Source: Salinimicrobium catena
GTDB taxonomy: Bacteria; Bacteroidota; Bacteroidia; Flavobacteriales; Flavobacteriaceae
DNA: 64,000 bases
Assembly (NCBI RefSeq): GCF_900102915.1
Contig: NZ_FNGG01000001.1
Span: 434,001 to 498,000, forward strand
Direction: 5' to 3'
Shown: in pieces, positions 1-64,000 of the stretch
How the letters are laid out: every line of letters begins with the position of its first letter
Position numbering within the stretch: position 1 is the stretch's first letter
Notes under the pieces: generated by a model
What the model was told of the DNA's origin: nothing
What the model saw: only the letters and a program-made list of their open reading frames with translations
Databases searched by the model: none
Position numbers and translations under genes: made by a program

Positions 1-1091
1 CCGAATTCAAGCTGCAAAGATATAAGCTCTTTGTACAGGCCAAAATCAGCTTTACTTGATTCGAGCGCCAGCTGAAAGTATTTCAAAGCAGGTTCAGTCT
101 TCCGTTTTTCAAGGAAAAAAGTTCCCAGCTGCTTATAGACTTTAGTATTGTTCTCATCTTCTGAAAATACCTTAACCAGGTCTATCAAATCTTCTTCCAA
201 ACTCGGATTTTCGGCCACAAACATTAAAAAATCGTTCAGCGCCTGATATTTCGTAACCTCGTCTACCTGGTCGCTTCCCAACACTATACGCAGGGAATTG
301 ACCGCCTCTTCGGTTTTGTTCTCATTGAGATAAAACTTGTACAAAGCAAGATGCACCAGCTCCGATGAAGGCTTTTTCTCCAGGAGCTGCTTCGCCGCTT
401 CAAAAGCCTCCTCGGCCCGGCCGTTCTCGCTATAGACAAAAATGAGGTTAAGGTAATTTCTTTCGTCTTCGGGATCCTCTGCGATCTTGCTTTCAAGATC
501 CTGTATCTGCGCTTCCACATTATTGGTCCTGGCATAAACCTGACGGCGCAGGCTATCCCTGTTGGTGCTGGAACCTTTCTTGGCATCGAGGGAATCAAGC
601 AAACTGATCGCCTCTTCATATTTTTCGTTTAGAATGTACAGGTTGGCAAGATCTTCAGAAAAAGAAGGGGAAATCGTAGCAAGGGTTTTAACCACAGGCA
701 GAGCCTTTCCAAACTCTTCGCTCAAAAAATAGCTTTTATACAGCTCTTCCAGGATTGCCGTGTTCTTTGGAAGGGCAGCTCTTCCCTTTTCCAGGTAAGC
801 GGCTGCCTGGGTATATTTTTGAAGGGCGTTGTGGTTCTTCCCCAGCTCAAGATAAACCACCGGCTGGTCATCTATTGCCAGACTTTGTACCAGCTCATCA
901 ATGGCCTTTTCGTAATTCTCTATCGCCTTTTGCTTAAGGGCTTCAAAAAAATGCTCCTGGAAAGCGTCATTCACCTCTCCCAGGTCTACGGCCTCCACCT
1001 CCACTATAGGTTTCTCCTTGTCCTGGGCGTATGTGGTAGGAAAAGTAAAAAGCAAGGCCAAAAATAATATTATGAGAGTAATTTTTTTCAT
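1..1091 (-). CDS. TPR-repeat exported protein (3' end cut by window)
   Basis: The reading frame opens at an ATG at 1091 and stays open to the left edge, so about 363 residues are visible and the C-terminus is missing. The first 22 or so residues form a Sec signal peptide (MKKITLIILFLALLF, then a small-residue stretch before AQDKE). The rest is helical, with repeated pairs of the type YLELGKNHNALQKYTQAAAYLEKG, YLNLIFVYSENGRAEEAFEAA and YKQLGTFFLEKRKTEPALKYF, which are tetratricopeptide repeats. It is probably a periplasmic or outer-membrane scaffold. It is the last visible gene of the operon flippase-dut-nucleotidyltransferase-TPR and starts 25 bp after its neighbour. The exact role is unknown. 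Confidence 0.8.
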   Translation of the reverse strand, partial: MKKITLIILFLALLFTFPTTYAQDKEKPIVEVEAVDLGEVNDAFQEHFFEALKQKAIENYEKAIDELVQSLAIDDQPVVYLELGKNHNALQKYTQAAAYLEKGRAALPKNTAILEELYKSYFLSEEFGKALPVVKTLATISPSFSEDLANLYILNEKYEEAISLLDSLDAKKGSSTNRDSLRRQVYARTNNVEAQIQDLESKIAEDPEDERNYLNLIFVYSENGRAEEAFEAAKQLLEKKPSSELVHLALYKFYLNENKTEEAVNSLRIVLGSDQVDEVTKYQALNDFLMFVAENPSLEEDLIDLVKVFSEDENNTKVYKQLGTFFLEKRKTEPALKYFQLALESSKADFGLYKELISLQLEF

Positions 1092-1116
1092 AATTAGCCT
1101 TGCTTTTTAAGTTTAT

Positions 1117-2127
1117 TTATTCCAGAACCGAGTAATCTCCAATGCTGATCTCGGTGAACTCTCCGTCGAATTTCGCAAAGTTTCCTATCATGGCATTTTT
1201 CAATTTGGCGTTCTTTACCTCGGAAAATGTCTGGATCAAACTGTTTTCAATGCTTGAATCAGTGATCTTACACCCGTTCCCGATAGAAACGTTAGGCCCT
1301 ATTTTAGCGTTTTTCAGTTCCACATTCTCCCCTATGAAGCAGGGTTCAATGATCTCTGAATTTTCCATTTTTACATCATCAGCCACCAGTTTTTCACCAT
1401 CATTCTGAAGGAAATTCAGCATGCGGGTGTTGGTCTCCACGGTAACCTGTTTATTACCACAGTCCATCCACTCGTCTACCTTCCCGGGAACAAAGATCAT
1501 TCCCTTTCGCTTCATGGCTTCGATCCCGTCGTTGATCTGATATTCCCCGCCACGAATGATGTTCTTGTCCAGCACTTCCTGAAGTTCGTTCTTAAGAACG
1601 GCGGCATCTTTAAAGTAATAGATCCCGATCACTGCCAGGTCTGAAACAAACTCTTCAGGCTTCTCGACCAGGTCATCGATCTGCTTCTTCTCGTTTAGCT
1701 GCACTACACCGTAAGCAGAAGGGTTTTCTACCTGCTTTACCCATATCACCCCATCAGCTTCTTTATCTAACGTAAAATCGGCCTTAAAAAGTGTATCAGC
1801 ATATGCAATCACTGCCGGGCCCTCCAAAGAATCTTTTGCGCACATGATCGCATGACCTGTTCCAAGAGGCTTGTCCTGGTAATAAATAGTGCCTTTAGCA
1901 CCCAAAGTTTTGGCGATCTCCTTAAGATCGGTCTCTACCTTTTCACCAAAATCTTCTCCTATGATAAACGCAATTTCATCGATCTTTTCATCCAGCACCT
2001 TCGCGATATCTTCTACCAGCCGGTGAACAATGGGCTTTCCGGCGATTGGGATCAAAGGTTTTGGAACTGTTAAAGTATGAGGACGAAGCCGCGACCCGCG
2101 ACCCGCCATAGGTACAATAATTTTCAT
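1117..2127 (-). CDS. Sugar-1-phosphate nucleotidyltransferase with left-handed beta-helix tail
   Basis: This 336-residue protein would activate a sugar 1-phosphate to an NDP-sugar for surface glycans. The nucleotide-binding loop AGRGSRLRPHT is at residues 8-18 and PKPLIPIAGKP at 22-32. VIAYADT near 107-113 supplies the metal-binding Asp, and GGEYQINDGIEAM near 193 matches the RfbA/RmlA fold. The last 80 residues (CFIGENVELKNAKIGPNVSI and following) are hexapeptide repeats, as in GlmU-type or long RmlA enzymes. It is distinct from the short RfbA in the rhamnose operon at 28744-29601. It lies between dut and the TPR gene. The nucleotide and sugar specificity cannot be read from sequence. Confidence 0.85.
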   Translation of the reverse strand: MKIIVPMAGRGSRLRPHTLTVPKPLIPIAGKPIVHRLVEDIAKVLDEKIDEIAFIIGEDFGEKVETDLKEIAKTLGAKGTIYYQDKPLGTGHAIMCAKDSLEGPAVIAYADTLFKADFTLDKEADGVIWVKQVENPSAYGVVQLNEKKQIDDLVEKPEEFVSDLAVIGIYYFKDAAVLKNELQEVLDKNIIRGGEYQINDGIEAMKRKGMIFVPGKVDEWMDCGNKQVTVETNTRMLNFLQNDGEKLVADDVKMENSEIIEPCFIGENVELKNAKIGPNVSIGNGCKITDSSIENSLIQTFSEVKNAKLKNAMIGNFAKFDGEFTEISIGDYSVLE

Positions 2128-2230
2128 GCTTTTAGTATTGAGTATTTAGTAGTGAGAATAGAGAGCTCTTTCTCTCCATCTCTTATCTGTATTTCTTGAT
2201 TGTTTATTGATCATTGAAAATTGATCACTG
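2128..2230. repeat. Degenerate short repeats between nucleotidyltransferase and dut
   Basis: This 103-bp spacer holds reiterated short words: TAGTATTGAGTATTTAGTAG near 2133-2152 and the ATTGATCATTGAAAATTGAT series near 2205-2224. It has no open frame. Such oligomer clusters resemble the interspersed intergenic repeats of flavobacterial genomes. No function is inferred. Confidence 0.45.
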
Positions 2231-2665
2231 CTATTTGGTTCCGGTACTTCCAAAGCCGCCGGCTCCGCGAGAAGTTTCTTCCAATACATCAACTTCTTTC
2301 CACATGATATGCTCGTGCCTTGCGATCACCAGCTGCGCAACCCGCTCGCCATTTTCCACGGTAAAATCTTCATTGGAAAGATTAACCAGAATAACTCCGA
2401 TCTCTCCCCGGTAATCGGCATCAATGGTGCCGGGCGAATTAAGCACGGTAATTCCCTTTTTCGCTGCAAGTCCACTACGGGGCCTTACCTGGGCCTCATA
2501 TCCTACCGGAAGCTCGATGAAAAGTCCGGTCTTGATAATTGTCCTTTCCAGGGGTTTTAAAGTAATGGGTTCAGGATTGTTCGCTCTCAGGTCCATCCCG
2601 GCAGAACTTCCGGTTTCATAGGCCGGTAAGTCGTGGGCAGATCTGTTGATAATTTTAACGTTCAT
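2231..2665 (-). CDS. dut: Deoxyuridine 5'-triphosphate nucleotidohydrolase
   Basis: dUTPase hydrolyses dUTP to dUMP and pyrophosphate, which keeps uracil out of DNA and supplies dTMP synthesis. The protein has 144 residues, the usual size for the trimeric class, with all five motifs: AGMDLRA (22-28), [11 protein letters not shown] (61-71), [13 protein letters not shown] with the catalytic Asp (79-91), ERVAQLVI (about 107-114) and the Gly-rich tail [10 protein letters not shown] (133-142) that closes over the substrate. It lies between the flippase and the nucleotidyltransferase on the same strand and is probably co-transcribed with them. Confidence 0.97.
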
Positions 2666-2690
2666 GTGATAAATATTGATTCTGAAGGCT

Positions 2691-4145
2691 TTATCCCTTC
2701 TTCAAGATTTGTTTTAACTGATCTTTTTCTGCGTACCATATCAGGGCAAAAAAGATAAGAATTAATATACTCCCCAAATAATAATTATTTCTAAAAACAT
2801 AGAAATAGATCACCGAAAAGCTGATGGAAAGCAGCAGATAGCTACCAATACGCTTAAGGTCGTAAGGAACCGGGTAATATTTTCTTCCGAAGTAAAAAGA
2901 AAGCAGCATCATGCTCCCGTAAGCGGCCATAGTGGCAATGGCCGATCCCACGTAACTGTAATAAGGGATGAGCCAAAAGTTGAGCACCAGTGTGAGTGCC
3001 GCCCCAAAAAGGGAAATATAACCTGCAAACCTGGTGCGGTCGCTTACTTTGTACCAGACCGACAGGTTGTGATAGATCCCTAAAAACAGGTTGGCCATAA
3101 GGATCATGGGCACCACTATCATGGCCTCCCAATAAGAAGAATCCCTAATGAGCAGCAGTTTAAGAAGATCTGAAAAAACAGTGACCGTGATAAGGATCGC
3201 GGAGCCGAATATGACAAAATATTTGGTTATCAATGCATAGGTATGCGTGGCATCCTTTTCTTTGGAATGGCTAAAAAAGAAGGGTTCGATCCCCATTCTG
3301 AAGGCGGTGGCGAAAAGTGTCATGAACAGGGCCAGCCGGTAACAGGCGGCATAAGCTCCAACTTCAGATTTTGCGATGTCCTGCGGAAGTAACCAACCCA
3401 AAAGGATCTTGTCGAAAACCTCATTTATGACAAACCCTATCCCCGCTATTAAAATTGGAGATCCGTATTTCAGCATCTTTTTCCAGAGCTGCGTGCTGAA
3501 GTGATATTTCAGCTTGAGGTAGAACGGCAGCATCACCAGCAAAGTAAGGGCGCTGGCGATTAGGTTCGAAATGAAGATATAGGCGATCTCAAAATCGGGT
3601 TTATAGATCTTTTGCAGCATGTCACTATCTTCTGCCCATAGAGGAAGCGCCACAATAAAGAAGATGTTCAGTCCCAGGTTAATGGCCACGTTCCCGATCT
3701 TGACCATGGCAAAGATGGCCGGTCTTTCGGTGGCTCTTAGCCATGCAAATGGAATGGTCACCAGGGCGTCAAGCGCCAGGATCAACAACACATAACTGAT
3801 GTAATGCGAAGCTATGGCAGTGGCTTCAGAAATGGCATCCTTCAGCAGGAATCCCAGAACAAGAAAAATCCCGGTCGTAAGGATCAGGGAAATGGAAGAA
3901 GTTGAAACCACTTCCTTCCTATAATCTTCCTGGTGAAAAAAGCGGAAAAAGGAAGTTTCCATTCCGTAGGCAAGCAGCACGTTGAAAACCGCCATCCAGG
4001 AAAAGACGATGGCTACCTCCCCGAATCCCTCGGTAGGTAAATAAGCTGAGTACAGGGGCAGCAGCAGGAAAGAAAGCATCCTGGGCACCACAGTGGCAAC
4101 GCCGTATACGAAGGTTTGTTTAAAAAGCTTTTGGAGGAGGGCCAA
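2691..4145 (-). CDS. Wzx-like polysaccharide flippase (MATE/MVF superfamily)
   Basis: A 484-residue integral inner-membrane protein with roughly 12-14 hydrophobic helices. The N-terminus reads [20 protein letters not shown], typical of O-antigen and teichoic-acid flippases that move undecaprenyl-linked oligosaccharides to the periplasm. The frame starts at a TTG (4143-4145); the first in-frame ATG is residue 23, inside the first helix, so TTG is preferred. A -7 box lies just upstream at 4172-4179 and should drive flippase-dut-nucleotidyltransferase-TPR. The lipid-linked substrate is unknown. Confidence 0.85.
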
Positions 4146-4171
4146 TAGTACTTTGGTTGATTCTTATCACA

Positions 4172-4179
4172 CAAATGTA
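4172..4179 (-). promoter_or_regulatory. Predicted -7 box for the flippase/dut operon
   Basis: The minus strand reads TACATTTG, matching the Bacteroidota sigma-A -7 consensus TAnnTTTG, about 27 bp upstream of the flippase start codon. No convincing -33 TTG was located. Confidence 0.55.
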
Positions 4180-4191
4180 CTATAGGTGAGC

Positions 4192-4707
4192 TTAATGCCG
4201 AATATTTTCAGGCTTTTTTATTTCCACATCGACCGTATCTTTCTTTTTGATACCGGTGATCCTGAAATATTTTTCCTTTCCGTTCCGGGTATACTTCACA
4301 ACCGCCTCTCCTTCTTCCAGTTCAAAAGGGATCTTTTCAGGCAGCTGCGGAGGCTTATTCCCGTACTCCTTTTTCGGGTCAACATGCATGATCACATCCG
4401 GCGCCTTGCCTTCATCTGAAGGGATCTTGAAATAAGCCACGTACAAATTCTCTGCGGCGCCGGACTTCTCGATAACGGCTTTCCTTCCGCGAAAATAAAC
4501 CGAATCCAGTTTTACTTCAGCCTCTTCTTCGGCAGGAATGAACAGACTAAAACCAGAATCAGCCCCTTTTACCCCGCCGGTCCAGGTGGTGTAGTAAGCT
4601 TCCTGTAGAGCTAAGGGAGACTCCTCCTGCAATTTTTTGCCATTGGCACAGCTTGCCATGCCCAGGATAATAGATGCTGCGGAAAATATATGTAGAAGCT
4701 GTTTCAT
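4192..4707 (-). CDS. Small lipoprotein of unknown function
   Basis: 171 residues with a lipoprotein signal peptide: hydrophobic residues 4-18, then a lipobox ending at Cys20 (GMASC). The mature part has many beta-type stretches (EEEAEVKLDSVYFRGRKAVI, EEGEAVVKYTRNGKEKYFRI), is Lys/Glu-rich and ends in a charged tail. I do not recognise the family with certainty; small predicted lipoproteins like this are common in flavobacteria. It lies between the ATP synthase terminator and the flippase promoter, so it is probably a single transcription unit. Confidence 0.75.
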   Translation of the reverse strand: MKQLLHIFSAASIILGMASCANGKKLQEESPLALQEAYYTTWTGGVKGADSGFSLFIPAEEEAEVKLDSVYFRGRKAVIEKSGAAENLYVAYFKIPSDEGKAPDVIMHVDPKKEYGNKPPQLPEKIPFELEEGEAVVKYTRNGKEKYFRITGIKKKDTVDVEIKKPENIRH

Positions 4708-4765
4708 GGCGAAATATTTATTTGTTCATCAAGTTAAAAACAAATTTGATACCAATTAAAAAAAG

Positions 4766-4795
4766 AAAACCCCGAACCTGAAGGAACGGGGTTTT
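4766..4795 (-). terminator. Rho-independent terminator of the ATP synthase operon
   Basis: Arms AAAACCCCG (4766-4774) and CGGGGTTTT (4787-4795) form a 9-bp stem with a 12-nt loop. On the minus strand the stem is followed by a T-rich run. It lies 37 bp past the atpG stop codon. Confidence 0.9.
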
Positions 4796-4831
4796 AAAAA
4801 TTTGATTTTCAGATGTTTTCCTGAAAAAAAT

Positions 4832-5692
4832 TTATTTATTCAAAGCTTCAGCTCCACCAACGATCTCAAGGATCTCGTTAGTAATGGCAGCCTGACGGGC
4901 TTTGTTATAGGATAATTTAAGTGAGTCACGCAGTTCAGTAGCGTTATCGGTCGCTTTGTGCATGGCGGTCATACGCGCACCGTGCTCTGAAGCGAAGGAA
5001 TCCCGAAGCGCCTTGAAGATCTGCATTTTCAAAGACTTTGGGATCAATTCAAGAACGATCTCTTCTTTAGAGGGTTCAAAAATATAATCTAAAGTCACTT
5101 CTTCATCAGTCTCTACTGGCACGATAGGCAGGAACTGCTCTTTCATGACTATCTGGGTAGCAGCGTTCTTGAACTGGTTATATACAAGAACGATCTTATC
5201 GTACCTTCCCTCAACGAACTGCTGCATCAGGTCTTCGGCGATCTCGGCTACGTTGTCAAAACTAAGATCGTCATAGATCTCATTGTTGTTCTTGTAGATA
5301 TCGAAATTCTTCCGAAGAATGTCATTGGCCTTTTTACCAATGGTCATAATGTCGATATTCTTCCCGCTGTAATCTTCAGCAGCCAGCTGCTTTACCGCCT
5401 TTACGATGTTGGAGTTGAACGCTCCAGCCAATCCCCTGTTCGAAGAAACAGCTACGATAAGCACATTGTTCACCTCACGCTGCTCGGCATACTTGCTGCT
5501 CTGGTCGCTGTCAAGAGTAGCACTAAGGCTCTGCAATAATTCTGAAAGCTTTTCGGCATAAGGCCTCATGGCAGTGATCGCATCCTGCGCCTTGCTCAAC
5601 TTGGCAGCCGATACCATTTTCATGGCACTGGTGATCTGCATGGTTGAGGAAACCGAGGTGATCCTGCTTCGTAATTCTTTTAAATTGGCCAT
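4832..5692 (-). CDS. atpG: ATP synthase F1 gamma subunit
   Basis: The gamma subunit is the rotating central stalk that couples proton flow through F0 to catalysis in F1. It has 286 residues, normal length. The N-terminus MANLKELRSRITSVSSTMQI followed by TSAMKMVSAAK is the hallmark coiled-coil helix. The middle SSNRGLAGAFN (about 92-102) and the C-terminal helix with ARMTAMHKATDNA (about 239-251) and NKARQAAITNEILEIVGGAEAL are also diagnostic. It is the last gene of the operon, separated from atpA by the inserted four-helix-bundle gene. Confidence 0.98.
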   Translation of the reverse strand: MANLKELRSRITSVSSTMQITSAMKMVSAAKLSKAQDAITAMRPYAEKLSELLQSLSATLDSDQSSKYAEQREVNNVLIVAVSSNRGLAGAFNSNIVKAVKQLAAEDYSGKNIDIMTIGKKANDILRKNFDIYKNNNEIYDDLSFDNVAEIAEDLMQQFVEGRYDKIVLVYNQFKNAATQIVMKEQFLPIVPVETDEEVTLDYIFEPSKEEIVLELIPKSLKMQIFKALRDSFASEHGARMTAMHKATDNATELRDSLKLSYNKARQAAITNEILEIVGGAEALNK

Positions 5693-5704
5693 TCTTTGTA
5701 GTTA

Positions 5705-5728
5705 TGAGTTAGAAGTTATGAGTTATGA
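5705..5728 (-). repeat. Inverted repeat, left end of four-helix-bundle cassette
   Basis: A 24-bp sequence with core AGTTATGAGTTATGA. It matches the reverse complement of 6058-6081 at 22 of 24 positions; the two mismatches are adjacent. The stop codon of the enclosed gene (5723-5725) lies inside it. Confidence 0.8.
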
Positions 5729-6061
5729 ATTCTTAATAATAGAAACCATAATTTTCATTAACTCGTCACACTTAGCAATTAAAATTTTACAATCTGTATT
5801 TGAAGTTGCCTCAATAAGCTCTAACCAATATTTAGTTTCATCAGCTTCCTTTAAAGCAATTCCAAATTTATTTTTAAAATCTTTTGTGCTTACTCCCCTT
5901 TGTGCTTCTCTAACATTAGCTCCAATGCTAGTTCCACTTCTCAATAGCTGGGAAGCCAGCTCAAATTCTTTTTTTTCTTTCAAAGAGCGAGTGAAGAAAA
6001 CGATGTCACAAGCAAATTGGAAACTTTTAATCCTAATGGGGCTGTTTTCCAATTTGCTCAT
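5723..6061 (-). CDS. Four-helix bundle protein (S23/IVP/Avd-like)
   Basis: 112 residues matching the family of 23S rRNA intervening-sequence proteins and Avd proteins of diversity-generating retroelements. Signatures are FQFACDIVFFTRSLKE, the central ELASQLLRSGTSIGANVREA (55-74 approx.) and KEADETKYWLELI. Family members form basic pentameric four-helix barrels that bind nucleic acid. No rRNA, reverse transcriptase or variable repeat is nearby. The gene interrupts atpA and atpG, is more AT-rich than either, and its start and stop codons both fall inside flanking inverted repeats, suggesting insertion as a unit. Its role is unknown. Confidence 0.85.
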   Translation of the reverse strand: MSKLENSPIRIKSFQFACDIVFFTRSLKEKKEFELASQLLRSGTSIGANVREAQRGVSTKDFKNKFGIALKEADETKYWLELIEATSNTDCKILIAKCDELMKIMVSIIKNS

Positions 6062-6081
6062 AACTCATAACTCTTAACTCA
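6058..6081 (+). repeat. Inverted repeat, right end of four-helix-bundle cassette
   Basis: Partner of the repeat at 5705-5728. The ATG of the four-helix-bundle gene (6059-6061) lies inside it, so the ORF spans the interval between the repeats almost exactly. Confidence 0.8.
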
Positions 6082-6092
6082 GCACTGGCATG

Positions 6093-7673
6093 TTATGCCT
6101 TATATTTAGCCGAAAGTTCCTTGGCTACGTTAGTCAACGTATCGGTAACTTCATCTGTAAGTTTACCGGCCTTTAATGTGTCAAGCGTATCTCTGTGCTT
6201 GGCGTTAAGGAACTCCAGGTAATCTTTTTCAAATTCTCTTACTTTCTCAACCGGAACATCTCTCAAAAGGTTCTTAGAACCGGCGTAGATGATCGCGATC
6301 TGCTCTTCAACAGGGTAAGGGTTGTTTTGAGCCTGCTTAAGGATCTCCACGTTACGCTTACCTTTTTCGATCACGCTTAATGTCGCAGGATCAAGATCTG
6401 AACCGAACTTGGCGAATGCTTCAAGTTCACGGAACTGAGCCTGGTCAAGTTTCAATGTACCTGCCACCTTCTTCATTGATTTGATCTGAGCAGATCCACC
6501 CACACGAGATACAGAGATACCCACGTTGATCGCAGGACGAACCCCTGAGTTGAACAAATCTGACGTTAAGAAGATCTGTCCATCGGTGATCGAGATCACG
6601 TTTGTTGGAATATATGCGGAAACGTCACCTGCCTGAGTTTCGATAAGCGGTAGTGCAGTTAATGAACCACCACCTTTTACTTTATCTTTCAACACTTCCG
6701 GAAGGTCGTTCATGTTCTTCGCGATATCATCATCAGCGATCACTTTTGCAGCACGCTCAAGTAATCTTGAGTGAAGGAAGAAAACGTCTCCAGGGTATGC
6801 CTCACGTCCCGGTGGACGACGAAGAAGCAAAGATACCTCACGGTAAGCAACCGCCTGCTTGGAAAGATCATCATAAACGATCAACGCAGGACGACCTGTA
6901 TCCCTGAAGTACTCCCCGATCGCAGCACCTGCGAATGGAGCATAAACCTGCATTGGAGCAGGATCTGATGCGTTTGCGGCAACAATAGTGGTATAAGCTA
7001 AAGCTCCTTTATCTTCAAGTGTCTTGGCGATACCCGCAACAGTTGAAGCTTTTTGCCCGATAGCTACATATATACAATAAACAGGTTCCCCTGCATCGTA
7101 AAATTCTTTTTGGTTAAGGATGGTATCAATAACCACAGCAGTCTTACCTGTCTGACGGTCACCAATCACCAATTCCCTTTGTCCACGACCAATCGGCACC
7201 ATGGCATCGATAGCCTTGATTCCTGTTTGAAGCGGCTCGGTTACCGGCTGACGGTAAATTACCCCGGGAGCTTTACGCTCTAATGGCATTTGGAAAGTTT
7301 CCCCTTCAATAGGCCCTTTTCCGTCGATAGGTGCACCAAGAGTGTCAACCACACGTCCAACGATTCCTTCTCCCACATTGATAGAAGCAATACGCTGAGT
7401 TCTCTTAACGGTTGCTCCTTCTTTCACTTCTTTGTATGAACCTAAAAGTACAACCCCAACGTTATCTTCCTCAAGGTTAAGTACAATTCCTTCCAATCCG
7501 CTTTCGAATTCAACCAACTCCCCGTACTGTGCGTTGGACAGTCCGTAGACGTTTGCAATACCGTCACCTACGTTAAGAACGGTACCAACTTCGTTCAAAG
7601 AAGCTTTCGCCTCATATCCGGAAAGTTGTTTTTTTAATATTGCTGATACTTCAGCCGGATTAATTTCTGCCAT
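6093..7673 (-). CDS. atpA: ATP synthase F1 alpha subunit
   Basis: A 526-residue non-catalytic nucleotide-binding subunit of F1. The Walker A motif GDRQTGKT is at 171-178, followed by [32 protein letters not shown] is the Walker B region, and [20 protein letters not shown] contains the arginine finger of alpha subunits. The start ATG follows the atpH stop by 44 bp. The catalytic beta partner (atpD) is not in the window. Confidence 0.99.
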
Positions 7674-7717
7674 AATTATTTAGAATAAAATGCTGCGCCC
7701 GGGCGCAACGGTTTTAA

Positions 7718-8272
7718 TTAAATTTTTGAAACGTATGTGTTGTTTTTAAATTCCCTTTTCAGGTTGTTTAGCTGTGCCTGAACACTTCCATTGTACTGGA
7801 TGTCTCCCACACGCAGGATAAAACCTCCAATGATAGACTCATCGATGATGTTCTCGATCTTGGCCTCATTCCCGGTCAATTCCTTCACCTTTTGCTGGAT
7901 CTTGGTCTCAAGAGCCGGCGTTAAAGGAATGGCCGTGGTCACTTTTGCTACCTGCACGTTGTTCATTTGATCGTACAGGAACATGTATTTTGCCGCTACC
8001 TGCGAAAGGATCTCAAGCCTGTTGTTCTCCATAAGAAGATCGAACATTCCAGAAGTGATCCCATTCACATCTTTAAAGATCTCAAGAAGGGCATTTTTCT
8101 TAATGCTATCCTTGATCACAGGACTCTTTAAAAAAGTTCTAAGGTCCCCGGTGCCGTCAATGGTCTCACGAATAAGCACCATATCATCATTCACCTCTTT
8201 GGTAACTTCTTTGTCTTTTGCAAGGCTGAATATAGCCTTCGCGTATCTTAAAGCTGCTTTGCTTCCCTGCAT
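7718..8272 (-). CDS. atpH: ATP synthase F1 delta subunit
   Basis: 184 residues. Delta (OSCP-like) ties the alpha subunits to the peripheral stalk b. The N-terminal six-helix domain begins KAALRYAKAIFSLAKDK, the C-terminal domain contains VTTAIPLTPALETKIQQKV, and the conserved IDESIIGGFILRVGDIQYNG motif (about 143-162) is present. It starts 4 bp after atpF. Confidence 0.97.
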   Translation of the reverse strand: MQGSKAALRYAKAIFSLAKDKEVTKEVNDDMVLIRETIDGTGDLRTFLKSPVIKDSIKKNALLEIFKDVNGITSGMFDLLMENNRLEILSQVAAKYMFLYDQMNNVQVAKVTTAIPLTPALETKIQQKVKELTGNEAKIENIIDESIIGGFILRVGDIQYNGSVQAQLNNLKREFKNNTYVSKI

Positions 8273-8276
8273 GATC

Positions 8277-8777
8277 TTAGTTTAAGGTTACGTCATCAAG
8301 CATATCCTCAACCAGCTTCTCCTGCTTGGCTTTGGTTGAAAGCTCTTCACGTACTACTTTCTCTGCGATTTCTACTGAAAGGGTTGCCACCTTGTTCTTA
8401 AGGTCTGCAAGAGCAGCATTCTTTTCATTCTGTATGGTAGCCTTTGCCTGAACGATCATCTTCTCACCCTCTTTCTGAGCTTCCTCTTTAGCTTCAGAGA
8501 TCATTCTTTCTTTGATCTCTCTTGCTTCCTTGATCATGTTATCACGCTCAATACGGGCCTCCTTCAAAAGCTTCTCATTATCAGCCTGCAGGTTCTGCAT
8601 TTCCTTACGGGCATTTTCAGCCGAATCAAGCGCATCCTGGATTCCCTGCTCACGTGCATTCAATGCATCAAGAATGGGTTTCCATGCAAACTTCTTCAGT
8701 AAAAGGATCAATACTACCAGGATAATGATCTGCCAGAAGAACAGTCCAAAAGAAAAATCGTTAACTAACTTTTCCAT
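8277..8777 (-). CDS. atpF: ATP synthase F0 b subunit
   Basis: 166 residues. One N-terminal membrane helix (LFFWQIIILVVLILLLKKFA, about 12-31) is followed by a long charged, Ala/Glu/Lys-rich helix that dimerises as the peripheral stalk. A single copy of b is present, with no b' paralogue. The gene is preceded by a 15-bp hairpin in the atpE-atpF spacer that may adjust its expression relative to atpE. Confidence 0.97.
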   Translation of the reverse strand: MEKLVNDFSFGLFFWQIIILVVLILLLKKFAWKPILDALNAREQGIQDALDSAENARKEMQNLQADNEKLLKEARIERDNMIKEAREIKERMISEAKEEAQKEGEKMIVQAKATIQNEKNAALADLKNKVATLSVEIAEKVVREELSTKAKQEKLVEDMLDDVTLN

Positions 8778-8815
8778 ATTCTATTTAATTTCTTGTATCG
8801 TTTAATTTGTAATAA

Positions 8816-8850
8816 TTCAAGCCTTGCAGCCAACCGCTGCAAAGCTTGAA
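8816..8850 (-). promoter_or_regulatory. Intercistronic hairpin between atpE and atpF
   Basis: Arms 8816-8830 and 8836-8850 pair over 15 bp with one G-U wobble around a 5-nt loop (CAACC on the plus strand). It lies 15 bp beyond the atpE stop and is not followed by a T-run, so it looks like an mRNA processing, stability or attenuation element rather than a full terminator. A plausible role is raising the level of atpE, whose product is needed in about 8-15 copies per complex. Confidence 0.7.
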
Positions 8851-8865
8851 GTTCTTTTTGATTGA

Positions 8866-9063
8866 TTATACCGCGAAAAGGGCAGCGAAAGCAACACCTT
8901 CCAAAAGGGCAGCGATAATAATCATTGCAGTTTGGATTTTTCCGGCTGCTTCTGGCTGACGTGCAATTCCTTCCATTGCAGCGCTACCAATCTTACCAAG
9001 ACCGAATCCGGCTCCAATAATGATCAAACCAGCTCCAATCAAATCTAAATTTAAGGCTTCCAT
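8866..9063 (-). CDS. atpE: ATP synthase F0 c subunit
   Basis: 65 residues, two transmembrane hairpin helices. The first has the Gly-rich packing motif GAGFGLGKIGSAA, the loop carries the conserved ARQPE (34-38), and Glu55 in AALLEGVAF is the ion-binding carboxylate. No extra sodium-ligand pattern is obvious (helix 1 has GLGKIG and lacks the Gln of Na+ types), so proton coupling is likely. The protein is short, as usual in this phylum. Confidence 0.98.
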   Translation of the reverse strand: MEALNLDLIGAGLIIIGAGFGLGKIGSAAMEGIARQPEAAGKIQTAMIIIAALLEGVAFAALFAV

Positions 9064-9111
9064 ACTTAGTTATTAAAAATTAAACTTACTCTTATTTACG
9101 TTTATACTTGC

Positions 9112-10224
9112 TTATAATACTGGGATATCTTCGTTATCTGCAGGATGTTCGTGGTCATGCTCCTCTACCGCCATTCCAATATAAAGGGCGCTTAACAAGG
9201 TGAAGATATATGCCTGTAAGAAGGCTACTAATAATTCGATTACAGAGATGAAAATGGTGAACCCAAAGAATGCAGGGCCAGCGATCCAGTTCTGGAAGAT
9301 CACGATCAATCCAACAAGTGTCATCACGATTACGTGACCCGCGGTCATGTTGGCGAAAAGTCGGATCATAAGTGCGAATGGTTTGGTGAACATTCCAAGC
9401 ACCTCGATAGGCGCAAGAATGATCTTCATAGGCACAGGTACACCAGGCATCCAGAAAATGTGTTTCCAGTAATCTTTATTTCCGCTGAATTGTACAATGA
9501 TGAAAGTAACCAGGGCCAATGCAAAAGTCACGGCAATGTTACCGGTAACGTTCACCCCAAGTGGTGTCATCCCTAACAGGTTCAGGATCCAGATAAAGAA
9601 GAATACCGTTAAAAGGAAACCTGTATATTTTCTATAGTTCTTACCAATATTAGGCTTTGCGATCTCATCACGCACATAAAGCACAAGCGGCTCAAGCACC
9701 CTTCCAAATTTCTTTGGAAAAGCTCTTTTTTGGTAAGTTTTCGCCAGCTGGGAGAAGATGATCAACATCAATATACTTACCAGGATCATAGTTAGGACGT
9801 TCTTTGTGATAGAGAAATCCCAGGGTCTTTCATTTGCAGGGAAACCGGCTTCATTATAAGTGATGGTCCCTTCAGCATCTGTTTTGTAGATATGGGAGTG
9901 GTAGAGGCGATAGTGCTGCCCGTCTACCTCCACGATGTCTTCGCCGTGGTGGAATTTTCCTGAAGAAAACACTTTCAACCCGCCATCCCAAAGAATGACC
10001 GGAAGCGGGAATCCATAATGCGCACCTGTCTCCCCGTCTGAAAAGAAATTAACATAGTAAGAATCCTGAAGGTGGTGATCAATATACGCCTGGATCTCTT
10101 CTTCGGTGTTCACTTTCGCATCCTCTCCTTCCTGAGGTTCCTTCGCGCTAAATGCCTGGGAGTTAAAACTCACAAACATTAAAAGACAGGCTAATAAAAA
10201 CTTCGCAATGTTTTCCTTTTGCAT
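9112..10224 (-). CDS. atpB: ATP synthase F0 a subunit
   Basis: 370 residues, longer than the roughly 270 of E. coli. The extra N-terminus carries a signal-peptide-like segment (residues 8-25) and a roughly 100-residue polar periplasmic domain rich in His (HDHH-type positions such as DHHLQDSYYVNFFSD), typical of Bacteroidota. The essential channel Arg lies in FALMIRLFANMTAGHV, and the last membrane helices contain LLVAFLQAYIFTLLSALYIG. It is the first gene behind its own -7 box. Confidence 0.97.
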   Translation of the reverse strand: MQKENIAKFLLACLLMFVSFNSQAFSAKEPQEGEDAKVNTEEEIQAYIDHHLQDSYYVNFFSDGETGAHYGFPLPVILWDGGLKVFSSGKFHHGEDIVEVDGQHYRLYHSHIYKTDAEGTITYNEAGFPANERPWDFSITKNVLTMILVSILMLIIFSQLAKTYQKRAFPKKFGRVLEPLVLYVRDEIAKPNIGKNYRKYTGFLLTVFFFIWILNLLGMTPLGVNVTGNIAVTFALALVTFIIVQFSGNKDYWKHIFWMPGVPVPMKIILAPIEVLGMFTKPFALMIRLFANMTAGHVIVMTLVGLIVIFQNWIAGPAFFGFTIFISVIELLVAFLQAYIFTLLSALYIGMAVEEHDHEHPADNEDIPVL

Positions 10225-10257
10225 TTTCAGGTAAATTTCAGTCCTTTAATTTGGGTG

Positions 10258-10265
10258 CAAATGTA
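10258..10265 (-). promoter_or_regulatory. Predicted -7 box for atpBEFHA-atpG
   Basis: The minus strand reads TACATTTG, matching TAnnTTTG, 34 bp upstream of the atpB start codon in the 106-bp gap after the DUF6168-like gene. The F0F1 genes may therefore be transcribed separately from sprE-bactofilin-atpZ, or in addition to read-through. Confidence 0.65.
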
Positions 10266-10330
10266 CATAATTAAATAAAAATACATACCCCTAAGGGCCG
10301 AATTGTTTCTACAACCCCAAAACCCTGTAA

Positions 10331-10723
10331 TTACCTGTCATTTGAGAAGTTAGCCTCGTTCAAAATCTTTATTACATAAATAATTTCCACCACCACACAT
10401 ACCACATAAGGAACGAAAATATGCAGAAACACCGATTTATCGATCTCGTAACCTGCCGTTTTCAGCAGGTACAGCAGCAAGCCGAGCTTCACTACCCCGG
10501 TGACCATAAAGATAAAGCCCAGTTGTTGTTTAAGCTGTTCACTCGCCAGTATCATCGTGCTGGTAAATAAGAAAGTGATGCCGACATTGAACTTGTAGGC
10601 AAAGTTGATAAGCTCTAGGGAAGCCTTAGGCTCCATAGAAGTGTAAATCCAGTAATGGATCCCGTAGGTTACCCCTGCTACAAAGAACAGCAATAAGGAA
10701 AACCTCAGCAGGTGTTTAAACAT
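10331..10723 (-). CDS. Four-helix membrane protein, DUF6168-like
   Basis: 130 residues with four predicted membrane segments (about 5-22, 40-60, 70-87 and 98-118). It sits where atpI-type accessory genes lie, between atpZ and atpB. The sequence resembles the flavobacterial DUF6168 family as I remember it. Position suggests help in assembling the c-ring or moving ions for the ATP synthase, but there is no direct motif evidence. Confidence 0.65.
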   Translation of the reverse strand: MFKHLLRFSLLLFFVAGVTYGIHYWIYTSMEPKASLELINFAYKFNVGITFLFTSTMILASEQLKQQLGFIFMVTGVVKLGLLLYLLKTAGYEIDKSVFLHIFVPYVVCVVVEIIYVIKILNEANFSNDR

Positions 10724-10736
10724 AAATAAAAGAGAA

Positions 10737-10970
10737 TTACTTGTTGAAGTGTTTCAACTGTCTTAGAACAACATAAACAGAGGCCACCAGACCAAACAGG
10801 ACAAAACCTATGGTAAACCAGTTCTTACCAGATGGATATCTTTCGTCCAGTTTCTTTCCAATCCAGGCGCACACAAAAATGGTAGCTCCCATCTGGAAAG
10901 CGATACCCGAAAAGATGGCCCAGTTCTTAAGCTGACTTCTCTTCTTTTGGTCGTCGTTCTCCTCTTTCAT
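10737..10970 (-). CDS. atpZ: AtpZ/AtpI-family ATP synthase accessory protein
   Basis: 77 residues with two membrane helices (about 16-36 and 51-68) separated by GKKLDERYPSGKNWFTIGF, the conserved linker of the AtpZ/AtpI (F0F1-ATPase subunit) family. Family members are linked to c-ring assembly and Mg/Ca transport. The start codon overlaps the 3' end of the bactofilin gene by 44 bp in another frame, indicating translational coupling. Confidence 0.85.
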   Translation of the reverse strand: MKEENDDQKKRSQLKNWAIFSGIAFQMGATIFVCAWIGKKLDERYPSGKNWFTIGFVLFGLVASVYVVLRQLKHFNK

Positions 10971-11346
10971 TGTTAATGGCTTTCATGGCACCGCGCATGG
11001 TACAGGTAGCATTGAAGGTCGCTCCCGGCTCTACAGCAAGTTTTCCTACCACGGCTTCCCCGTCGATCACGGCGGTACTGCGCAGGCTTAAGGTACCGGA
11101 GATCTTCAGGTTACCTGTGAAAGCACCTTCAACATCGGCATTTTCGCATTCCAGCTCACCGGTGATGACTCCTTCTTTGCCAATTACCACTTTGCCGGGA
11201 GTTTTAACGGTTCCTTCCACATGACCGTCTATGCGGAAACTTCCCATTCCTTCAATATCGCCTTTGATCTTGGTGCCTTGTGAGATCTTGTTTTGTTCTT
11301 TACTCAATTCAGAAGTAGGTCGGTTCTTTTTTTCTTGTGCAAACAT
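10927..11346 (-). CDS. Bactofilin (polymer-forming cytoskeletal protein)
   Basis: 139 residues. After a polar N-terminal tail, a right-handed beta-helix of repeating hydrophobic rungs runs from about residue 25 to 115 (ISQGTKIKGDIEGMGSFRID, VEGTVKTPGKVVIGKEGVI, NADVEGAFTGNLKISGTLSL), as in bactofilins. These polymerise without nucleotide into filaments that position envelope enzymes. It shares one base with the sprE stop codon (TAATG), so the two are translationally coupled. It may link the gliding/secretion lipoprotein to cell shape. Confidence 0.92.
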   Translation of the reverse strand: MFAQEKKNRPTSELSKEQNKISQGTKIKGDIEGMGSFRIDGHVEGTVKTPGKVVIGKEGVITGELECENADVEGAFTGNLKISGTLSLRSTAVIDGEAVVGKLAVEPGATFNATCTMRGAMKAINNERGERRPKEEKSA

Positions 11347-13883
11347 TAATAGGGGGGTGTTAGTAGAGATTGTAAATAATTTTCTAAGTTTTTATGGATC
11401 TGCACGATCCGGTAGTTTGGGGTTGAAATATAAAAAGAATTTTTCTGTATCTGGTACTTCTTATTCACTGAAAGCAGCTCTGCAAACCCTTTTGCTCTTT
11501 CGGGAGAACCAAAACCGTGGACCACCACCAGCACCTGTTGTGCATCATACACATCTTTGGAAACATTAAGATGTGTATAATCTAATTCTTCCAGGATCTT
11601 TTCCAGCCTGCTTTCGAATTTTTCCACCTCTTCATTCTGCCCCTTTTCAAAAGGGAAAACCAGTTTAAAAGAAGTGGCTGCAGAATCTGTCAGGAATTCT
11701 GCGGCGGGCAATGCCGGTACAGCTGTATTCAACAGTTCCTGGGCTCTTTTCCCCTCTACCGACTGCGGATAATTCAGCGCCACAAAACTGAGACTTTCCG
11801 CATAGCGGTCCAGCCCGCTCAGTCGACCTTCGGCCATAGCTTTTAAAAGTTCCAGTTTAGGCACAATTTCATCGCCGGCAAAATTCTGAATGAGCTCATT
11901 GCTTTGGCTGATCACCTCTTCATAACGCTGCTCCTCGTACAAAGCGTACACCTCTTCATAGAGAGCCGTAGGGTTGTTCTCGTCTTCCCTCAGGCTCTCG
12001 GGGTTCTGCAAAATTGCCGCATACCTGGAATCGGGATATTGGGTGATAATGTCATTTTTAAGAGACTGGGCTTTCGCCAGTTCTCCAAATTCTGAATAGA
12101 TCTTATACAGGTTATATTTTGCAGGAACCAATAACCTTTCTTCAGGTTCATTTTGCAGTACGAATTCCAGTTTTTCTGCTGCCAACTCGTTCTCATCGAA
12201 TTTTTCACGATAGATTAAACCTAATTGGTAGTTCGCAAAATTACGGTCAGCCGCGATACTGTCAAGCATCGCTGGATCTTTAGGGATCTTTGCAAGGTAA
12301 GTTTCGGGGTCAAACCTGGGATCATCGGCTGTGGCCGGCAAAGCAGAAATCGTGTCGCTGGTCGCTAGAACACCTGCCTGACCTCCTGTTCGCCAATTGT
12401 CGGCAAGTTTTCGGTTACCCCACACCCTTGTGAATTCCTGCTTTCCGTAGGCGACGGTAGTGGGGTTATAAAAATAGAAACCGGAACCCAGAGTTGGCAT
12501 TCCCGGCATACCGCTTCTCTTATTCTCAAAATAGTTCTCTGCCACATTCTCCTCTTCGGCCTCCGGTTCATCGGCCTCCAGAGACCTTTCTTTTAATCCG
12601 GCGGCATAAGAGGTGAAAAATTCCCGCTGTTCTTCTTCGGAAAGGGAAGCGATCCGCAGGACACTGTCGGTAGACCTGGCGAGTTGCTCATAGTAGATCA
12701 CATCGTTCAGGTTATCGTGCTTTCTTTTGATAATCCTGAATTCACGGCTGTTCTCTGCCAGCTTCTGAAGGGTACTGTCATAATACGCGCCGGCGACTTC
12801 AAAATTGGCAGCGTCAAAATTGATGTTCCCAAGGGTTTCATAATCCAGCGATTGCAGATACAAGTCTGTAGAAGGCGACTGCAGCGACCTGTTGTAATAA
12901 TCAACCGCCAGGTCAACAGAATCCATTTGATAGTGGAATTCGGCCAGTTCAAAATAGATCTTATCCAAAAATGGACGATTTTCCCTGTTTTCTGAAAGCT
13001 CTGTAAGATACTCCAGAATGGCTACTTTTTCTCCTGGCGCGATCTCCTGGTTCCTGACCTGAGCTATCTGGGCGTTGATCATATACACCCGGGGAGATCT
13101 GCGCTTTAGGTCGATGACCTGCTGGTAAGCATAGTTTGCGCTGTCCTTTTTTTCAAGGGCATCATAAAGCTGTCCGGTGATAAACCAGTACCGGCCTTCT
13201 TCCTTTTTATCGTCTGTAAGCCGGGCGGCTTTATGGATCTGTACAACAGCGCTATCCAGAGCGCCTATGTTCATATAAGCCTGGGCAAGAGCAGCAGAAG
13301 CATTGGCCCTGTTCTCTTCTTCCAGCTTTTCATCCTCAAGGATCTTTTTCAGGTTCTTAATAGCCAGTTCGTCAAACTCCAGGCGCATATTGGCCTTTTC
13401 ACGCCATATTTTTGCCTCGTTGATGGTATTGCTCAGCGGATATTTATGCAGGATATAGTTGAAGGCTTCCAGTGCGGGTACAAAACGCTGATCGTAATAA
13501 CGAGCTTTCCCAAGTAAAAGATAGGCTTCATCTATCTGTGGATTCCTTTCACGACCGTCAAGCAACATGGAATGCCGCTGAATGGCTTTGACCGCCTTTT
13601 CTTCGGCTACGGCAAAATTCGGATTCTGATTGGTTCCCGGCACCATCACCTCCTCGCTCACATGCAGCCGCTCTACCGGAAGAATTGCCCAGTAATTGTC
13701 CTGATAGCTTTGGTTAAGCTCTTCTTTACCAAGCTCCAGAGCGAGATTGCCGTTATACAAGGTATTGTACTCGGCTGTAACCGCGTGCCAGTTGCGGCTA
13801 AGAAAGGTATTCTTCTTTCTTGAGCAGCCAATGATACCTGCCAACAACAGCAGAAATAAAAAACTTTTTAGAATTGTTTTCAA
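11346..13883 (-). CDS. sprE: Type IX secretion/gliding lipoprotein SprE (PorW)
   Basis: 845 residues, close to known SprE/PorW. A lipoprotein signal peptide ends in LAGIIGC (Cys20), followed by SRKKNTFLSRNWHAVTAEYN and YNGNLALELGKEEL, the conserved start of the family. Many TPR motifs follow. SprE is needed for T9SS function and gliding; in Porphyromonas PorW bridges the trans-envelope ring and the translocon. Translation starts at TTG (13881-13883): an in-frame TAG lies just upstream and there is no ATG in the signal peptide. It leads the sprE-bactofilin-atpZ-atp gene string. Confidence 0.9.
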   Translation of the reverse strand: MKTILKSFLFLLLLAGIIGCSRKKNTFLSRNWHAVTAEYNTLYNGNLALELGKEELNQSYQDNYWAILPVERLHVSEEVMVPGTNQNPNFAVAEEKAVKAIQRHSMLLDGRERNPQIDEAYLLLGKARYYDQRFVPALEAFNYILHKYPLSNTINEAKIWREKANMRLEFDELAIKNLKKILEDEKLEEENRANASAALAQAYMNIGALDSAVVQIHKAARLTDDKKEEGRYWFITGQLYDALEKKDSANYAYQQVIDLKRRSPRVYMINAQIAQVRNQEIAPGEKVAILEYLTELSENRENRPFLDKIYFELAEFHYQMDSVDLAVDYYNRSLQSPSTDLYLQSLDYETLGNINFDAANFEVAGAYYDSTLQKLAENSREFRIIKRKHDNLNDVIYYEQLARSTDSVLRIASLSEEEQREFFTSYAAGLKERSLEADEPEAEEENVAENYFENKRSGMPGMPTLGSGFYFYNPTTVAYGKQEFTRVWGNRKLADNWRTGGQAGVLATSDTISALPATADDPRFDPETYLAKIPKDPAMLDSIAADRNFANYQLGLIYREKFDENELAAEKLEFVLQNEPEERLLVPAKYNLYKIYSEFGELAKAQSLKNDIITQYPDSRYAAILQNPESLREDENNPTALYEEVYALYEEQRYEEVISQSNELIQNFAGDEIVPKLELLKAMAEGRLSGLDRYAESLSFVALNYPQSVEGKRAQELLNTAVPALPAAEFLTDSAATSFKLVFPFEKGQNEEVEKFESRLEKILEELDYTHLNVSKDVYDAQQVLVVVHGFGSPERAKGFAELLSVNKKYQIQKNSFYISTPNYRIVQIHKNLENYLQSLLTPPY

Positions 13884-14009
13884 ACCGGTCCCCTATCTTA
13901 TTAGAAATAACTTGAGTACCTCTCAAATTATTATTCAGGAAAGTAAAAATAGGGAATTTTTCCCAGCCTTATTCTTCAGCAGGAACCAATTTACCGGCAG
14001 TAACTAGGG

Positions 14010-14738
14010 TTACAGGATATTTTCCTTTTCGTCCTCCACCTCTTCCCCGGAAAAGAACTGCTCCAGTTCCCTAAGAGTGGCTTCAGAAGTTTTGATGTCC
14101 TTCACCACTTCTCCCCTGTCCAGCACCACGATACGCTGACAAACCTCGGTAACGTGTATAAGATCATGGCTGGAAATAAGCACGGTCACTTCAGCATTTT
14201 CGGTGATCTCACGAATGAGATTCTTTAGCCTTATCTGGGTGGTTGGATCAAGATTGGCAAAAGGTTCATCAAGAATGATTACTTCAGGATTTCCTATTAA
14301 AGCAGCCACTATCCCCACCTTTTTTTGGTTTCCTTTCGAAAGATCTCTTAAATACTTCCTTCTGCCAAGGATCTCCCCATTGAAAAAATCTTCAAATCCC
14401 TTCAGAAAGCTAGCCACATCAGCTTTATTCTGCCCCCGCAATTCGCCAATGAAATTGAAGTATTCCTCGGGAGTGAGATAGCCAATCAGGAAAGTTTCAT
14501 CAATGAACGAGGCGGTAAAAGGTTTCCAGGCCTCGCTCTGGCTCACCGTGATCTCGTTGTTGAAAATGCTTCCGGTAGTAGGCTGAATGAGATCAAGCAG
14601 GAGGCTGAAAAAAGTGGTTTTCCCGGCACCGTTGTTTCCAACAAGCCCAAAGCTTTGTCCTTTGGGGATCTCAAGATGCGGCACATCCAAAACTGTAGTG
14701 CCATTATATACTTTTGAAAGATTGGTTACTGTTATCAT
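14010..14738 (-). CDS. ABC transporter ATP-binding protein
   Basis: 242 residues from the ATG at 14738, chosen over the upstream in-frame start at 14768 because MITVTNLSKVYNG is the normal beginning of the fold and it falls 4 bp after the permease stop. Walker A is GLVGNNGAGKTT (about 31-42), the signature is LSKGNQKK, Walker B is VIILDEPFANLD, and the switch His is in ISSHD. It resembles exporter ATPases of the CcmA/NatA type. It pairs with the DUF5687-type membrane protein immediately upstream. The substrate is unknown. Confidence 0.93.
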   Translation of the reverse strand: MITVTNLSKVYNGTTVLDVPHLEIPKGQSFGLVGNNGAGKTTFFSLLLDLIQPTTGSIFNNEITVSQSEAWKPFTASFIDETFLIGYLTPEEYFNFIGELRGQNKADVASFLKGFEDFFNGEILGRRKYLRDLSKGNQKKVGIVAALIGNPEVIILDEPFANLDPTTQIRLKNLIREITENAEVTVLISSHDLIHVTEVCQRIVVLDRGEVVKDIKTSEATLRELEQFFSGEEVEDEKENIL

Positions 14739-14742
14739 ACTC

Positions 14743-16227
14743 CTACTCTCCTGTTTGTTTAAAGCCATTGATCATGGCATATTTACTTTTTACATAGGCC
14801 TGTTCTACAAGGTTCATGAGGTGTGGCCTTAACAAAATTCCCATCACCCCTAATCCCGAGAGGACTCCTGCACCCGCCTGAAATCCCAGAAAACTGGAAA
14901 CTCCCCAGAAGATAAGCACCGGTACGATCATTAGCGGCAGGGCTACGAGCCATTGAGTCGCCCCGGTTCCCTGGTAGTTCATGAACGCGCTCTTCTCCAG
15001 GTCGATCCTTTTTCGGTTAAAGGAACCGGCATACAGCAAGACCGGAATATTCACGCCGATATTAAAGAGAGCACAGCAAAAATTGATCACCAGGATCTTC
15101 CATCCAAAGTACAGGTATGGAGTGGTTAGAATTGCAAGCACCACCACACTAAAGGTCATTAATCCCGCTTTTGACGAAAGGTATTTTTTCAGGGGAATGT
15201 TCTGTGCCATCATCATCGAGAAATAAGTGGAATCCCAGGAAGGGATGAACTGCCCGAAATTGATCATGAAGATACCGGTCATGAAGATGCCAACAAAAAC
15301 AAAGATGGACGGCATGGACTGGTAGGTTTCCTGCGGATAAAAGATCAATCCGTAACCAAGAAGGATCACAGACATGAAAATGATCGTTCGGGGCCTTTTG
15401 TTACGCCAGATCATTTTAAGGTCCAACTGCAGAAAAGGCGCAATATCTCCGAATTTTCGGGTCCAGTTGAAATCCCTGGTATTGGCCTCCTGCACTTTTC
15501 CGCGGATGGATTCATCGAGATAGAACCGGCTTTCCAGCACTTTCCTGTTCCATAGATACAGTGACAACAGCATGAAAACAGGGATCAGGCTAAATAGCGG
15601 ATTTTCAACAATAAAATCAAATCCTGAGGCGAAAGCTTCAGTAATGCTCCATATTCCGAAGTACTCCAGCAACCATAAAGCCAGTGCCACACCCAGGTAA
15701 GGCAGTAAAGCCTTCAGGTTATCGGCGAAATATTTTTTCAGAAGAAAGTTGGCGTAGTTCACGCACAGGTCAAGGGAGAACACTGCGACCATCCAGCCAA
15801 GTACAGCCCAGGGAGAAAATTCAGACTTATAGATAGTGAAAATTCCGAAGGGAAGGATCACCAGCAGGGGCAAAAAATTAAAAAAGGAGAACAGCGATTT
15901 CACCAGCACATAATCCACCACTTTCCTTTTGGGAATGGGCGTTGCCATCAAGGGTTTAATGCTGATCACCGGCAGGGTTTGTATCATGAATCTCACCACC
16001 AGCTCCAGGAAGAACCATAAGAGCAAAAATTGGTTGACCATATGCAGAGGTTCTTCTTCTGGATAGAATTCCTTGAGCAAAGGATAAAGCCCCAGACCCA
16101 AAAACAGGAAAGCAACCGAAAAATACAAAACGAGAAAACCCATCAAGATTTTCAGCCCCAGGCTCTTTCCAAAACTAGAGGATCGCACAAAAGCTTTCCA
16201 CTGAAGGGAGATAAAATATTTGAACAT
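14743..16227 (-). CDS. ABC exporter membrane subunit, DUF5687-like
   Basis: 494 residues with about 10-12 membrane helices in clusters at the N-terminus (to about 200) and C-terminus (after 285). The N-terminus FKYFISLQWKAFVRSSSFGK matches the Bacteroidota DUF5687 family that accompanies ABC ATPases. It is immediately followed by its ATPase, 4 bp away, so the two make a small operon for an ABC-2-like transporter. Confidence 0.8.
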   Translation of the reverse strand: MFKYFISLQWKAFVRSSSFGKSLGLKILMGFLVLYFSVAFLFLGLGLYPLLKEFYPEEEPLHMVNQFLLLWFFLELVVRFMIQTLPVISIKPLMATPIPKRKVVDYVLVKSLFSFFNFLPLLVILPFGIFTIYKSEFSPWAVLGWMVAVFSLDLCVNYANFLLKKYFADNLKALLPYLGVALALWLLEYFGIWSITEAFASGFDFIVENPLFSLIPVFMLLSLYLWNRKVLESRFYLDESIRGKVQEANTRDFNWTRKFGDIAPFLQLDLKMIWRNKRPRTIIFMSVILLGYGLIFYPQETYQSMPSIFVFVGIFMTGIFMINFGQFIPSWDSTYFSMMMAQNIPLKKYLSSKAGLMTFSVVVLAILTTPYLYFGWKILVINFCCALFNIGVNIPVLLYAGSFNRKRIDLEKSAFMNYQGTGATQWLVALPLMIVPVLIFWGVSSFLGFQAGAGVLSGLGVMGILLRPHLMNLVEQAYVKSKYAMINGFKQTGE

Positions 16228-16293
16228 GCTGCAGGTTTGCTTACAAGTCTGGAAATTTACAATTTTGTTACAGATATTAAGTATCAGACTTTG

Positions 16294-16301
16294 TACTTTT
16301 G
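16294..16301 (+). promoter_or_regulatory. Predicted -7 box for the ferredoxin reductase gene
   Basis: TACTTTTG matches TAnnTTTG, 18 bp before the ATG at 16320. It rules out the longer in-frame start at 16299, which would overlap the promoter box. Confidence 0.65.
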
Positions 16302-16319
16302 CGCCTAAAGAATCAAATA

Positions 16320-17372
16320 ATGACCAAGTTTTTTCCTCTAAAGATCAAGGATGTAATTAGAGAAACTTCACAGGCCGTAAGCCTGGAATTCGACATACCC
16401 GAAAACCTGAAGCAGGAATTCGCTTTTAAGGCCGGGCAATATATCACCATTAAAACTGAAGTTGAAGGTAAGGAGATACGCCGTGCCTATTCGCTTTGCA
16501 CTCCACCAACAGACGAGACCTTCAAAGTAACCGTAAAAGAAGTGAAAGGCGGAATGTTTTCTGTCATCGCCAATAACCGTCTGCAACCGGGTGATGTGCT
16601 GGAAGTACATCCTCCAGAAGGGAAGTTCGTTTTTGAACCTTTGAACGACAGCCATCCTCATACTTACGCGGCTTTCGCTGCAGGTAGCGGGATCACGCCG
16701 GTGCTTTCTATTCTTAAAACCGCTTTGGAGCAGGAGAAATACAGCCGGTTCGTACTGATCTACGGAAATAAAACTCCGGATGATACCATTTTCTTCAAGG
16801 AACTTCTTGAATTGCAAATGGAACACCCCGACAGGCTGTTCGTGGAATTTGTTTACAGCCAGACCAAAGAGGAAGAATCTCACTACGGAAGAATTGATGA
16901 AAGCACGGTGAATTACGTGCTGAAAAACCGTTTCCAGGGCACTACCTTCACCCGTTTCTATCTTTGCGGGCCAGAAGCCATGATCAATCATGTCACAGAG
17001 GTACTTCTGAAGAACGATATTGAAAAAGAAAAGATCCTTTTCGAATTGTTCAACACCGAAGTTGAAGGAGAGGTCAAGTCTGATCTTGAAGGACAAACCG
17101 AAATTACCATCATTCTTGATGATGAAGAGACCACCTTCACCATGCCGAAGAATACTACCGTTCTTGATGCGGCCTTAGACAATGGCATTGATGCGCCATA
17201 CTCCTGCCAGGGTGGAATTTGCAGCAGCTGTGTGGCCCGTATCACTGAAGGGGAGGCCGAAATGGAGAAGAATTCCATCCTTGTGGATAGCGAGATCGAA
17301 GAAGGTTTGGTCCTTACCTGCCAGGCACACCCGCTTTCTTCAAAGCTGAAAATAGACTATGACGATGTATAA
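16320..17372 (+). CDS. Flavin/2Fe-2S oxidoreductase (PaaE/FNR-like)
   Basis: 350 residues, a fused ferredoxin reductase and plant-type ferredoxin. The FAD-binding RAYSLC is near residue 55, the NAD(P)H-binding domain has AAFAAGSGITPVLSILK (about 118-134) with CGPEAMI (about 218-224), and the C-terminal domain carries the 2Fe-2S ligands CQGGICSSC plus a downstream LTCQAHP. This matches the reductase of phenylacetyl-CoA epoxidase (PaaE) and related electron-transfer proteins. No paaABCD genes are in the window, so it may serve another oxygenase or desaturase. It is monocistronic with its own -7 box. Confidence 0.9.
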   Translation: MTKFFPLKIKDVIRETSQAVSLEFDIPENLKQEFAFKAGQYITIKTEVEGKEIRRAYSLCTPPTDETFKVTVKEVKGGMFSVIANNRLQPGDVLEVHPPEGKFVFEPLNDSHPHTYAAFAAGSGITPVLSILKTALEQEKYSRFVLIYGNKTPDDTIFFKELLELQMEHPDRLFVEFVYSQTKEEESHYGRIDESTVNYVLKNRFQGTTFTRFYLCGPEAMINHVTEVLLKNDIEKEKILFELFNTEVEGEVKSDLEGQTEITIILDDEETTFTMPKNTTVLDAALDNGIDAPYSCQGGICSSCVARITEGEAEMEKNSILVDSEIEEGLVLTCQAHPLSSKLKIDYDDV

Positions 17373-17404
17373 TTCGTCATCCTTAAAAAGGACATTTTAG
17401 AGAA

Positions 17405-17432
17405 GATCTTTTCCCGGCTTCGGGAAAAGATC
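17405..17432 (+). repeat. Perfect 12-bp inverted repeat in intergenic spacer
   Basis: Arms GATCTTTTCCCG (17405-17416) and CGGGAAAAGATC (17421-17432) with loop GCTT. Outer GTCATC/GATGAC words (near 17375 and 17434) extend the symmetry. No T-run follows. The shape resembles the REP-like palindromes scattered through flavobacterial genomes, and it may act as a terminator or mRNA stabiliser behind the reductase gene. Confidence 0.6.
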
Positions 17433-17499
17433 CAGATGACAAAAATCACTCCTTAGCTATTTAAGAAATTCTATATTTATAGAACTTAAATAGCTAATA

Positions 17500-19023
17500 A
17501 TGAGTGTTTTAACTTCTTTCGGGTGGCGTGCTGTTCTCCTGTTGCATTTTCTCGTCGCAATGCTCAGGATACTCTATGCCGTAAAGGGCGGATTCGATCT
17601 TGATGCCGAAGAAGCACAATACTGGCTATGGTCCCAATATCCCGACTGGTCCTACTATTCCAAACCACCTCTAATAGCTTATATCAATGCTTTCACCACC
17701 TCTATATTAGGGAGTGTGGCATGGGCTGTGCGTCTTAATGCGATCACCCTGGGAAGCCTACTCGCTTTGGGGGTCTATCATATTACCCGACAGGTGTACC
17801 AGAATAAAAAGCTCGCTTTTTTAGTTTCTGCAGGCTTGCTGGTCCTCCCCTCCTATCACTATGTATCTCTTTTCTTTACAACAGATATCCTTGCGGTGCT
17901 GGGCTGGCTGTTCACCACTTATTTTTTCTATCGCGCCTCTAGGGAAGAAGGCTTAAAGAACTGGTTTTTCGCAGGACTCAGCATGGGCATAGGCTTATTA
18001 GGAAAATACACCCTGCTCTACTTTATCCCTTTTTCACTGCTTTACCTGGCATTCCTCAACAGAAAGCTTCTTCGCCAAAAAGGCTATTACCTGTTTTTGC
18101 TTACGGCCACTCTCCTCTTTCTCCCTGTGATCATCTGGAATGTGCAGAACGGCATGATGGGCGCCTTACATGTCGCGCATCTGGCCGGGGCCGGAAAGGA
18201 ATTCCCGGGATGGTCTAAAGTTTTGGCCTATCAATCAGAATTCCTGGGAGGACAGCTTTTACTCAATTTGCCGCTTTTGTGCCTGCTGTTTTTTTGGAAA
18301 AGGTTTAAAATAGCCGACTTTTTAAAAGGTGATTTCGAGAGGTATGTACTGGCAACGGTAGGCTTCGTGTTCCTAAGCTTCTTCCTGCTTGCCTTCTTTA
18401 AAAGGATCCGTATCAACTGGCTGTTGTTTTCCTATTTTCCGTTATACATTATCCTGCTAAGAGCTATTTTAAGATCGGGGTTGATCTACAGGGTCAAAAA
18501 TTACCTGGCTGTCACTTTCTTTTTGCTGATCGGGCTCTTGTTCCAGCCAATTATTGCGGCCTACAGCCTTCCGGCTTCAAAAATAGTTCCGGTGACCGTA
18601 GATCCTTTTAGTAAGCTCATGGGATGGCGCGAACTCGGACAGTTTTTGGATCAGGAGATAAAAGGGCATTTTGAGGAGGAGGATTATATCATTCTTTCAG
18701 ACAAGTACCAGATAGCCGCGCAGATGTCATTCTATACTCCCGGACAGCCAAGCACTTATTGCCTTCCTTATGACCGGAGAAGAATGAACCAGTATGATCT
18801 TTGGGGGATTCCTTCAGATGTGGCCGCAAACCAAAAACAGGTGGTCTTCATCAAAACCTCACCTTTGGAAAAAGACGAACTGCAGCAGGCTTTGATCCCT
18901 GCGGAAAAGATCACTTACCGCACTCACTTCCCGGTGGTGTACAAGGGCCAGCAGATAAAGACCTTCTACATCTATTTTTTAAACGGAATGCCCCAGGCGG
19001 AGGCAAATTTCAACCGGTACTGA
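17500..19023 (+). CDS. Glycosyltransferase family 39 membrane protein (ArnT/PMT-like)
   Basis: 507 residues with about 11 membrane helices. FDLDAEEAQYWLWSQ (about 32-46) carries the acidic catalytic motif of the first periplasmic loop, followed by YYSKPPLIAYI (about 51-61). Both are typical of GT-C enzymes that move a sugar from a polyprenyl phosphate donor onto lipid A, glycan or protein in the periplasm. The C-terminal 130 residues form a soluble domain. It is convergent with the GT9 gene, 2 bp from its stop. The acceptor is unknown. Confidence 0.85.
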   Translation: MSVLTSFGWRAVLLLHFLVAMLRILYAVKGGFDLDAEEAQYWLWSQYPDWSYYSKPPLIAYINAFTTSILGSVAWAVRLNAITLGSLLALGVYHITRQVYQNKKLAFLVSAGLLVLPSYHYVSLFFTTDILAVLGWLFTTYFFYRASREEGLKNWFFAGLSMGIGLLGKYTLLYFIPFSLLYLAFLNRKLLRQKGYYLFLLTATLLFLPVIIWNVQNGMMGALHVAHLAGAGKEFPGWSKVLAYQSEFLGGQLLLNLPLLCLLFFWKRFKIADFLKGDFERYVLATVGFVFLSFFLLAFFKRIRINWLLFSYFPLYIILLRAILRSGLIYRVKNYLAVTFFLLIGLLFQPIIAAYSLPASKIVPVTVDPFSKLMGWRELGQFLDQEIKGHFEEEDYIILSDKYQIAAQMSFYTPGQPSTYCLPYDRRRMNQYDLWGIPSDVAANQKQVVFIKTSPLEKDELQQALIPAEKITYRTHFPVVYKGQQIKTFYIYFLNGMPQAEANFNRY

Positions 19024-19025
19024 CC

Positions 19026-20060
19026 TCAGCTTAAAACTTCGCGGATCTTGCTCACCACCTGTTCTGAAGGAATGGTTCGCATTACTTCTTCATAGCCTTC
19101 AGGAATGCTCTTTCCGTATACAGAGGTTGGAATGGCAGGATATTTCCGAAGATCGGGCAGCAGGGAATTGGTTTCTGGCTGCTTGAAGGGGACGAAGCCG
19201 GTATAAGGATGAGTAAGGCCCCAAAGCGTGATCACCGGAATACCAAAATTAGCCGCTAAATGCCCGTTTCCGCTGTCCATCGAAAGCATAGCGTCAAGAT
19301 TGGAGATCAGGGCCAGTTCTTCTCCAAAAGAGATCTTTCCGGCCACATTCACCGTATGCGGAAATTCCATTTTCCACTCTTTGAGAATGGCGATCTCCTT
19401 TGAACCGCCTCCAAAAAGAAAGATCTTTAGATCATCTTTTTCCAGCTCTCTCAAAACCTCTTTCATAAGATCCCGGGGATACGATTTGGAGTCGTGTTGC
19501 GCAAACGGCGCGATCCCCAGCCATTTTTTGGGTTCCTTCCCAATAAGATCTTTTACCGCCGGGGGCAGTTGCCGTCTGTGCAGGCAGGTTGCTTTTTCAA
19601 GGTCAATTTTCAAGCCAAGAGCCGTAAAAACATCAGCATAGCGCTGGTGAGTGGTTTTGAGTCTTTTGAAAACCTTGTGGTCCCGCCGGGTTAACGCTTT
19701 TTTTTCTCTTCTGCCCTTATTGATCTGTTTTATGGGAATTCCCTGCAACTGGAAAAACACCTTGAGGATGTTTGACCGCAGCACATTATGAAGGTCGGCC
19801 ACCGCGTCTATCCCCAGATCCTGAAGCTCCCGTGACAATCTCTTTAGCCCTGCCACTCCTTTGTGCCTGCCATGAACTTCGGCAGCATACACCTGCACAT
19901 TAGGCATATCACTATATAACGGTGCAAGGAATTTGCGGGTTAGAACGGTGATCTTGAGCTCAGGATATTCTTCTGTTACCCGCTTAATCACGGGCACAGT
20001 CATGGCAACGTCTCCCATGGCCGAAAGCCTTATTACCAGAATATGTTGAAGACGTGCCAT
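19026..20060 (-). CDS. Glycosyltransferase family 9 (heptosyltransferase-like)
   Basis: 344 residues. The N-terminal Rossmann motif is LVIRLSAMGDVAMTVPVIK (9-27), and the C-terminal donor-binding part has MLSMDSGNGHLAANFGIPVITLWG, the GT9 signature. It likely adds a heptose or related sugar to the LPS core at the cytoplasmic face. It is co-directional with the DUF4254 gene (18-bp gap), a pairing I recall from other flavobacteria. Confidence 0.93.
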   Translation of the reverse strand: MARLQHILVIRLSAMGDVAMTVPVIKRVTEEYPELKITVLTRKFLAPLYSDMPNVQVYAAEVHGRHKGVAGLKRLSRELQDLGIDAVADLHNVLRSNILKVFFQLQGIPIKQINKGRREKKALTRRDHKVFKRLKTTHQRYADVFTALGLKIDLEKATCLHRRQLPPAVKDLIGKEPKKWLGIAPFAQHDSKSYPRDLMKEVLRELEKDDLKIFLFGGGSKEIAILKEWKMEFPHTVNVAGKISFGEELALISNLDAMLSMDSGNGHLAANFGIPVITLWGLTHPYTGFVPFKQPETNSLLPDLRKYPAIPTSVYGKSIPEGYEEVMRTIPSEQVVSKIREVLS

Positions 20061-20078
20061 TGTTAGATCCTGAAAAAC

Positions 20079-20690
20079 TTATTTTTTTGTTCCTCTTAGT
20101 ACGGGATTAAGTTCCTCGTCATTGTACATTTTCATCTGCTTGTAGACCTTCATGTATTTATCTCCGTTCTCAATATCCTTGAGAAGCTGATCAATGGCAG
20201 TGGAAAGATCCACTCTCTGCTCAAGTAATACATTCAGTTTATTCTGGCAGGCTTGCCTGTGTTCCTTACTCGCGTCTTCGCGATTAGCCTCCTCGTCCAT
20301 GTGGTAGATCTTCAAGGCAAGAATAGAAAGGCGGTCAATGGCCCAGGCCGGACTTTCGGAATTGATGCTAGCATCTTCCTTTGGCTGCACATCTTTGTAC
20401 TTGTCAAGGAAATAGCTGTCAATGTACTCTACCATATCTGTACGGTCCTGGTTAGAGGCGTCTATCTGGCGTTTCAGCTTAAGCGCCGCAACAGGATCGA
20501 TGTTCGGGTCACGAATGATATCCTCATAGTGCCATTGTACAGTGTCTATCCAGCATTTTCTGAACAGCAAGTGCTCTATTAAATTTCTTTTCTCATCATA
20601 CGGGTTCACGAACTCCTGCCCTACCGTGTTAATAATATGGTACTTTTCAATGACCTCCTGGAAGATCTTGTTTGCCTTATCTGAAAACAT
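20079..20690 (-). CDS. DUF4254 family protein
   Basis: 203 residues, soluble, helical and highly charged. FSDKANKIFQEVIEKYH, NLIEHLLFRKCWIDTVQWHY and ASNQDRTDMVEYIDSY match the DUF4254 family. Family members usually adjoin GT9 glycosyltransferases, as here, suggesting a role in LPS core synthesis. The biochemical function is not established. A -7 box upstream at 20758-20765 should drive this gene and the GT9 gene. Confidence 0.85.
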   Translation of the reverse strand: MFSDKANKIFQEVIEKYHIINTVGQEFVNPYDEKRNLIEHLLFRKCWIDTVQWHYEDIIRDPNIDPVAALKLKRQIDASNQDRTDMVEYIDSYFLDKYKDVQPKEDASINSESPAWAIDRLSILALKIYHMDEEANREDASKEHRQACQNKLNVLLEQRVDLSTAIDQLLKDIENGDKYMKVYKQMKMYNDEELNPVLRGTKK

Positions 20691-20757
20691 GTCAATTATT
20701 TTAAATGTTCAAATTGGAATGAAGCTCTTTAATGGCTTCGGAATTATTCCGTGGTTG

Positions 20758-20765
20758 CAAAGGTA
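20758..20765 (-). promoter_or_regulatory. Predicted -7 box for the DUF4254/GT9 operon
   Basis: The minus strand reads TACCTTTG, an exact TAnnTTTG match, 68 bp upstream of the DUF4254 start. Confidence 0.6.
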
Positions 20766-20814
20766 ATCAGATTTTTAGGTTTTTTTAAGCCTTTGAGCCG
20801 CCGGAAATGACCGA

Positions 20815-21738
20815 TCAAAAGAACAACATCAGAATAAAAGGAAGTAGCAATACCAGCCAAAGAATGATCTCCCTGAACCATTTATCATCTGAAACCTGGA
20901 AGTAATTGGTCACGATTATGGCCAGGGGCGCAAAAAAGAAAATGAGTTCGCTGCTGTTCTTGGTAGGCGCGAATACGGCCACGGTCATGGATAGCAAAAT
21001 GAAAAGCAGAATTATAAACAATGAAGTTTTGGTATTGGCGCTGGCTTTCTGAATCACTCCCAGGTAAAAGAAAGAGGCCCATACCGTAAGCGCCAGTAAC
21101 AATGCCAGGGGAATTAAAATAACGGGCTCCCGGTAGAGCGAAAAATCAAAATTTGCCGCTACGAACCAGTCAGAAAAAGTAAAAAAACTATCTGTGATCA
21201 AGAGATCCAGACTGGTGACTATTGAAAAGAGCACAAGAAACGCCACTATTGGCACCAGCCAGTTCTTGAACCGGTAACCTTCATGCACTAAAATTCCGAA
21301 GTACACCAAAAAAAGGAACAGGATGCTCCAAAAGTAAAATATTGAGGCAATGCCTATCCAAAAGGTGGCGTCAAAGATCTTTTGCACCGTATCACGTTGT
21401 GATCTTAAGCTGATTATCCGCCTCAGGGCCAGCAGCACCAGTAAATTGGCCAGGATGGCAGCATCATTCTGCAAAGCGGCCAGGAACATGCAGGCAAAAG
21501 CTGCGAATAAGATGGTTTTATAAGCGTTTCGGGTGGTAAGCTCATTCCTTTTTGAGACAAAATTCAGCAGGAACACGCTAAGCAAAAGAAGCGCCAACAC
21601 TCCCAGCTTCCGAAGTGAAAAAAGAAACCCCGATTCCAGGGCTTCAGAAAAGTTGGCGATCACAAAAAAAACCGAAATGTATAAAGCTACTATGACAAAG
21701 GTGATGGGCCTTGATTTGCTAAAAAAGCTTGTTAACAT
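20815..21738 (-). CDS. Multi-pass membrane protein, DUF6427-like
   Basis: 307 residues with about 8-9 hydrophobic helices and few charged loops. The N-terminus LTSFFSKSRPITFVIVALYI is what I recall of flavobacterial DUF6427 proteins. It is divergent from the small DUF6341-like gene (40 bp between starts), a pairing that seems conserved. Function unknown. Confidence 0.7.
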   Translation of the reverse strand: MLTSFFSKSRPITFVIVALYISVFFVIANFSEALESGFLFSLRKLGVLALLLLSVFLLNFVSKRNELTTRNAYKTILFAAFACMFLAALQNDAAILANLLVLLALRRIISLRSQRDTVQKIFDATFWIGIASIFYFWSILFLFLVYFGILVHEGYRFKNWLVPIVAFLVLFSIVTSLDLLITDSFFTFSDWFVAANFDFSLYREPVILIPLALLLALTVWASFFYLGVIQKASANTKTSLFIILLFILLSMTVAVFAPTKNSSELIFFFAPLAIIVTNYFQVSDDKWFREIILWLVLLLPFILMLFF

Positions 21739-21758
21739 TATGGTTTTTTATATTTTTG
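21729..21758 (+). promoter_or_regulatory. Predicted promoter of the DUF6341-like gene
   Basis: A -33 TTG at 21729-21731 and a -7 box TATTTTTG at 21751-21758, 19 bp apart. The start codon follows 20 bp after the -7 box. Confidence 0.65.
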
Positions 21759-21778
21759 TGGTTCTAAATATAAGTACT

Positions 21779-22009
21779 ATGAAGGATATCTTTGAGGGTA
21801 TACAGTCGTTTTTTGAGGATTTTGCGTTTGCACCTCTAGATTACATGCGTGACCTGGAGCTTGACAGCTGGTTTCTTGCCAATGCTGTGAACTGGCTTTT
21901 CATCCTGGTAGGTTTTGCCGCCTTCCTTTACTGGATGAAGCAATTGAAAAACATCAATGACCGCAACGAAGAGAACCGCGATTCTACCGCGCACTCTTTC
22001 TTAGGATAG
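21779..22009 (+). CDS. Small membrane protein, DUF6341-like
   Basis: 76 residues starting at the ATG at 21779, not at the longer upstream frame that would run through the promoter. One membrane helix (about 33-52) is followed by a charged tail ending TAHSFLG. The pattern MKDIFEGIQSFFEDFAFAPL matches my memory of DUF6341 proteins. Its 3' end overlaps purD by 9 bp in convergent orientation. Function unknown. Confidence 0.75.
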   Translation: MKDIFEGIQSFFEDFAFAPLDYMRDLELDSWFLANAVNWLFILVGFAAFLYWMKQLKNINDRNEENRDSTAHSFLG

Positions 22010-23275
22010 ATCAAATCCAAGGTCCTTTCTAAAATACATCTTATCAAAATGGAGTTTTTCTGCATTTTGATAAGATTTTTTTAGTGCCTGTTTGTAATCA
22101 TCACCAAACGAAGTGATGGCTATCACCCTTCCGCCGCTGGTCTTGATCTTCCCGTTCTCTTCGGAAGTACCCGCGTGAAAAATTAATGACCCTTCTACAT
22201 TTTCAAATCCGGTGATCTCCTTGCCTTTTTCATAAGCTTCAGGATAACCTCCTGAGACCAGCATCACTGTAGTGGCCGATTGCTCGTTAACCTCGAGTTT
22301 TACCTCATTCAATTTTCCTGAAGAAACCTTTTCAAAAACCTCCACCAGGTCTGATTCTATTCTTGGCAGTACCACTTCGGTCTCCGGATCTCCCATTCTC
22401 ACATTGTACTCGATCACGTAAGGGTCATCTCCCACTTTGATAAGGCCAATGAAAATAAAGCCTTTATAGTCGATCTCCTCTTTTTTAAGACCTTCAACAG
22501 TTGGCTTTATGATCCTGCTCTCGATCTTATCCATGAAAGCCGCATCGGCAAAAGGTACGGGTGATATCGCTCCCATACCGCCGGTATTCAAGCCAGTATC
22601 ACCTTCGCCGATTCGCTTGTAATCTTTGGCAGTAGGCAATGTAAGATAGTTTTCTCCGTCGGTGAGTACAAATACGCTCAGCTCAATTCCATCAAGGAAT
22701 TCTTCGATCACCACGGTCGCACCGGCTTTCCCGAATTTATCATGCGAAAGCATGTTTTCCAGTTCCTGTTTTGCCTCTTCAAGGTCATTCAGGATCAAAA
22801 CCCCTTTCCCGGCAGCCAGACCATCTGCTTTTAAAACATATGGAGGCTTCAAAGTTTCCAGGAACTGCTTGCCGGCTTCAAGGCTTTCCTTTTTGAAACT
22901 TTCGTAAGCGGCAGTGGGAATGTTGTACATCGCCATGAATTCCTTGGCTCTTTCCTTACTACCTTCCAGTAAGGCACCGCGCTTTGAAGGACCTATTACC
23001 GCCACATTTTTAAGTTCCTCATCCTGTTTAAAGAAGTCGGTTATTCCCTGTACCAAAGGGTCCTCGGGACCAACTACCAGCATTTCCACGTTTTCGCGAA
23101 GCACAAAATCTTTGATCGCATCAAAATCAGTGACTTTAATGGAAACATTTGTTGCTATTTTTGCTGTTCCGGCATTACCCGGAGCAACAAACAATTTGTC
23201 GCATTTTTCACTTTGGGAGATCTTGTATGCAAAGGTGTGCTCGCGACCGCCGGAACCTAAAATCAGGATATTCAT
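22001..23275 (-). CDS. purD: Phosphoribosylamine--glycine ligase
   Basis: 424 residues. PurD ligates glycine to phosphoribosylamine in step 2 of purine synthesis. The N-terminal LILGSGGREHTFAYKI (3-18) is diagnostic. The ATP-grasp core includes PPYVLKADGLAAGKGVLI (about 144-161) and VIEYNVRMGDPETEVVLPR (about 285-303), with Mg/ATP ligands. No other pur genes are near. A -7 box lies upstream at 23301-23308. Confidence 0.97.
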   Translation of the reverse strand: MNILILGSGGREHTFAYKISQSEKCDKLFVAPGNAGTAKIATNVSIKVTDFDAIKDFVLRENVEMLVVGPEDPLVQGITDFFKQDEELKNVAVIGPSKRGALLEGSKERAKEFMAMYNIPTAAYESFKKESLEAGKQFLETLKPPYVLKADGLAAGKGVLILNDLEEAKQELENMLSHDKFGKAGATVVIEEFLDGIELSVFVLTDGENYLTLPTAKDYKRIGEGDTGLNTGGMGAISPVPFADAAFMDKIESRIIKPTVEGLKKEEIDYKGFIFIGLIKVGDDPYVIEYNVRMGDPETEVVLPRIESDLVEVFEKVSSGKLNEVKLEVNEQSATTVMLVSGGYPEAYEKGKEITGFENVEGSLIFHAGTSEENGKIKTSGGRVIAITSFGDDYKQALKKSYQNAEKLHFDKMYFRKDLGFDLS

Positions 23276-23300
23276 GTGGAAGTGGTTTTAAATCTTGCGT

Positions 23301-23308
23301 CAAAAATA
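23301..23308 (-). promoter_or_regulatory. Predicted -7 box for purD
   Basis: The minus strand reads TATTTTTG, matching TAnnTTTG, 26 bp upstream of the purD ATG. Confidence 0.55.
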
Positions 23309-23353
23309 AATGTTTGTAAATTGAAGCACCAATTAATTGGCATAAAAAACAAT

Positions 23354-23361
23354 TATCTTTA
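23354..23361 (+). promoter_or_regulatory. Possible -7 box close to the CapK-like start
   Basis: TATCTTTA, one base from TAnnTTTG, ends only 5 bp before the TTG start at 23367. The mRNA would have almost no leader. Confidence 0.4.
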
Positions 23362-23366
23362 GCGTA

Positions 23367-24674
23367 TTGAACTGGTTCAGCCTATCATTACAACTCAACA
23401 GATTCCCCATTAACCGGGCTAAGAATGCTTTGACGGAAATACAGCGTATTCCCGAGGCAAAATATGCCGATTATGTAGAGCGCAAGAAGAAGGAGATCGT
23501 CAACTACCACCTGAAAAACACCGCTTTTTACAGGGATTTTTTCAGCGGTAAGGAATTCACCCGCTGGGAAGATGTCCCCATCATGAAGAAGGCCGATTTG
23601 CAGCGCCCTTTAGAAGAACGGTTCAGCAGGGGATACAATTCCAAAAATGTGTATGTGGGCAAGACCTCCGGAAGCAGCGGTCATCCTTTTATTTTCGCTA
23701 AAGACAGGTTTTGCCATGCCCTTTCCTGGGCAGAGTTCAATGACAGGTACCAGTGGTACGGGCTGGACCTGGATCGCTCTGTGCAGGCGCGTTTCTACGG
23801 AATTCCCCTTGATCGCTTCGGGTATTTCAAGGAACGCCTGAAAGACAGGTTTGGCTTCAGGTACCGTTTTCCCATTTTTGACCTCAGCGAGGAAAAGATG
23901 GAAGAATTCCTGATAGATTTTCAGAAGAAAAAATTTGATTACGTCAACGGCTACACCAGCTCCATAGTGCTTTTCGCAAAATTCCTTCAGAAGAAAGGCA
24001 TCGTTCTCAAGGAGATCTGCACCAATCTTAAACTTTGCATCGTGACCAGTGAAATGTTCTTTGAGGAGGACAAAAAACTGCTCGAGAAGCAATTCGGCGT
24101 ACCTGTGGTAAATGAATACGGCGCCAGTGAACTGGGTTTACTGGCCTTTCAAAATCCTGAAAAAGAATGGGTCTTCAACAGCGAGACCATGTATGTCGAA
24201 GTGGTGGATAAGGACGATAAAGTGCTGCCTTTTGGCGAACAGGGCCGAATTGTCATCACTTCACTTTACAACAGGGCGCAACCGTTCATAAGGTATGACA
24301 TTGGTGATACCGGTACCCTTTCCGAAGAAAGCACGCTTAAAAAGCCCATTTTAAAGGAACTTTTAGGCCGAACTAATGATGTGGCGGTACTGCCCAGCGG
24401 AAAAGTGGTTCCCGGCCTTACTTTTTACTATGTAACCAAAAGCGTGATCGAGAACGACAGCCAGATCAAGGAATTCATCGTGCAGCAAACTGCCCCCGGC
24501 TCTTTTAAGATAATCTACGTTTCAGAAAAGGAACTGTCTTCAGAAAAAAGAAAGAAAATAACCTCAGCAATGGCTTTGTATTTAGAAGACGGGTTGGACC
24601 TTGAATTCGAGCACAAGCAAACTCTTAACCGCAGTAAAAGAGGAAAGTTAAAGCAGTTCGAAGTGTTATTTTAA
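23367..24674 (+). CDS. CapK-like AMP-forming ligase (phenylacetate-CoA ligase family)
   Basis: 435 residues of the adenylate-forming PaaK/CapK family. YVGKTSGSSGHPFIF (about 94-108) is the Ser/Thr/Gly-rich phosphate loop, NEYGASELGLLAF (about 250-262) matches the A5 region, and YDIGDTG carries the conserved Asp that contacts ribose. CapK-type members occur in capsule and exopolysaccharide clusters; the activated acid is unknown. There is no ATG before residue 73, so a TTG start (23367) or an upstream ATT is needed. It is flanked by glycosyltransferase and sugar-nucleotide genes. Confidence 0.82.
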   Translation: MNWFSLSLQLNRFPINRAKNALTEIQRIPEAKYADYVERKKKEIVNYHLKNTAFYRDFFSGKEFTRWEDVPIMKKADLQRPLEERFSRGYNSKNVYVGKTSGSSGHPFIFAKDRFCHALSWAEFNDRYQWYGLDLDRSVQARFYGIPLDRFGYFKERLKDRFGFRYRFPIFDLSEEKMEEFLIDFQKKKFDYVNGYTSSIVLFAKFLQKKGIVLKEICTNLKLCIVTSEMFFEEDKKLLEKQFGVPVVNEYGASELGLLAFQNPEKEWVFNSETMYVEVVDKDDKVLPFGEQGRIVITSLYNRAQPFIRYDIGDTGTLSEESTLKKPILKELLGRTNDVAVLPSGKVVPGLTFYYVTKSVIENDSQIKEFIVQQTAPGSFKIIYVSEKELSSEKRKKITSAMALYLEDGLDLEFEHKQTLNRSKRGKLKQFEVLF

Positions 24675-25484
24675 GTCTACTTTTCGTCGGCTCTTGACCA
24701 TGAATTGCTCCCAAAGAAAAAGCAGCATCCAGAAACCGCTTTTTAGCGCGGAAAACCCCAGAACTTTCCTGTACACCTTGTAGTTGTAGCCCAGCATTTC
24801 CCATTTATTCGCCGAAATGGAATGTTTTCTCACCCGGTAAGTGGCCAAAGGCTCTGTTATTCCACGGGCGCCTCCGGCTTTTTTGACGGCCAACAGCCAC
24901 AGACCCCAGTCCTGCCGCTTCCTGATCAACGGACAAAAGATCTTTCCCAGATGTGAAGCATCATAGATACCGGTAAGATTCCCCACGTAATTGGCTTTAA
25001 GGAGTTTCGAAAATGGCAATTCCTCGAGGGCCTCTATCTTTTTGACCAGGCTTTTGCCGTCTTCATCCATTAATTCATAGCTGGAATAACAGACATAAAC
25101 CTTCTCTCTTGCCATAAAATCGAGCTGGGTCTTTAGTTTGTGAGGTTTCCACAGGTCATCTGCATCCAGAAATGAAATATAATCTCCCTTTGAGGCTTTG
25201 ATACCAATGTTGCGTGCAAATCCGGCACCCTGGTTAGCCGGCAGAGAATGCAATTTTATCCGGTCGTCTTCAGCCATAAGATCCTCCACTATTTTCGCGG
25301 TTTGATCATGTGAGGCATCATCGATTACCAGAAGTTCCCAATTTTCATGTGTCTGCTGTTGAATAGAGGAAATACTTTCAGCTATAAAGGCTTCGGCATC
25401 ATGTGCAGGCATTACAATGGAAACAAACGGACTTTTTTTCATCAGATCTTCTAAAGGGGGATAATCAATTTTAGTCTTCCCCAT
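24666..25484 (-). CDS. Glycosyltransferase family 2
   Basis: 272 residues with a GT-A fold. FVSIVMPAHDAEAFIAESI (about 19-37) starts the nucleotide-binding domain. LLVIDDASHDQT supplies the first Asp pair, YISFLDADDLWKPHK is the DXD metal site, and RKRQDWGLWL is the ED/QDW-type catalytic region. An alternative start is Met15 (25442). The 3' end overlaps the CapK-like gene by 9 bp in convergent orientation. It probably adds one sugar to an exopolysaccharide or LPS chain. Confidence 0.92.
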   Translation of the reverse strand: MGKTKIDYPPLEDLMKKSPFVSIVMPAHDAEAFIAESISSIQQQTHENWELLVIDDASHDQTAKIVEDLMAEDDRIKLHSLPANQGAGFARNIGIKASKGDYISFLDADDLWKPHKLKTQLDFMAREKVYVCYSSYELMDEDGKSLVKKIEALEELPFSKLLKANYVGNLTGIYDASHLGKIFCPLIRKRQDWGLWLLAVKKAGGARGITEPLATYRVRKHSISANKWEMLGYNYKVYRKVLGFSALKSGFWMLLFLWEQFMVKSRRKVDLK

Positions 25485-25529
25485 TATAAAAATATCTTTT
25501 GAACGTCCAAATCCATAGTTCGAGGCACT

Positions 25530-26519
25530 TTATTTTTTAATGTGTTTGGAGAAATCTTTGTGTTCGCTCCTGTGCAATTCCTCTTGGCTCAGGTTCCTGA
25601 AGTAGTCATAGGTCTTCTGCATGCCTTCGCTTCGGGTAACCTTTGGTTCCCACCCCAGGATCTCTTTGGCGCGGGTGATATCAGGCTGGCGCTGCATCGG
25701 GTCGTCTTCAGGTAAGGGTTTGTAGACTATCTTTTGCTGTGTGCCGGTAAGCTTGATGATCTCTTCGGCAAAATCCTTAATAGTGATCTCATTGGGATTT
25801 CCAATATTCACCGGATGGGAATAATCACTAAGCAGCAGCCTGTAGATGCCGTCAACCTGATCATCTACATAGCAGAAGGAGCGTGTTTGAGAGCCGTCTC
25901 CAAAGACAGTTAGATCTTCCCCGCGTAAAGCCTGGCCAATGAAAGCAGGAATAACCCTTCCGTCGTTCAGCCTCATCCTGGGGCCATAGGTGTTAAAGAT
26001 CCTTACAATTCGGGTTTCCAGCCCGTGGTACCGATGGTAGGCCATGGTGATGGATTCCTGGAAACGCTTGGCTTCGTCATATACTCCCCTCGGGCCTATT
26101 GTGTTCACATTTCCGTAATAATCCTCGTTCTGCGGATGCACCAAAGGATCTCCATATACTTCCGAAGTAGAAGCGATAAGGATCCTGGCATTCTTTTCTT
26201 TGGCAAGCCCCAGCAGATTATGAGTTCCCAAAGAACCGACTTTCAGGGTCTGAATAGGGATCTTTAGATAGTCTATAGGGCTGGCAGGAGAGGCGAAATG
26301 GAGAATATAATCCAGGCTTCCTGCTACATGAACAAAGGTGGAAACATCATGATGATAAAATTCAAAATCTTCGTTTTTGAAGAGGTGTTCAATGTTCTTT
26401 CGGTCGCCGGTAATGAGGTTATCCATTCCAATTACCTTGTAACCTTCCTGAATGAATTTGTCGCATAAATGGGACCCGAGAAACCCCGCAGCTCCCGTGA
26501 TCAAGATCTTCTTCTTCAT
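25530..26519 (-). CDS. UDP-glucuronate decarboxylase-like epimerase (UXS)
   Basis: 329 residues, extended SDR. The NAD motif [10 protein letters not shown] is at 9-18. STSEVYGDP holds the catalytic Thr/Ser-Glu region, and [11 protein letters not shown] carries the YxxxK catalytic pair. [10 protein letters not shown] and the tail motif [10 protein letters not shown] are typical. YDEAKR and the [10 protein letters not shown] stretch match UDP-xylose synthases better than UDP-Glc epimerases. It would make UDP-xylose for surface glycan beside the GT2 gene (45-bp gap). Confidence 0.87.
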
Positions 26520-26657
26520 GATGTGATTTTAACAGCTTGAAATTAGTGATTTTTTGTGGCTATACAAGAAGCTCAGCTTCTTCCTTACAGCTGAAGTCGG
26601 GATTTAAGAATAATTTAACCGTATTCTCACAGCTGTAAATCTTTATTTCCCTTCATA

Positions 26658-27359
26658 ATGAGTAATTTAATAGGTCCAACTAAAAAAGAGGTTATGAGAA
26701 AATTATTATCAAATTTTCATGTGAACGTAAGCCCAACAGAACGTGCGGTGTCTCTTTTGGCGAGTGCCTATTTCCTGTATGAGGGCCTGGGGAAATCAAG
26801 AAAAAGCATTTTTGACACCGTTTTAGGCGGATATTTGATGTTTCGTGGCGCGACCGGAAACTGCGCGGTCTATGATGCCATTGGCAAGACAAAACCCGAC
26901 AACCGAAGCCGAAATGTCAACATTCAGGTACGTCAAATAATCAACAGACCTCGTAAGGATGTATATGAGTTTTGGCGCAATTTTGAGAACCTGCCCTTGT
27001 TCATGGAGCACCTGGAAACCGTGGATACCTTAAACGACAGCATATCTGTATGGGAAGCCAAGATTCCCGGCGGGATTGGCAAAGTGCGGTGGAAGAGCGA
27101 GATCGTCAAAGAACGGCCCTATGATCTCATTGGCTGGCAGTCTTTACCGGGGTCATCTATAGAAAACGCCGGAAAGGTGGAGTTCAAAGATGCATCAGAC
27201 CATGCCACCGAAGTGCACGTGGTGATCTCTTATCATGCCCCGGGAGGTATAGCCGGCGAAGGCGCTGCAAGATTGATCAATCCGGTATTTGAAGATATGC
27301 TGCGGGAAGACATATCCAATTTTAAATGGTTCGTGGAAAAAAAGATCCCTTTAGTCTAA
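26658..27359 (+). CDS. SRPBCC/cyclase-family protein with DUF2892-like N-terminus
   Basis: 233 residues. The N-terminal 70 residues (HVNVSPTERAVSLLASAYFL, GYLMFRGATGNCAVYDAIGK) form a short hydrophobic DUF2892-like domain. The C-terminal 150 residues (VRQIINRPRKDVYEFWRNFE onward, with GKVRWKSEIVKERPYDLIGW) form a START/SRPBCC fold like COG5637 cyclase/dehydrases. It may bind a lipid or hydrophobic ligand at the membrane. It is convergent with rfbD (9-bp overlap). The 138-bp upstream spacer contains the near-palindrome AAGAAGCTCAGCTTCTT near 26569. Confidence 0.8.
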   Translation: MSNLIGPTKKEVMRKLLSNFHVNVSPTERAVSLLASAYFLYEGLGKSRKSIFDTVLGGYLMFRGATGNCAVYDAIGKTKPDNRSRNVNIQVRQIINRPRKDVYEFWRNFENLPLFMEHLETVDTLNDSISVWEAKIPGGIGKVRWKSEIVKERPYDLIGWQSLPGSSIENAGKVEFKDASDHATEVHVVISYHAPGGIAGEGAARLINPVFEDMLREDISNFKWFVEKKIPLV

Positions 27360-28199
27360 GCCCAGGAATAGCTTTTCTAGACTTTCTCTCCAATGCAGAA
27401 TTGGAATTCCAAAGGCCTCTTCGGCCCTTTTCTTGTTTAAAACGCTGTATGCCGGACGGGTGGCTATGGTCTGAAAATCATTATTCTCTTTAAGCTCTGT
27501 GCGGGAGTCGCTCAGGGCCAGGATCTCTGCGGCAAAATCATACCATGTAGCTTCTCCCTGATTGCTGTAGTGGTAAGTGCCGTATTTTTGGCTTCCGGAA
27601 GCCATTAATTCCAGCACAAAACCCGCAAGATCATAAGCATTAGTAGGCGTCCCTTTCTGGGAAGTGGTAATATTGAGCGTCTCCCCAGCCGCAGCTTTTT
27701 TCCGAATGGTGTTAAAGAAATTGTGCCCGATATCTGAATACAGCCAGGAGGTCCTGAAAATGAAATACCGGTCCATGTGTTTCCTGATGTATTCTTCTCC
27801 CATCAACTTTGAAGCTCCGTAAACGTTCAGCGGTGCTGTCTCATCTTCTTCGGTATAAGGGATCTCCTTTTTCCCGTCGAAAACATAATCGGTTGAAAAA
27901 TGGATCAGCGTACATTCATTTTCACAGCAGGTTTCCGCCAGGTTCTTCACTGCTTCGGCGTTCACCAGGTAAGCCATCTCCTGCTCGCTTTCTGCCTGTT
28001 CCACCTTGGTATAAGCTGAACAATTGATGCAATAATCGAAATTGTTATTTCTGAAGTAGGCGCTAACCACTCCAAAAAGGGTTAGATCCAGGTCTTCAGA
28101 AGTGGTAAAAGTGAACTCGAACTCCTGGTATCTAGAGGAAAGCTTTCTAATACACTGCCCCAGTTGACCTGAAGCTCCTGTCACCAATACTTTTTTCAT
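27351..28199 (-). CDS. rfbD: dTDP-4-dehydrorhamnose reductase
   Basis: 282 residues. RfbD/RmlD catalyses the last step of dTDP-L-rhamnose synthesis using NAD(P)H. VTGASGQLGQCIRK (6-19) is the dinucleotide loop, LIHFSTDYVFDG holds the catalytic Thr, and NVYGASKLMGE contains YxxxK. It overlaps rfbC by 4 bp. Last gene of the operon. Confidence 0.96.
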   Translation of the reverse strand: MKKVLVTGASGQLGQCIRKLSSRYQEFEFTFTTSEDLDLTLFGVVSAYFRNNNFDYCINCSAYTKVEQAESEQEMAYLVNAEAVKNLAETCCENECTLIHFSTDYVFDGKKEIPYTEEDETAPLNVYGASKLMGEEYIRKHMDRYFIFRTSWLYSDIGHNFFNTIRKKAAAGETLNITTSQKGTPTNAYDLAGFVLELMASGSQKYGTYHYSNQGEATWYDFAAEILALSDSRTELKENNDFQTIATRPAYSVLNKKRAEEAFGIPILHWRESLEKLFLGLD

Positions 28200-28744
28200 A
28201 AGCCAAGAGATTCTAAGGTGGGTAATTGTTTGTCTTTTTCAGAAAGGATGAGCTCTTCTTCTGGCATTTCCCAGTCAATGTTCAAAGTGGGATCTTTCCA
28301 AATTATTCCGGCATCTGAATCTTTGTGATAATACTGGTCACATTTATAGGCGAAAACAGAGGTTTCTGAACGTGTTAGAAAGCCGTGAGCGAATCCGGCA
28401 GGCACGAATAGCTGGTACTGGTTTTCATTGCTTAAAATCACCTTAAATGACTTCAAATAAGTTGGGGAGTCGGGCCTAAGGTCTACCACCACATCCAGTA
28501 TCTCTCCCACCACTGCCCTCACCAGCTTGGCCTGAGCAAATTTCCCTTTCTGAAAATGCAGTCCCCGCAATACTCCTTTGGTTGAAGTTGACTGGTTATC
28601 CTGCACAAAATTAAGGTGCAGCCCAGTCACTTCCTCAAACCTTCGCTGACTAAAGCTTTCCATAAAAGTTCCTCTGTGGTCCTTGAAGACAGAAGGCTTC
28701 AGAATAAAACAATCTTTTAACGGTGTATTTTCTATTTCAAGCAT
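28196..28744 (-). CDS. rfbC: dTDP-4-dehydrorhamnose 3,5-epimerase
   Basis: 182 residues, standard length. DHRGTFMESFSQRRFEE (about 22-38) and QDNQSTSTKGVLRGLHFQKG (about 48-67) with the catalytic His in RGLHFQ, followed by VVDLRPDSPTY and the double-stranded beta-helix core, identify RfbC/RmlC. Stop and start overlap with rfbD and rfbA respectively. Confidence 0.97.
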   Translation of the reverse strand: MLEIENTPLKDCFILKPSVFKDHRGTFMESFSQRRFEEVTGLHLNFVQDNQSTSTKGVLRGLHFQKGKFAQAKLVRAVVGEILDVVVDLRPDSPTYLKSFKVILSNENQYQLFVPAGFAHGFLTRSETSVFAYKCDQYYHKDSDAGIIWKDPTLNIDWEMPEEELILSEKDKQLPTLESLGL

Positions 28745-29601
28745 TAATCGATCCGTAATAAATATTCACCATAACCGCTTTTCAGCAAAGGCTGCGCCAG
28801 CCGGTGAAGTTGTTCCTTGTTTATATAGCCCATCTGGTAGGCAGTTTCTTCTATGGCTCCTATCTTCAAGCCCTGCCTTTCTTCGATCACCTGCACAAAC
28901 TGGGCGGCTTTCATAAGAGAGTCAAAGGTCCCGGTGTCCAGCCAAGCGGTTCCCTTATCCAAGATGCTTACCTGTAATTTTTGTTTCTGAAGGTAGGCAT
29001 TATTGACATCGGTGATCTCCAGCTCCCCACGGGCCGAGGGTTTAATGTTCCTGGCGATCTCCACCACGTCATTGTCGTAAAAATATATCCCCGGCACCGC
29101 GTAATTTGATTTCGGAGAAACCGGTTTCTCTTCAATTGAATTTACTTTTCCCGAAGCATCAAAGTCTACCACCCCGTAACGCTGTGGGTCGTGCACGTGA
29201 TAGGCATAGATCATTCCCCCGTCGGGTTCATTATTGCTTTGCAGCAACTTGTCAAGCCCCGAACCGTAAAATATATTATCACCCAAGATCAGCGCTACCT
29301 TATCGTTCCCGATAAAATCTGCACCAATAACAAAAGCTTCCGCGAGACCTTTTGGTTCTTCCTGCACAGCGAACTCGAACCTGCACCCGTAGCGGCTGCC
29401 ATCTCCCAAAAGTTCCCTGAACAAAGGCAGGTCCTTGGGCGTGGAGATGATGAGGATCTCGTTGATCCCCGCCATCATCAGTGTGGAAAGCGGGTAATAG
29501 ATCATGGGTTTGTCATACACCGGCATCAACTGCTTGCTCACCGCGAGAGTTAGCGGGTGAAGCCTTGTTCCGGAGCCGCCTGCAAGAATAATTCCTTTCA
29601 T
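28744..29601 (-). CDS. rfbA: Glucose-1-phosphate thymidylyltransferase
   Basis: 285 residues, short RmlA form. [20 protein letters not shown] (3-22) is the nucleotide loop and [10 protein letters not shown] (29-38) follows. [11 protein letters not shown] carries the metal Asp, and [10 protein letters not shown]-type ([10 protein letters not shown]) and [10 protein letters not shown] motifs confirm it. It makes dTDP-glucose, the first step of the pathway. It overlaps rfbB by 4 bp. Confidence 0.97.
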
Positions 29602-30620
29602 TTTTGATATTTTTGAAGATACCAGTTCACTGTCTTTGCAATACCGCTTTCAAAGTTCTCATCTGCTTTCCAACCCAGTTCGCCTTCAATTTTTGAAGCG
29701 TCTATGGCATACCGTCGGTCGTGCCCGGGTCTGTCCACCACGTAGGTGATTAGGTCTGCATAGCTTTTTCCGCTTTTTCGCGGAATCTTTTTGTCGAGCA
29801 GCTCACAGATCTTTTTCGCAATGTAAATGTTCTCCCGCTCATTTTGGCCGCCAATGTTGTAAGTTTCTCCAAACCTTCCCTCACGCAATACCAGATTAAT
29901 GCCTTTACAATGATCTGTTACGTATAACCAGTCCCGCACATTTTTACCATCGCCATAGATGGGAATAGGTTCTTCGTTAAGAGCGGTTCTAATGATGGTG
30001 GGAATAAGCTTTTCGTCATGCTGATGGGGACCATAATTATTTGAACAGTTGGTGGTCAAGACCGGCATTCCGTAGGTATGAAAATAGCTGCGCACCAAAA
30101 AGTCTGAAGCCGCCTTTGAAGCAGAATAAGGGCTATTTGGCGCGTAAGGCGTCTCTTCAGTGAACAATCCCTCAGCTCCTAAAGTGCCGTACACCTCATC
30201 TGTGGAAACATGCAAAAATCTGGCATTTTTAAACCCTTCCTTTATGCTGAAAGGTTTATTCATCCACAGCACATAAGCATTTTGAAGCAGGTTAAAAGTC
30301 CCGTTGATATTGGTTTCAACAAAAGCCGAAGGATCCAGAATGGAATTATCCACATGAGATTCGGCCGCAAAATTGATCACCTCCTGAAAACGGTATTTTT
30401 CGAACAGCTCCTTTACCAGCGGCTTATCATTTATATCTCCCTGCACAAAAGTGTAATTGGAAGCTCCTTCTACCTCCAGGTTGTCCAGATTTCCGGCGTA
30501 AGTAAGCTTGTCCAGGTTGACGATATGGTAATTTTCATCCTTGACAAACAGGTTGATGTAATTAGAGCCGATAAATCCGGCGCCACCTGTTACAAGAATA
30601 TATTTTTGTTCCCGATTCAT
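29598..30620 (-). CDS. rfbB: dTDP-glucose 4,6-dehydratase
   Basis: 340 residues, extended [21 protein letters not shown] (8-25) is the NAD motif. [11 protein letters not shown] carries the catalytic Thr-Asp-Glu, typical of RmlB, and [15 protein letters not shown] contains YxxxK. It converts dTDP-glucose to the 4-keto-6-deoxy sugar. It overlaps the DUF6909 gene by 4 bp, so translation is coupled. Confidence 0.97.
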
Positions 30621-32326
30621 TTTTCTTCGGAATTATCACATTCAAAGATTTGCTCCAGGATCTTTTCAGTAATGAGATACGTTGGTTTTACCCCTGTTGT
30701 TCCCAAACCTCCGGAAGCCAGCGTACTCCCGGTTTCCAGCGGATTATCTGAGGCGTAATAGGCATAACGCACCTTCACGTCACCATTGATGTTCCCCCTT
30801 AATTTGGCGGCGGCCTGTATGGCCTTTTGATAATGTGCACCTTCCATCTCAAGCCCAACCACATTCCAGGAGGATTCATGGAAGAACTTAAGAATATCCT
30901 TGTTTTGAAGCGAAGTTCCTAATACGGTGATCATGGCGCCGTCACAAACACTAATTCCATGACCTTCGAGATCTTCCTTGCTCAGTTCGTTCGTGAACGG
31001 ATAGTTATCTGCGGTCCCCTCAAAAAGGTGTGCAGAAGGGATCATAATATCGCCTTTTCCACCCACAAGGATCCCTGCTTTTCCCATGATAGAAATAGAA
31101 GCCACATTCATGTGAATATTACCCTGTTCCGTTTGCAACGGTTTCAGCATTTCATCCATGGTCTCATAAGCCTGTTCCCCAAAAGCGTAATCCATCACCA
31201 TGATCACCGGCTTCTCCTTATCGTCAATATCGCCGTTGAGCTTGAATTTCGGATTCACGTACTGCATTTTTGCGGTATCAAAGATCTGCACGTCAATGTT
31301 CGCGCCGCTGGTATCTTCAATAAAGGTCATGCCTTCTTCGGAAGCGGTCTTCATGACCTTCATACGCAGCTTGCCATTAGCGGAGTTACTAAGATCTTCG
31401 TAAATGCCTGAAAGTTTTTTCTTTTTTAGCTCAGTTTTAAGGGCTTCCGGAGCATAAAGCGTGTTCATTACGCTGTGCATATTGGCGCTGATAATGTGCA
31501 AAGGCCGGCTCAAAAGGTTCTTTTCAAGCAGCACTTCCTTCACCTTGGTCGCCCAGATCTCCCCGTGAATATGATGACCCAGCCTTTCTCTCAACACCGG
31601 ACTAAAGGTCACGATGCGTTTGTTGTTGTTGAGCATCTCGTCAAGGGCGAGTTTACCCAGCCAATAGACAATATGCAGAAAACGTTCATTGTTTCCGGGA
31701 ATACTGAAAAGTGGAAAAATAGTGGTCACTTCCCTGAAGGTTCTCCCTAAAATGTTTGCGGTATGCGTAAGAGCAACTTCTCTTTCTGCCTGCGACAGCT
31801 CTTCCTTGCTAAGCACAGCATTTTCCAGCTTTTGCCAGTCGCGTGAAACTTCCCCTTCTTCATCTATCAACACGCGCCTCATGATCTTGTGAGACTCTAT
31901 GAACAGAAAAGTAAGATGGGTTAAAATGTCATAGATCTCAGACCTCCCGCGGGTGATCTCGATATTCATTTGCTCCTCGTCTATGCGGTAGCAGTTTCTG
32001 CGTCTTTTTGGGGGTACAATGGGTTTAAAATGGGAATTTCCGTAGCCTTCGTCACTGGTAAGGTTGATGAACCTGCATTCTTCAATGCCTATAGGCAACC
32101 TGTCAATGACGTACAGCAGTCCGTTCAATTCCACTTTTTCCTCTGCTACAGAGCCGTAGATCTCGGGCCTCAGTATCAGCAAGGATTCCCGCAAAGTTTC
32201 TCCCGATACTCCCATGGGTTTATAGAAACCGCGGTTGAACAGGTGACGCATGGTAATGTACATTCTTTCAATGGCATTGGAACTTTCCTGTGCCCGGGTG
32301 CGACCCTGTAATTTCAAATTACTCAT
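30617..32326 (-). CDS. DUF6909-like protein with nucleoside-phosphorylase-like C-terminus
   Basis: 569 residues from the ATG at 32326, preferred over the in-frame start at 32362 that overlaps the GH3 gene. The N-terminus (RTRAQESSNAIERMYITMRH) matches a Bacteroidota family I recall as DUF6909. The C-terminal third has features of the purine nucleoside phosphorylase/AMP nucleosidase superfamily: GILVGGKGDIMIP (418-430), ITVLGTS, and VGLEMEGAH (490-498), which resembles the ribose-binding EMEGA motif, followed by YASDNP. The likely substrate would be a nucleotide or nucleoside; this is inference. It lies inside the rhamnose operon. Confidence 0.75.
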   Translation of the reverse strand: MSNLKLQGRTRAQESSNAIERMYITMRHLFNRGFYKPMGVSGETLRESLLILRPEIYGSVAEEKVELNGLLYVIDRLPIGIEECRFINLTSDEGYGNSHFKPIVPPKRRRNCYRIDEEQMNIEITRGRSEIYDILTHLTFLFIESHKIMRRVLIDEEGEVSRDWQKLENAVLSKEELSQAEREVALTHTANILGRTFREVTTIFPLFSIPGNNERFLHIVYWLGKLALDEMLNNNKRIVTFSPVLRERLGHHIHGEIWATKVKEVLLEKNLLSRPLHIISANMHSVMNTLYAPEALKTELKKKKLSGIYEDLSNSANGKLRMKVMKTASEEGMTFIEDTSGANIDVQIFDTAKMQYVNPKFKLNGDIDDKEKPVIMVMDYAFGEQAYETMDEMLKPLQTEQGNIHMNVASISIMGKAGILVGGKGDIMIPSAHLFEGTADNYPFTNELSKEDLEGHGISVCDGAMITVLGTSLQNKDILKFFHESSWNVVGLEMEGAHYQKAIQAAAKLRGNINGDVKVRYAYYASDNPLETGSTLASGGLGTTGVKPTYLITEKILEQIFECDNSEEK

Positions 32327-32336
32327 ATATATTTGC

Positions 32337-33833
32337 TCATTTTTTAAGTTTTTCAAGGGCATCTGCGATCTTACGATCGTTAGAGAGCCTTGGTAATTTA
32401 TTTTGTCCGCCCAGCTTTCCTATTGATTTCATGTATTCCTGAAATCCGGAAACCGGGACTTTGGTTATTTTCAATCTCTGCAGGATCTTCCCTTCCAGCA
32501 GGTCAAAATAATAGGAATTCTGTTGTTGCATAGACTTGTCCAGGGCATCTGCAAAGGTATCCATATCTTCGGGCTCCTTTTCGAATTCAATGAACCATTC
32601 ATGATATGGCAACTGTTCGCCTTCGGGATTGATCTGCGGCGCAACGGTGAATTCTGAAATTCTTACTTCTGTTCCTGCAGTAGCCTCTTGCATGGCCTGC
32701 TCCACTTCCTTGGCGATGACATGCTCCCCAAAAGCCGAAATAAAGTGCTTAATCCTTCCGGAAACGATCACCCTGTACGGCTTCAGCGAAGTGAACTGTA
32801 TGGTGTCTCCCAGGTTATAGGCCCAGAGGCCGGCTGTAGTTGAGATGATCATTACATAGTTGGTGTGCAGCTCTACTTCTCCAATAGTGAGACGCTTCGG
32901 GTTTTCTGAAAAGAATTCATCAGTCTTAATGAACTCGTAGAAAATACCTGAATTAAGCTGCAGCAACATACCTTTTTCATCTTGCTTATCCTGAAAGGCA
33001 AAAAAGCCTTCCGAAGCAGGGAAAAGTTCAATGCTGTCCACTTTTCGTCCTATCAGGTTCTCAAACTTTGCACGGTAAGGTTCGTAATTTACCCCGCCGT
33101 AAATGAAAAGTTCAAAGTTAGGGAAGATCTCTCCTACTTTTTTCCCGGTGCGGGCCTGCAACCTTTCAAAATACATCTGCACCCAGGAGGGAATACCGCT
33201 TATTACCGACATGTCTTCGTGAACGGTTTCCTCTACGATCGCGTCTACCTTGGTTTCCCAGTCTTCAATGCAGTTGGTCTCCCAGCTCGGCATTCGATTC
33301 TTCTGAAGGTATCCCGGCACGTAATGGGCCACGATGCCCGAAAGCCTTCCCAGTTTGATCCCGTTCTTTTCATCCAGTTCGGGACTACCCTGCAAAAAGA
33401 TCATTTTTCCGTCTACAAAGTCAGCTTTCCCGGTGTCTGCAATATAGCACAAAATGGCATTTCGGGCCGCTTCGATATGGGTGGGCATAGAGGCTTTGGT
33501 AAGTGGGATGTACTTTGCGCCGCTGGTGGTACCAGAAGTTTTTGCGAAATAAAGCGGCTTTCCCGGCCAAAGAATGTCTTCTTTTCCCGCGACCACCTGC
33601 TCCACATAAGGCTTCAGTTCTTCGTAATCCCTTACCGGCACCTTTGCGGCAAAGTCGGCAGGAGATTGTATGGAACCAAAGGAATGGTCTTTCCCAAATT
33701 TGGTGTTTTTGGCTTTCTGAATTAGCTCTTTAAAAACCTTTTGTTGGGTCTCCACTGGCTTTGACGCCCAGGAGTCAATTTTTCGTTGTATGTAAGCGGC
33801 AAAAATTTTAGCCGAAAATGATTTTATAGACAT
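32337..33833 (-). CDS. GH3 auxin-responsive promoter family ligase
   Basis: 498 residues similar to plant GH3 acyl-acid amido synthetases, adenylate-forming enzymes. YFAKTSGTTSGAKYIPLT (about 107-124) is the ATP phosphate loop. FELFIYGGVNYEPYRAKFE, LFPASEGFFAFQ and VMIISTTAGLWAYNLGDTI correspond to the A4-A7 regions. Bacterial homologues have no assigned substrate. It lies between the M23 gene (5 bp) and the DUF6909 gene (10 bp), clearly one operon with rfbBACD. Confidence 0.88.
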   Translation of the reverse strand: MSIKSFSAKIFAAYIQRKIDSWASKPVETQQKVFKELIQKAKNTKFGKDHSFGSIQSPADFAAKVPVRDYEELKPYVEQVVAGKEDILWPGKPLYFAKTSGTTSGAKYIPLTKASMPTHIEAARNAILCYIADTGKADFVDGKMIFLQGSPELDEKNGIKLGRLSGIVAHYVPGYLQKNRMPSWETNCIEDWETKVDAIVEETVHEDMSVISGIPSWVQMYFERLQARTGKKVGEIFPNFELFIYGGVNYEPYRAKFENLIGRKVDSIELFPASEGFFAFQDKQDEKGMLLQLNSGIFYEFIKTDEFFSENPKRLTIGEVELHTNYVMIISTTAGLWAYNLGDTIQFTSLKPYRVIVSGRIKHFISAFGEHVIAKEVEQAMQEATAGTEVRISEFTVAPQINPEGEQLPYHEWFIEFEKEPEDMDTFADALDKSMQQQNSYYFDLLEGKILQRLKITKVPVSGFQEYMKSIGKLGGQNKLPRLSNDRKIADALEKLKK

Positions 33834-33838
33834 AGCAG

Positions 33839-34708
33839 TTATTGAAAATCAATGAAATCTGTCGGGTTCACAGGTTGACCTTCGCTCCACAGCTCAAAGT
33901 GCAGATGCGGCCCGGTAGAGAATTCTCCCGTAGAACCTGCAGTAGCGATCACTTCTCCTTTTTTCACCCTTTCCCCCTGTTCTTTAGTGAGGGAAGCATT
34001 GTGCTTGTAAACCGACAATAATCCGTAGCTATGCTCCACAATGATCACGTTACCGGTCTGTGAAGTCCATGCGGCAAAGATGACCGTACCGTCAGCAACC
34101 GATTTCACAGGAGCGTTATGAGCCGCGACAATATCGATCCCAAAATGGCGGTCCTTGATATTGTAGCCTTCAGAAACAGGGCCTTTGAGGGGCGGAAAAA
34201 GAGCATAATTCGCTCTTGAGGTAGCCGTTTCAAGGAAATTATATTTATCTTCCTGCACCACCATTTCCCTCAAGAGTGAGTCCTCTTTTGAAGGGGCAAG
34301 ATCTATATCTCCGGGTTCAGATCTCTGACTCTCCAGCAGAGAATCCCGGTTGAATTCCACCGTTTTGACATCTCCGGTGAGAACCCTCCTAATGGAATTG
34401 ATATACTGGTTGTTCATCTCCACCACGTTCTGCAGAGAATCGGTTTTATAAGCCAGGGTAACGGCACGCTGTTTAAGTTCTGTAGAAGAATAACCCGGAA
34501 TGTATTCCCGCAAGCCGGTAAAGGCAATTAGAACCGTAGTGAGCGCTATCAATACGATAACCGCTACTGTTAATACAACAAATACATTTAGCCGCGTAAG
34601 ATTTACAGAAAGTTTCTCTTCAAAAGTATCATCGTTGAGGATCACCAGCCTGTACTTATCCAGCAGCTTCTGGGAAATCTTTCTCTTATGTTCTTTATTT
34701 TCTTCCAT
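33839..34708 (-). CDS. M23 family peptidoglycan endopeptidase
   Basis: 289 residues. The cytoplasmic N-terminus (about 40 residues, HKRKISQKLLDKYRLVILND) precedes one membrane helix at about 40-65 and a coiled-coil segment. The LytM domain begins near 180, with metal ligands in DRHFGIDIVA and GPHLHFELW. It cleaves, or regulates cleavage of, peptidoglycan cross-links at the periplasmic side. First gene of the operon M23-GH3-DUF6909-rfbBACD, behind the -7 box at 34726-34733. Confidence 0.93.
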   Translation of the reverse strand: MEENKEHKRKISQKLLDKYRLVILNDDTFEEKLSVNLTRLNVFVVLTVAVIVLIALTTVLIAFTGLREYIPGYSSTELKQRAVTLAYKTDSLQNVVEMNNQYINSIRRVLTGDVKTVEFNRDSLLESQRSEPGDIDLAPSKEDSLLREMVVQEDKYNFLETATSRANYALFPPLKGPVSEGYNIKDRHFGIDIVAAHNAPVKSVADGTVIFAAWTSQTGNVIIVEHSYGLLSVYKHNASLTKEQGERVKKGEVIATAGSTGEFSTGPHLHFELWSEGQPVNPTDFIDFQ

Positions 34709-34725
34709 AGTTCAAGGGGCTGAGG

Positions 34726-34733
34726 CAAAGATA
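34726..34733 (-). promoter_or_regulatory. Predicted -7 box for the M23-GH3-rfb operon
   Basis: The minus strand reads TATCTTTG (TAnnTTTG), 18 bp upstream of the M23 start codon. It is divergent from the tatA promoter. Confidence 0.65.
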
Positions 34734-34777
34734 GGATAAAGAAAATTTTTAAATTGGTTTTATACTAACAGAAACCC

Positions 34778-34805
34778 TTGATTTAAAGATTTATTGCTAA
34801 CTTTG
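34778..34805 (+). promoter_or_regulatory. Predicted promoter of tatA
   Basis: -33 TTG at 34778-34780 and -7 box TAACTTTG at 34798-34805, spacing 17 bp; the ATG follows 19 bp later. Confidence 0.7.
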
Positions 34806-34824
34806 CAACACTAAATTTATCATT

Positions 34825-35022
34825 ATGAACGCAGCTATTTTACCATGGGTTATTGGAACACCTCAAATAATTTTCATTGTTGTGGTGGTGTTGTTGTTAT
34901 TTGGCGGAAGGAAAATTCCTGAACTAATGAGAGGATTAGGTAGCGGGATAAAGGAATTCAAAGACGCTTCCAAAGATGATGAGCCTACAGGCAAACCTGA
35001 AGAAGACCAGAAGAGATTGTAA
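34825..35022 (+). CDS. tatA: Sec-independent translocase TatA/TatE
   Basis: 65 residues. TatA oligomers form the transport path for folded proteins with twin-arginine signals. A short membrane helix (about 10-27, [20 protein letters not shown]) is followed by the amphipathic helix [15 protein letters not shown] and an acidic tail. The FGGRKIPEL hinge is the family signature. It is monocistronic with its own promoter and terminator. No tatC is in the window. Confidence 0.96.
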
Positions 35023-35047
35023 GATCTTCAACTTTTATAAGATATTA

Positions 35048-35073
35048 AAAAACCCAACTTTCGTTGGGTTTTT
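35048..35073. terminator. Bidirectional terminator between tatA and DUF4837
   Basis: Perfect 11-bp arms AAAAACCCAAC (35048-35058) and GTTGGGTTTTT (35063-35073) with a TTTC loop. A/T runs on both sides let it serve both convergent genes. Confidence 0.9.
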
Positions 35074-35082
35074 CTTTTGTCT

Positions 35083-36060
35083 CTATTTAATGTCTGCCGA
35101 CTTTAAAATAGCTTCTATCTCCTGCATGTGGTCTCTCTTCATGGCCGAAGGGGCAAAAGCGAATCCTTCTATCACCACATACCTGTCGTTCTTCTCATCC
35201 AACACAGCATAGTTTAAAAAAGGGCCTGCCATAAAAGCACCTTTTACCTCCCAGGTTCCTTTGGTTTCCCAGGCGAACTTACCGTCTATTTGCGATTCAA
35301 AAAGGTAAGGCGCATAGGCCTCCTCTGTGATCATGTAAGTGTCCTCAAGGGGTCCGGGAATATGTTTCTGCCCTATAGAGTCTCTCATCGCGATAATATT
35401 TCCAATCACATTGGTATCCTTTTCCAGAACGTGCCTTGGAACTTCATAGGCCAGGATCTCCATGCTGCCGTTCTTAATGTCTTTTCTTATCCAAAAGAAA
35501 TCGTCTTCTTCTTTAGCATAGCGGTATGCCGTAGGAAACTTGAGCGACAATCCCAGTTCCTCCTCCAGGCGTTTATCATCTTTTAAAGACTTTTTCATTC
35601 GCCGCTGCTTTTCCTTGATCTCGGTTTCTTTAAAAGCCTTTACGATCTCTTCGGAATGTTCTTCTAATTGATTGATGATCTCCTCATTGGTCTGGCCAGA
35701 AATAAGTACCCCGGTCTGCGGGCGGGCATAAGGATTTTCAGCCACTTTCACGTTGGCCTCTTTTCCTTTCTGAACCCTTAAAAAGATCCTGTTCTTTCTA
35801 ACGAAACCTGAAAAAGCTTCGGGTGGCATCTGGCTTATGGAAAACAGTGGTTCTTCCTGTGGCAATCCGTCTACAGGCGCAGCCAGTACCTTGCGCAAAG
35901 AATCTCCCACCTCTCCGTTCCATAGCTCATTTTCTATGATGACCGATAGATTATTGATGTTGCCAGATGAGCTGGTCAAAACCACCTGATCTTCTTTTGG
36001 GTTATCGTTACAGGCCGCAAGTACGAACAGGCTAAGTACCAGTGATGTTATTTTTCTCAT
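35083..36060 (-). CDS. DUF4837 family lipoprotein
   Basis: 325 residues. A lipoprotein signal ends VLAAC (Cys17), followed by NDNPKEDQVVLTSSSGNINN. The combination of an N-terminal nucleotide-sensor-like VIIENELWNGEVGDSLR and the C-terminal AYAPYLFESQIDGKFAWETK matches the Bacteroidota DUF4837 family. It lies directly behind the MltD-like gene (20-bp gap), so the two may act together in envelope maintenance. Function unknown. Confidence 0.87.
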   Translation of the reverse strand: MRKITSLVLSLFVLAACNDNPKEDQVVLTSSSGNINNLSVIIENELWNGEVGDSLRKVLAAPVDGLPQEEPLFSISQMPPEAFSGFVRKNRIFLRVQKGKEANVKVAENPYARPQTGVLISGQTNEEIINQLEEHSEEIVKAFKETEIKEKQRRMKKSLKDDKRLEEELGLSLKFPTAYRYAKEEDDFFWIRKDIKNGSMEILAYEVPRHVLEKDTNVIGNIIAMRDSIGQKHIPGPLEDTYMITEEAYAPYLFESQIDGKFAWETKGTWEVKGAFMAGPFLNYAVLDEKNDRYVVIEGFAFAPSAMKRDHMQEIEAILKSADIK

Positions 36061-36080
36061 ATTTCTGAATTTTGAAGGGC

Positions 36081-37670
36081 TTATCCTTCTGAAAGTTTAA
36101 GTTTCATTCCGGGTTTTAGGCTGCTGCCACGCATGTTGTTGAGATCCTTGATCTTTTGAACCGTAACTCCCGGAAATTTTCGGGAAATACTCCACAACGA
36201 ATCTCCATGCTTGACAGTATAGAATTTTGGAGAGGATTTGCTGCTGCTTGATGCCGTACTTCCGGAAGTTACCGGTTTCCTCGGATAGATCGTCAGCCGC
36301 TGCCCTACTCTAAGGTTATTGCTTCTTAGGTTGTTCCATCGCTTTATCTGGCTTACACCCACCCCATATCGCTCGGCTATCCTTCCGAGGTAATCCCCGC
36401 TGCGCACGCGATATCTTATACGACTTTCGGAATCAACAAGCTGGGGTAAAGGTTTCTCCTCCTTGGCCAGCTCGGCTTCAGCATATCTGTAAATAGCCTC
36501 TTCGTTGTTTACAAAGAACCCTGAGCGGCTTCTTGGCAGGCGAATGGCGTACTTTTCATCTTCTATATAGGGAATGATGTCAAGCTTATAGCTTGGATTA
36601 AGGAACTGAAGCAGCTCCTTCTCTACCCCTGTGACCTCAGAGATCTGGTCAAAAGACAATAATCGTTTGGTTTGAATGGTATCTGTCTCGAAATAGGAAG
36701 TGTGCGGATTTGGCGGCTGAAAACCATGTTCTTCGGCATATTCAAAGATATACATGGTTGCCAGGAAGGCGGGAACATAACCCGCTGTTTCACGTGGAAG
36801 AAAAGGCCTCAAATTCCAATAATTAGTGGATCCGCCGCTTCTTCTAATGGCTTTGGAAACATTCCCGGGTCCGGAATTATATGAAGCAAGCACCAGGTCC
36901 CAGTCCTCAAAAACCCGGTAAAGGGTAGACAGGTACTGGGCTGCCGCCTCTGTAGACATCATTGGGTCCATACGCTCGTCAACATAAGAGCTTACATCAA
37001 GACCGTGCATTTTCCCGGTTGCGAACATGAACTGCCACAGTCCGGTAGCGCCCACCCTGGACCTCGCCCTGGGGTTAAGGGCAGACTCAACAATGGCCAG
37101 GTATTTTACTTCCAGCGGAATATTATATTTATCCAGCTTCTGTTCGAACATCGGAAAGTAATACGCGCTGAGCGCCATTAAGCGCTCCATGGATTTTTTG
37201 TTACGTTTGAGATATGATTTGATCACATTTTCCAGCAACGGATTGTATTCTACCTTAAAAGGGGTTCTGGCATCGAGTTTTTCAAGCCGCTTTTTCAGCG
37301 TATCGGTAGGAAGGTCGTCATAGACAACTTCATTATAATCTAAATTCACCAGGGAATCCTGCAGCCCGTTATACAGACTGGACATGAACAATTCCTTTTG
37401 CCACAGCGAGTCTATCATAGCCGCTCCAGGATCGTCCAAAAGGGCAAAAACAGCAGAATCTTTGATGATCTTATGAATAGGAACATTGTTGGAGATCTCT
37501 ACATCGTCGCTATTCATTAACAGGAAGAAATCCTGCTCTGGTAGCCGAATGGTGTCTTCGGGCTCTCCGTTCTCTTGTTTATTTTCGTTTTTTGCCTCTG
37601 TTCTTTCTTGCTGCGCATACAGGCTTACTGACAGTAGCAAAAACACTAAAGGCAGAACTCTTCTAATCAT
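36081..37670 (-). CDS. Membrane-bound lytic transglycosylase with LysM repeats (MltD-like)
   Basis: 529 residues. A signal peptide (1-19) precedes an SLT-type transglycosylase domain with the catalytic Glu in YLAIVESALNPRARSRVGAT and the downstream GLWQFMFATG and YNSGPGNVSKAI motifs. Two C-terminal LysM domains (about 422-465, YRVRSGDYLGRIAERYGVGV; about 484-528, YTVKHGDSLWSIS) bind glycan. It cleaves peptidoglycan to 1,6-anhydro products. A parS-like 16-mer falls inside its coding sequence at 36786-36801. Confidence 0.94.
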   Translation of the reverse strand: MIRRVLPLVFLLLSVSLYAQQERTEAKNENKQENGEPEDTIRLPEQDFFLLMNSDDVEISNNVPIHKIIKDSAVFALLDDPGAAMIDSLWQKELFMSSLYNGLQDSLVNLDYNEVVYDDLPTDTLKKRLEKLDARTPFKVEYNPLLENVIKSYLKRNKKSMERLMALSAYYFPMFEQKLDKYNIPLEVKYLAIVESALNPRARSRVGATGLWQFMFATGKMHGLDVSSYVDERMDPMMSTEAAAQYLSTLYRVFEDWDLVLASYNSGPGNVSKAIRRSGGSTNYWNLRPFLPRETAGYVPAFLATMYIFEYAEEHGFQPPNPHTSYFETDTIQTKRLLSFDQISEVTGVEKELLQFLNPSYKLDIIPYIEDEKYAIRLPRSRSGFFVNNEEAIYRYAEAELAKEEKPLPQLVDSESRIRYRVRSGDYLGRIAERYGVGVSQIKRWNNLRSNNLRVGQRLTIYPRKPVTSGSTASSSSKSSPKFYTVKHGDSLWSISRKFPGVTVQKIKDLNNMRGSSLKPGMKLKLSEG

Positions 37671-37724
37671 AGGTTTTTATTAATTCGCATTAATAAGCTT
37701 TGGAGCTTCAATTATCGTACCTCT

Positions 37725-38909
37725 TTACTTTTTCATGGCTTCAATTCCCGGAAGACTTTTCCCTTCCAGCATTTCAAGCATGGCTCCGCCCCCTGTAGAT
37801 ACGTAACTTACCTGGTCTTCAAGATTGTATTTTTTTACGGCTGCTACAGAATCCCCACCGCCTACAAGTGAAAAAGCGCCTTTCTTAGTGGCACTGGCTA
37901 TGTACTCACCAACAGCAATGGTGCCTTTGGCAAAAGGTTCCATCTCAAAAACACCCATTGGGCCGTTCCAGAGTATGGTTTTGGAATCCTCCAGCACACT
38001 GCCATAATTCTTTACGGTTTCTGGGCCTATATCAAGTCCCATCCATCCATCGGGGATCTCATCTACCGGCACCACCTCGGTATTGGCCAGTTCAGAAAAA
38101 CTGTCGGCAATTACCGAATCTACCGGCAAATGCACCTGGACTCCTTTGTTCTTTGCGGTTTTCAGGATCTTCAGGGCTAGCTCCTGCTTGTCATCTTCCA
38201 CAAGAGAGCTGCCTATCTTTCCGCCTCGGGCTTTTATGAAGGTATAGGTCATTCCTCCGCCGATGATCAAATGGTCTATTTTGTCAAGAACGTTCTCAAT
38301 AACAGTGATCTTGGTCGAAACTTTCGCCCCGCCCAGAACGGCAGTCACGGGTTTTTGGGAGTTACCAAGAACTTTGTTCAGGCTTTCTATCTCTTTGGCC
38401 AGTAAATATCCGAAGCATTTATCGTCGAAGTATTTCGCGATGATCGTGGTAGAAGCATGCGCCCTGTGCGCAGTTCCAAAGGCGTCGTTCACGTAGATAT
38501 CTCCGAGGGATGCCAGTTCTTTAGCAAAATCATCGTCACCTTTCTTCTCTTCGGGATGAAACCTGAGGTTTTCCAGCAGTAGCACTTCGCCCGGCTGTAG
38601 TTCATCGGCAGCCTCTTTGGCCACTTCCCCTACACATGCAGGAACAAATTTCACCTTTACCCCAATGATCTCAGAAACCTTATTAACAATGTGCTCTAAA
38701 GAATATTTCTGCTCTACTCCTTCGGGCCTTCCAAGGTGAGACATTAAAATGGCGCTTCCGCCATCCTCAAGTATCTTAATAATGGTAGGTTTGGCAGCTT
38801 CAATCCTACTCGTGTCCCCCACTTCCTGATCTTCGTTTAGCGGCACATTAAAATCTACCCTTATTAAAGCTCTTTTATTCTGAAAATTGTAGTCGTCTAT
38901 CGTTTTCAT
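37725..38909 (-). CDS. pgk: Phosphoglycerate kinase
   Basis: 394 residues from the ATG at 38909, chosen because [20 protein letters not shown] aligns with the family; the extra 7 residues of the longer frame are not conserved. [12 protein letters not shown] (about 14-25) and SHLGRPEG (about 56-63) bind 3-phosphoglycerate. [11 protein letters not shown] binds ATP, and [14 protein letters not shown] is the C-terminal Gly-rich loop. Transfers phosphate between 1,3-bisphosphoglycerate and ADP in glycolysis. Confidence 0.98.
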
Positions 38910-38957
38910 AGTTATTGTTGTTAGGAACAAATAAAATTTTTCCCTAAGATATAAAAG

Positions 38958-38966
38958 TGTGGATAA
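38958..38966 (-). promoter_or_regulatory. Perfect DnaA-box match in the holB promoter region
   Basis: TGTGGATAA on the plus strand is the complement of the consensus DnaA box TTATCCACA. It lies 5 bp before the holB -7 box. One perfect 9-mer is roughly what chance gives in 64 kb on two strands, so a role is uncertain. Confidence 0.3.
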
Positions 38967-38970
38967 ATTT

Positions 38971-38978
38971 TATCTTTG
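38971..38978 (+). promoter_or_regulatory. Predicted -7 box adjacent to the holB start
   Basis: TATCTTTG matches TAnnTTTG and ends only 3 bp before the ATG at 38982, so a transcript from it would be leaderless or nearly so. Confidence 0.5.
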
Positions 38979-38981
38979 CTT

Positions 38982-40130
38982 ATGCTATTTTCTGAAGTAT
39001 TAGGACTCCCTCACATCAAGAACCACCTTACCACAACCGCCGAGAAAGGACGTGTTCCCCATGCGCAGTTGTTTGTAGGTTCCTCGGGTAGTGGAACTTT
39101 ACCCATGGCCATTGCTTATGCTCAATACATTCTGTGCCAAAATACCGGCGGAGAAAATAATTCGGGGATCGAGGCCTGTAACATCAAGATGAACAAGCTG
39201 TCTCACCCAGACCTGCACTTTGCATTTCCGGTAGCGGCCAATGACAAGGTAAAGAAGAACCCGGTCTCGGGTAATTTCCTTGATGAATGGCGGCAGTTCG
39301 TTGAAAATGAACCCTACGGAAGTCTTTTTGACTGGTACCAGAAACTGGGAATAGAGAACAAACAGGGCCAGATAGGCGTACATGAGGCACAGGACATTGT
39401 GAAATCGCTTTCCTTAAAAGCCTATGAAGGTGGATATAAGGTCATGATCATATGGATGGCCGAAAAAATGAATACCGCTTGCGCCAATAAGCTCCTAAAG
39501 CTTATCGAAGAACCGCCGAAAGATACGCTGTTCCTGTTGATCACCGAGGAAGAGGAGAATATCATACAGACCATACGCTCCAGGTGCCAAACCCTTCACT
39601 TTCCACCGCTCAATGAAGCAGTTATTGCTGAAGGTTTGATGAAAAATGAAGCATGTGAGGAGCAAAAGGCCCTCACTATTGCTCACCGGGCAAACGGCAA
39701 CTACAGCACTGCGCTGGATATTCTTCAAAATAATTCGGGAACCGAGCAATTTGAGGAATGGTTCATCACCTGGGTGAGAAGCGCCTTCAAAGCAAAAGGA
39801 AATAAATCAGCTATTTTGGATCTTATTTCCTGGAGCGAAACTATAGCCGCGACTGGGCGTGAAACTCAGAAAAAATTTCTGCTTTTTTGCCAGGATTTCT
39901 TCCGCCAGGCCCTGCTTCAGAACTACAAAACCGAAAGCCTGGTTTTCATGCAGCCGCAGACCAAAGGCTTTAGCCTGGAAAAATTCGCTCCTTTCGTGAG
40001 CGGCAATAATATTCTGGGCATCAATAAAGAACTCGAGGATGCCATTTACCATATAGAACGAAACGGTAATGCCAAGATCATCCTCACCGACCTTTCAATC
40101 AAATTAACCCGACTTTTACACAGCAAATAA
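38982..40130 (+). CDS. holB: DNA polymerase III delta' subunit
   Basis: 382 residues. Clamp-loader subunit of the AAA+ fold. The start MLFSEVLGLPHIKNHLTTTA is typical of HolB, and the ATG at 38982 is taken instead of the TTG two codons earlier. The P-loop is degenerate (FVGSSGSGTLP, no Lys), as expected for a delta' that does not hydrolyse ATP. KVMIIWMAEKMNTACANKLL and KLIEEPPKDTLFLLI are the Walker B/sensor region, and QTIRSRCQTLHF carries the SRC arginine finger. It is followed 6 bp later by the DoxX-like gene. Confidence 0.92.
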   Translation: MLFSEVLGLPHIKNHLTTTAEKGRVPHAQLFVGSSGSGTLPMAIAYAQYILCQNTGGENNSGIEACNIKMNKLSHPDLHFAFPVAANDKVKKNPVSGNFLDEWRQFVENEPYGSLFDWYQKLGIENKQGQIGVHEAQDIVKSLSLKAYEGGYKVMIIWMAEKMNTACANKLLKLIEEPPKDTLFLLITEEEENIIQTIRSRCQTLHFPPLNEAVIAEGLMKNEACEEQKALTIAHRANGNYSTALDILQNNSGTEQFEEWFITWVRSAFKAKGNKSAILDLISWSETIAATGRETQKKFLLFCQDFFRQALLQNYKTESLVFMQPQTKGFSLEKFAPFVSGNNILGINKELEDAIYHIERNGNAKIILTDLSIKLTRLLHSK

Positions 40131-40136
40131 TCATTT

Positions 40137-40532
40137 ATGGAAAACATTACTATCTACATGCCGGTACTTTTAATCCTGCTTTTTACCCTTATCACCTTCT
40201 TACAATCTGGTCTTGATAAATTGACCGACTGGAAAGGAAATGTGGGATGGTTAAAAGAGCATTTTGGAAGCACATTTTTAGGCGGAATGGTCCCTCTATT
40301 AGTCGGTACTATTCTGGTTTTGGAAGTGCTGGTAGGGATTCTTGCCCTGGCGGGAATCTACTCAATAGTGGTACATGGGGAACTGCAAATGGCCTTCTGG
40401 ACGCTTGTTTTGGCAGCCATAACCCTGCTTATGCTGCTCTTTGGGCAAAGGGTAGCAAAAGATTATCCCGGCGCTTTCACCATCACCGGTTATTTCATGG
40501 TGGTCATCTTTGGACTTTACCTCATCGCATAA
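40137..40532 (+). CDS. DoxX-like four-helix membrane protein
   Basis: 131 residues with four predicted membrane segments (about 7-25, 45-75, 85-101 and 110-130). FLQSGLDKLTDWKGNVGWLK fits the DoxX/terpene quinol-oxidase-like family found near respiratory or stress genes. It is co-transcribed with holB. Substrate unknown. Confidence 0.7.
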   Translation: MENITIYMPVLLILLFTLITFLQSGLDKLTDWKGNVGWLKEHFGSTFLGGMVPLLVGTILVLEVLVGILALAGIYSIVVHGELQMAFWTLVLAAITLLMLLFGQRVAKDYPGAFTITGYFMVVIFGLYLIA

Positions 40533-40533
40533 A

Positions 40534-40559
40534 AAAAGGGTTCCATGTGGAACCCTTTT
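40534..40559. terminator. Bidirectional terminator between DoxX and OmpH genes
   Basis: Perfect 11-bp arms AAAAGGGTTCC (40534-40544) and GGAACCCTTTT (40549-40559) around an ATGT loop, with A and T runs on the two sides. It serves convergent genes. Confidence 0.88.
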
Positions 40560-40578
40560 CTATATCTTTCTTCTTCTT

Positions 40579-41091
40579 TTATTCTTCAGTTTTAGCAGCA
40601 TTCAGTTCTGCAAGCACTTCCTGAGTGATATCCAGGCCTTCTTCGGCGTACATTATATTAGCTGATTCATTTGAACCGAAGATGTAGGTGTAATCGTTTT
40701 CCTCCCCGTAAACCTTCACGAAATCTCTCACTTTAGTGATAAGCGAATCGATCACCTGGTCACTCTCCTGCCTCAATTGTCCGGTTCTAACCTGCTGTTG
40801 CTGCTGAAGCATTTGCTGTTTTTGCATTAGCTCCTGCTCTGTAGCCTGTCTCTCGGCTTGTGACATGGTAGCCCTGTTTTCCTGGTACTCCATTACCTCC
40901 TGTTGAAAACCCTGCGCCACAGAATCCAGTTCTTTTTTAAGCTTTTCAGATCTGGCATTGAAATCGGCTTCTACTTCCTTCATTTCAGAAAATTCCTGGA
41001 TGAGCTTTGTCGTATCGACATAAGCAGTTTTATTTTCATTACATCCGGTCAATACCACTCCTAAAAAAAGGACCACAAAAAATTTCTTCAT
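40579..41091 (-). CDS. OmpH/Skp-like periplasmic chaperone lipoprotein
   Basis: 170 residues from the ATG at 41091 (the longer frame adds eight charged residues before the signal peptide and is rejected). The signal ends VVLTGC (Cys17). YVDTTKLIQEFSEMKEVEAD is the family start. A long coiled coil (about 45-125) is rich in Gln, with a poly-Gln stretch near 100. Skp homologues hold unfolded outer-membrane proteins; a lipid anchor is unusual compared with E. coli Skp. Confidence 0.85.
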   Translation of the reverse strand: MKKFFVVLFLGVVLTGCNENKTAYVDTTKLIQEFSEMKEVEADFNARSEKLKKELDSVAQGFQQEVMEYQENRATMSQAERQATEQELMQKQQMLQQQQQVRTGQLRQESDQVIDSLITKVRDFVKVYGEENDYTYIFGSNESANIMYAEEGLDITQEVLAELNAAKTEE

Positions 41092-41112
41092 CTTTCTTGA
41101 TTTTGATTTGGA

Positions 41113-41120
41113 CAAAAATA
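41113..41120 (-). promoter_or_regulatory. Predicted -7 box for the OmpH-like gene
   Basis: The minus strand reads TATTTTTG, 22 bp upstream of the chosen ATG. It overlaps the first codons of the rejected longer frame, supporting the start at 41091. Confidence 0.6.
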
Positions 41121-41320
41121 AGAAAGGAAATGAATAATGGCGGGTAAAGAAAGGAATTGTATCACTATCAGATTACATAATACAGATCACAAACTAAATA
41201 AAATAAAACTATATAAACTATGGCATTTACATAGGCAATAAGGCTCTTTTATGGTTTTCGGAAGGTTCTTCTACCACGAATCCTATAAAGTGCTCGCAAA
41301 TCGGCTTAAAATGCGTTTTT

Positions 41321-42184
41321 CTACTGTTTCTTCAAAAAATAGGCGATGGAAGAATACTCTCCTGTGTCTTTTGCTTTTTGGTTGGAAATAAAACCGGTAA
41401 AAGCGGCTTTTAAAGGATTCCCTTTTCCATTTCTATAATTCTCTGAAAGGAGGCTCACATAATAAGAATCGAACGGCAAACCTTTTTCCTTAATAACCTC
41501 AAAATTGAATTCTGAAAATATTTTCTGAATGGAGGTTCTGGAGAAGTGATATAAATGCCGCGGAACATCAAAAGCGGCCCAATGTTCTTTATAAACATTA
41601 GCATCGTAACTTTTGAAATTCGGAACCGCGACTACAAGCAAACCGTCCTTTTTCAAAACCCGGAAAAGTTCGTTGACCTGATCTTCCAGATCAGGCACAT
41701 GTTCAAGAACATGCCACATAGTGATAACATCAAATTCTTCATCTGGAAAAGAAGAAGTGTTTTCCTTAAGAGAGATCCCTTTTTTTAGGGCCAGTTGTTT
41801 GGCTCCGGAATTTGGTTCCACACCAAAAACATCATAACCCTTCTTTTTTGCCTCAGCTAAAAAATCTCCGGTACCGGCTCCAATATCTAAAAGTTTACCC
41901 CTACCCTTTTTTTCCTTTTCAATCCACTCCAACTTCTTTTGAAGCATATAGGATTTTACCTTTTGATATACCTTTTCAAAAATGGAATTTTTAGAATCGG
42001 TATGGGAAATGTATTTTTCACTTTTGTAGAACTCCGGCAATTCATTTTCTTTCGGTCTCGGAAAAGTCCCTAAAAGATCAAATTGGTTTTCCCTCTTCAG
42101 CTCAAAAAATTTGTGGCTAACGGTGTAATCCTTACAAACCATTTCCGTGGTTTCCGAAAAATCAAAAGGGGGAAGTTTCTTCAA
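41321..42184 (-). CDS. Class I SAM-dependent methyltransferase
   Basis: 287 residues. KGRGKLLDIGAGTGDFLAEA (about 94-113) is motif I binding S-adenosylmethionine, DVFGVEPN is motif II, and FDVITMWHVLEHVPDLEDQV is motif IV/post I. The order resembles UbiG/Methyltransf_23 proteins, often acting on glycan or lipid intermediates. The N-terminal segment CKDYTVSHKFFELKRE may be a recognition region. Base composition is more AT-rich than its neighbours. The substrate is unknown. Confidence 0.88.
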   Translation of the reverse strand: MKKLPPFDFSETTEMVCKDYTVSHKFFELKRENQFDLLGTFPRPKENELPEFYKSEKYISHTDSKNSIFEKVYQKVKSYMLQKKLEWIEKEKKGRGKLLDIGAGTGDFLAEAKKKGYDVFGVEPNSGAKQLALKKGISLKENTSSFPDEEFDVITMWHVLEHVPDLEDQVNELFRVLKKDGLLVVAVPNFKSYDANVYKEHWAAFDVPRHLYHFSRTSIQKIFSEFNFEVIKEKGLPFDSYYVSLLSENYRNGKGNPLKAAFTGFISNQKAKDTGEYSSIAYFLKKQ

Positions 42185-42216
42185 AATATGATCTAAAAAT
42201 TAATTTTAAAAATAGA

Positions 42217-42232
42217 TGTTCCACGTGGAACG
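42217..42232. other. parS-like palindrome downstream of mnmG
   Basis: TGTTCCACGTGGAACG, which differs from a perfect 16-bp palindrome at the last base. It contains GTTCCACGTGGAAC, close to the ParB site consensus TGTTNCACGTGAAACA. It lies between the methyltransferase start and the mnmG stop. Confidence 0.6.
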
Positions 42233-42239
42233 TGAAAAA

Positions 42240-44111
42240 TTATCTACCCATATAAACCAATAAAACTGAAATATCATTCGGGCTCACTCCACTGATCCTT
42301 GATGCCTGGGAAACGGATGTCGGTTTAACTTTTCTCAATTTTTCACGTGCTTCATATGACATGGATTTGATCCTGGAATAGTCAAAATTCTCCGGAATCT
42401 TTATTCCTTCAAGTCGATTTAATTTATCGGCGTTGTTCTTTTCCTTTTCAATATATCCTGAATACTTCACCTGGATTTCGGTCTGCTCAAGTTCTTCCTC
42501 TTTAAGATCATTAGCTTCGATAAATTCATTTACGCCACTAAATTTTCTCACATCATCCATGGTGATATTAGGACGAGAAAAAACCTTAAATATCTTATCG
42601 CTTTGTTTCATCGGGGAAGATCCTTTTTCCTCCAGGACAACATTTGCTTCTTCAGGAACCACACTCGTGTCCTTCAAAAAATTTACGAAAGCAGCAGATT
42701 TCTCCTTCTTCTCCTCCATTTTCCGAAGCCTTTTTTCAGAAGCCAATCCGATTTTATAAGATCTTTCAGTAAGACGAAAATCAGCATTATCCTGTCTCAA
42801 AAGAGTTCGATATTCTGCCCTTGAAGTAAACATTCTATATGGCTCTTCTGTACCTTTTGTAATAAGGTCATCTATCAAAACTCCGATATAAGCCTCACTC
42901 CTTTGAAGGACAAATTCCTCTCTTTCCTGCACTTTTAAAGCGGCATTTATACCCGCGATCAGCCCCTGAGATCCGGCTTCTTCATATCCTGTAGTTCCGT
43001 TTATCTGTCCGGCAAAATACAACCCATTTACCAACTTTGTTTCAAGCGTATGCTTCAATTGCGTTGGCGGGAAATAATCATACTCTATCGCGTAACCCGG
43101 TCTAAAGAATTTTACATTTTCAAATCCGGCAACAGATCTTAAAGCCCTAAACTGAACATCCTCGGGAAGCGAAGTTGAGAATCCGTTTATATACATCTCA
43201 ACCGTATTCCAACCTTCCGGTTCAATGAATAACTGGTGCCGGTCTTTATCTGCAAAACGATTGATCTTATCTTCTATAGAAGGACAATACCTGGGACCTA
43301 TACTTTTGATCCTTCCATTAAACATTGGCGACCTGTCGAAACCTTCTTTTAAAAGTTCATGTACCTCAGGTGAGGTATAACTCATGTAACAGGAGCGCTG
43401 TTTTTTCAGGGGAGCAGTTTCATCCAAGTAGGAAAACTTCGCAGGGACATCATCCCCGGGTTGCTCGATCATTTTAGAATAATCCAAAGACCTTCCATCC
43501 ACTCTTGGAGGAGTTCCGGTTTTCATTCTTCCGGCTTCAAATCCAAGTTGAAGTAATTCTTCGGTGATTCCTGTAGCAGCTCTTTCTCCTGCTCTACCTC
43601 CACCAAATTGTTTGTCGCCAATATGGATGAGTCCGTTCAAAAAAGTTCCGTTGGTAAGGATAACAGATTTGGCTTTAACTTCAATTCCAAGAGAAGTCCG
43701 AACTCCAACCACCCGATCATTTTCTATCAAAAGACCGGAAACCATTTCCTGATAAAAATCCAAATTCGGTGTGTTTTCCAGACGCAGTCTCCAATGTTCG
43801 GCGAACATCATTCTATCGCTTTGCACCCTCGGACTCCACATAGCTGGTCCTTTAGATTTGTTCAGCATTTTGAATTGAATAGCACTGGTATCGCTCACCA
43901 ATCCGCTGTACCCTCCAAGCGCATCAATCTCTCTAACGATCTGACCTTTTGCGATACCACCCATTGCAGGATTACAACTCATTTGGGCGATGTTTTGCAG
44001 GTTCATGGTGATGAGCAGGGTCTTGCTGCCCATGTTCGCTGCGGCCGCCGCAGCTTCACTTCCGGCGTGCCCGGCACCCACTACAATTACATCATATTCT
44101 TTGTCAAACAT
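42240..44111 (-). CDS. mnmG: tRNA uridine 5-carboxymethylaminomethyl modification enzyme, large subunit
   Basis: 623 residues. MnmG (GidA) with MnmE modifies the wobble U34 of several tRNAs, using FAD. The FAD-binding VVGAGHAGSEAA is at 10-21. CNPAMGGIAKGQIVREIDAL (about 46-65), GTFLNGLIHIG and INGTTGYEEAGSQGLIAGIN (about 369-388) are invariant family segments. The gene is often near the replication origin in bacteria; here it is bracketed by two parS-like sites. Confidence 0.98.
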   Translation of the reverse strand: MFDKEYDVIVVGAGHAGSEAAAAAANMGSKTLLITMNLQNIAQMSCNPAMGGIAKGQIVREIDALGGYSGLVSDTSAIQFKMLNKSKGPAMWSPRVQSDRMMFAEHWRLRLENTPNLDFYQEMVSGLLIENDRVVGVRTSLGIEVKAKSVILTNGTFLNGLIHIGDKQFGGGRAGERAATGITEELLQLGFEAGRMKTGTPPRVDGRSLDYSKMIEQPGDDVPAKFSYLDETAPLKKQRSCYMSYTSPEVHELLKEGFDRSPMFNGRIKSIGPRYCPSIEDKINRFADKDRHQLFIEPEGWNTVEMYINGFSTSLPEDVQFRALRSVAGFENVKFFRPGYAIEYDYFPPTQLKHTLETKLVNGLYFAGQINGTTGYEEAGSQGLIAGINAALKVQEREEFVLQRSEAYIGVLIDDLITKGTEEPYRMFTSRAEYRTLLRQDNADFRLTERSYKIGLASEKRLRKMEEKKEKSAAFVNFLKDTSVVPEEANVVLEEKGSSPMKQSDKIFKVFSRPNITMDDVRKFSGVNEFIEANDLKEEELEQTEIQVKYSGYIEKEKNNADKLNRLEGIKIPENFDYSRIKSMSYEAREKLRKVKPTSVSQASRISGVSPNDISVLLVYMGR

Positions 44112-44125
44112 ATCTTGATTTTCCT

Positions 44126-44557
44126 CTATTGTTCCACGTGGAACATTTGCATTTTTTCTTCTTCTTTGGAACGCATCAGCTTTTTCTCCTCGGCTGTTTT
44201 ATCCTTATATCCACAGAAATGAAGCACCCCGTGAACCATCACTCTTTTGAGCTCTTCACTAAATTCAACAGAAAATTTGCCGGCATTCTCTTCCACTCTT
44301 TGAGTGCTGATAAATATATCGCCACCCAAAATATCTCCTACCGAATCATCAAAGCTGATAATATCGGTATAGGTATCATGATCCAAATATTTCCGGTTGA
44401 TCTCGAGCAGGTATTCATCATCGCAAAAGATAAAGCTTATTTCACCCAGCTTCTTATCTTCAGAAGAAATGACTCTTTTAAGCCAGTCTTCATGCCGAGT
44501 CTCATCTTCAAGATTGAAGTTGTTCTCTGAATAGAAATTAATGATCTCCTCGTTCAA
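44126..44557 (-). CDS. ybeY: Endoribonuclease YbeY (rRNA maturation factor)
   Basis: 143 residues. YbeY is a metal-dependent RNase for 16S rRNA 3' maturation and ribosome quality control. The zinc-site motif reads HGVLHFCGYKDKTAEE (about 111-126): the first two His are present, but the third ligand position (H in E. coli HGTLHLLGYDH) is Asp. DTYTDIISFD and LGGDIFIS are conserved. The start is TTG (44557), overlapping the DUF4175 gene by 20 bp. The last codons (MFHVEQ) are encoded by the parS-like site at 44130-44145. Confidence 0.93.
   Translation of the reverse strand: MNEEIINFYSENNFNLEDETRHEDWLKRVISSEDKKLGEISFIFCDDEYLLEINRKYLDHDTYTDIISFDDSVGDILGGDIFISTQRVEENAGKFSVEFSEELKRVMVHGVLHFCGYKDKTAEEKKLMRSKEEEKMQMFHVEQ
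44130..44145. other. Perfect parS-like palindrome at the ybeY 3' end
   Basis: TGTTCCACGTGGAACA is a perfect 16-bp palindrome, two symmetric bases from the classical parS TGTTTCACGTGAAACA. It overlaps the final codons of ybeY, 19 bp upstream of the mnmG start codon. It is the probable binding site of chromosomal ParB (no parAB in the window). Confidence 0.7.
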
Positions 44558-47500
44558 AATATTCCCTTACTTTTAGTCTGTAAATTTGCCGCAAAGGTAA
44601 GGTTTGTCTGTTTAAAATTTCAGTGGTACTAAAATATTCTTTAGCCCTGATAATTGGTGAAACCTGCGGGCGATCAAACTCTTCCTTGTTCGTGTTTGCC
44701 TCTCGTTCCTGCTTTTCTCCCTGCAGCAATTCAGCGTCATCCAGTTCAAGCAATTTGTGTTCCAAACGTTTCATTCTCTCAAGCGTTTTCCTGTTGAAAC
44801 CATTATCAAGAATTTGCTTTTCCATTTGTTCCATTTCCTTTAAAAGATTTCCGGCCTTCCCATTTTTTCCTTCACGTTTCAATCTTTCCTCCAGCGCTTT
44901 TCTTAATAACTGCTGTTCCTGAAAGATCCTGAACAATTCTTCACTGGTCTCCTCAGACTCGTTTTGTCCGCCTTTCTCACCACCTTCTTCCGGACCTTCT
45001 TTCTCCCCTTTTCGAACCCCTTTTTCCATCCTGTCATTGAGACCTTGTTGCTTCTGGATGATATCGGGGAGTTGCATTCCGCCACTTTGACCTCCCGAGC
45101 CTTTTCCCGAAGCCTGCGCCATCATCTGTTCCATGCTTCCAAGTATCCTGCTAAGAAAATAAGCCAGGTCATTTGCCCCGGTAACCACATACTGCTGACT
45201 GCTTACCCCCTGCATCAGGTTGTCCTGAGCCAGTCTTTTAAGAGATTTGTCCAGGTGGTAACCTACATCAACAAGTTTTCCCGTAACCTCATCTGTGATC
45301 ATTTGGTTTCGCAGGGCCAACGAGTAGATGCTGTCATCAATATGCTGAAAGTTTTCCTTTAGAAAATTCTGCTCCCGCAGAAGAGAGGAAAACATAGGAT
45401 TATTATTACCCGACTTCCTGAAGGATTCCATCACATCTTCCTGCTCAAAGGAAAAGGTAAGCAGGTTATCCAGAATTTGCCTTAGCATATCCACGTCTTC
45501 CTGCATTTGCTGCATACCAGCCATCTGCATTTGGTTTTGCATTTGCTTTGCCATTTGCATCATCTTCTCTCCTGCTTTCTTTTGTTCTTCTTGTGCCCTC
45601 AGTTTATTCCCTTGTTCCAATTCTTCGGAAGCCTTTTTTTGATCCTGCTGAATTTCCTTTTCCGTATTTTCATTCCGCGGCATGTTAACGGGTTTTTTCA
45701 AATCTTCATTCTCATTTCCCAGTTCGTCTAATTCTTCAAAAACCTCTTCGGTCTCCTTGTTGAGGGAATCCTGAGCAGTGGCATTATTTTCTTTTTCTGA
45801 AGTACCAAGTTCCTGTTGTTCCTCTCCAAGTTTTTCAAGTTCGTTTGCCAGCTTCTGAAGTTTTTCCTGCACGTAATATTTTTTTGTGAGCTCGAGAAGT
45901 TGATCCAAACTCCGTTCCCGGGTTTGGTTTCCTTTAGACATTTTCTCCAGCTTTTCCTTAAGACCCTCCTCCTCTATTTTATCGGCATATTTTTCAAGTT
46001 CCTCCAAAAGTTTTTCCTGTTCCCGGAGCTCTTCTTCTTTTTTATCGAGCCTCTCCTGAAGATCTTTCCTCAACTCTTCGTTGTAAGATTTTTCTTCCTT
46101 TTCAAGAGTACGTTTTAATTTCTCTGTGTACGATTCCATCAAACGATTCTGCTCCTTTTGGCGCTGCAAAAAATTCTCCAGCCGTTGCCGGTTCTTATAA
46201 TCCAGTTCCTCCTTTCGGATCCTGGATAATTCCTCCAGTTCTTTCCCGGTCTGCTTCATTTCCTTCAAAGAATTCCCCAGATCATCTATAAGTTCTTCCT
46301 GCCCCGCCAGCCTTTCTTCCTTCTCTTCCTGTTCAGTCTTCTTTCGAAACGAAAAAGATCGGCTCCTCACCTTTTTAAATCCGTTAACGCGGTCATTATC
46401 AACCACTTCAAAGAATATTTCGTATTCTTTTCCCCTCTCAAGTTGCAGAGTATCAGGAAAAACGGATAAAAACTCCCCTACCGTACCCTTTCCGGCATTA
46501 ATCCTGACCATTTTTTTGATTTTAGGCTCATCAACGGGAAAGGCGATCAGGTTCACTCGGGCTATCCCGTGATCGTCAGAAACCTTTCCGTAGAAATAAT
46601 GAACCTCCTCTTCAAGGCTGTCAACTTTGTGTTCCAATTCAAGTTTTGGAAATTCATCCTTCACCACCTTTATAGAATAATCCAGTTTCTCAAAATCTTC
46701 CACCTCCCGGTTAGACGTACTTATTTGATAATCGGTATTTGCTAAGACCCTTTTGGAATAGGAAAAAGCTCCCTCCTTCTTCTGAAATATATCCACAGTA
46801 TCGGGAAGAGAGATCTTTACTTTATCTGTTGACCGTGTGGCTAAAAGCCAGGTTACCAAAGTCCCTTCAGGAACGGTCGCGTTGCCCGTACCATCGATCA
46901 CTTCATCTTCCATAGAAGTATGATCGGGAAAGTCCAGCTGCATTTGGAGATTAAGGGTGCGGGGAACTTTTACGATCTCTACAGTATAAGACCTGGAATT
47001 CACATTATTTCCGGAGAGATAAAAAACAAAATCCTCTTCAACGGGTTCAAATTCATATCTGAAAATCCCAGGAGAAACCTGGTTCATGAAATAGGTCTGA
47101 CCCCCATAGTGAACCGAAACGTTTTCCGGGATCACTCTCCCTTCGGTCATTACCTCTATCTCCAAAGTTTCATTCTCTCTTACCTTTAGGTTCTCATTCC
47201 GAACTTTAAAAGCAAAGGGCGCGGGCGGTTCATAAACCACTTTATAATTCACTACCCTCTCGTAGCTGTCAGTAAAGATATCAGCCTTCCCCAGCAGAAC
47301 AAAGATCAGGATGATCAAAACCGGAACAGCTGCATATTTAAGATATGGAAGATTTTTCCTGAAGTCGATGGCCATCGCAAAAGGAACAGGTCTTAACTCT
47401 TTGGCTTTTTGATCAATTCCGGCGAACAAAAGATCTGTCTTCTGGGGATTGTTTTTTAGCTGCAGCACATTCAGCAGTTTATCTTTTACTTCGGGAAAAT

Positions 47501-47798
47501 GCCTGCCTATGATGCCTGAAGCTTCTACCTCATCTATACCTTTGGAAATCCTGAAAATTTTCAAAAGCGGATACACGATAAACCTTCCGAAGAGCAAAAC
47601 TTCCACCGCAATAAAAGTCCAGAACAGCACAGTCCGCGCCGTTGGATTTAACCAAAACAGGTGCTCGATAAAAAGGGTAAGCAGAAAATAAAGCAGGCCA
47701 ATGGCCGTAAAAAGGATGAGCCCTTTCAAAAGTTCGTTCATGTAGAACTTCTTTATAAAAGCCCTTAATTTTATTTTTAAGATCTCGAAATTATCCAT
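44538..47798 (-). CDS. Giant DUF4175 membrane/coiled-coil protein
   Basis: 1086 residues. Three N-terminal membrane helices lie at about 20-40, 50-72 and 150-168, followed by a beta-rich periplasmic region (about 190-480). Then comes a very long Glu/Lys/Gln-rich coiled coil (about 485-720) and Met/Gln-rich helices (about 720-790, with MAKQMQNQMQMAGMQQMQ). The layout matches the Bacteroidota DUF4175 family. It probably acts as an envelope scaffold; nothing catalytic is visible. ybeY follows with a 20-bp overlap. Confidence 0.88.
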   Translation of the reverse strand: MDNFEILKIKLRAFIKKFYMNELLKGLILFTAIGLLYFLLTLFIEHLFWLNPTARTVLFWTFIAVEVLLFGRFIVYPLLKIFRISKGIDEVEASGIIGRHFPEVKDKLLNVLQLKNNPQKTDLLFAGIDQKAKELRPVPFAMAIDFRKNLPYLKYAAVPVLIILIFVLLGKADIFTDSYERVVNYKVVYEPPAPFAFKVRNENLKVRENETLEIEVMTEGRVIPENVSVHYGGQTYFMNQVSPGIFRYEFEPVEEDFVFYLSGNNVNSRSYTVEIVKVPRTLNLQMQLDFPDHTSMEDEVIDGTGNATVPEGTLVTWLLATRSTDKVKISLPDTVDIFQKKEGAFSYSKRVLANTDYQISTSNREVEDFEKLDYSIKVVKDEFPKLELEHKVDSLEEEVHYFYGKVSDDHGIARVNLIAFPVDEPKIKKMVRINAGKGTVGEFLSVFPDTLQLERGKEYEIFFEVVDNDRVNGFKKVRSRSFSFRKKTEQEEKEERLAGQEELIDDLGNSLKEMKQTGKELEELSRIRKEELDYKNRQRLENFLQRQKEQNRLMESYTEKLKRTLEKEEKSYNEELRKDLQERLDKKEEELREQEKLLEELEKYADKIEEEGLKEKLEKMSKGNQTRERSLDQLLELTKKYYVQEKLQKLANELEKLGEEQQELGTSEKENNATAQDSLNKETEEVFEELDELGNENEDLKKPVNMPRNENTEKEIQQDQKKASEELEQGNKLRAQEEQKKAGEKMMQMAKQMQNQMQMAGMQQMQEDVDMLRQILDNLLTFSFEQEDVMESFRKSGNNNPMFSSLLREQNFLKENFQHIDDSIYSLALRNQMITDEVTGKLVDVGYHLDKSLKRLAQDNLMQGVSSQQYVVTGANDLAYFLSRILGSMEQMMAQASGKGSGGQSGGMQLPDIIQKQQGLNDRMEKGVRKGEKEGPEEGGEKGGQNESEETSEELFRIFQEQQLLRKALEERLKREGKNGKAGNLLKEMEQMEKQILDNGFNRKTLERMKRLEHKLLELDDAELLQGEKQEREANTNKEEFDRPQVSPIIRAKEYFSTTEILNRQTLPLRQIYRLKVREYFERGDH
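44592..44599 (-). promoter_or_regulatory. Possible internal -7 box for ybeY
   Basis: The minus strand reads TACCTTTG (TAnnTTTG) inside the last codons of the DUF4175 gene, 35 bp before the ybeY TTG start. It could be a coincidence of coding sequence. Confidence 0.4.
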
Positions 47799-47898
47799 GC
47801 CCCCCGCTCGTTACCAGTCTTTTAAAAATACGATTTAATTTTGAAAATGCGCTAAGGGATAGCTTATTAAGGCCGTTTCTAAAACATAAAGAATCCCT

Positions 47899-47906
47899 TA
47901 TCTTTG
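47899..47906 (+). promoter_or_regulatory. Predicted -7 box for gltX
   Basis: TATCTTTG matches TAnnTTTG, 19 bp upstream of the gltX ATG. The -33 element is weak. Confidence 0.65.
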
Positions 47907-47925
47907 CCGTTCAAAATAAGGATTT

Positions 47926-49449
47926 ATGTCTACAAACAAAGTAAGGGTGCGATTTGCACCAAGCCCAACAGGCCCTTTACATATTGGTGGGGTGCGTACA
48001 GCTCTCTTCAACTATCTGTATGCAAAAAAACACCAGGGAGATTTTATTCTGCGTATTGAAGATACAGACCAGGCCAGGTTTGTCGAAGGAGCAGAGGATT
48101 ATATAATCGATTCCCTGAACTGGTGTAATATTCCTTATGATGAAGGCCCCGGAAAGGACAAAGGTTTTGGTCCTTACCGCCAAAGCGAGCGGAAACACCT
48201 GTACCGTGAATATGCCGACAAGCTCATCGAATCGGGTAACGCGTATTATGCATTTGATACTTCGGAAGAATTGGATGCTCACCGGCAAGATCATGAAGCG
48301 AATGGAAAGACCTTTATCTATAACTGGCACAACCGTCTTAAGCTGAACAATTCCCTTTCCCTTTCTGAAGCCGAGGTAAAAGAAAAACTGGACAGCGGAG
48401 AACCGTATGTCATCCGATTCAAAACGCCCGAAGATGAAACACTGAATTTGCAGGACGAGATCCGCGGAAAGATGACCGTGGAAACAAAGATCCTTGATGA
48501 TAAGGTGCTTTTTAAGAGCGACGGGATGCCAACCTATCACCTGGCAAATATCGTGGATGATCACCTCATGGAGATCTCGCATGTGATTCGCGGGGAAGAA
48601 TGGCTGCCTTCACTTGCCCTGCACTTTATGTTGTACAGGGCGTTTGGTTGGGATGTTCCAAAGTTCGCCCACCTGCCGTTGATCCTCAAACCACAGGGTA
48701 AAGGAAAACTCAGCAAACGAGACGGAGATAAAATGGGATTCCCGGTTTTCCCACTGGAGTGGAAAGATCCAAAATCAGGAGACGTCTCAACAGGATATCG
48801 TGAAGAAGGTTATTTCCCTGAAGCTGTTGTGAACATGCTGGCCCTTTTAGGCTGGAACCAGGGCGGCGGCAGCGAACAGGAGATCTATTCCCTGCAGGAA
48901 CTGGTGGAGGCATTTAGCCTGGAGCACGTTTCTAAAGGAGGTTCCAAATTTGATCCTGAAAAAACAAAATGGTTCCAGCATCATTACATGCAGGAAGCCG
49001 ATGATAATGAACTGGCTAATGACTTTTCAGCTTTACTGAAGCAAAAAGACCTCTCGCCTTCCAAAGAGTATATACTGAAGGTGATCGCGCTCTTAAAAGA
49101 GCGTGCGACCTTTGTAAGCGATTTTTGGGAACTGGGCAACTACTTCTTCACCGCACCGGAGAACTACGATGAAAAGGCCGCTAAAAAAGCCTGGAAAGAG
49201 GATACTACCAATGTTATTGAACAGGTAAAATCCATCCTGAAGGAAACTGAAGATTTCAGCGCTTCAAATCTTCAGGATAAGGTAAAAGGATGGATAACCG
49301 ATCAAGGAATAGGTTTTGGAAAGGTAATGCAGCCTTTCAGGTTATCCCTGGTGGGTGCCATGCAAGGGCCAGATGTCTTCGAGATCGCAGCGGCCATTGG
49401 CAAGGAAGAGACTATAAACCGACTTGAAAAGGCACAACAAACCTTATAA
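47926..49449 (+). CDS. gltX: Glutamyl-tRNA synthetase
   Basis: 507 residues. Class I synthetase charging tRNA-Glu. RFAPSPTGPLHIGGVRTALF (9-28) includes the HIGH-type motif, and GKGKLSKRDGDKMGF (about 253-267) is the KMSKS loop. GEEWLPSLALHFMLYRAFGW is conserved between them. The C-terminal anticodon-binding domain is complete. It has its own -7 box and terminator. A separate glnS is present at 53347-55023, so this enzyme is probably discriminating. Confidence 0.98.
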   Translation: MSTNKVRVRFAPSPTGPLHIGGVRTALFNYLYAKKHQGDFILRIEDTDQARFVEGAEDYIIDSLNWCNIPYDEGPGKDKGFGPYRQSERKHLYREYADKLIESGNAYYAFDTSEELDAHRQDHEANGKTFIYNWHNRLKLNNSLSLSEAEVKEKLDSGEPYVIRFKTPEDETLNLQDEIRGKMTVETKILDDKVLFKSDGMPTYHLANIVDDHLMEISHVIRGEEWLPSLALHFMLYRAFGWDVPKFAHLPLILKPQGKGKLSKRDGDKMGFPVFPLEWKDPKSGDVSTGYREEGYFPEAVVNMLALLGWNQGGGSEQEIYSLQELVEAFSLEHVSKGGSKFDPEKTKWFQHHYMQEADDNELANDFSALLKQKDLSPSKEYILKVIALLKERATFVSDFWELGNYFFTAPENYDEKAAKKAWKEDTTNVIEQVKSILKETEDFSASNLQDKVKGWITDQGIGFGKVMQPFRLSLVGAMQGPDVFEIAAAIGKEETINRLEKAQQTL

Positions 49450-49458
49450 AAATAGAGA

Positions 49459-49491
49459 GGGCTGAAAATCCAATTTTCAGCCCTTTTTTTT
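49459..49491 (+). terminator. Rho-independent terminator of gltX
   Basis: Arms GGGCTGAAAAT (49459-49469) and ATTTTCAGCCC (49473-49483) pair perfectly over 11 bp with a 3-nt loop, followed by eight T residues. Confidence 0.92.
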
Positions 49492-49550
49492 CATTGCTGT
49501 TCGTATTGCGACAAATGGTACGGTATTAGAATCTCTTACCTGTTTTATTT

Positions 49551-50372
49551 CTAATGCTCTAGGTGAATGATAGAATCTTTATCTACAGTAAACTTTAAAT
49601 ATGATCTATATTTAACCGATTCCTTTAAATCAAGGAAATAATATTTTTCCCATTTCTTAATTTTCCCGGCAATTTCTAAGGCAGTTTTTTCAAAGTTTGT
49701 CCGAGGTTCTTCAAAATCATTTTTAAACTGGTTCATATTAAAGATAGTATCTACAACTTCATATGTCGGTTCTTTTCTAGGTGCTAAATTTGCGGTTTCT
49801 AAATCTCCGTTATCGTCAACATCTACCCATATAGGAGCGAAGCCTGAAGGATCAAATTTTCTCTTTTTGTACTTTTCTAGAATTGAATCGGTATTAGTGA
49901 CTGGTACGGCCTTAAAAAATTGGTATCGGTAAGCAGTTAAATCAAGGTCATTTCCATTATGTAAAATTTTTTGCTCCTTTTGATTTATTGCTTTGTAATC
50001 CAAAGGCTTGCTATTGGAGCAATAATATCCAAAATAAAGGCTATTATCACTCCCTTCCTTGGCATATATTAACCAGGTTTCTCCTGCTTGAACATTCCAG
50101 TCACAAGAAGTAATATTTCCTGTGATTTCACCCTCAGAAATTAATTCGAATTTTAGAGTTCCAGGATTATCTCCATTTTTGAAATGTTTTGAAACTTCAA
50201 ATGTGACCGTATAGGTAAGTGAATCAGAAGAATAAATTTTATCAATTACTTCTCCCTTAAAAACATACTTTGCTTGATAAAATTCTACCGCAATTTTCGG
50301 GGTATCACAACTACAGGCAAAACTTTTAAAAGTTGCAAAAAAGAATATTAGAAAGGTTATTCCTGTTTTCAT
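49551..50372 (-). CDS. Exported protein with TIMP/netrin-like N-terminal domain
   Basis: 273 residues. The signal peptide (1-19) ends just before CSCDTP, so the mature protein begins near a Cys-x-Cys. Then come YQAKYVFKGEVIDKIYSSDS, TYTVTFEVSKHFK and, further on, ITSCDWNVQAGETWLIYAKE, the layout of the NTR/TIMP OB-fold, where an N-terminal Cys-X-Cys is disulfide-bonded to later Cys residues. The C-terminal half (150-273) is not recognised. It is more AT-rich than the genes around it and may be a recent arrival. A role in protease inhibition is not demonstrated. Confidence 0.55.
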   Translation of the reverse strand: MKTGITFLIFFFATFKSFACSCDTPKIAVEFYQAKYVFKGEVIDKIYSSDSLTYTVTFEVSKHFKNGDNPGTLKFELISEGEITGNITSCDWNVQAGETWLIYAKEGSDNSLYFGYYCSNSKPLDYKAINQKEQKILHNGNDLDLTAYRYQFFKAVPVTNTDSILEKYKKRKFDPSGFAPIWVDVDDNGDLETANLAPRKEPTYEVVDTIFNMNQFKNDFEEPRTNFEKTALEIAGKIKKWEKYYFLDLKESVKYRSYLKFTVDKDSIIHLEH

Positions 50373-50388
50373 TTAAGAGCAAACTGAT

Positions 50389-51069
50389 TTACAGGAATAT
50401 TATCAGTCCAAAGGTCACCATGCTTATATGACCACTGAGATCGGCAAGAGCCGGTTCCTTCTCCCCCAACCCTTCTTCGGTTGGTTTTTTCAGAATATTG
50501 TTTATTCCATACTGATATTGCAGCCATAATTTCACCTTTTCAAGGCCTCCTGCAATTCCTGCTGCAAGATTGAAATTGACCGAAGAGATCTCTTCCAGGT
50601 CAATGGGATTCACGTTATCATAACCTTCAATAAAAAAGTATTCTGCATCCTGCCGGGCATCAAATTTCCCGTTGATCTGCAATATAGGCCCGCCATGAAT
50701 GCTCAAATAATGATCGATGAGCTTGTAGCTTCCGAAGAAATTGGCCTGCACTCCTATCATGGTAAAAGGGATCTCTGAATATTCTGAATCCTGGGGTTGT
50801 TTCACCCGCCCGTCCATGCTCAACTTAAAATCGAAAAAATTGATCCCATAGATAAATTCAAAGTCATTGTAAAAGGAATCCCAGGTGGTGAAACCTGCCG
50901 TCCAGCTCATTTTGGGAGTGATGGGCAACGAATCAGTATTGATATTGAAATGGTTCACCCCCGCCTGCAGCCCAAGCCGGTTGTATTCCCCGTCCCAAAT
51001 TCTCTGGGAATGAGATGCCATTGCAAAACAGCAAAAAAAGCCAAGAATAAGGATCTTTTTCAAAGTCAT
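50389..51069 (-). CDS. Predicted outer-membrane beta-barrel protein
   Basis: 226 residues. The signal peptide (1-21) is followed by alternating amphipathic strands such as YNRLGLQAGVNHFNI, EFIYGINFFDFKLSM, HYLSIHGGPILQING and VKLWLQYQYGINNIL, ending with GHISMVTFGLIIFL, a typical barrel C-terminus. The overall look fits small 8-10-strand barrels (PorT-like). Co-directional with the TIMP-like gene. No specific function is visible. Confidence 0.65.
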   Translation of the reverse strand: MTLKKILILGFFCCFAMASHSQRIWDGEYNRLGLQAGVNHFNINTDSLPITPKMSWTAGFTTWDSFYNDFEFIYGINFFDFKLSMDGRVKQPQDSEYSEIPFTMIGVQANFFGSYKLIDHYLSIHGGPILQINGKFDARQDAEYFFIEGYDNVNPIDLEEISSVNFNLAAGIAGGLEKVKLWLQYQYGINNILKKPTEEGLGEKEPALADLSGHISMVTFGLIIFL

Positions 51070-51148
51070 GGGATTGGTGCTTTTAAAAATTATCTCCTAA
51101 ATGTAGGAGTTTATTTTCTATCTTCCCGTTAAAATTAAAATTCACCAA

Positions 51149-52180
51149 ATGATTACTACAATTTTATCCATTTTATTAGCATTCTTAGCGCTCGTTATTC
51201 TCTTTTCCGGAATCTTCACCGTGAAACAACAAACGGCGGCGGCCATAGAACGCTTCGGAAAATTCCAGCGCATAAGCAACAGTGGATTGCATTTTAAAGT
51301 TCCCGTAATTGACCAGATCGCAGGACGAATAAACCTGAAAGTACAGCAACTGGATGTATTGGTAGAGACAAAGACTAAAGACGATGTGTTCGTTAAATTA
51401 AAAATCTCCGTCCAGTTTCAGGTGATCCAAACCCGTATCTATGACGCCTTTTACAAGCTGGAAAATTCGCATGATCAGATAACTTCTTATGTATTTGACG
51501 TGGTGCGTGCCGAGGTGCCGAAAATGAAATTAGATGACGTTTTTGAGCGCAAGGACGATATCGCAATTGCCGTGAAAAGGGAGCTGAACGAAGCCATGCA
51601 GGATTACGGGTATGACATCATCAAGACCCTGGTAACCGATATTGATCCCGATGTACAGGTTAAGGCGGCGATGAACAGGATCAACGCTTCTGAAAGGGAA
51701 AAAGTGGCTGCCGAATATGAAGCCGAGGCAGAACGCATCAAGATCGTGGCAAAGGCTCGTGCCGAAGCCGAAAGTAAACGTCTACAGGGTCAGGGTATTG
51801 CCGATCAGCGCCGGGAGATCGCCCGCGGACTGGAAGAAAGTGTGGATGTACTGAACAATGTAGGGATCAATTCACAGGAGGCTTCTGCCCTTATCGTTGT
51901 TACCCAACATTATGATACGCTGCAATCTTTGGGAGAGGAAACCCAAAGCAATCTAATTCTCCTACCGAATTCTCCGCAGGCCGGCAGCGATATGCTGAAC
52001 AACATGATCGCATCTTTTACAGCTTCCAATCAAATTGGAGAGGCCATGAAAAAAGAGAATGCTCTTAAGGAACGCAAGAGAAGGGAAAAAGAAGAGTTTG
52101 AAAAAAGGGATTTCAGAATGCCAAAACAAACAGATGAAGGCGAAGAAAATGATAAAGGGGAAGATAATGTAAAGGAATAG
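51149..52180 (+). CDS. SPFH/band 7 (stomatin-like) membrane protein
   Basis: 343 residues. One N-terminal membrane helix (3-24) is followed by GIFTVKQQTAAAIERFGKFQ, typical of SPFH proteins such as QmcA and HflK. ASEREKVAAEYEAEAERIKI and RAEAESKRLQGQGIADQRR form the coiled-coil tail (about 185-240). Such proteins form large membrane rings with proteases or signalling proteins. The last 50 residues are highly charged. No NfeD partner is adjacent. It is convergent with the YtxH-holin-DUF6327 trio (3 bp between stops). Confidence 0.92.
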   Translation: MITTILSILLAFLALVILFSGIFTVKQQTAAAIERFGKFQRISNSGLHFKVPVIDQIAGRINLKVQQLDVLVETKTKDDVFVKLKISVQFQVIQTRIYDAFYKLENSHDQITSYVFDVVRAEVPKMKLDDVFERKDDIAIAVKRELNEAMQDYGYDIIKTLVTDIDPDVQVKAAMNRINASEREKVAAEYEAEAERIKIVAKARAEAESKRLQGQGIADQRREIARGLEESVDVLNNVGINSQEASALIVVTQHYDTLQSLGEETQSNLILLPNSPQAGSDMLNNMIASFTASNQIGEAMKKENALKERKRREKEEFEKRDFRMPKQTDEGEENDKGEDNVKE

Positions 52181-52183
52181 ATC

Positions 52184-52408
52184 CTACTTCCACTTATCGC
52201 CGATAAAGCCAAGCACTTTGGTCGCACCTTTGAGGATAAGGGCATTCTTGAAGATACTGCCGGCCGCGCTCTTTAGCAGCCTTTTGGGAGAAAGGCTTTC
52301 TTTGGTCTGATTATAGTTAAGGAGGATACGCTCCTTATCGATCTCCTTTTGAAGTTTAAGCAGTTTAAGGTCCCGGTCTATTTCCTTGAAGCTCTTATAC
52401 TCTCTCAT
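52184..52408 (-). CDS. Small protein, DUF6327-like
   Basis: 74 residues. REYKSFKEIDRDLKLLKLQK gives a charged helix, and the C-terminal part (SPKRLLKSAAGSIFKNALIL) is amphipathic to hydrophobic. I recall such proteins as DUF6327, found behind YtxH and holin genes. It overlaps the holin-like gene by 14 bp, so they are translationally coupled. Function unknown. Confidence 0.7.
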   Translation of the reverse strand: MREYKSFKEIDRDLKLLKLQKEIDKERILLNYNQTKESLSPKRLLKSAAGSIFKNALILKGATKVLGFIGDKWK

Positions 52409-52838
52409 TGTCTTCGACTGGTTTTTCTTCTGGCTGAAGATTGTTTGGAGATGTGAATTCAGGATGGGCTGTTTTTGGCCCTTCCTCGGGCTCTTTAAAG
52501 AACTGTTTTGAAGCTTTGGATAACATCATCCTGTTGATGAAAGAACTTCCGAAGAACACGATAAAAAGGCCTGTGAGCAGGTAAATGCCGCCTACAATGA
52601 AGAAACCACTGCTGGGTGCATCAAGCCAGTCACTAAGCGCAACAGAAATGGCTATCGAAAGGAACAGAATGGCGAAAAGAATAAAGAAAGCTACTACCAC
52701 CCCTTTTACGGCGGCAGTAGCTCCTTTCATTGTTTTGTTAAAAAGGTCGAGCTTATAATACTCGGCACTACTTTTAGCAAATTCGCGTATGTTTTCGTTT
52801 AGCCTGTGTAGATTGTCGGATACTCTTTCGAATGCCAT
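52395..52838 (-). CDS. Holin superfamily III-like membrane protein
   Basis: 147 residues. Two membrane helices (about 43-67 and 78-98) lie between a helical N-terminus and a polar, Pro/Glu-rich C-terminal tail. The layout matches the Phage_holin_3_6 family, which in bacteria without prophage accompanies YtxH and is linked to envelope stress. No phage genes are nearby, so lysis function is unlikely. It starts 7 bp after the YtxH gene. Confidence 0.75.
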   Translation of the reverse strand: MAFERVSDNLHRLNENIREFAKSSAEYYKLDLFNKTMKGATAAVKGVVVAFFILFAILFLSIAISVALSDWLDAPSSGFFIVGGIYLLTGLFIVFFGSSFINRMMLSKASKQFFKEPEEGPKTAHPEFTSPNNLQPEEKPVEDNERV

Positions 52839-52845
52839 ATTGTAA

Positions 52846-53214
52846 TTATACTACAATATTATCTGAAGTGTCTGCCTCGCCTTTTTTATCCTTTTGGAAC
52901 TTTGCGTTCTGCTTTTTCAGTTCTTCCAGTTTGGCTTCAAGACTGCTCAAGATCTCATCGGCTTTGTAACTGGCAGAAGAAAGAGTTTCTTCAAGCCTGT
53001 CCTCGAAATCCATTTTTGCCTTCTTGGCCTTTTGTGAAAGATTAGAAGAGGTTTCCCGGTATCTGCGGTTAAGATCATCCTGAGTTCTTCTGGCGTTTTC
53101 CCCAAGTTTTCTGCGGGTTTCCTCACCGCTGTCAGGCGCATATAACATTCCAAGGCCGGCTCCTATGGCTGCCCCGGTTAATAATGCTAAAAAGGTACTT
53201 CCTGAATTTGCCAT
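52846..53214 (-). CDS. YtxH-domain protein
   Basis: 122 residues. An N-terminal membrane helix with Gly-rich ALLTGAAIGAGLGMLYAPDSG (about 9-29) and the following EETRRKLGENARR are the YtxH signature. A charged, Lys-rich helix fills the rest. Family members respond to general or osmotic stress. First gene of the three-gene operon, with a -7 box at 53248-53255. Confidence 0.88.
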   Translation of the reverse strand: MANSGSTFLALLTGAAIGAGLGMLYAPDSGEETRRKLGENARRTQDDLNRRYRETSSNLSQKAKKAKMDFEDRLEETLSSASYKADEILSSLEAKLEELKKQNAKFQKDKKGEADTSDNIVV

Positions 53215-53247
53215 GATATAATTGGTTGTTTAGATTAATACTATAAC

Positions 53248-53255
53248 CAAATATA
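53248..53255 (-). promoter_or_regulatory. Predicted -7 box for the YtxH-holin-DUF6327 operon
   Basis: The minus strand reads TATATTTG (TAnnTTTG), 34 bp upstream of the YtxH start. Confidence 0.6.
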
Positions 53256-53346
53256 GGATAATGCCTTCTCACCCCCTGTTAACAACCGGTTAATATCCAT
53301 TTCCCAATGCTAAAGTATTCTTAAACTGGAAAACTTGGCCTGCATC

Positions 53347-55023
53347 TTAGTTCTTGCCACCCCAGGAATCCCGTAGTGTTACTGTGCGGTTGAAAACAAG
53401 CTTTTCTGCTGTACTGTCTTTATCAACGTTAAAATATCCTATTCTCTGGAACTGGAACTGGTCCAGCACCTTGGCATCTTTAAGGCTTGGTTCCAGGTAA
53501 CCGGTAACCACCTTTAAAGAATCCGGATTAAGGAACTCGGTAAAGTCTTTTTCCTTGTCGGCATCTGGCGCTTCTACGGTGAACAGGCGGTCATAAAGCC
53601 TTACCTCTGCTTCTATGGCGTGCTTTGCAGAAACCCAGTGCAAGGTACCTTTCACCTTACGCATGGATTCCTCTGTTCCACTGCCGCTCCGGCTTTTGGG
53701 ATCATAAGTACAATGGATCTCAACGATCTCCCCATTTTCATCCTTTACCACATCCTCGCCTTTGATGATATACGCGTTCTTAAGCCTTACTTCCTTTCCT
53801 AAGGTTAACCTGAAGAACTTGCGGTTGGCTTCCTCCTTGAAATCTTCTCTTTCAATGTAAAGCTCCTTAGAAAACGGAACTTTTCTAGACCCGGCAGATT
53901 CATCTTCAGGATTGTTCTCAGCATCAAGCCATTCTTCTTCCCCTTCGGGATAATTTGTGATCACCAGCTTTACAGGATCAAGCACGGCCATAACCCTTGG
54001 CGCGGCTTTGTTAAGATCTTCCCTAATGCAAAATTCAAGAAGGGAAACATCCACGATATTTTCCCTTTTTCCTATCCCAATAGTTTCAGCGAACTTCCTG
54101 ATAGACGCTGGCGTGTAACCTCGTCTTCTCAAAGCAGAAACTGTCGGCATACGCGGGTCATCCCAGGAAGAGACTATCCCCTTCTCTACCAGGTGAAGCA
54201 GTTTCCTCTTGCTCACAATCGTATGGCTCAAATTACGCCTTGCAAATTCCCTTTGCTTTGGCCTGAATTCTTCCGAAGAACTTACCTTTTCAAGGAACCA
54301 GTTATACAGATCACGGTGTGGTAAAAATTCAAGCGTACAGAAGGAATGAGAAACATGCTCAATAAAATCACTCTGCCCGTGTGCCCAGTCGTATAAAGGA
54401 TAGATCATCCAGTCGTTCCCGGTGCGGTGGTGTTTTTTATGAAGGCTGCGATACATCACAGGATCACGCATGATCATGTTCTTGGAAGCCATATCTATTT
54501 TTGCACGAACAACATGCTGACCTTCGGCAGTCTCACCGTTCTTCATCTTCTCGAACAACTCAAGGTTCTCTTCTACCGAACGATCCCTGTACGGGCTGTT
54601 CTTTCCGGGTTCTGTAGGCGTACCTTTTTGCTCGGCGATCTCTGCGGAAGTCTGACTGTCCACATACGCATGACCGTTCTTGATAAGCTCTACCGCCCAG
54701 TCATACAATTGCTGAAAATAATCTGAAGCATAACATTCCCTGGCCCATTTAAACCCAAGCCATTCCACATCTCGCTTTATGGCATCAACGTATTCCTGTT
54801 CCTCTTTTATGGGATTGGTATCATCAAACCTGAGATTAACAGGCGCATTGTACTTTTCTCCCAACCCAAAGTTAAGGCAAATCGAAGAGGCATGACCAAT
54901 GTGAAGATATCCGTTAGGTTCAGGCGGAAACCTGAATTGAAGTTCTTCTCTGCTATAATTTGTTCTTAGATCTTCTTCAATGATTTGCTCAATAAAATTG
55001 AGGGATCGCTTTTCTTCAGACAT
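53347..55023 (-). CDS. glnS: Glutaminyl-tRNA synthetase
   Basis: 558 residues from the ATG at 55023, preferred over the upstream in-frame start at 55053 because the -7 box at 55051-55058 would lie inside it. RFPPEPNGYLHIGHASSICL (about 30-49) holds the HIGH motif, and LSHTIVSKRKLLHLV (about 260-275) is the KMSKS loop. The C-terminal beta-barrel anticodon domain is complete, with no YqeY fusion at this length. It charges tRNA-Gln directly, so no GatCAB route is required. Confidence 0.97.
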   Translation of the reverse strand: MSEEKRSLNFIEQIIEEDLRTNYSREELQFRFPPEPNGYLHIGHASSICLNFGLGEKYNAPVNLRFDDTNPIKEEQEYVDAIKRDVEWLGFKWARECYASDYFQQLYDWAVELIKNGHAYVDSQTSAEIAEQKGTPTEPGKNSPYRDRSVEENLELFEKMKNGETAEGQHVVRAKIDMASKNMIMRDPVMYRSLHKKHHRTGNDWMIYPLYDWAHGQSDFIEHVSHSFCTLEFLPHRDLYNWFLEKVSSSEEFRPKQREFARRNLSHTIVSKRKLLHLVEKGIVSSWDDPRMPTVSALRRRGYTPASIRKFAETIGIGKRENIVDVSLLEFCIREDLNKAAPRVMAVLDPVKLVITNYPEGEEEWLDAENNPEDESAGSRKVPFSKELYIEREDFKEEANRKFFRLTLGKEVRLKNAYIIKGEDVVKDENGEIVEIHCTYDPKSRSGSGTEESMRKVKGTLHWVSAKHAIEAEVRLYDRLFTVEAPDADKEKDFTEFLNPDSLKVVTGYLEPSLKDAKVLDQFQFQRIGYFNVDKDSTAEKLVFNRTVTLRDSWGGKN

Positions 55024-55050
55024 AATTGTTTCTTTCAGCTTTTTCAGCTG

Positions 55051-55058
55051 CAAAATTA
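55051..55058 (-). promoter_or_regulatory. Predicted -7 box for glnS
   Basis: The minus strand reads TAATTTTG (TAnnTTTG), 28 bp upstream of the chosen glnS ATG. Confidence 0.6.
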
Positions 55059-55136
55059 CAGAAAATAAACATCAAAAAAGACAGGGAAAAAGAGGATTCC
55101 AAAGCAGCCTTTTAGGAAGGTATTCTGAATAGTTCC

Positions 55137-55144
55137 TATCTTCG
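55137..55144 (+). promoter_or_regulatory. Weak -7 box for folB
   Basis: TATCTTCG, one base from TAnnTTTG, 14 bp before the folB ATG at 55158. Confidence 0.4.
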
Positions 55145-55157
55145 CAAAAAATTGATC

Positions 55158-55514
55158 ATGGGAAGCATAAAACTTAAAAATATCAAGATCTTCGCCTACC
55201 ACGGATGCATGGATGAGGAAGGCAGAATAGGCAGCGATTACCGTGTAGACCTGAAGGTGCAGGGCGATCTTTCCCGGTCGGCCAAGACCGACGCGCTTAG
55301 AGATACCATAGATTACGTTCACCTAAATAAGATCGTAAAAGAAGAAATGGCCATACGTTCCAAACTCCTGGAAACAGTAGCAGAGCGTATTTTGAGCAGG
55401 GTGCTGGAGGAAATACTTCTGGTTCAAAAGGTTACGGTAGATGTCTCAAAGATCAATCCACCCATTGGCGGAAATGTAGAGATGGTAACGGTAAGGAGGA
55501 CTAAAAGCCGTTAG
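55158..55514 (+). CDS. folB: Dihydroneopterin aldolase
   Basis: 118 residues from the ATG at 55158 (the TTG two codons upstream is less likely). FolB splits dihydroneopterin to 6-hydroxymethyl-dihydropterin in folate synthesis. KLKNIKIFAYHGCMDEEGRI (5-24) has the conserved YHG, and DTIDYVHLNKIVKEEM (about 49-64) and LLETVAERILSRVL (about 70-83) match the family; the catalytic Lys lies in the last third. It is transcribed toward tRNA-Cys. Confidence 0.95.
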   Translation: MGSIKLKNIKIFAYHGCMDEEGRIGSDYRVDLKVQGDLSRSAKTDALRDTIDYVHLNKIVKEEMAIRSKLLETVAERILSRVLEEILLVQKVTVDVSKINPPIGGNVEMVTVRRTKSR

Positions 55515-55568
55515 AAAAGCTAAACTTTAAAGCTTTCTAAAAAGGTAGTCTCAAAAAATAAATTTTAT

Positions 55569-55576
55569 TACATTTG
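55569..55576 (+). promoter_or_regulatory. Predicted -7 box for tRNA-Cys
   Basis: TACATTTG matches TAnnTTTG exactly, 15 bp upstream of the mature tRNA 5' end. Confidence 0.7.
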
Positions 55577-55591
55577 CCTCCGTTAAACAAC

Positions 55592-55662
55592 GGCATCGTG
55601 GCCGAGTGGCTAGGCAGAGCTCTGCAAAAGCTTGTACAGCGGTTCGAATCCGCTCGATGCCT
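55592..55662 (+). tRNA. tRNA-Cys (GCA)
   Basis: A 71-nt cloverleaf. Acceptor GGCATCG (55592-55598) pairs with CGATGCC (55655-55661), and the D arm GCC...GGC is present. The anticodon loop is CTGCAAA with anticodon GCA, and the T arm is AGCGG-TTCGAAT-CCGCT. The discriminator base is U73 (55662), the main identity element for cysteinyl-tRNA synthetase. CCA is not encoded. Downstream lies a terminator and then five repeat units derived from its 3' end. Confidence 0.96.
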
Positions 55663-56400
55663 CAAAAGCTCCTTTTTCAAGGGAGCTTTTTTTATTTCTT
55701 TTCGCTTCAGATCATTCAAAATATCTCACTATTTCCAGATCAGAATGAAAGGATGATTAATAAGGATAACTTGTACAGCGGTTCCCCCGAAGCGTCGGGG
55801 CGCTCGATGCCTCAAAAGCTCCTCTTTCAAGGGAGCTTTTTTTATTTCTTTTCGCTTCAGATCATTCAAAATATCTCATTATTTCAAATAGGAATGAAAG
55901 GATGATTAATAAGGATAACTTGTACAGCAGTTCCCCCGAAGCGTCGGGGCGCTCGATGCCTCAAAAGCTCCTTTTTCAAGGGAGCTTTTTTTATTTCTTT
56001 TCACTTCAGATCATTCAAAAATATCTCACTATTTAAGATCAGAATGAAAGGATGATTAATAAGGATAACTTGTACAGCGGTTCCCCCAACACTTCGGGGC
56101 GATCGATGCCTCAAAAGCTCCTTTTTCAAGGGAGCTTTTTTTTTTCTTTTCACTTCAGATCATTCAAAATATCTCACTATTTTCAGATCAGAATAAAAGG
56201 GTTATTAATAGGATAACATGGACAGCGGTTCTCCCGAACCGTCGGGGCGCTCGATGCCTCAAAAGCTCCTTTTTTCAAGGGAGCTTTTTTATTTCTCTGC
56301 ACTTCAGATCATTCAAAAATATCTCACTATTTCAAATAGGAATGAAAGAGTGATTAATAGATAACTTGTACAGTGGTTCCCCCGAAGCGTCGGGGCGATA
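55631..56400 (+). repeat. Tandem array of tRNA-Cys 3'-end plus terminator units (148-150 bp)
   Basis: Units begin (at CTTGTACAG or a variant) at 55631 (the tRNA itself), 55770, 55919, 56069, 56217 and 56365, with steps of 139, 149, 150, 148 and 148 bp. The last unit is partial. Each full unit has the tRNA variable region and 5' T-stem (GTACAGCGGTTC), then CCCCGA-AGCG-TCGGGG in place of the T loop, then CGCTCGATGCC of the acceptor strand, the terminator hairpin (AAAAGCTCC...GGAGCTTTT) with T-run, and about 75 bp AT-rich DNA. Spacer subtypes (AGATCAG versus CAAATAGG) alternate along the array. No TAnnTTTG box and no credible ORF occurs in a unit. Confidence 0.9.
55664..55697 (+). terminator. 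Rho-independent terminator of tRNA-Cys (first of several copies)
   Basis: Arms AAAAGCTCC (55664-55672) and GGAGCTTTT (55682-55690) followed by T residues, starting 2 bp after the tRNA. Near-identical copies recur in each of the next four array units (about 55813, 55962, 56112 and 56260), giving five terminators in series. Confidence 0.88.
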
Positions 56401-56431
56401 AAGCTAATTTTCAGAGCCTTTATGTAAAGCT

Positions 56432-57169
56432 TTAAAAATTGCTTCGGAAATTTTTTTTCGAAAGTTGAGCTGCCGCACTGTCCTCGGGAGTAGTTGGTGT
56501 GATATTGTCGATCTGCTCCTGTATCTGATTGATCTCCTGCGGAACGAGGCCCTGCCCTATCAGGAAAATTCCGAAGATCATAAGGAGCACGCTGATGCCT
56601 TTTTTAACCCTGTAAATACGATTGGGAGTAAGTTTCCGGTTCAGCTTTTTGGCAGCCAGGATCTTGAAGATATCCACCACAAAATAGGTACCTATTATGC
56701 TGCTGAAAAAGATGGTAATCCTGTCGGTTTCCATTTCCATTTGAGGACCAAACACAATGATCAATCCCAGCCAGAAACCCAGTACTCCAATGTTGATAAA
56801 GTTCAGCAGAAAACCTTTCGCGGCCAGTCCCAGGTAATCTCTTTTGTTCAGTTTCTGAATTTCGGGCACCTCTTCATGCTGTAAAACCCGCTTGGTCTGT
56901 ATGAACTGAATAATGCCATAAGTAACCAGAATACCTCCGCCAAAAATAAAAAGAGCCGGATCATCCTTGATCCGGTTCAATAATTTCGTGGTACTAAAAT
57001 AAGCTATAAGTAAAAAGATAACATCGGCAAAGATCACTCCCAGATCAAAAGAAATGGCGGCTCTAAAGCCTTTGATGGCAGCAGTTTCCAAAAGAACGAA
57101 AAAGACCGGGCCCAGTAAGAAAGCGAGGAAAAATCCTAGCGGTACGGCTGCCAGTATATCTTGAAACAT
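56432..57169 (-). CDS. LysE-family translocator
   Basis: 245 residues with about six membrane helices. AAVPLGFFLAFLLGPVFFVL (about 7-26) and AISFDLGVIFADVIFLLIAY (about 38-57) match LysE/RhtB exporters, which expel amino acids or other small metabolites. The last 30 residues are polar with a PTTPEDSAAAQL tail. The stop lies about 30 bp from the tRNA-derived array, in convergent orientation. A -7 box is present upstream. Confidence 0.85.
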   Translation of the reverse strand: MFQDILAAVPLGFFLAFLLGPVFFVLLETAAIKGFRAAISFDLGVIFADVIFLLIAYFSTTKLLNRIKDDPALFIFGGGILVTYGIIQFIQTKRVLQHEEVPEIQKLNKRDYLGLAAKGFLLNFINIGVLGFWLGLIIVFGPQMEMETDRITIFFSSIIGTYFVVDIFKILAAKKLNRKLTPNRIYRVKKGISVLLMIFGIFLIGQGLVPQEINQIQEQIDNITPTTPEDSAAAQLSKKNFRSNF

Positions 57170-57188
57170 TCGGAGGTTTTAGTTTCCA

Positions 57189-57196
57189 CAAAGGTA
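57189..57196 (-). promoter_or_regulatory. Predicted -7 box for the LysE-like gene
   Basis: The minus strand reads TACCTTTG (TAnnTTTG), 20 bp upstream of the start codon. Confidence 0.6.
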
Positions 57197-57210
57197 GTAT
57201 TTTACTTCAC

Positions 57211-57897
57211 TTATAAAATTTTACCTCCAAGGCTGGTTTTGCGGTCTATTTCATCGGGATTTCCAAAGATCTTCACTACCCCTCCAAGAGAAGCTGTAGC
57301 CTTACAATATGCTTCCGCATAAACTTCAGCTTTACCTGCCGTACCCACGCTCACAGTGGTTTCGTTGGTCTTCAGATCCTTTCCGTAGAATTGGCCGCCG
57401 GTATTGGCTTCAGCCTCCTGGTTTTCAGCCTTACCTTTTACGGTAATATTCCCTCCCGAAACCGCTTTAGATCTCACAGTTTCGGCTTCAACTTCAGCAA
57501 ATATCGAGGCACCTTCCTGAGCTCTTAACATGATCATCTGAGTCTCTAATTTTCCCTCTGTCTTTACAAGGGAGCCTTCATTCGCATCTATGGTCTCAAT
57601 GGACTTTCCGTAGACCGTGATCAGTGTATTGTCATCTGACCAGATATTATCAAGCGTAAGCCTAATCTCAAGCCTGTCCTCCACGATCTCGAATTTCACT
57701 TTTTCTTTGCTGTGACCGGTGATCTCAATACGGTTTGCTTCCGAAGGAATCACGACCACTTCTACTCCATTAAAGGTCTTCACTTCCCTGAAATTCCTCA
57801 GATCCTGGACAACATCCTGGGCCGATAGCGGCAGTGTGAGCAAACAAATTACCGTGATTAATATGATTTTTGAAAAAAGATTAGTTCTCAACTTCAT
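57211..57897 (-). CDS. Head GIN-domain (DUF2807) exported protein
   Basis: 228 residues. The signal peptide (about 1-27, KIILITVICLLTLPLSAQD) is followed by DLRNFREVKTFNGVEVVVIP and a beta-helical DUF2807 domain with short strands (KAVSGGNITVKGKAENQEAE, TTVSVGTAGKAEVYAEAYCK). These are putative auto-transporter or adhesin-like cell-surface proteins of Bacteroidota. It overlaps the rnr 3' end by 17 bp, so it is read from the same transcript. Confidence 0.85.
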   Translation of the reverse strand: MKLRTNLFSKIILITVICLLTLPLSAQDVVQDLRNFREVKTFNGVEVVVIPSEANRIEITGHSKEKVKFEIVEDRLEIRLTLDNIWSDDNTLITVYGKSIETIDANEGSLVKTEGKLETQMIMLRAQEGASIFAEVEAETVRSKAVSGGNITVKGKAENQEAEANTGGQFYGKDLKTNETTVSVGTAGKAEVYAEAYCKATASLGGVVKIFGNPDEIDRKTSLGGKIL

Positions 57898-60085
57898 TTC
57901 GCGTTCCTATTAAATTAAAATCAAGGTGACGTTTTACAAGGTCTGCATTCTTAACCGTCACATAGACCTCATCACCCAACTGATAAACTTTCTTGGTATT
58001 TCTACCTATGATGGCGTAATTCTCCTGGTCAAAATCAAAATGATCTTCCCTGATGTCCCTTAGGCGAACCATGCCCTCACATTTATTAGCAATGATCTCA
58101 ACGTAGATACCCCATTCGGTCACCCCCGAAATAACGCCGAGGAATTGCTCCTCATTGTGCTCCTGCATGAATTTTATCTGCATGTACTTGATAGAGTCCC
58201 TCTCGGCATTGGTTGCCAGGCCTTCCATCTGACTACTGTGCTGACATTTCTCCTCGTATTCCTCTTCCTTAACCGATCCGTGTCCGTCAAGGTAGTGCTG
58301 TAACAGGCGGTGCGCCATCACATCGGGATAACGGCGAATAGGAGAGGTAAAATGAGAATAATGGCTGAAGGCAAGTCCGTAATGGCCGATATTTTCGGTA
58401 CTATAATACGCCTTGCTCATGGTCCTTATAGCCAGGGTATCTACCAGGTTTTGCTCCTTGGTTCCCTGAACATCTGAAAGGAGCTTGTTCAGTGATTTAC
58501 TAATGTTCTTTTGATCCTTTAAATTCAGTTTATGTCCGAATTTGCCCACTAAGGATTGAAGGGCTGCTAATTTTTCATCATCGGGATCGTCATGACATCT
58601 GTACACAAAGGTCTTTTTCGGTTTTTGTTTCCCAATGAATTCGGCCACCTTCTTGTTGGCCAGCAACATGAATTCTTCGATAAGTTTATTGGCATCTTTA
58701 GAGGTCTTAAAAAATACCCCTACAGGTTCGTTCTTTTCATCAAGATCAAATTTTACTTCCACCTTATCAAAAGAAATGGCTCCCTCACCCATGCGTTTTT
58801 CCCGCATGATCTTGGCAAGTTTATCCATTTTAAGGATCGCAGAAGCCACGGCGTCATCTGCGTGGTACATTTCTCCGGAAAGGGAAATATCTGCCGGAAT
58901 TTCTCCTGCGGTGGTTTCTATGATGTACTGTGCCTCTTCGTAAGCAAAACGGGCATCTGAATATGTCACCGTTCTCCCGAACCACTGGTCCAGTATCTGG
59001 GCCTTGTCGTTCATCTTGAAAACAGCGGAAAAAGTGTACTTCTCTTCATTAGGCCTCAACGAACAGGCGTTATTCGAAAGCACTTCGGGAAGCATGGGTA
59101 CCACCCGGTCAACCAGGTATACAGAAGTAGCGCGATTAAAAGCCTCTTCATCGAGAATGGTTCCGGGTTTTACGTAGTGTGAAACATCGGCAATGTGGAT
59201 CCCGATCTCGTAGGTACCATCCTCGAGTTCTTCAAAACTTAAGGCGTCATCAAAATCTTTCGCGTCTTTTGGATCAATGGTAAAGGTGAGAGTTTCCCTC
59301 ATATCCCTTCTCTTCGCAATCTCTTCCTGCTGAATGGAGGTATCCAGTTTTCCGGCGAATTCCTCAACTTCAGCCGGGAATTCATGCGGCAATCCATATT
59401 GCGCTAGAATAGCATGTATTTCTGTGTGGTGCTCTCCGGGTTTTCCCAGTACCTGCACGATATTTCCGAAGGGAGAATCGGCTTTTTCCGGCCAGTCTTC
59501 CATTTCAACCACTACCTTATCCCCGTCACTGGCCTCACCTATCTTGTTCTTTTGAACAAAGATATCCGTGTACATTTTCGGATCACTGATCGCTACAAAC
59601 CCAAAGTTCTCCTGAAGTTGAAGCACGCCTACAAAACGGGTTTTCTTCCGGTTAATGATCCTGGTGATCTCTCCTTCCGGTTTTTTGTTTCTTCTTCTCT
59701 TGTAGACGTAGATCTCAACTTCATCACCGTCGAAGGCTTTGTTGATACTATTGCTGGGAATGAATACGTCGTCTTCAAGTTCCTCAACCACTACATATCC
59801 GCTGCCTTTGGCCGTCATATCCAGGAAACCGGTGTAGTAATCAACGTTTGCCACCAACTGGTACTTCCCTCTTTCTACTTCTTCTATCTTCTTTTTAGCG
59901 GCAAGTTGAGCGAGCGTTCTGATGATCTTATTCCTGTTGGTAGGATCATCAACGCCCATTTTTGCAGCTATTTGTTTATAGTTAAATGGTTTTCCTGAAT
60001 TCTTTCGCAGAATGTTCAGGATCGTTTTGGTTACATTTTCCAGGGAAGGTCCTTTTTTTCCCTTATTCTTCTTCTTTCTTGTCAT
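57881..60085 (-). CDS. rnr: Ribonuclease R
   Basis: 734 residues. A 3'-5' exoribonuclease that degrades structured RNA. The N-terminal winged helix (NILRKNSGKPFNYKQIAAKM, about 22-41) and cold-shock domains (KGSGYVVVEELEDDVFIPSN, about 93-112) precede the RNB core with catalytic Asp residues in TIDPKDAKDFDDALSFE (about 272-288). HYSHFTSPIRRYPDVMAHRL follows. The C-terminal S1 domain includes GVISGVTEWGIYVEIIANKC, and the Lys-rich N-terminus replaces the usual basic tail. Confidence 0.96.
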   Translation of the reverse strand: MTRKKKNKGKKGPSLENVTKTILNILRKNSGKPFNYKQIAAKMGVDDPTNRNKIIRTLAQLAAKKKIEEVERGKYQLVANVDYYTGFLDMTAKGSGYVVVEELEDDVFIPSNSINKAFDGDEVEIYVYKRRRNKKPEGEITRIINRKKTRFVGVLQLQENFGFVAISDPKMYTDIFVQKNKIGEASDGDKVVVEMEDWPEKADSPFGNIVQVLGKPGEHHTEIHAILAQYGLPHEFPAEVEEFAGKLDTSIQQEEIAKRRDMRETLTFTIDPKDAKDFDDALSFEELEDGTYEIGIHIADVSHYVKPGTILDEEAFNRATSVYLVDRVVPMLPEVLSNNACSLRPNEEKYTFSAVFKMNDKAQILDQWFGRTVTYSDARFAYEEAQYIIETTAGEIPADISLSGEMYHADDAVASAILKMDKLAKIMREKRMGEGAISFDKVEVKFDLDEKNEPVGVFFKTSKDANKLIEEFMLLANKKVAEFIGKQKPKKTFVYRCHDDPDDEKLAALQSLVGKFGHKLNLKDQKNISKSLNKLLSDVQGTKEQNLVDTLAIRTMSKAYYSTENIGHYGLAFSHYSHFTSPIRRYPDVMAHRLLQHYLDGHGSVKEEEYEEKCQHSSQMEGLATNAERDSIKYMQIKFMQEHNEEQFLGVISGVTEWGIYVEIIANKCEGMVRLRDIREDHFDFDQENYAIIGRNTKKVYQLGDEVYVTVKNADLVKRHLDFNLIGTRNEVEN

Positions 60086-60274
60086 TGCTCGTATTAAGCT
60101 ATAAAATTAAGCCTTATATCTTACTTGATTGATCTTTGCTCTTATTATTTCGTTAAGTCTGCTTAAAAGCCTTAAAATTATTAACATTCATTTAGAAAAT
60201 ATTAACATTATCATTCATATCTCTCTGGGAAATCGCATTTTAGTGGAAGGATCTAATCTCAACTATACTAATAT

Positions 60275-60439
60275 ATGAGTAAATCTTCGAAGATTACCAT
60301 GATCTTTGTTCTAATTTTCCTTGTAGGAGTGCTTTCATTTGTTGCCAGCATCAATCATTCTCTCAACAATCCTGAATTTTCGTCCTGTAAAGATTTTATG
60401 AAAGAAGAGAACTCAGCAGACTATTCCTTAACCAAATAA
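60275..60439 (+). CDS. Small single-helix membrane protein (54 aa)
   Basis: ATG at 60275, stop TAA at 60437-60439. One hydrophobic helix (about 9-24, MIFVLIFLVGVLSFVA) follows a basic start (SKSSKIT), and the C-terminal 30 residues are polar with a single Cys. This is too short for a family call. It has no overlap with rnr, which is divergent, and is 29 bp from the DUF2007 gene, so the two may be co-transcribed. Confidence 0.5.
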   Translation: MSKSSKITMIFVLIFLVGVLSFVASINHSLNNPEFSSCKDFMKEENSADYSLTK

Positions 60440-60468
60440 TCGGTATCTTTCATAGCAATAACCCTGCT

Positions 60469-60711
60469 ATGAAAGATTTTACCTTACTCGCCGTTTTTAC
60501 TTTTCCGCACGAATATGCGATCCTGCGACTATTGTTCGACCAGGAAGGAATAAGATACGTTTTCCAGAATGAGACAATGATAGGGGTATTCCCTTTTTAC
60601 TCCAACGCCCTTGGAGGTATCAAACTTAAAGTACACAAAGAAGACCTGCAAAGATCAAAAGAGATCCTCGAATCATTAGATGACACTTCCACACCCTTAA
60701 GGATCGTCTAG
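60469..60711 (+). CDS. DUF2007-like protein
   Basis: 80 residues. FTFPHEYAILRLLFDQEGIR and the central GGIKLKVHKEDLQRSKEILE match DUF2007, a small ferredoxin-like fold found as a putative signal-transduction module. No other domain is attached. It follows the 54-residue membrane protein. Confidence 0.8.
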   Translation: MKDFTLLAVFTFPHEYAILRLLFDQEGIRYVFQNETMIGVFPFYSNALGGIKLKVHKEDLQRSKEILESLDDTSTPLRIV

Positions 60712-61231
60712 TTGTTAACAATTATAATAATTTTCTTTTTTCTTTTCTTTTTTTAAAAATTAAATGATGAGGTATTATGGCTTGTTAATATGTGGAATAA
60801 CTTTTTTCCTCTTTTTTTGGAATTGTAGAGGGAAGTATTGTGGTAACAGGTTATGAACATCCTTTAAAATGATCAAAGTCCTGATTCCTAAATAGTCTTA
60901 AGAGTTTCTTAACAATTGTTCATAACGAAATGTAAATTTGTTTCTCTGAAAACTTTCTCTTTTTTGGTTGTTCACAATCCAAATTTCGGGTCTGAAAACT
61001 TTTCCAAAAATCGCAGATAAAAAATTTGATACTCTCGTAAAATAATTGGTATGGGCAATTAGAAGGATTATTCCAAATTTCATTTTTATTTTTTGATGAT
61101 AATTTATGAACAAACAAGCTGATTTTATAAGAGCTTAATCTTTAATGCTTTGTAACATTTAATTAACAATAGCAAAAATTGAAGTTAATAAGCCAATTTT
61201 CTACCTTTGTCCCTTATTCAAAACAAAAATC
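60712..61231. other. 520-bp AT-rich intergenic region
   Basis: I see no supported gene here; the two overlapping frames on the minus strand near 60898-61117 have low-complexity translations and no recognisable domain. It contains the inverted repeat GTTATGAAC (60850-60858) / GTTCATAAC (60918-60926), a TC-rich stretch near 60740-60760, and at its right end the rpiB promoter. Confidence 0.5.
61179..61209 (+). promoter_or_regulatory. Predicted promoter of rpiB
   Basis: -33 TTG at 61179-61181 and -7 box TACCTTTG at 61202-61209, 20 bp apart; the ATG is 22 bp downstream. Confidence 0.7.
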
Positions 61232-61663
61232 ATGAAGATCTCCCTCGGAAACGACCACGCAGGTACCGACTACAAATTCGAAATCTTGGAATACCTGAAG
61301 AGTCAGGGACATGAGGTTACCAATCACGGTACAGATAAAGATGACAGTGTGGACTACCCCGATTTTGTACATCCCGTGGCCAAAGATGTTGAGAACAAAA
61401 AAGCCGATTTTGGTATCATTATATGTGGCAGCGGTAACGGTGCCAACATGACCGCCAATAAGCACCAGGGAGTTCGTTCTGCGTTGTGCTGGAACAAGGA
61501 GATCGTTAGCCTTGCGAGGGAACACAATAACGCCAATGTTTTAAGTATTCCTGCAAGATTCACTTCAAAACCACAGGCTCTTGAAATGGTGAAGACCTTT
61601 CTTAATACTCCTTTTGAAGGCGGAAGGCATGAAAGAAGAGTTGAAAAGATCGCCTGTAGCTAA
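61232..61663 (+). CDS. rpiB: Ribose-5-phosphate isomerase B
   Basis: 143 residues, RpiB/LacAB family. It interconverts ribose 5-phosphate and ribulose 5-phosphate in the pentose phosphate pathway. ISLGNDHAGTDYKFEI (3-18), HEVTNHGTD (27-35) and IIICGSGNGANMTANKHQGV (62-81) are characteristic, with catalytic Cys65. The GNAT gene follows 15 bp later and is probably co-transcribed. Confidence 0.95.
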   Translation: MKISLGNDHAGTDYKFEILEYLKSQGHEVTNHGTDKDDSVDYPDFVHPVAKDVENKKADFGIIICGSGNGANMTANKHQGVRSALCWNKEIVSLAREHNNANVLSIPARFTSKPQALEMVKTFLNTPFEGGRHERRVEKIACS

Positions 61664-61678
61664 ATCAATTTTCTGTTA

Positions 61679-62119
61679 ATGAAGATCCTTGTCAAAAGAT
61701 TTGAAGAGCTGGGGCTACATGAGCTTTACGAGCTTTTGCAGCTGCGCTCTGAAGTTTTTGTGGTAGAACAGGATTGCGTCTACCAGGATATAGACGGCAA
61801 GGATGAGAAAGCTCTTCACGTCCTGGGATATGATAATGACAAACTGGTAGCTTATACCCGCCTCTTTCCTCCGGGAATATACTTTTCCGAAGCCGCCATC
61901 GGCAGGGTTGTAGTAAGGGAAAGCAGCCGAAAAAATAAGTTTGGGCATGACATTTTAAAGGCTTCTATAAAGGCAATCGAAGAGAATTACAGTACTAACA
62001 GGATCAAACTTTCTGCTCAAACCTATCTTACCAAATTTTACGAGAGCCATGGCTTCAAACAAATAGGCGAAGGTTACCTGGAAGATGGTATCCCTCACAT
62101 AGCCATGTTGAAGGAATAA
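61679..62119 (+). CDS. GNAT N-acetyltransferase, ElaA type
   Basis: 146 residues. GLHELYELLQLRSEVFVVEQ (about 12-31) followed by CVYQDIDGKDEKALHVLGYD is the ElaA-type start. IGRVVVRESSRKNKFGHDIL (about 75-94) is the acetyl-CoA-binding motif A, and KFYESHGFKQIGEGYLEDGI is motif B. Substrate unknown. Its stop abuts the stop of the S41 gene with no gap (62119/62120). Confidence 0.92.
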   Translation: MKILVKRFEELGLHELYELLQLRSEVFVVEQDCVYQDIDGKDEKALHVLGYDNDKLVAYTRLFPPGIYFSEAAIGRVVVRESSRKNKFGHDILKASIKAIEENYSTNRIKLSAQTYLTKFYESHGFKQIGEGYLEDGIPHIAMLKE

Positions 62120-63754
62120 TTACTGGAGTATCTTATTGTATTCTGCCGGGTCGTTTAATACTGTACGTGCTTTTCTTATCTCCGGATTGTTTTCTACATA
62201 ATATTTATACAAACCTTCTTTGTAAAAATACCTTTTAATGATCTCATCAGATAACAGACTGATGATCTCCTCTTTTTTATCTTCTATGGCCTGTTGCTTT
62301 GAAGTTTGAATCGTTTTTTCGATCTCTTTGTAATCCTGTGCAATTTCGTCATCAAAGCCTTCAAGCGCTGCCGCTTTTTTGAGTTCGGAAAGTTGTTTTT
62401 CCGTAAAGGTCTGGTAATCGAAATCTGTTGAAGCCAGGAACTTTTTGAAATCATTGAAATCTGTCTGGCTTAGATCAAGCGCTTCGGGAGAGGAAAGATC
62501 ATGTGAATAGTAGTAGTCTGTCGCATAGTCAAAGATTGAATTCTGCTGCAGGATCGCATTGGTGATACTGCTGTATTCCGAAGTTTCCAGTTTGATATCA
62601 GGAGAAATACCTCCTCCGTCATACACTTTTCGACCATTTCGGGTCTTGAATTCGTTATAATCTTCCTGACTGAACCTTATGGCGTTCCCTTCCTCGTCGC
62701 GGTTCTGATAATCCAGTGCCTGTATGCACCTGCCGCTTGGAGTGTAATAGCGTGAAATGGTCACTTTTAATTGGGTGCCGTAGGTAAGGTCTTTAGGCCG
62801 CTGTACCAGGCCTTTTCCAAAACTCCTGGCTCCTATGACTACGGCACGGTCAAGATCCTGCAGGGCACCCGCCACGATCTCGCTGGCAGAGGCGCTTCTG
62901 CCGTTAATGAGCACAGCTAGCGGAATTTCGCTGTCAATTGCTTTTCGGGTTGTGAAAAAGGTCTGGTTGTATTTTTCTACAGCCGATTTTGTACTGGTGA
63001 TCAACTCTCCTTCAGGAATGAAAATATTGGCCACATTAATAGCTTCGGAAAGCAGCCCGCCGGGATTGCCCCTAAGGTCAAGAATGATCTTCTCGGCTCC
63101 CTGTTCCTTCAGCTCCCTGAATGCCTGTACAGTTTCTGCTGAAGCATTGCGGTTAAATTGAGAAAGCACGATGTATCCGGTATTGTCCCCTATCAGTTTA
63201 TAAAATGGAACGGCTTTGATCTCAATAGCGCCCCTTGTAAGTACGGTCTTTTTAATCTCTCCCTGGCGGTTGTAGGTGAGTTCCACCCTACTATTTGGCG
63301 CCCCTTTCAGCAGCTCTCCTGCATCTTCGGTAAAATCAGCTACTGTTACGTCCCCTATCTTTATGATCTCATCTCCTGCTTTTAAACCGGCTTTATCTGC
63401 AGGATAATCTTGGTAGGGTTCGATAATGGTGATCTTGTTGTTCCTTATTCCCACTGTAGCTCCTATGCCTGTGTATTCCCCGGCGTTGTTGATCCTGGCC
63501 GCCTGCACTTCCTGCTCGTTCCAGTAATGCGTGTAAGGATCAAGATCTTCAAGCATCGCATTGATGGCGGTATCCATCAGTTCTGCCGGATTTGTTTCAT
63601 CAACATAGTTAAGGTTGAGTTCCTTGAACAGGGTGGTGAAGATCTCCAGCTGTTTGGCGATCTCGAAGAAATCAGCTTTAAAACTTATGGTACTAAAGAA
63701 AAGCACCAGCACAGTGGCCACTACTCCTAATCGTCTGGTATGGTTCCGGTTCAT
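62120..63754 (-). CDS. S41 family C-terminal processing peptidase
   Basis: 544 residues. An N-terminal membrane/signal segment (about 10-25) is followed by a PDZ domain (about 85-165, with YTGIGATVGIRNNKITIIEP and KAGLKAGDEIIKIGDV) and the protease core. AEKIILDLRGNPGGLLSEAI is the substrate-binding strand, GRSASASEIVAGALQD holds the nucleophile Ser, and GKGLVQRPKDL the general-base Lys. CtpA-like proteases trim envelope proteins. It starts just after rnpA (1 bp between stop and start), an arrangement I recall from other flavobacteria. Confidence 0.95.
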   Translation of the reverse strand: MNRNHTRRLGVVATVLVLFFSTISFKADFFEIAKQLEIFTTLFKELNLNYVDETNPAELMDTAINAMLEDLDPYTHYWNEQEVQAARINNAGEYTGIGATVGIRNNKITIIEPYQDYPADKAGLKAGDEIIKIGDVTVADFTEDAGELLKGAPNSRVELTYNRQGEIKKTVLTRGAIEIKAVPFYKLIGDNTGYIVLSQFNRNASAETVQAFRELKEQGAEKIILDLRGNPGGLLSEAINVANIFIPEGELITSTKSAVEKYNQTFFTTRKAIDSEIPLAVLINGRSASASEIVAGALQDLDRAVVIGARSFGKGLVQRPKDLTYGTQLKVTISRYYTPSGRCIQALDYQNRDEEGNAIRFSQEDYNEFKTRNGRKVYDGGGISPDIKLETSEYSSITNAILQQNSIFDYATDYYYSHDLSSPEALDLSQTDFNDFKKFLASTDFDYQTFTEKQLSELKKAAALEGFDDEIAQDYKEIEKTIQTSKQQAIEDKKEEIISLLSDEIIKRYFYKEGLYKYYVENNPEIRKARTVLNDPAEYNKILQ

Positions 63755-63755
63755 G

Positions 63756-64000
63756 TTATCTTGTTTTTTCTTTCTCTACCAGTCTCTTCAAGAGTTCTTC
63801 GGTTGCCGAAAAAACCTGTTGGTAAGTGGCTTTTTCCCTGCCGGTATATATGAGCATGAAAGCGTAGCGAGAATCTAACTGGCTACTAACAAGATACTTA
63901 TTTTTTCTGAATGCTTCCCGCATCAGTCTTTTCAATTTGATGCGGTCAACTGCTTTTTTATGATTTTTTTTAGGAACAGACACCCCCGTCTTGTTAAATT
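63756..64000 (-). CDS. rnpA: Ribonuclease P protein component (5' end cut by window)
   Basis: The frame enters from the right edge (about 81 residues visible). VSVPKKNHKKAVDRIKLKRL followed by MREAFRKNK is the RNR-type RNA-binding motif of RnpA, with upstream codons FNKTG also in frame. The GTG at 63983 lies inside the conserved core, so it is not the real start; the N-terminal 40-50 residues are outside the window. It binds RnpB RNA to cut tRNA 5' leaders. Confidence 0.9.
   Translation of the reverse strand, partial: FNKTGVSVPKKNHKKAVDRIKLKRLMREAFRKNKYLVSSQLDSRYAFMLIYTGREKATYQQVFSATEELLKRLVEKEKTR

Follow-up and report, generated by a model that had tools for sequence, protein, structure and literature searches.

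A hairpin replaces five nucleotides of tRNA-Cys in each unit of a tandem array

The window, meaning the whole 64-kb stretch of DNA analysed here, contains one tRNA gene, which encodes tRNA-Cys(GCA). This gene gives a single BLAST match in its own genome, G000, and is followed by a tandem array of partial tRNA copies (Table 1). An initial annotation of the locus described five units of 148–150 bp behind the tRNA, four complete and one partial. Inspection of the sequence and Tandem Repeats Finder both confirm this. Briefly, the program reports positions 55651–56397, with a period of 149, 5.0 copies, 90% matches and a score of 1211; at double the period, the array extends over 55651–56399. The start-to-start spacing, from a repeat search, is 148–150 bp. 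Each unit consists, in order, of the T-stem 3' strand, the acceptor 3' strand, the terminator, a spacer, the variable region, the T-stem 5' strand and a hairpin. Viewed instead as tRNA copies, the units run from the variable region through GTTC to the hairpin and then, in units 1–4, from C62 through the acceptor 3' strand and terminator. Unit 5 ends 4 nt past the hairpin, and so lacks the acceptor strand and terminator that complete units 1–4.

Table 1. Coordinates of the tRNA-Cys gene and the array behind it, numbered from the first base of the window
Feature	Position	Strand	Basis
Intact tRNA-Cys(GCA), host and putative target of the array	55592..55663	+	ARAGORN; Rfam RF00005, 59.8 bits
Terminator-like site of the tRNA	55664..55690	+	Terminator scan
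Tandem array, period ~149, 5 copies, last truncated	55651..56399	+	Tandem Repeats Finder, repeat spacing
Copy 1: variable region, T-stem 5' strand, TTC	55770..55784	+	Sequence
Hairpin 1, CCCCGA-AGCG-TCGGGG, in place of tRNA positions 57–61	55785..55800	+	
Terminator copy, unit 1	55814..55840	+	
Hairpin 2, identical to hairpin 1	55934..55949	+	
Terminator copy, unit 2	55963..55989	+	
Hairpin 3, one mismatched pair (CCCCAACACTTCGGGG)	56084..56099	+	
Terminator copy, unit 3	56113..56139	+	
Hairpin 4, T-G first pair (TCCCGAACCGTCGGGG)	56232..56247	+	
Terminator copy, unit 4	56261..56288	+	
Hairpin 5, within truncated last unit; array end ~56399	56380..56395	+	

It had also been claimed that the hairpin replaces the T loop. 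A hairpin is indeed present in every unit, but the exchange is more precise: exactly 5 nt (GANTC, positions 57–61) give way to a 16-nt hairpin, and a T-stem of 4 bp is left. Hairpins 1, 2 and 5 have the same sequence. As described previously, unit 4 carries a C to T change that leaves a G-U-type pair, and the unit 3 hairpin is broken; it has kept four C-G pairs and lost the fifth, which is now A-C. All copies share the swap, and this fits the suggestion that the new T-arm is older than the amplification.

The region contains five terminator-like sites, one for the tRNA and one for each of units 1–4, compared with 1.4 in shuffled sequences. A sigma-70 promoter scan of the array gave matches at chance level, and inspection of open reading frames revealed no GIY-YIG-like ORF (see below) inside it. 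When single copies were folded, RNA z-scores ranged from -0.45 to -1.45, which is ordinary stability relative to shuffled sequences. Hence, we did not use folding energy as evidence and relied on comparative evidence instead. In Rfam searches of the array region, at gathering and relaxed thresholds, only tRNA reached the gathering score.

These observations bear on whether the array works through its RNA. Transcribed units might imitate tRNA halves, divert tRNA enzymes or nucleases, or act as stacked terminators or processing signals. Such roles would be in keeping with the terminator-like site in each of units 1–4, and with a hairpin stem that is kept through compensatory changes (see below). 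However, the units lie past a predicted terminator, single copies fold no better than shuffles and, tRNA aside, no Rfam family has a gathering match; the RtT model is absent even at E ≤ 10. Furthermore, the hairpin sits in the T, anticodon, D or variable arm depending on the clade, so that no common tRNA-like product is seen. We consider an RNA function decidedly unlikely. For the serial terminators and tRNA-half mimics put forward by the initial annotation, we found no positive evidence; they are possible side effects.

The array varies within the genus and has counterparts at other tRNA genes

The same exchange is found elsewhere in G000. A BLAST search with the array identified two units, 122 bp apart, behind tRNA-Ala(GGC), with an identical swap of 5 nt for 16 nt. 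At tRNA-Pro(TGG), a pattern search detected two intact hairpin copies and a third, broken one. Finally, a search for nuclease genes led to tRNA-Phe(GAA) (locus L120, contig C24, ~943–945 kb), where GIY-YIG remains surround a run of ~1100 N and the last unit has a tRNA-Phe tail bearing the hairpin.

We compared 12 genomes of the genus, the named members of which are Salinimicrobium species. Arrays behind tRNA-Cys are present in four of them, with five hairpin copies in G000, five in G011, two in G006 and one in G004. Examination of 620 nt in each of the other eight genomes, two of which are less than 80% complete, revealed no tRNA-Cys array. The tRNA-Ala array has two copies in G000, six in G006 and one in G011. 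Array length, which the initial annotation had proposed to compare, therefore varies among the four tRNA-Cys carriers. Note that such variation also suits a mobile element.

Two further loci of G000 are recorded here in their own right. At C7:2326–2643 (L280, L279 and L281), three tandem units lie 152 bp apart; they have the hairpin core CCCGAAACGTCGGG, no detected tRNA, and an adjoining GIY-YIG-like gene of a different kind (LYIGVTN type, by eye). On C21, at tRNA-Thr (L289), degenerate tRNA-Thr 3' copies with other palindromes (CGAGCGTAGTCGAGGG type) are found beside a CCCGA hairpin. This suggests that several kinds of palindrome occupy one position.

The substitution recurs at nine tRNA isotypes

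A search of 397 genomes from the family found the exact pattern, GGTTCYYCCGANNNNTCGGRRC, in 24 of them and the reversed-pattern control in none. Of 71 distinct copies, 61 agree with a tRNA from their own stretch over at least 15 of the 22 flanking nucleotides. The hairpin-bearing T-arm, for which the initial annotation had proposed a search next to other tRNA genes, is present there. Nine isotypes are represented: Phe (21 copies), Leu (9), Val (7), Ala, Cys, Pro and Tyr (5 each), Gly (3) and Arg (1). Five of the 61 copies are located before, rather than after, the tRNA. Among the ten that do not match, three come from fetched stretches without a tRNA, two of these belonging to a tRNA-Phe array in G190, and seven have weaker matches. 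The G190 array has seven hairpin copies. Unit length ranges from 35 bp (tRNA-Val, G209) up to ~380 bp where a nuclease gene is included (tRNA-Phe, G190). Note that the genome-wide search for gene-less copies covered the T-loop type.

Other arrangements were encountered in passing. In G288, on contig C1 at ~847.2 kb and ~1833.0 kb (L294 and L304), partial tRNA-Leu and tRNA-Gly 5' halves with a D-loop hairpin lie upstream, mirroring the window layout; we noticed no nuclease gene at either place. In G037, from another family of the order, a tRNA 3' fragment carries a hairpin (GTTCCACCGAAGCATCGGGG) at C196:4188–4207 (L099), in a stretch with no detected tRNA gene.

To score covariation, copies were collected via the tRNA tail rather than the stem. 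This gave 112 copies, 58 of which have GTTC plus 16 nt; the remaining 54 (13 with a normal T-loop and 41 of other kinds) were left unscored. Stems of the 58 copies are 98.6% paired, compared with a mean of 95.1% and a maximum of 96.3% in shuffled sets, for loci that were largely fetched by hairpin pattern or nuclease and that, while deduplicated, are related and non-independent. The first stem pair is C-G in 44 copies, T-A in 11 and T-G in three. Similarly, the second pair is C-G in 53, T-A in four and C-A in one. The hairpin stem covaries, and the compensatory changes that the initial annotation had proposed to look for, across units and species, are present.

A simpler history is that of an inert slippage array. 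Here, a tRNA fragment with a hairpin would have originated a single time, by chance or from an extinct element, and unequal recombination between 149-bp repeats would have multiplied it; the window array would have no present activity. The damaged hairpin 3, the truncated last unit and the lack of a GIY-YIG-like ORF inside the array all agree with this, as does an array confined to four of 12 genus genomes at 5, 5, 2 and 1 copies. However, the precise swap recurs at nine isotypes in 24 genomes, its stems covary, and some units contain conserved nuclease genes. A single chance origin does not account for this, although the window copy as it stands today may be just such an array, and we judge the slippage account unlikely. 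The initial annotation had equated simple slippage DNA with an array that is absent or random in length in every relative, is never transcribed and shows no compensatory changes. We find the array absent from eight of the 12 genus genomes and variable in length in the other four, but compensatory changes exist, and so the description as a whole does not apply.

Alternatively, the hairpin could be a REP palindrome moved by a Y1 (IS200-like or RAYT) transposase, having entered tRNA copies by happenstance, with the GIY-YIG gene as a passenger. In 15 genomes searched, core hairpins (CCCGANNNNTCGGG) number 24–53 in seven (G000, G006, G011, G190, G288, G311 and G427), 4–12 in four and 0 in four, against 0–3 in reversed controls. 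Some are away from tRNAs. This applies to the 24 in G000, where some also resemble chance or coding matches. Matches to Y1_Tnp are found in 13 of 24 pattern-positive and nine of 24 pattern-negative genomes, and weak matches in frames of at least 168 aa, RAYT-like in look, in 11 of 24 versus two of 24. We count both the hairpins of the same core away from tRNAs and the commoner RAYT-like genes (11/24 vs 2/24) against the element model proposed below. Conversely, a Y1_Tnp match is absent from 11 of the 24 pattern-positive genomes, including G311 and G427, which have many copies. Moreover, the hairpin core occurs in none of 14 fetched Y1/RAYT-like stretches (2–4.5 kb, in only six of which a RAYT-like ORF is the longest). 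The transposase reading is disfavoured, and we rate it very improbable.

Small GIY-YIG nuclease genes lie beside tRNA genes

In three relatives, units at tRNA-Phe are ~377–470 bp long and contain an ORF of ~93 aa. All four of the tRNA-Phe-unit proteins examined match PF01541 (E from 2e-8 to 3e-13). The GIY-YIG domain covers residues 1–73 of 93 in three proteins and 1–70 of 98 in the other, and an additional DNA-binding domain was found in none of the four. In alignments of the nucleases, Y5, R26 and H30 are invariant and G18 is nearly so; we take these to be the residues characteristic of the GIY-YIG catalytic domain. The predicted structure has a mean pLDDT of 89.5. Its nearest fold is the UPF0213 protein 1zg2, followed by Slx1-Slx4 (7cq3), with I-TevI (1ln0) also listed, none at E ≤ 0.001; a profile match to 1zg2 has an E-value of 1.1e-5. 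Between species, the nuclease genes are under purifying selection. The dN/dS ratio is 0.05–0.24 in 29 of 30 unsaturated pairs (60–98% identity), a set that counts two pairs twice (L108 and L210 have the same sequence), and 0.48 in the remaining pair; 55 further pairs were saturated. Genes of this kind are common, the nuclease profile having matches in 85 of 397 family genomes at E ≤ 1e-10. We found no relatives in viral, phage and plasmid collections.

We examined 83 nuclease-family loci, comprising 14 loci and another 69 from profile matches, taken roughly down the E-value list with many contig-edge or weak places skipped. According to a script, 74 are near a tRNA gene, one call being doubtful. 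At 61 loci, a same-strand tRNA precedes the nuclease gene by no more than 700 bp, and in 52 of these the distance is 34–68 bp. At 13 loci, the tRNA is downstream only (within 300 bp); at one of these, L270, the tRNA call is probably false, and the tree test described below scored this locus as having no tRNA. The other nine loci have a tRNA on neither side. Among them, L207 is within the tRNA-Phe array of G190, and tRNA fragments are visible by eye at L112 and L222.

Nuclease clades differ in the tRNA that they accompany, in the arm that carries the hairpin and in its side, 3' or 5'. Note that arms were assigned by eye, automatic alignment being noisy. At tRNA-Met, the anticodon loop is replaced in L224, L228 and L274; L230, unlike these three, has the T-loop replaced. 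The anticodon arm is replaced at tRNA-Val(TAC) and tRNA-Arg(TCT), with a second hairpin in some of the Val copies, and the variable region or anticodon stem is replaced at tRNA-Asn. At tRNA-Asn and tRNA-Arg(CCT), for example L229 and L220, the layout is mirrored: the displaced part is the 5' portion of the tRNA, with the hairpin in its D arm. Stems differ but mostly have a CCCG core (TCCCGA/TCGGGA, CCCCGATAG/CTATCGGGG and TCCCGC/GCGGGA), TCACGC/GCGTGA being an exception. An intact tRNA gene, together with a partial copy displaced beyond the nuclease ORF, is seen, but not at every locus; we saw no hairpin copy at L104, L110 and L111, for instance. At L229 (G215), two GIY-YIG genes are found upstream of the intact tRNA-Arg(CCT), separated by a hairpin-bearing tRNA 5' half.

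Mirrored copies are relevant to another explanation, that the array consists of attR-like remnants from repeated integration and loss of a phage or island at the tRNA 3' end. tRNA 3' halves are usual attachment sites for such elements, and the window copies are direct repeats of a tRNA 3' half. An attR copy, however, would keep the core and would not carry a precisely bordered hairpin swap, and 5'-side copies exist (L229 and L220). By eye, there is also no integrase-like ORF among the ORFs at positions 55000–57000. We regard integrase scars as extremely unlikely. Even so, repeated integration at a tRNA comes nearest among the three roles that the initial annotation offered; the agent, however, was probably a GIY-YIG nuclease element and not a phage integrase, and the same swap is found at many tRNAs.

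On a tree of the nucleases, tRNA and side change 15 times for 14 states at 71 loci, whereas 300 shuffles gave a mean of 44.8 and a minimum of 39. The tree contains all 83 loci but has few columns, with many forks open; the 71 scored are those that are labelled and non-duplicate, three doubled sequences having been dropped. The outcome ties protein lineage to tRNA target. Grouping of this kind is compatible, too, with mostly vertical inheritance in place, and does not by itself single out specificity.

Nuclease genes and hairpin copies also occur together across genomes. The tRNA-Phe-type nuclease is found in eight of 18 genomes with T-loop copies at non-Phe tRNAs and in nine of the other 379 (p = 6e-8, with no correction for ancestry and with a few tRNA assignments weak). 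Likewise, 20 of 24 pattern-positive genomes, compared with 65 of 373 others, have a family nuclease of any kind, again uncorrected for ancestry. At E ≤ 1e-10, however, the tRNA-Phe-type nuclease is missing from 10 of the 18 genomes, including G311, which has 10 pattern matches, and any family nuclease is missing from four of the 24. Hence, for those 10 genomes, either gene loss or another agent is needed.

A model for nuclease-driven elements on tRNA genes

Our preferred reading, to which we assign a probability of roughly 0.55 on the strength of sequence comparisons, is that the window array belongs to a family of selfish elements that live on tRNA genes in Bacteroidota and are driven by GIY-YIG nucleases, and is a tandemly amplified form that lacks the nuclease gene. 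It is probably a decaying derivative, without a gene and with no special function, and was perhaps made in trans. A complete element consists of an intact tRNA, a terminator, a GIY-YIG gene of ~93 aa and a displaced partial tRNA copy with a hairpin arm. In some clades the order is mirrored, so that the displaced 5' part with its hairpin precedes the GIY-YIG gene and intact tRNA. That the tRNA is the nuclease target we infer from adjacency and from target-specific clades; cleavage, the cut site, homing, immunity of hairpin copies and action in trans we also infer.

According to this model, the nuclease would cut the tRNA gene inside one arm; for the tRNA-Phe type, the putative cut site is the T-loop sequence GTTC|GANTC. 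Recombinational repair would then copy the unit in, regenerating an intact tRNA and displacing the old end. The intact tRNA on one side would keep the cell alive. Since the hairpin would occupy the cut site, displaced copies should escape cutting, while the intact tRNA stays open to it. Repeated rounds could lengthen the array, and if the array served as the repair template after a cut, units would be gained or lost. The T-loop sequence is common to nearly all tRNAs, and so we propose that the nuclease can act in trans on tRNA-Cys and others; this could explain T-loop copies at nine isotypes. Two points count against the model. First, the intact tRNA of a carrier should still be open to attack, so self-cutting must be weak or controlled. 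Second, because the sequence after each hairpin belongs to the local tRNA, importing a tRNA-Phe unit would be insufficient for a new isotype and local duplication would be needed.

A more far-reaching possibility is that these tRNA-gene parasites are a new class of bacterial selfish element. Each nuclease clade would own one tRNA and one arm and would rebuild that tRNA whenever it inserts; a hairpin that does away with the cut site would label the displaced copy, and arrays lacking the gene would be seeded at other tRNAs. We hold this tentatively, at somewhat less than even odds. The hairpin-substituted tRNA arm would then be the hallmark of the element, and we know of no counterpart in described mobile elements. 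In the open-access literature, with most subscription papers and preprints outside, we found no published description of GIY-YIG genes with hairpin-substituted tRNA copies.

Relationship to known systems

Mobile DNA has a preference for tRNA genes, where it is most familiar in the form of large islands with integrases. Here, a unit of only ~380 bp, coding for a single 93-aa nuclease, appears to maintain itself on tRNA genes because it rebuilds the gene each time. Gene-less relatives appear to persist likewise on other tRNAs, including the tRNA-Cys with a single BLAST match in G000. The interest lies in this family of elements, rather than in the window array itself. If the mechanism holds, the family also provides specificity studies with a ready-made set of nucleases that differ in tRNA target.

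The rtT repeats of E. coli tyrT also form a tandem series downstream of a tRNA gene and contain a portion of its 3' end, but are not known to have a T-arm swap or a nuclease gene. The Rfam RtT model, which we take to represent these repeats (RF00391), is absent from the 50 matches obtained at E ≤ 10, and so we rejected membership. Slx1 and I-TevI combine GIY-YIG with a partner or DNA-binding domain. The nuclease described here is unlike them, being a single 93-aa domain without that partner or DNA-binding domain. SegB, a GIY-YIG enzyme of phages, is also larger than 93 aa.

The closest analogues appear to be phage SegB and the mORF elements of fungal mitochondria. SegB is a free-standing GIY-YIG homing endonuclease of T-even phages, encoded beside tRNA genes, and in phage T6 the segB gene and recombination genes are required for tandem amplification of a tRNA segment, as described in the accessible text of the source (PMC13096335). 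Like the nucleases studied here, SegB is thus encoded next to tRNA genes and is proposed to cut in tRNA-containing sequence; it drives tandem amplification of a segment with the nuclease gene and tRNA, by recombination at short homologies (PMC13096335). Unlike them, SegB is phage-borne and amplifies a full-length tRNA gene, and the same portion of that source mentions no hairpin-substituted tRNA copies and has co-localisation favouring no particular isotypes (PMC13096335). The mORF elements of Glomus and Allomyces resemble our units differently. According to the accessible part of their description, a LAGLIDADG or GIY-YIG element imports a copy of the target gene's 3' end, so that the gene stays working and the native 3' end is displaced downstream (PMC3630166). 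These elements differ in residing at protein genes of fungal mitochondria, and the same text describes no hairpin swap and no tandem arrays (PMC3630166). If the mechanism proposed here holds, the tRNA-associated elements would be a bacterial chromosomal counterpart to both SegB amplification and fungal gene-end replacement.
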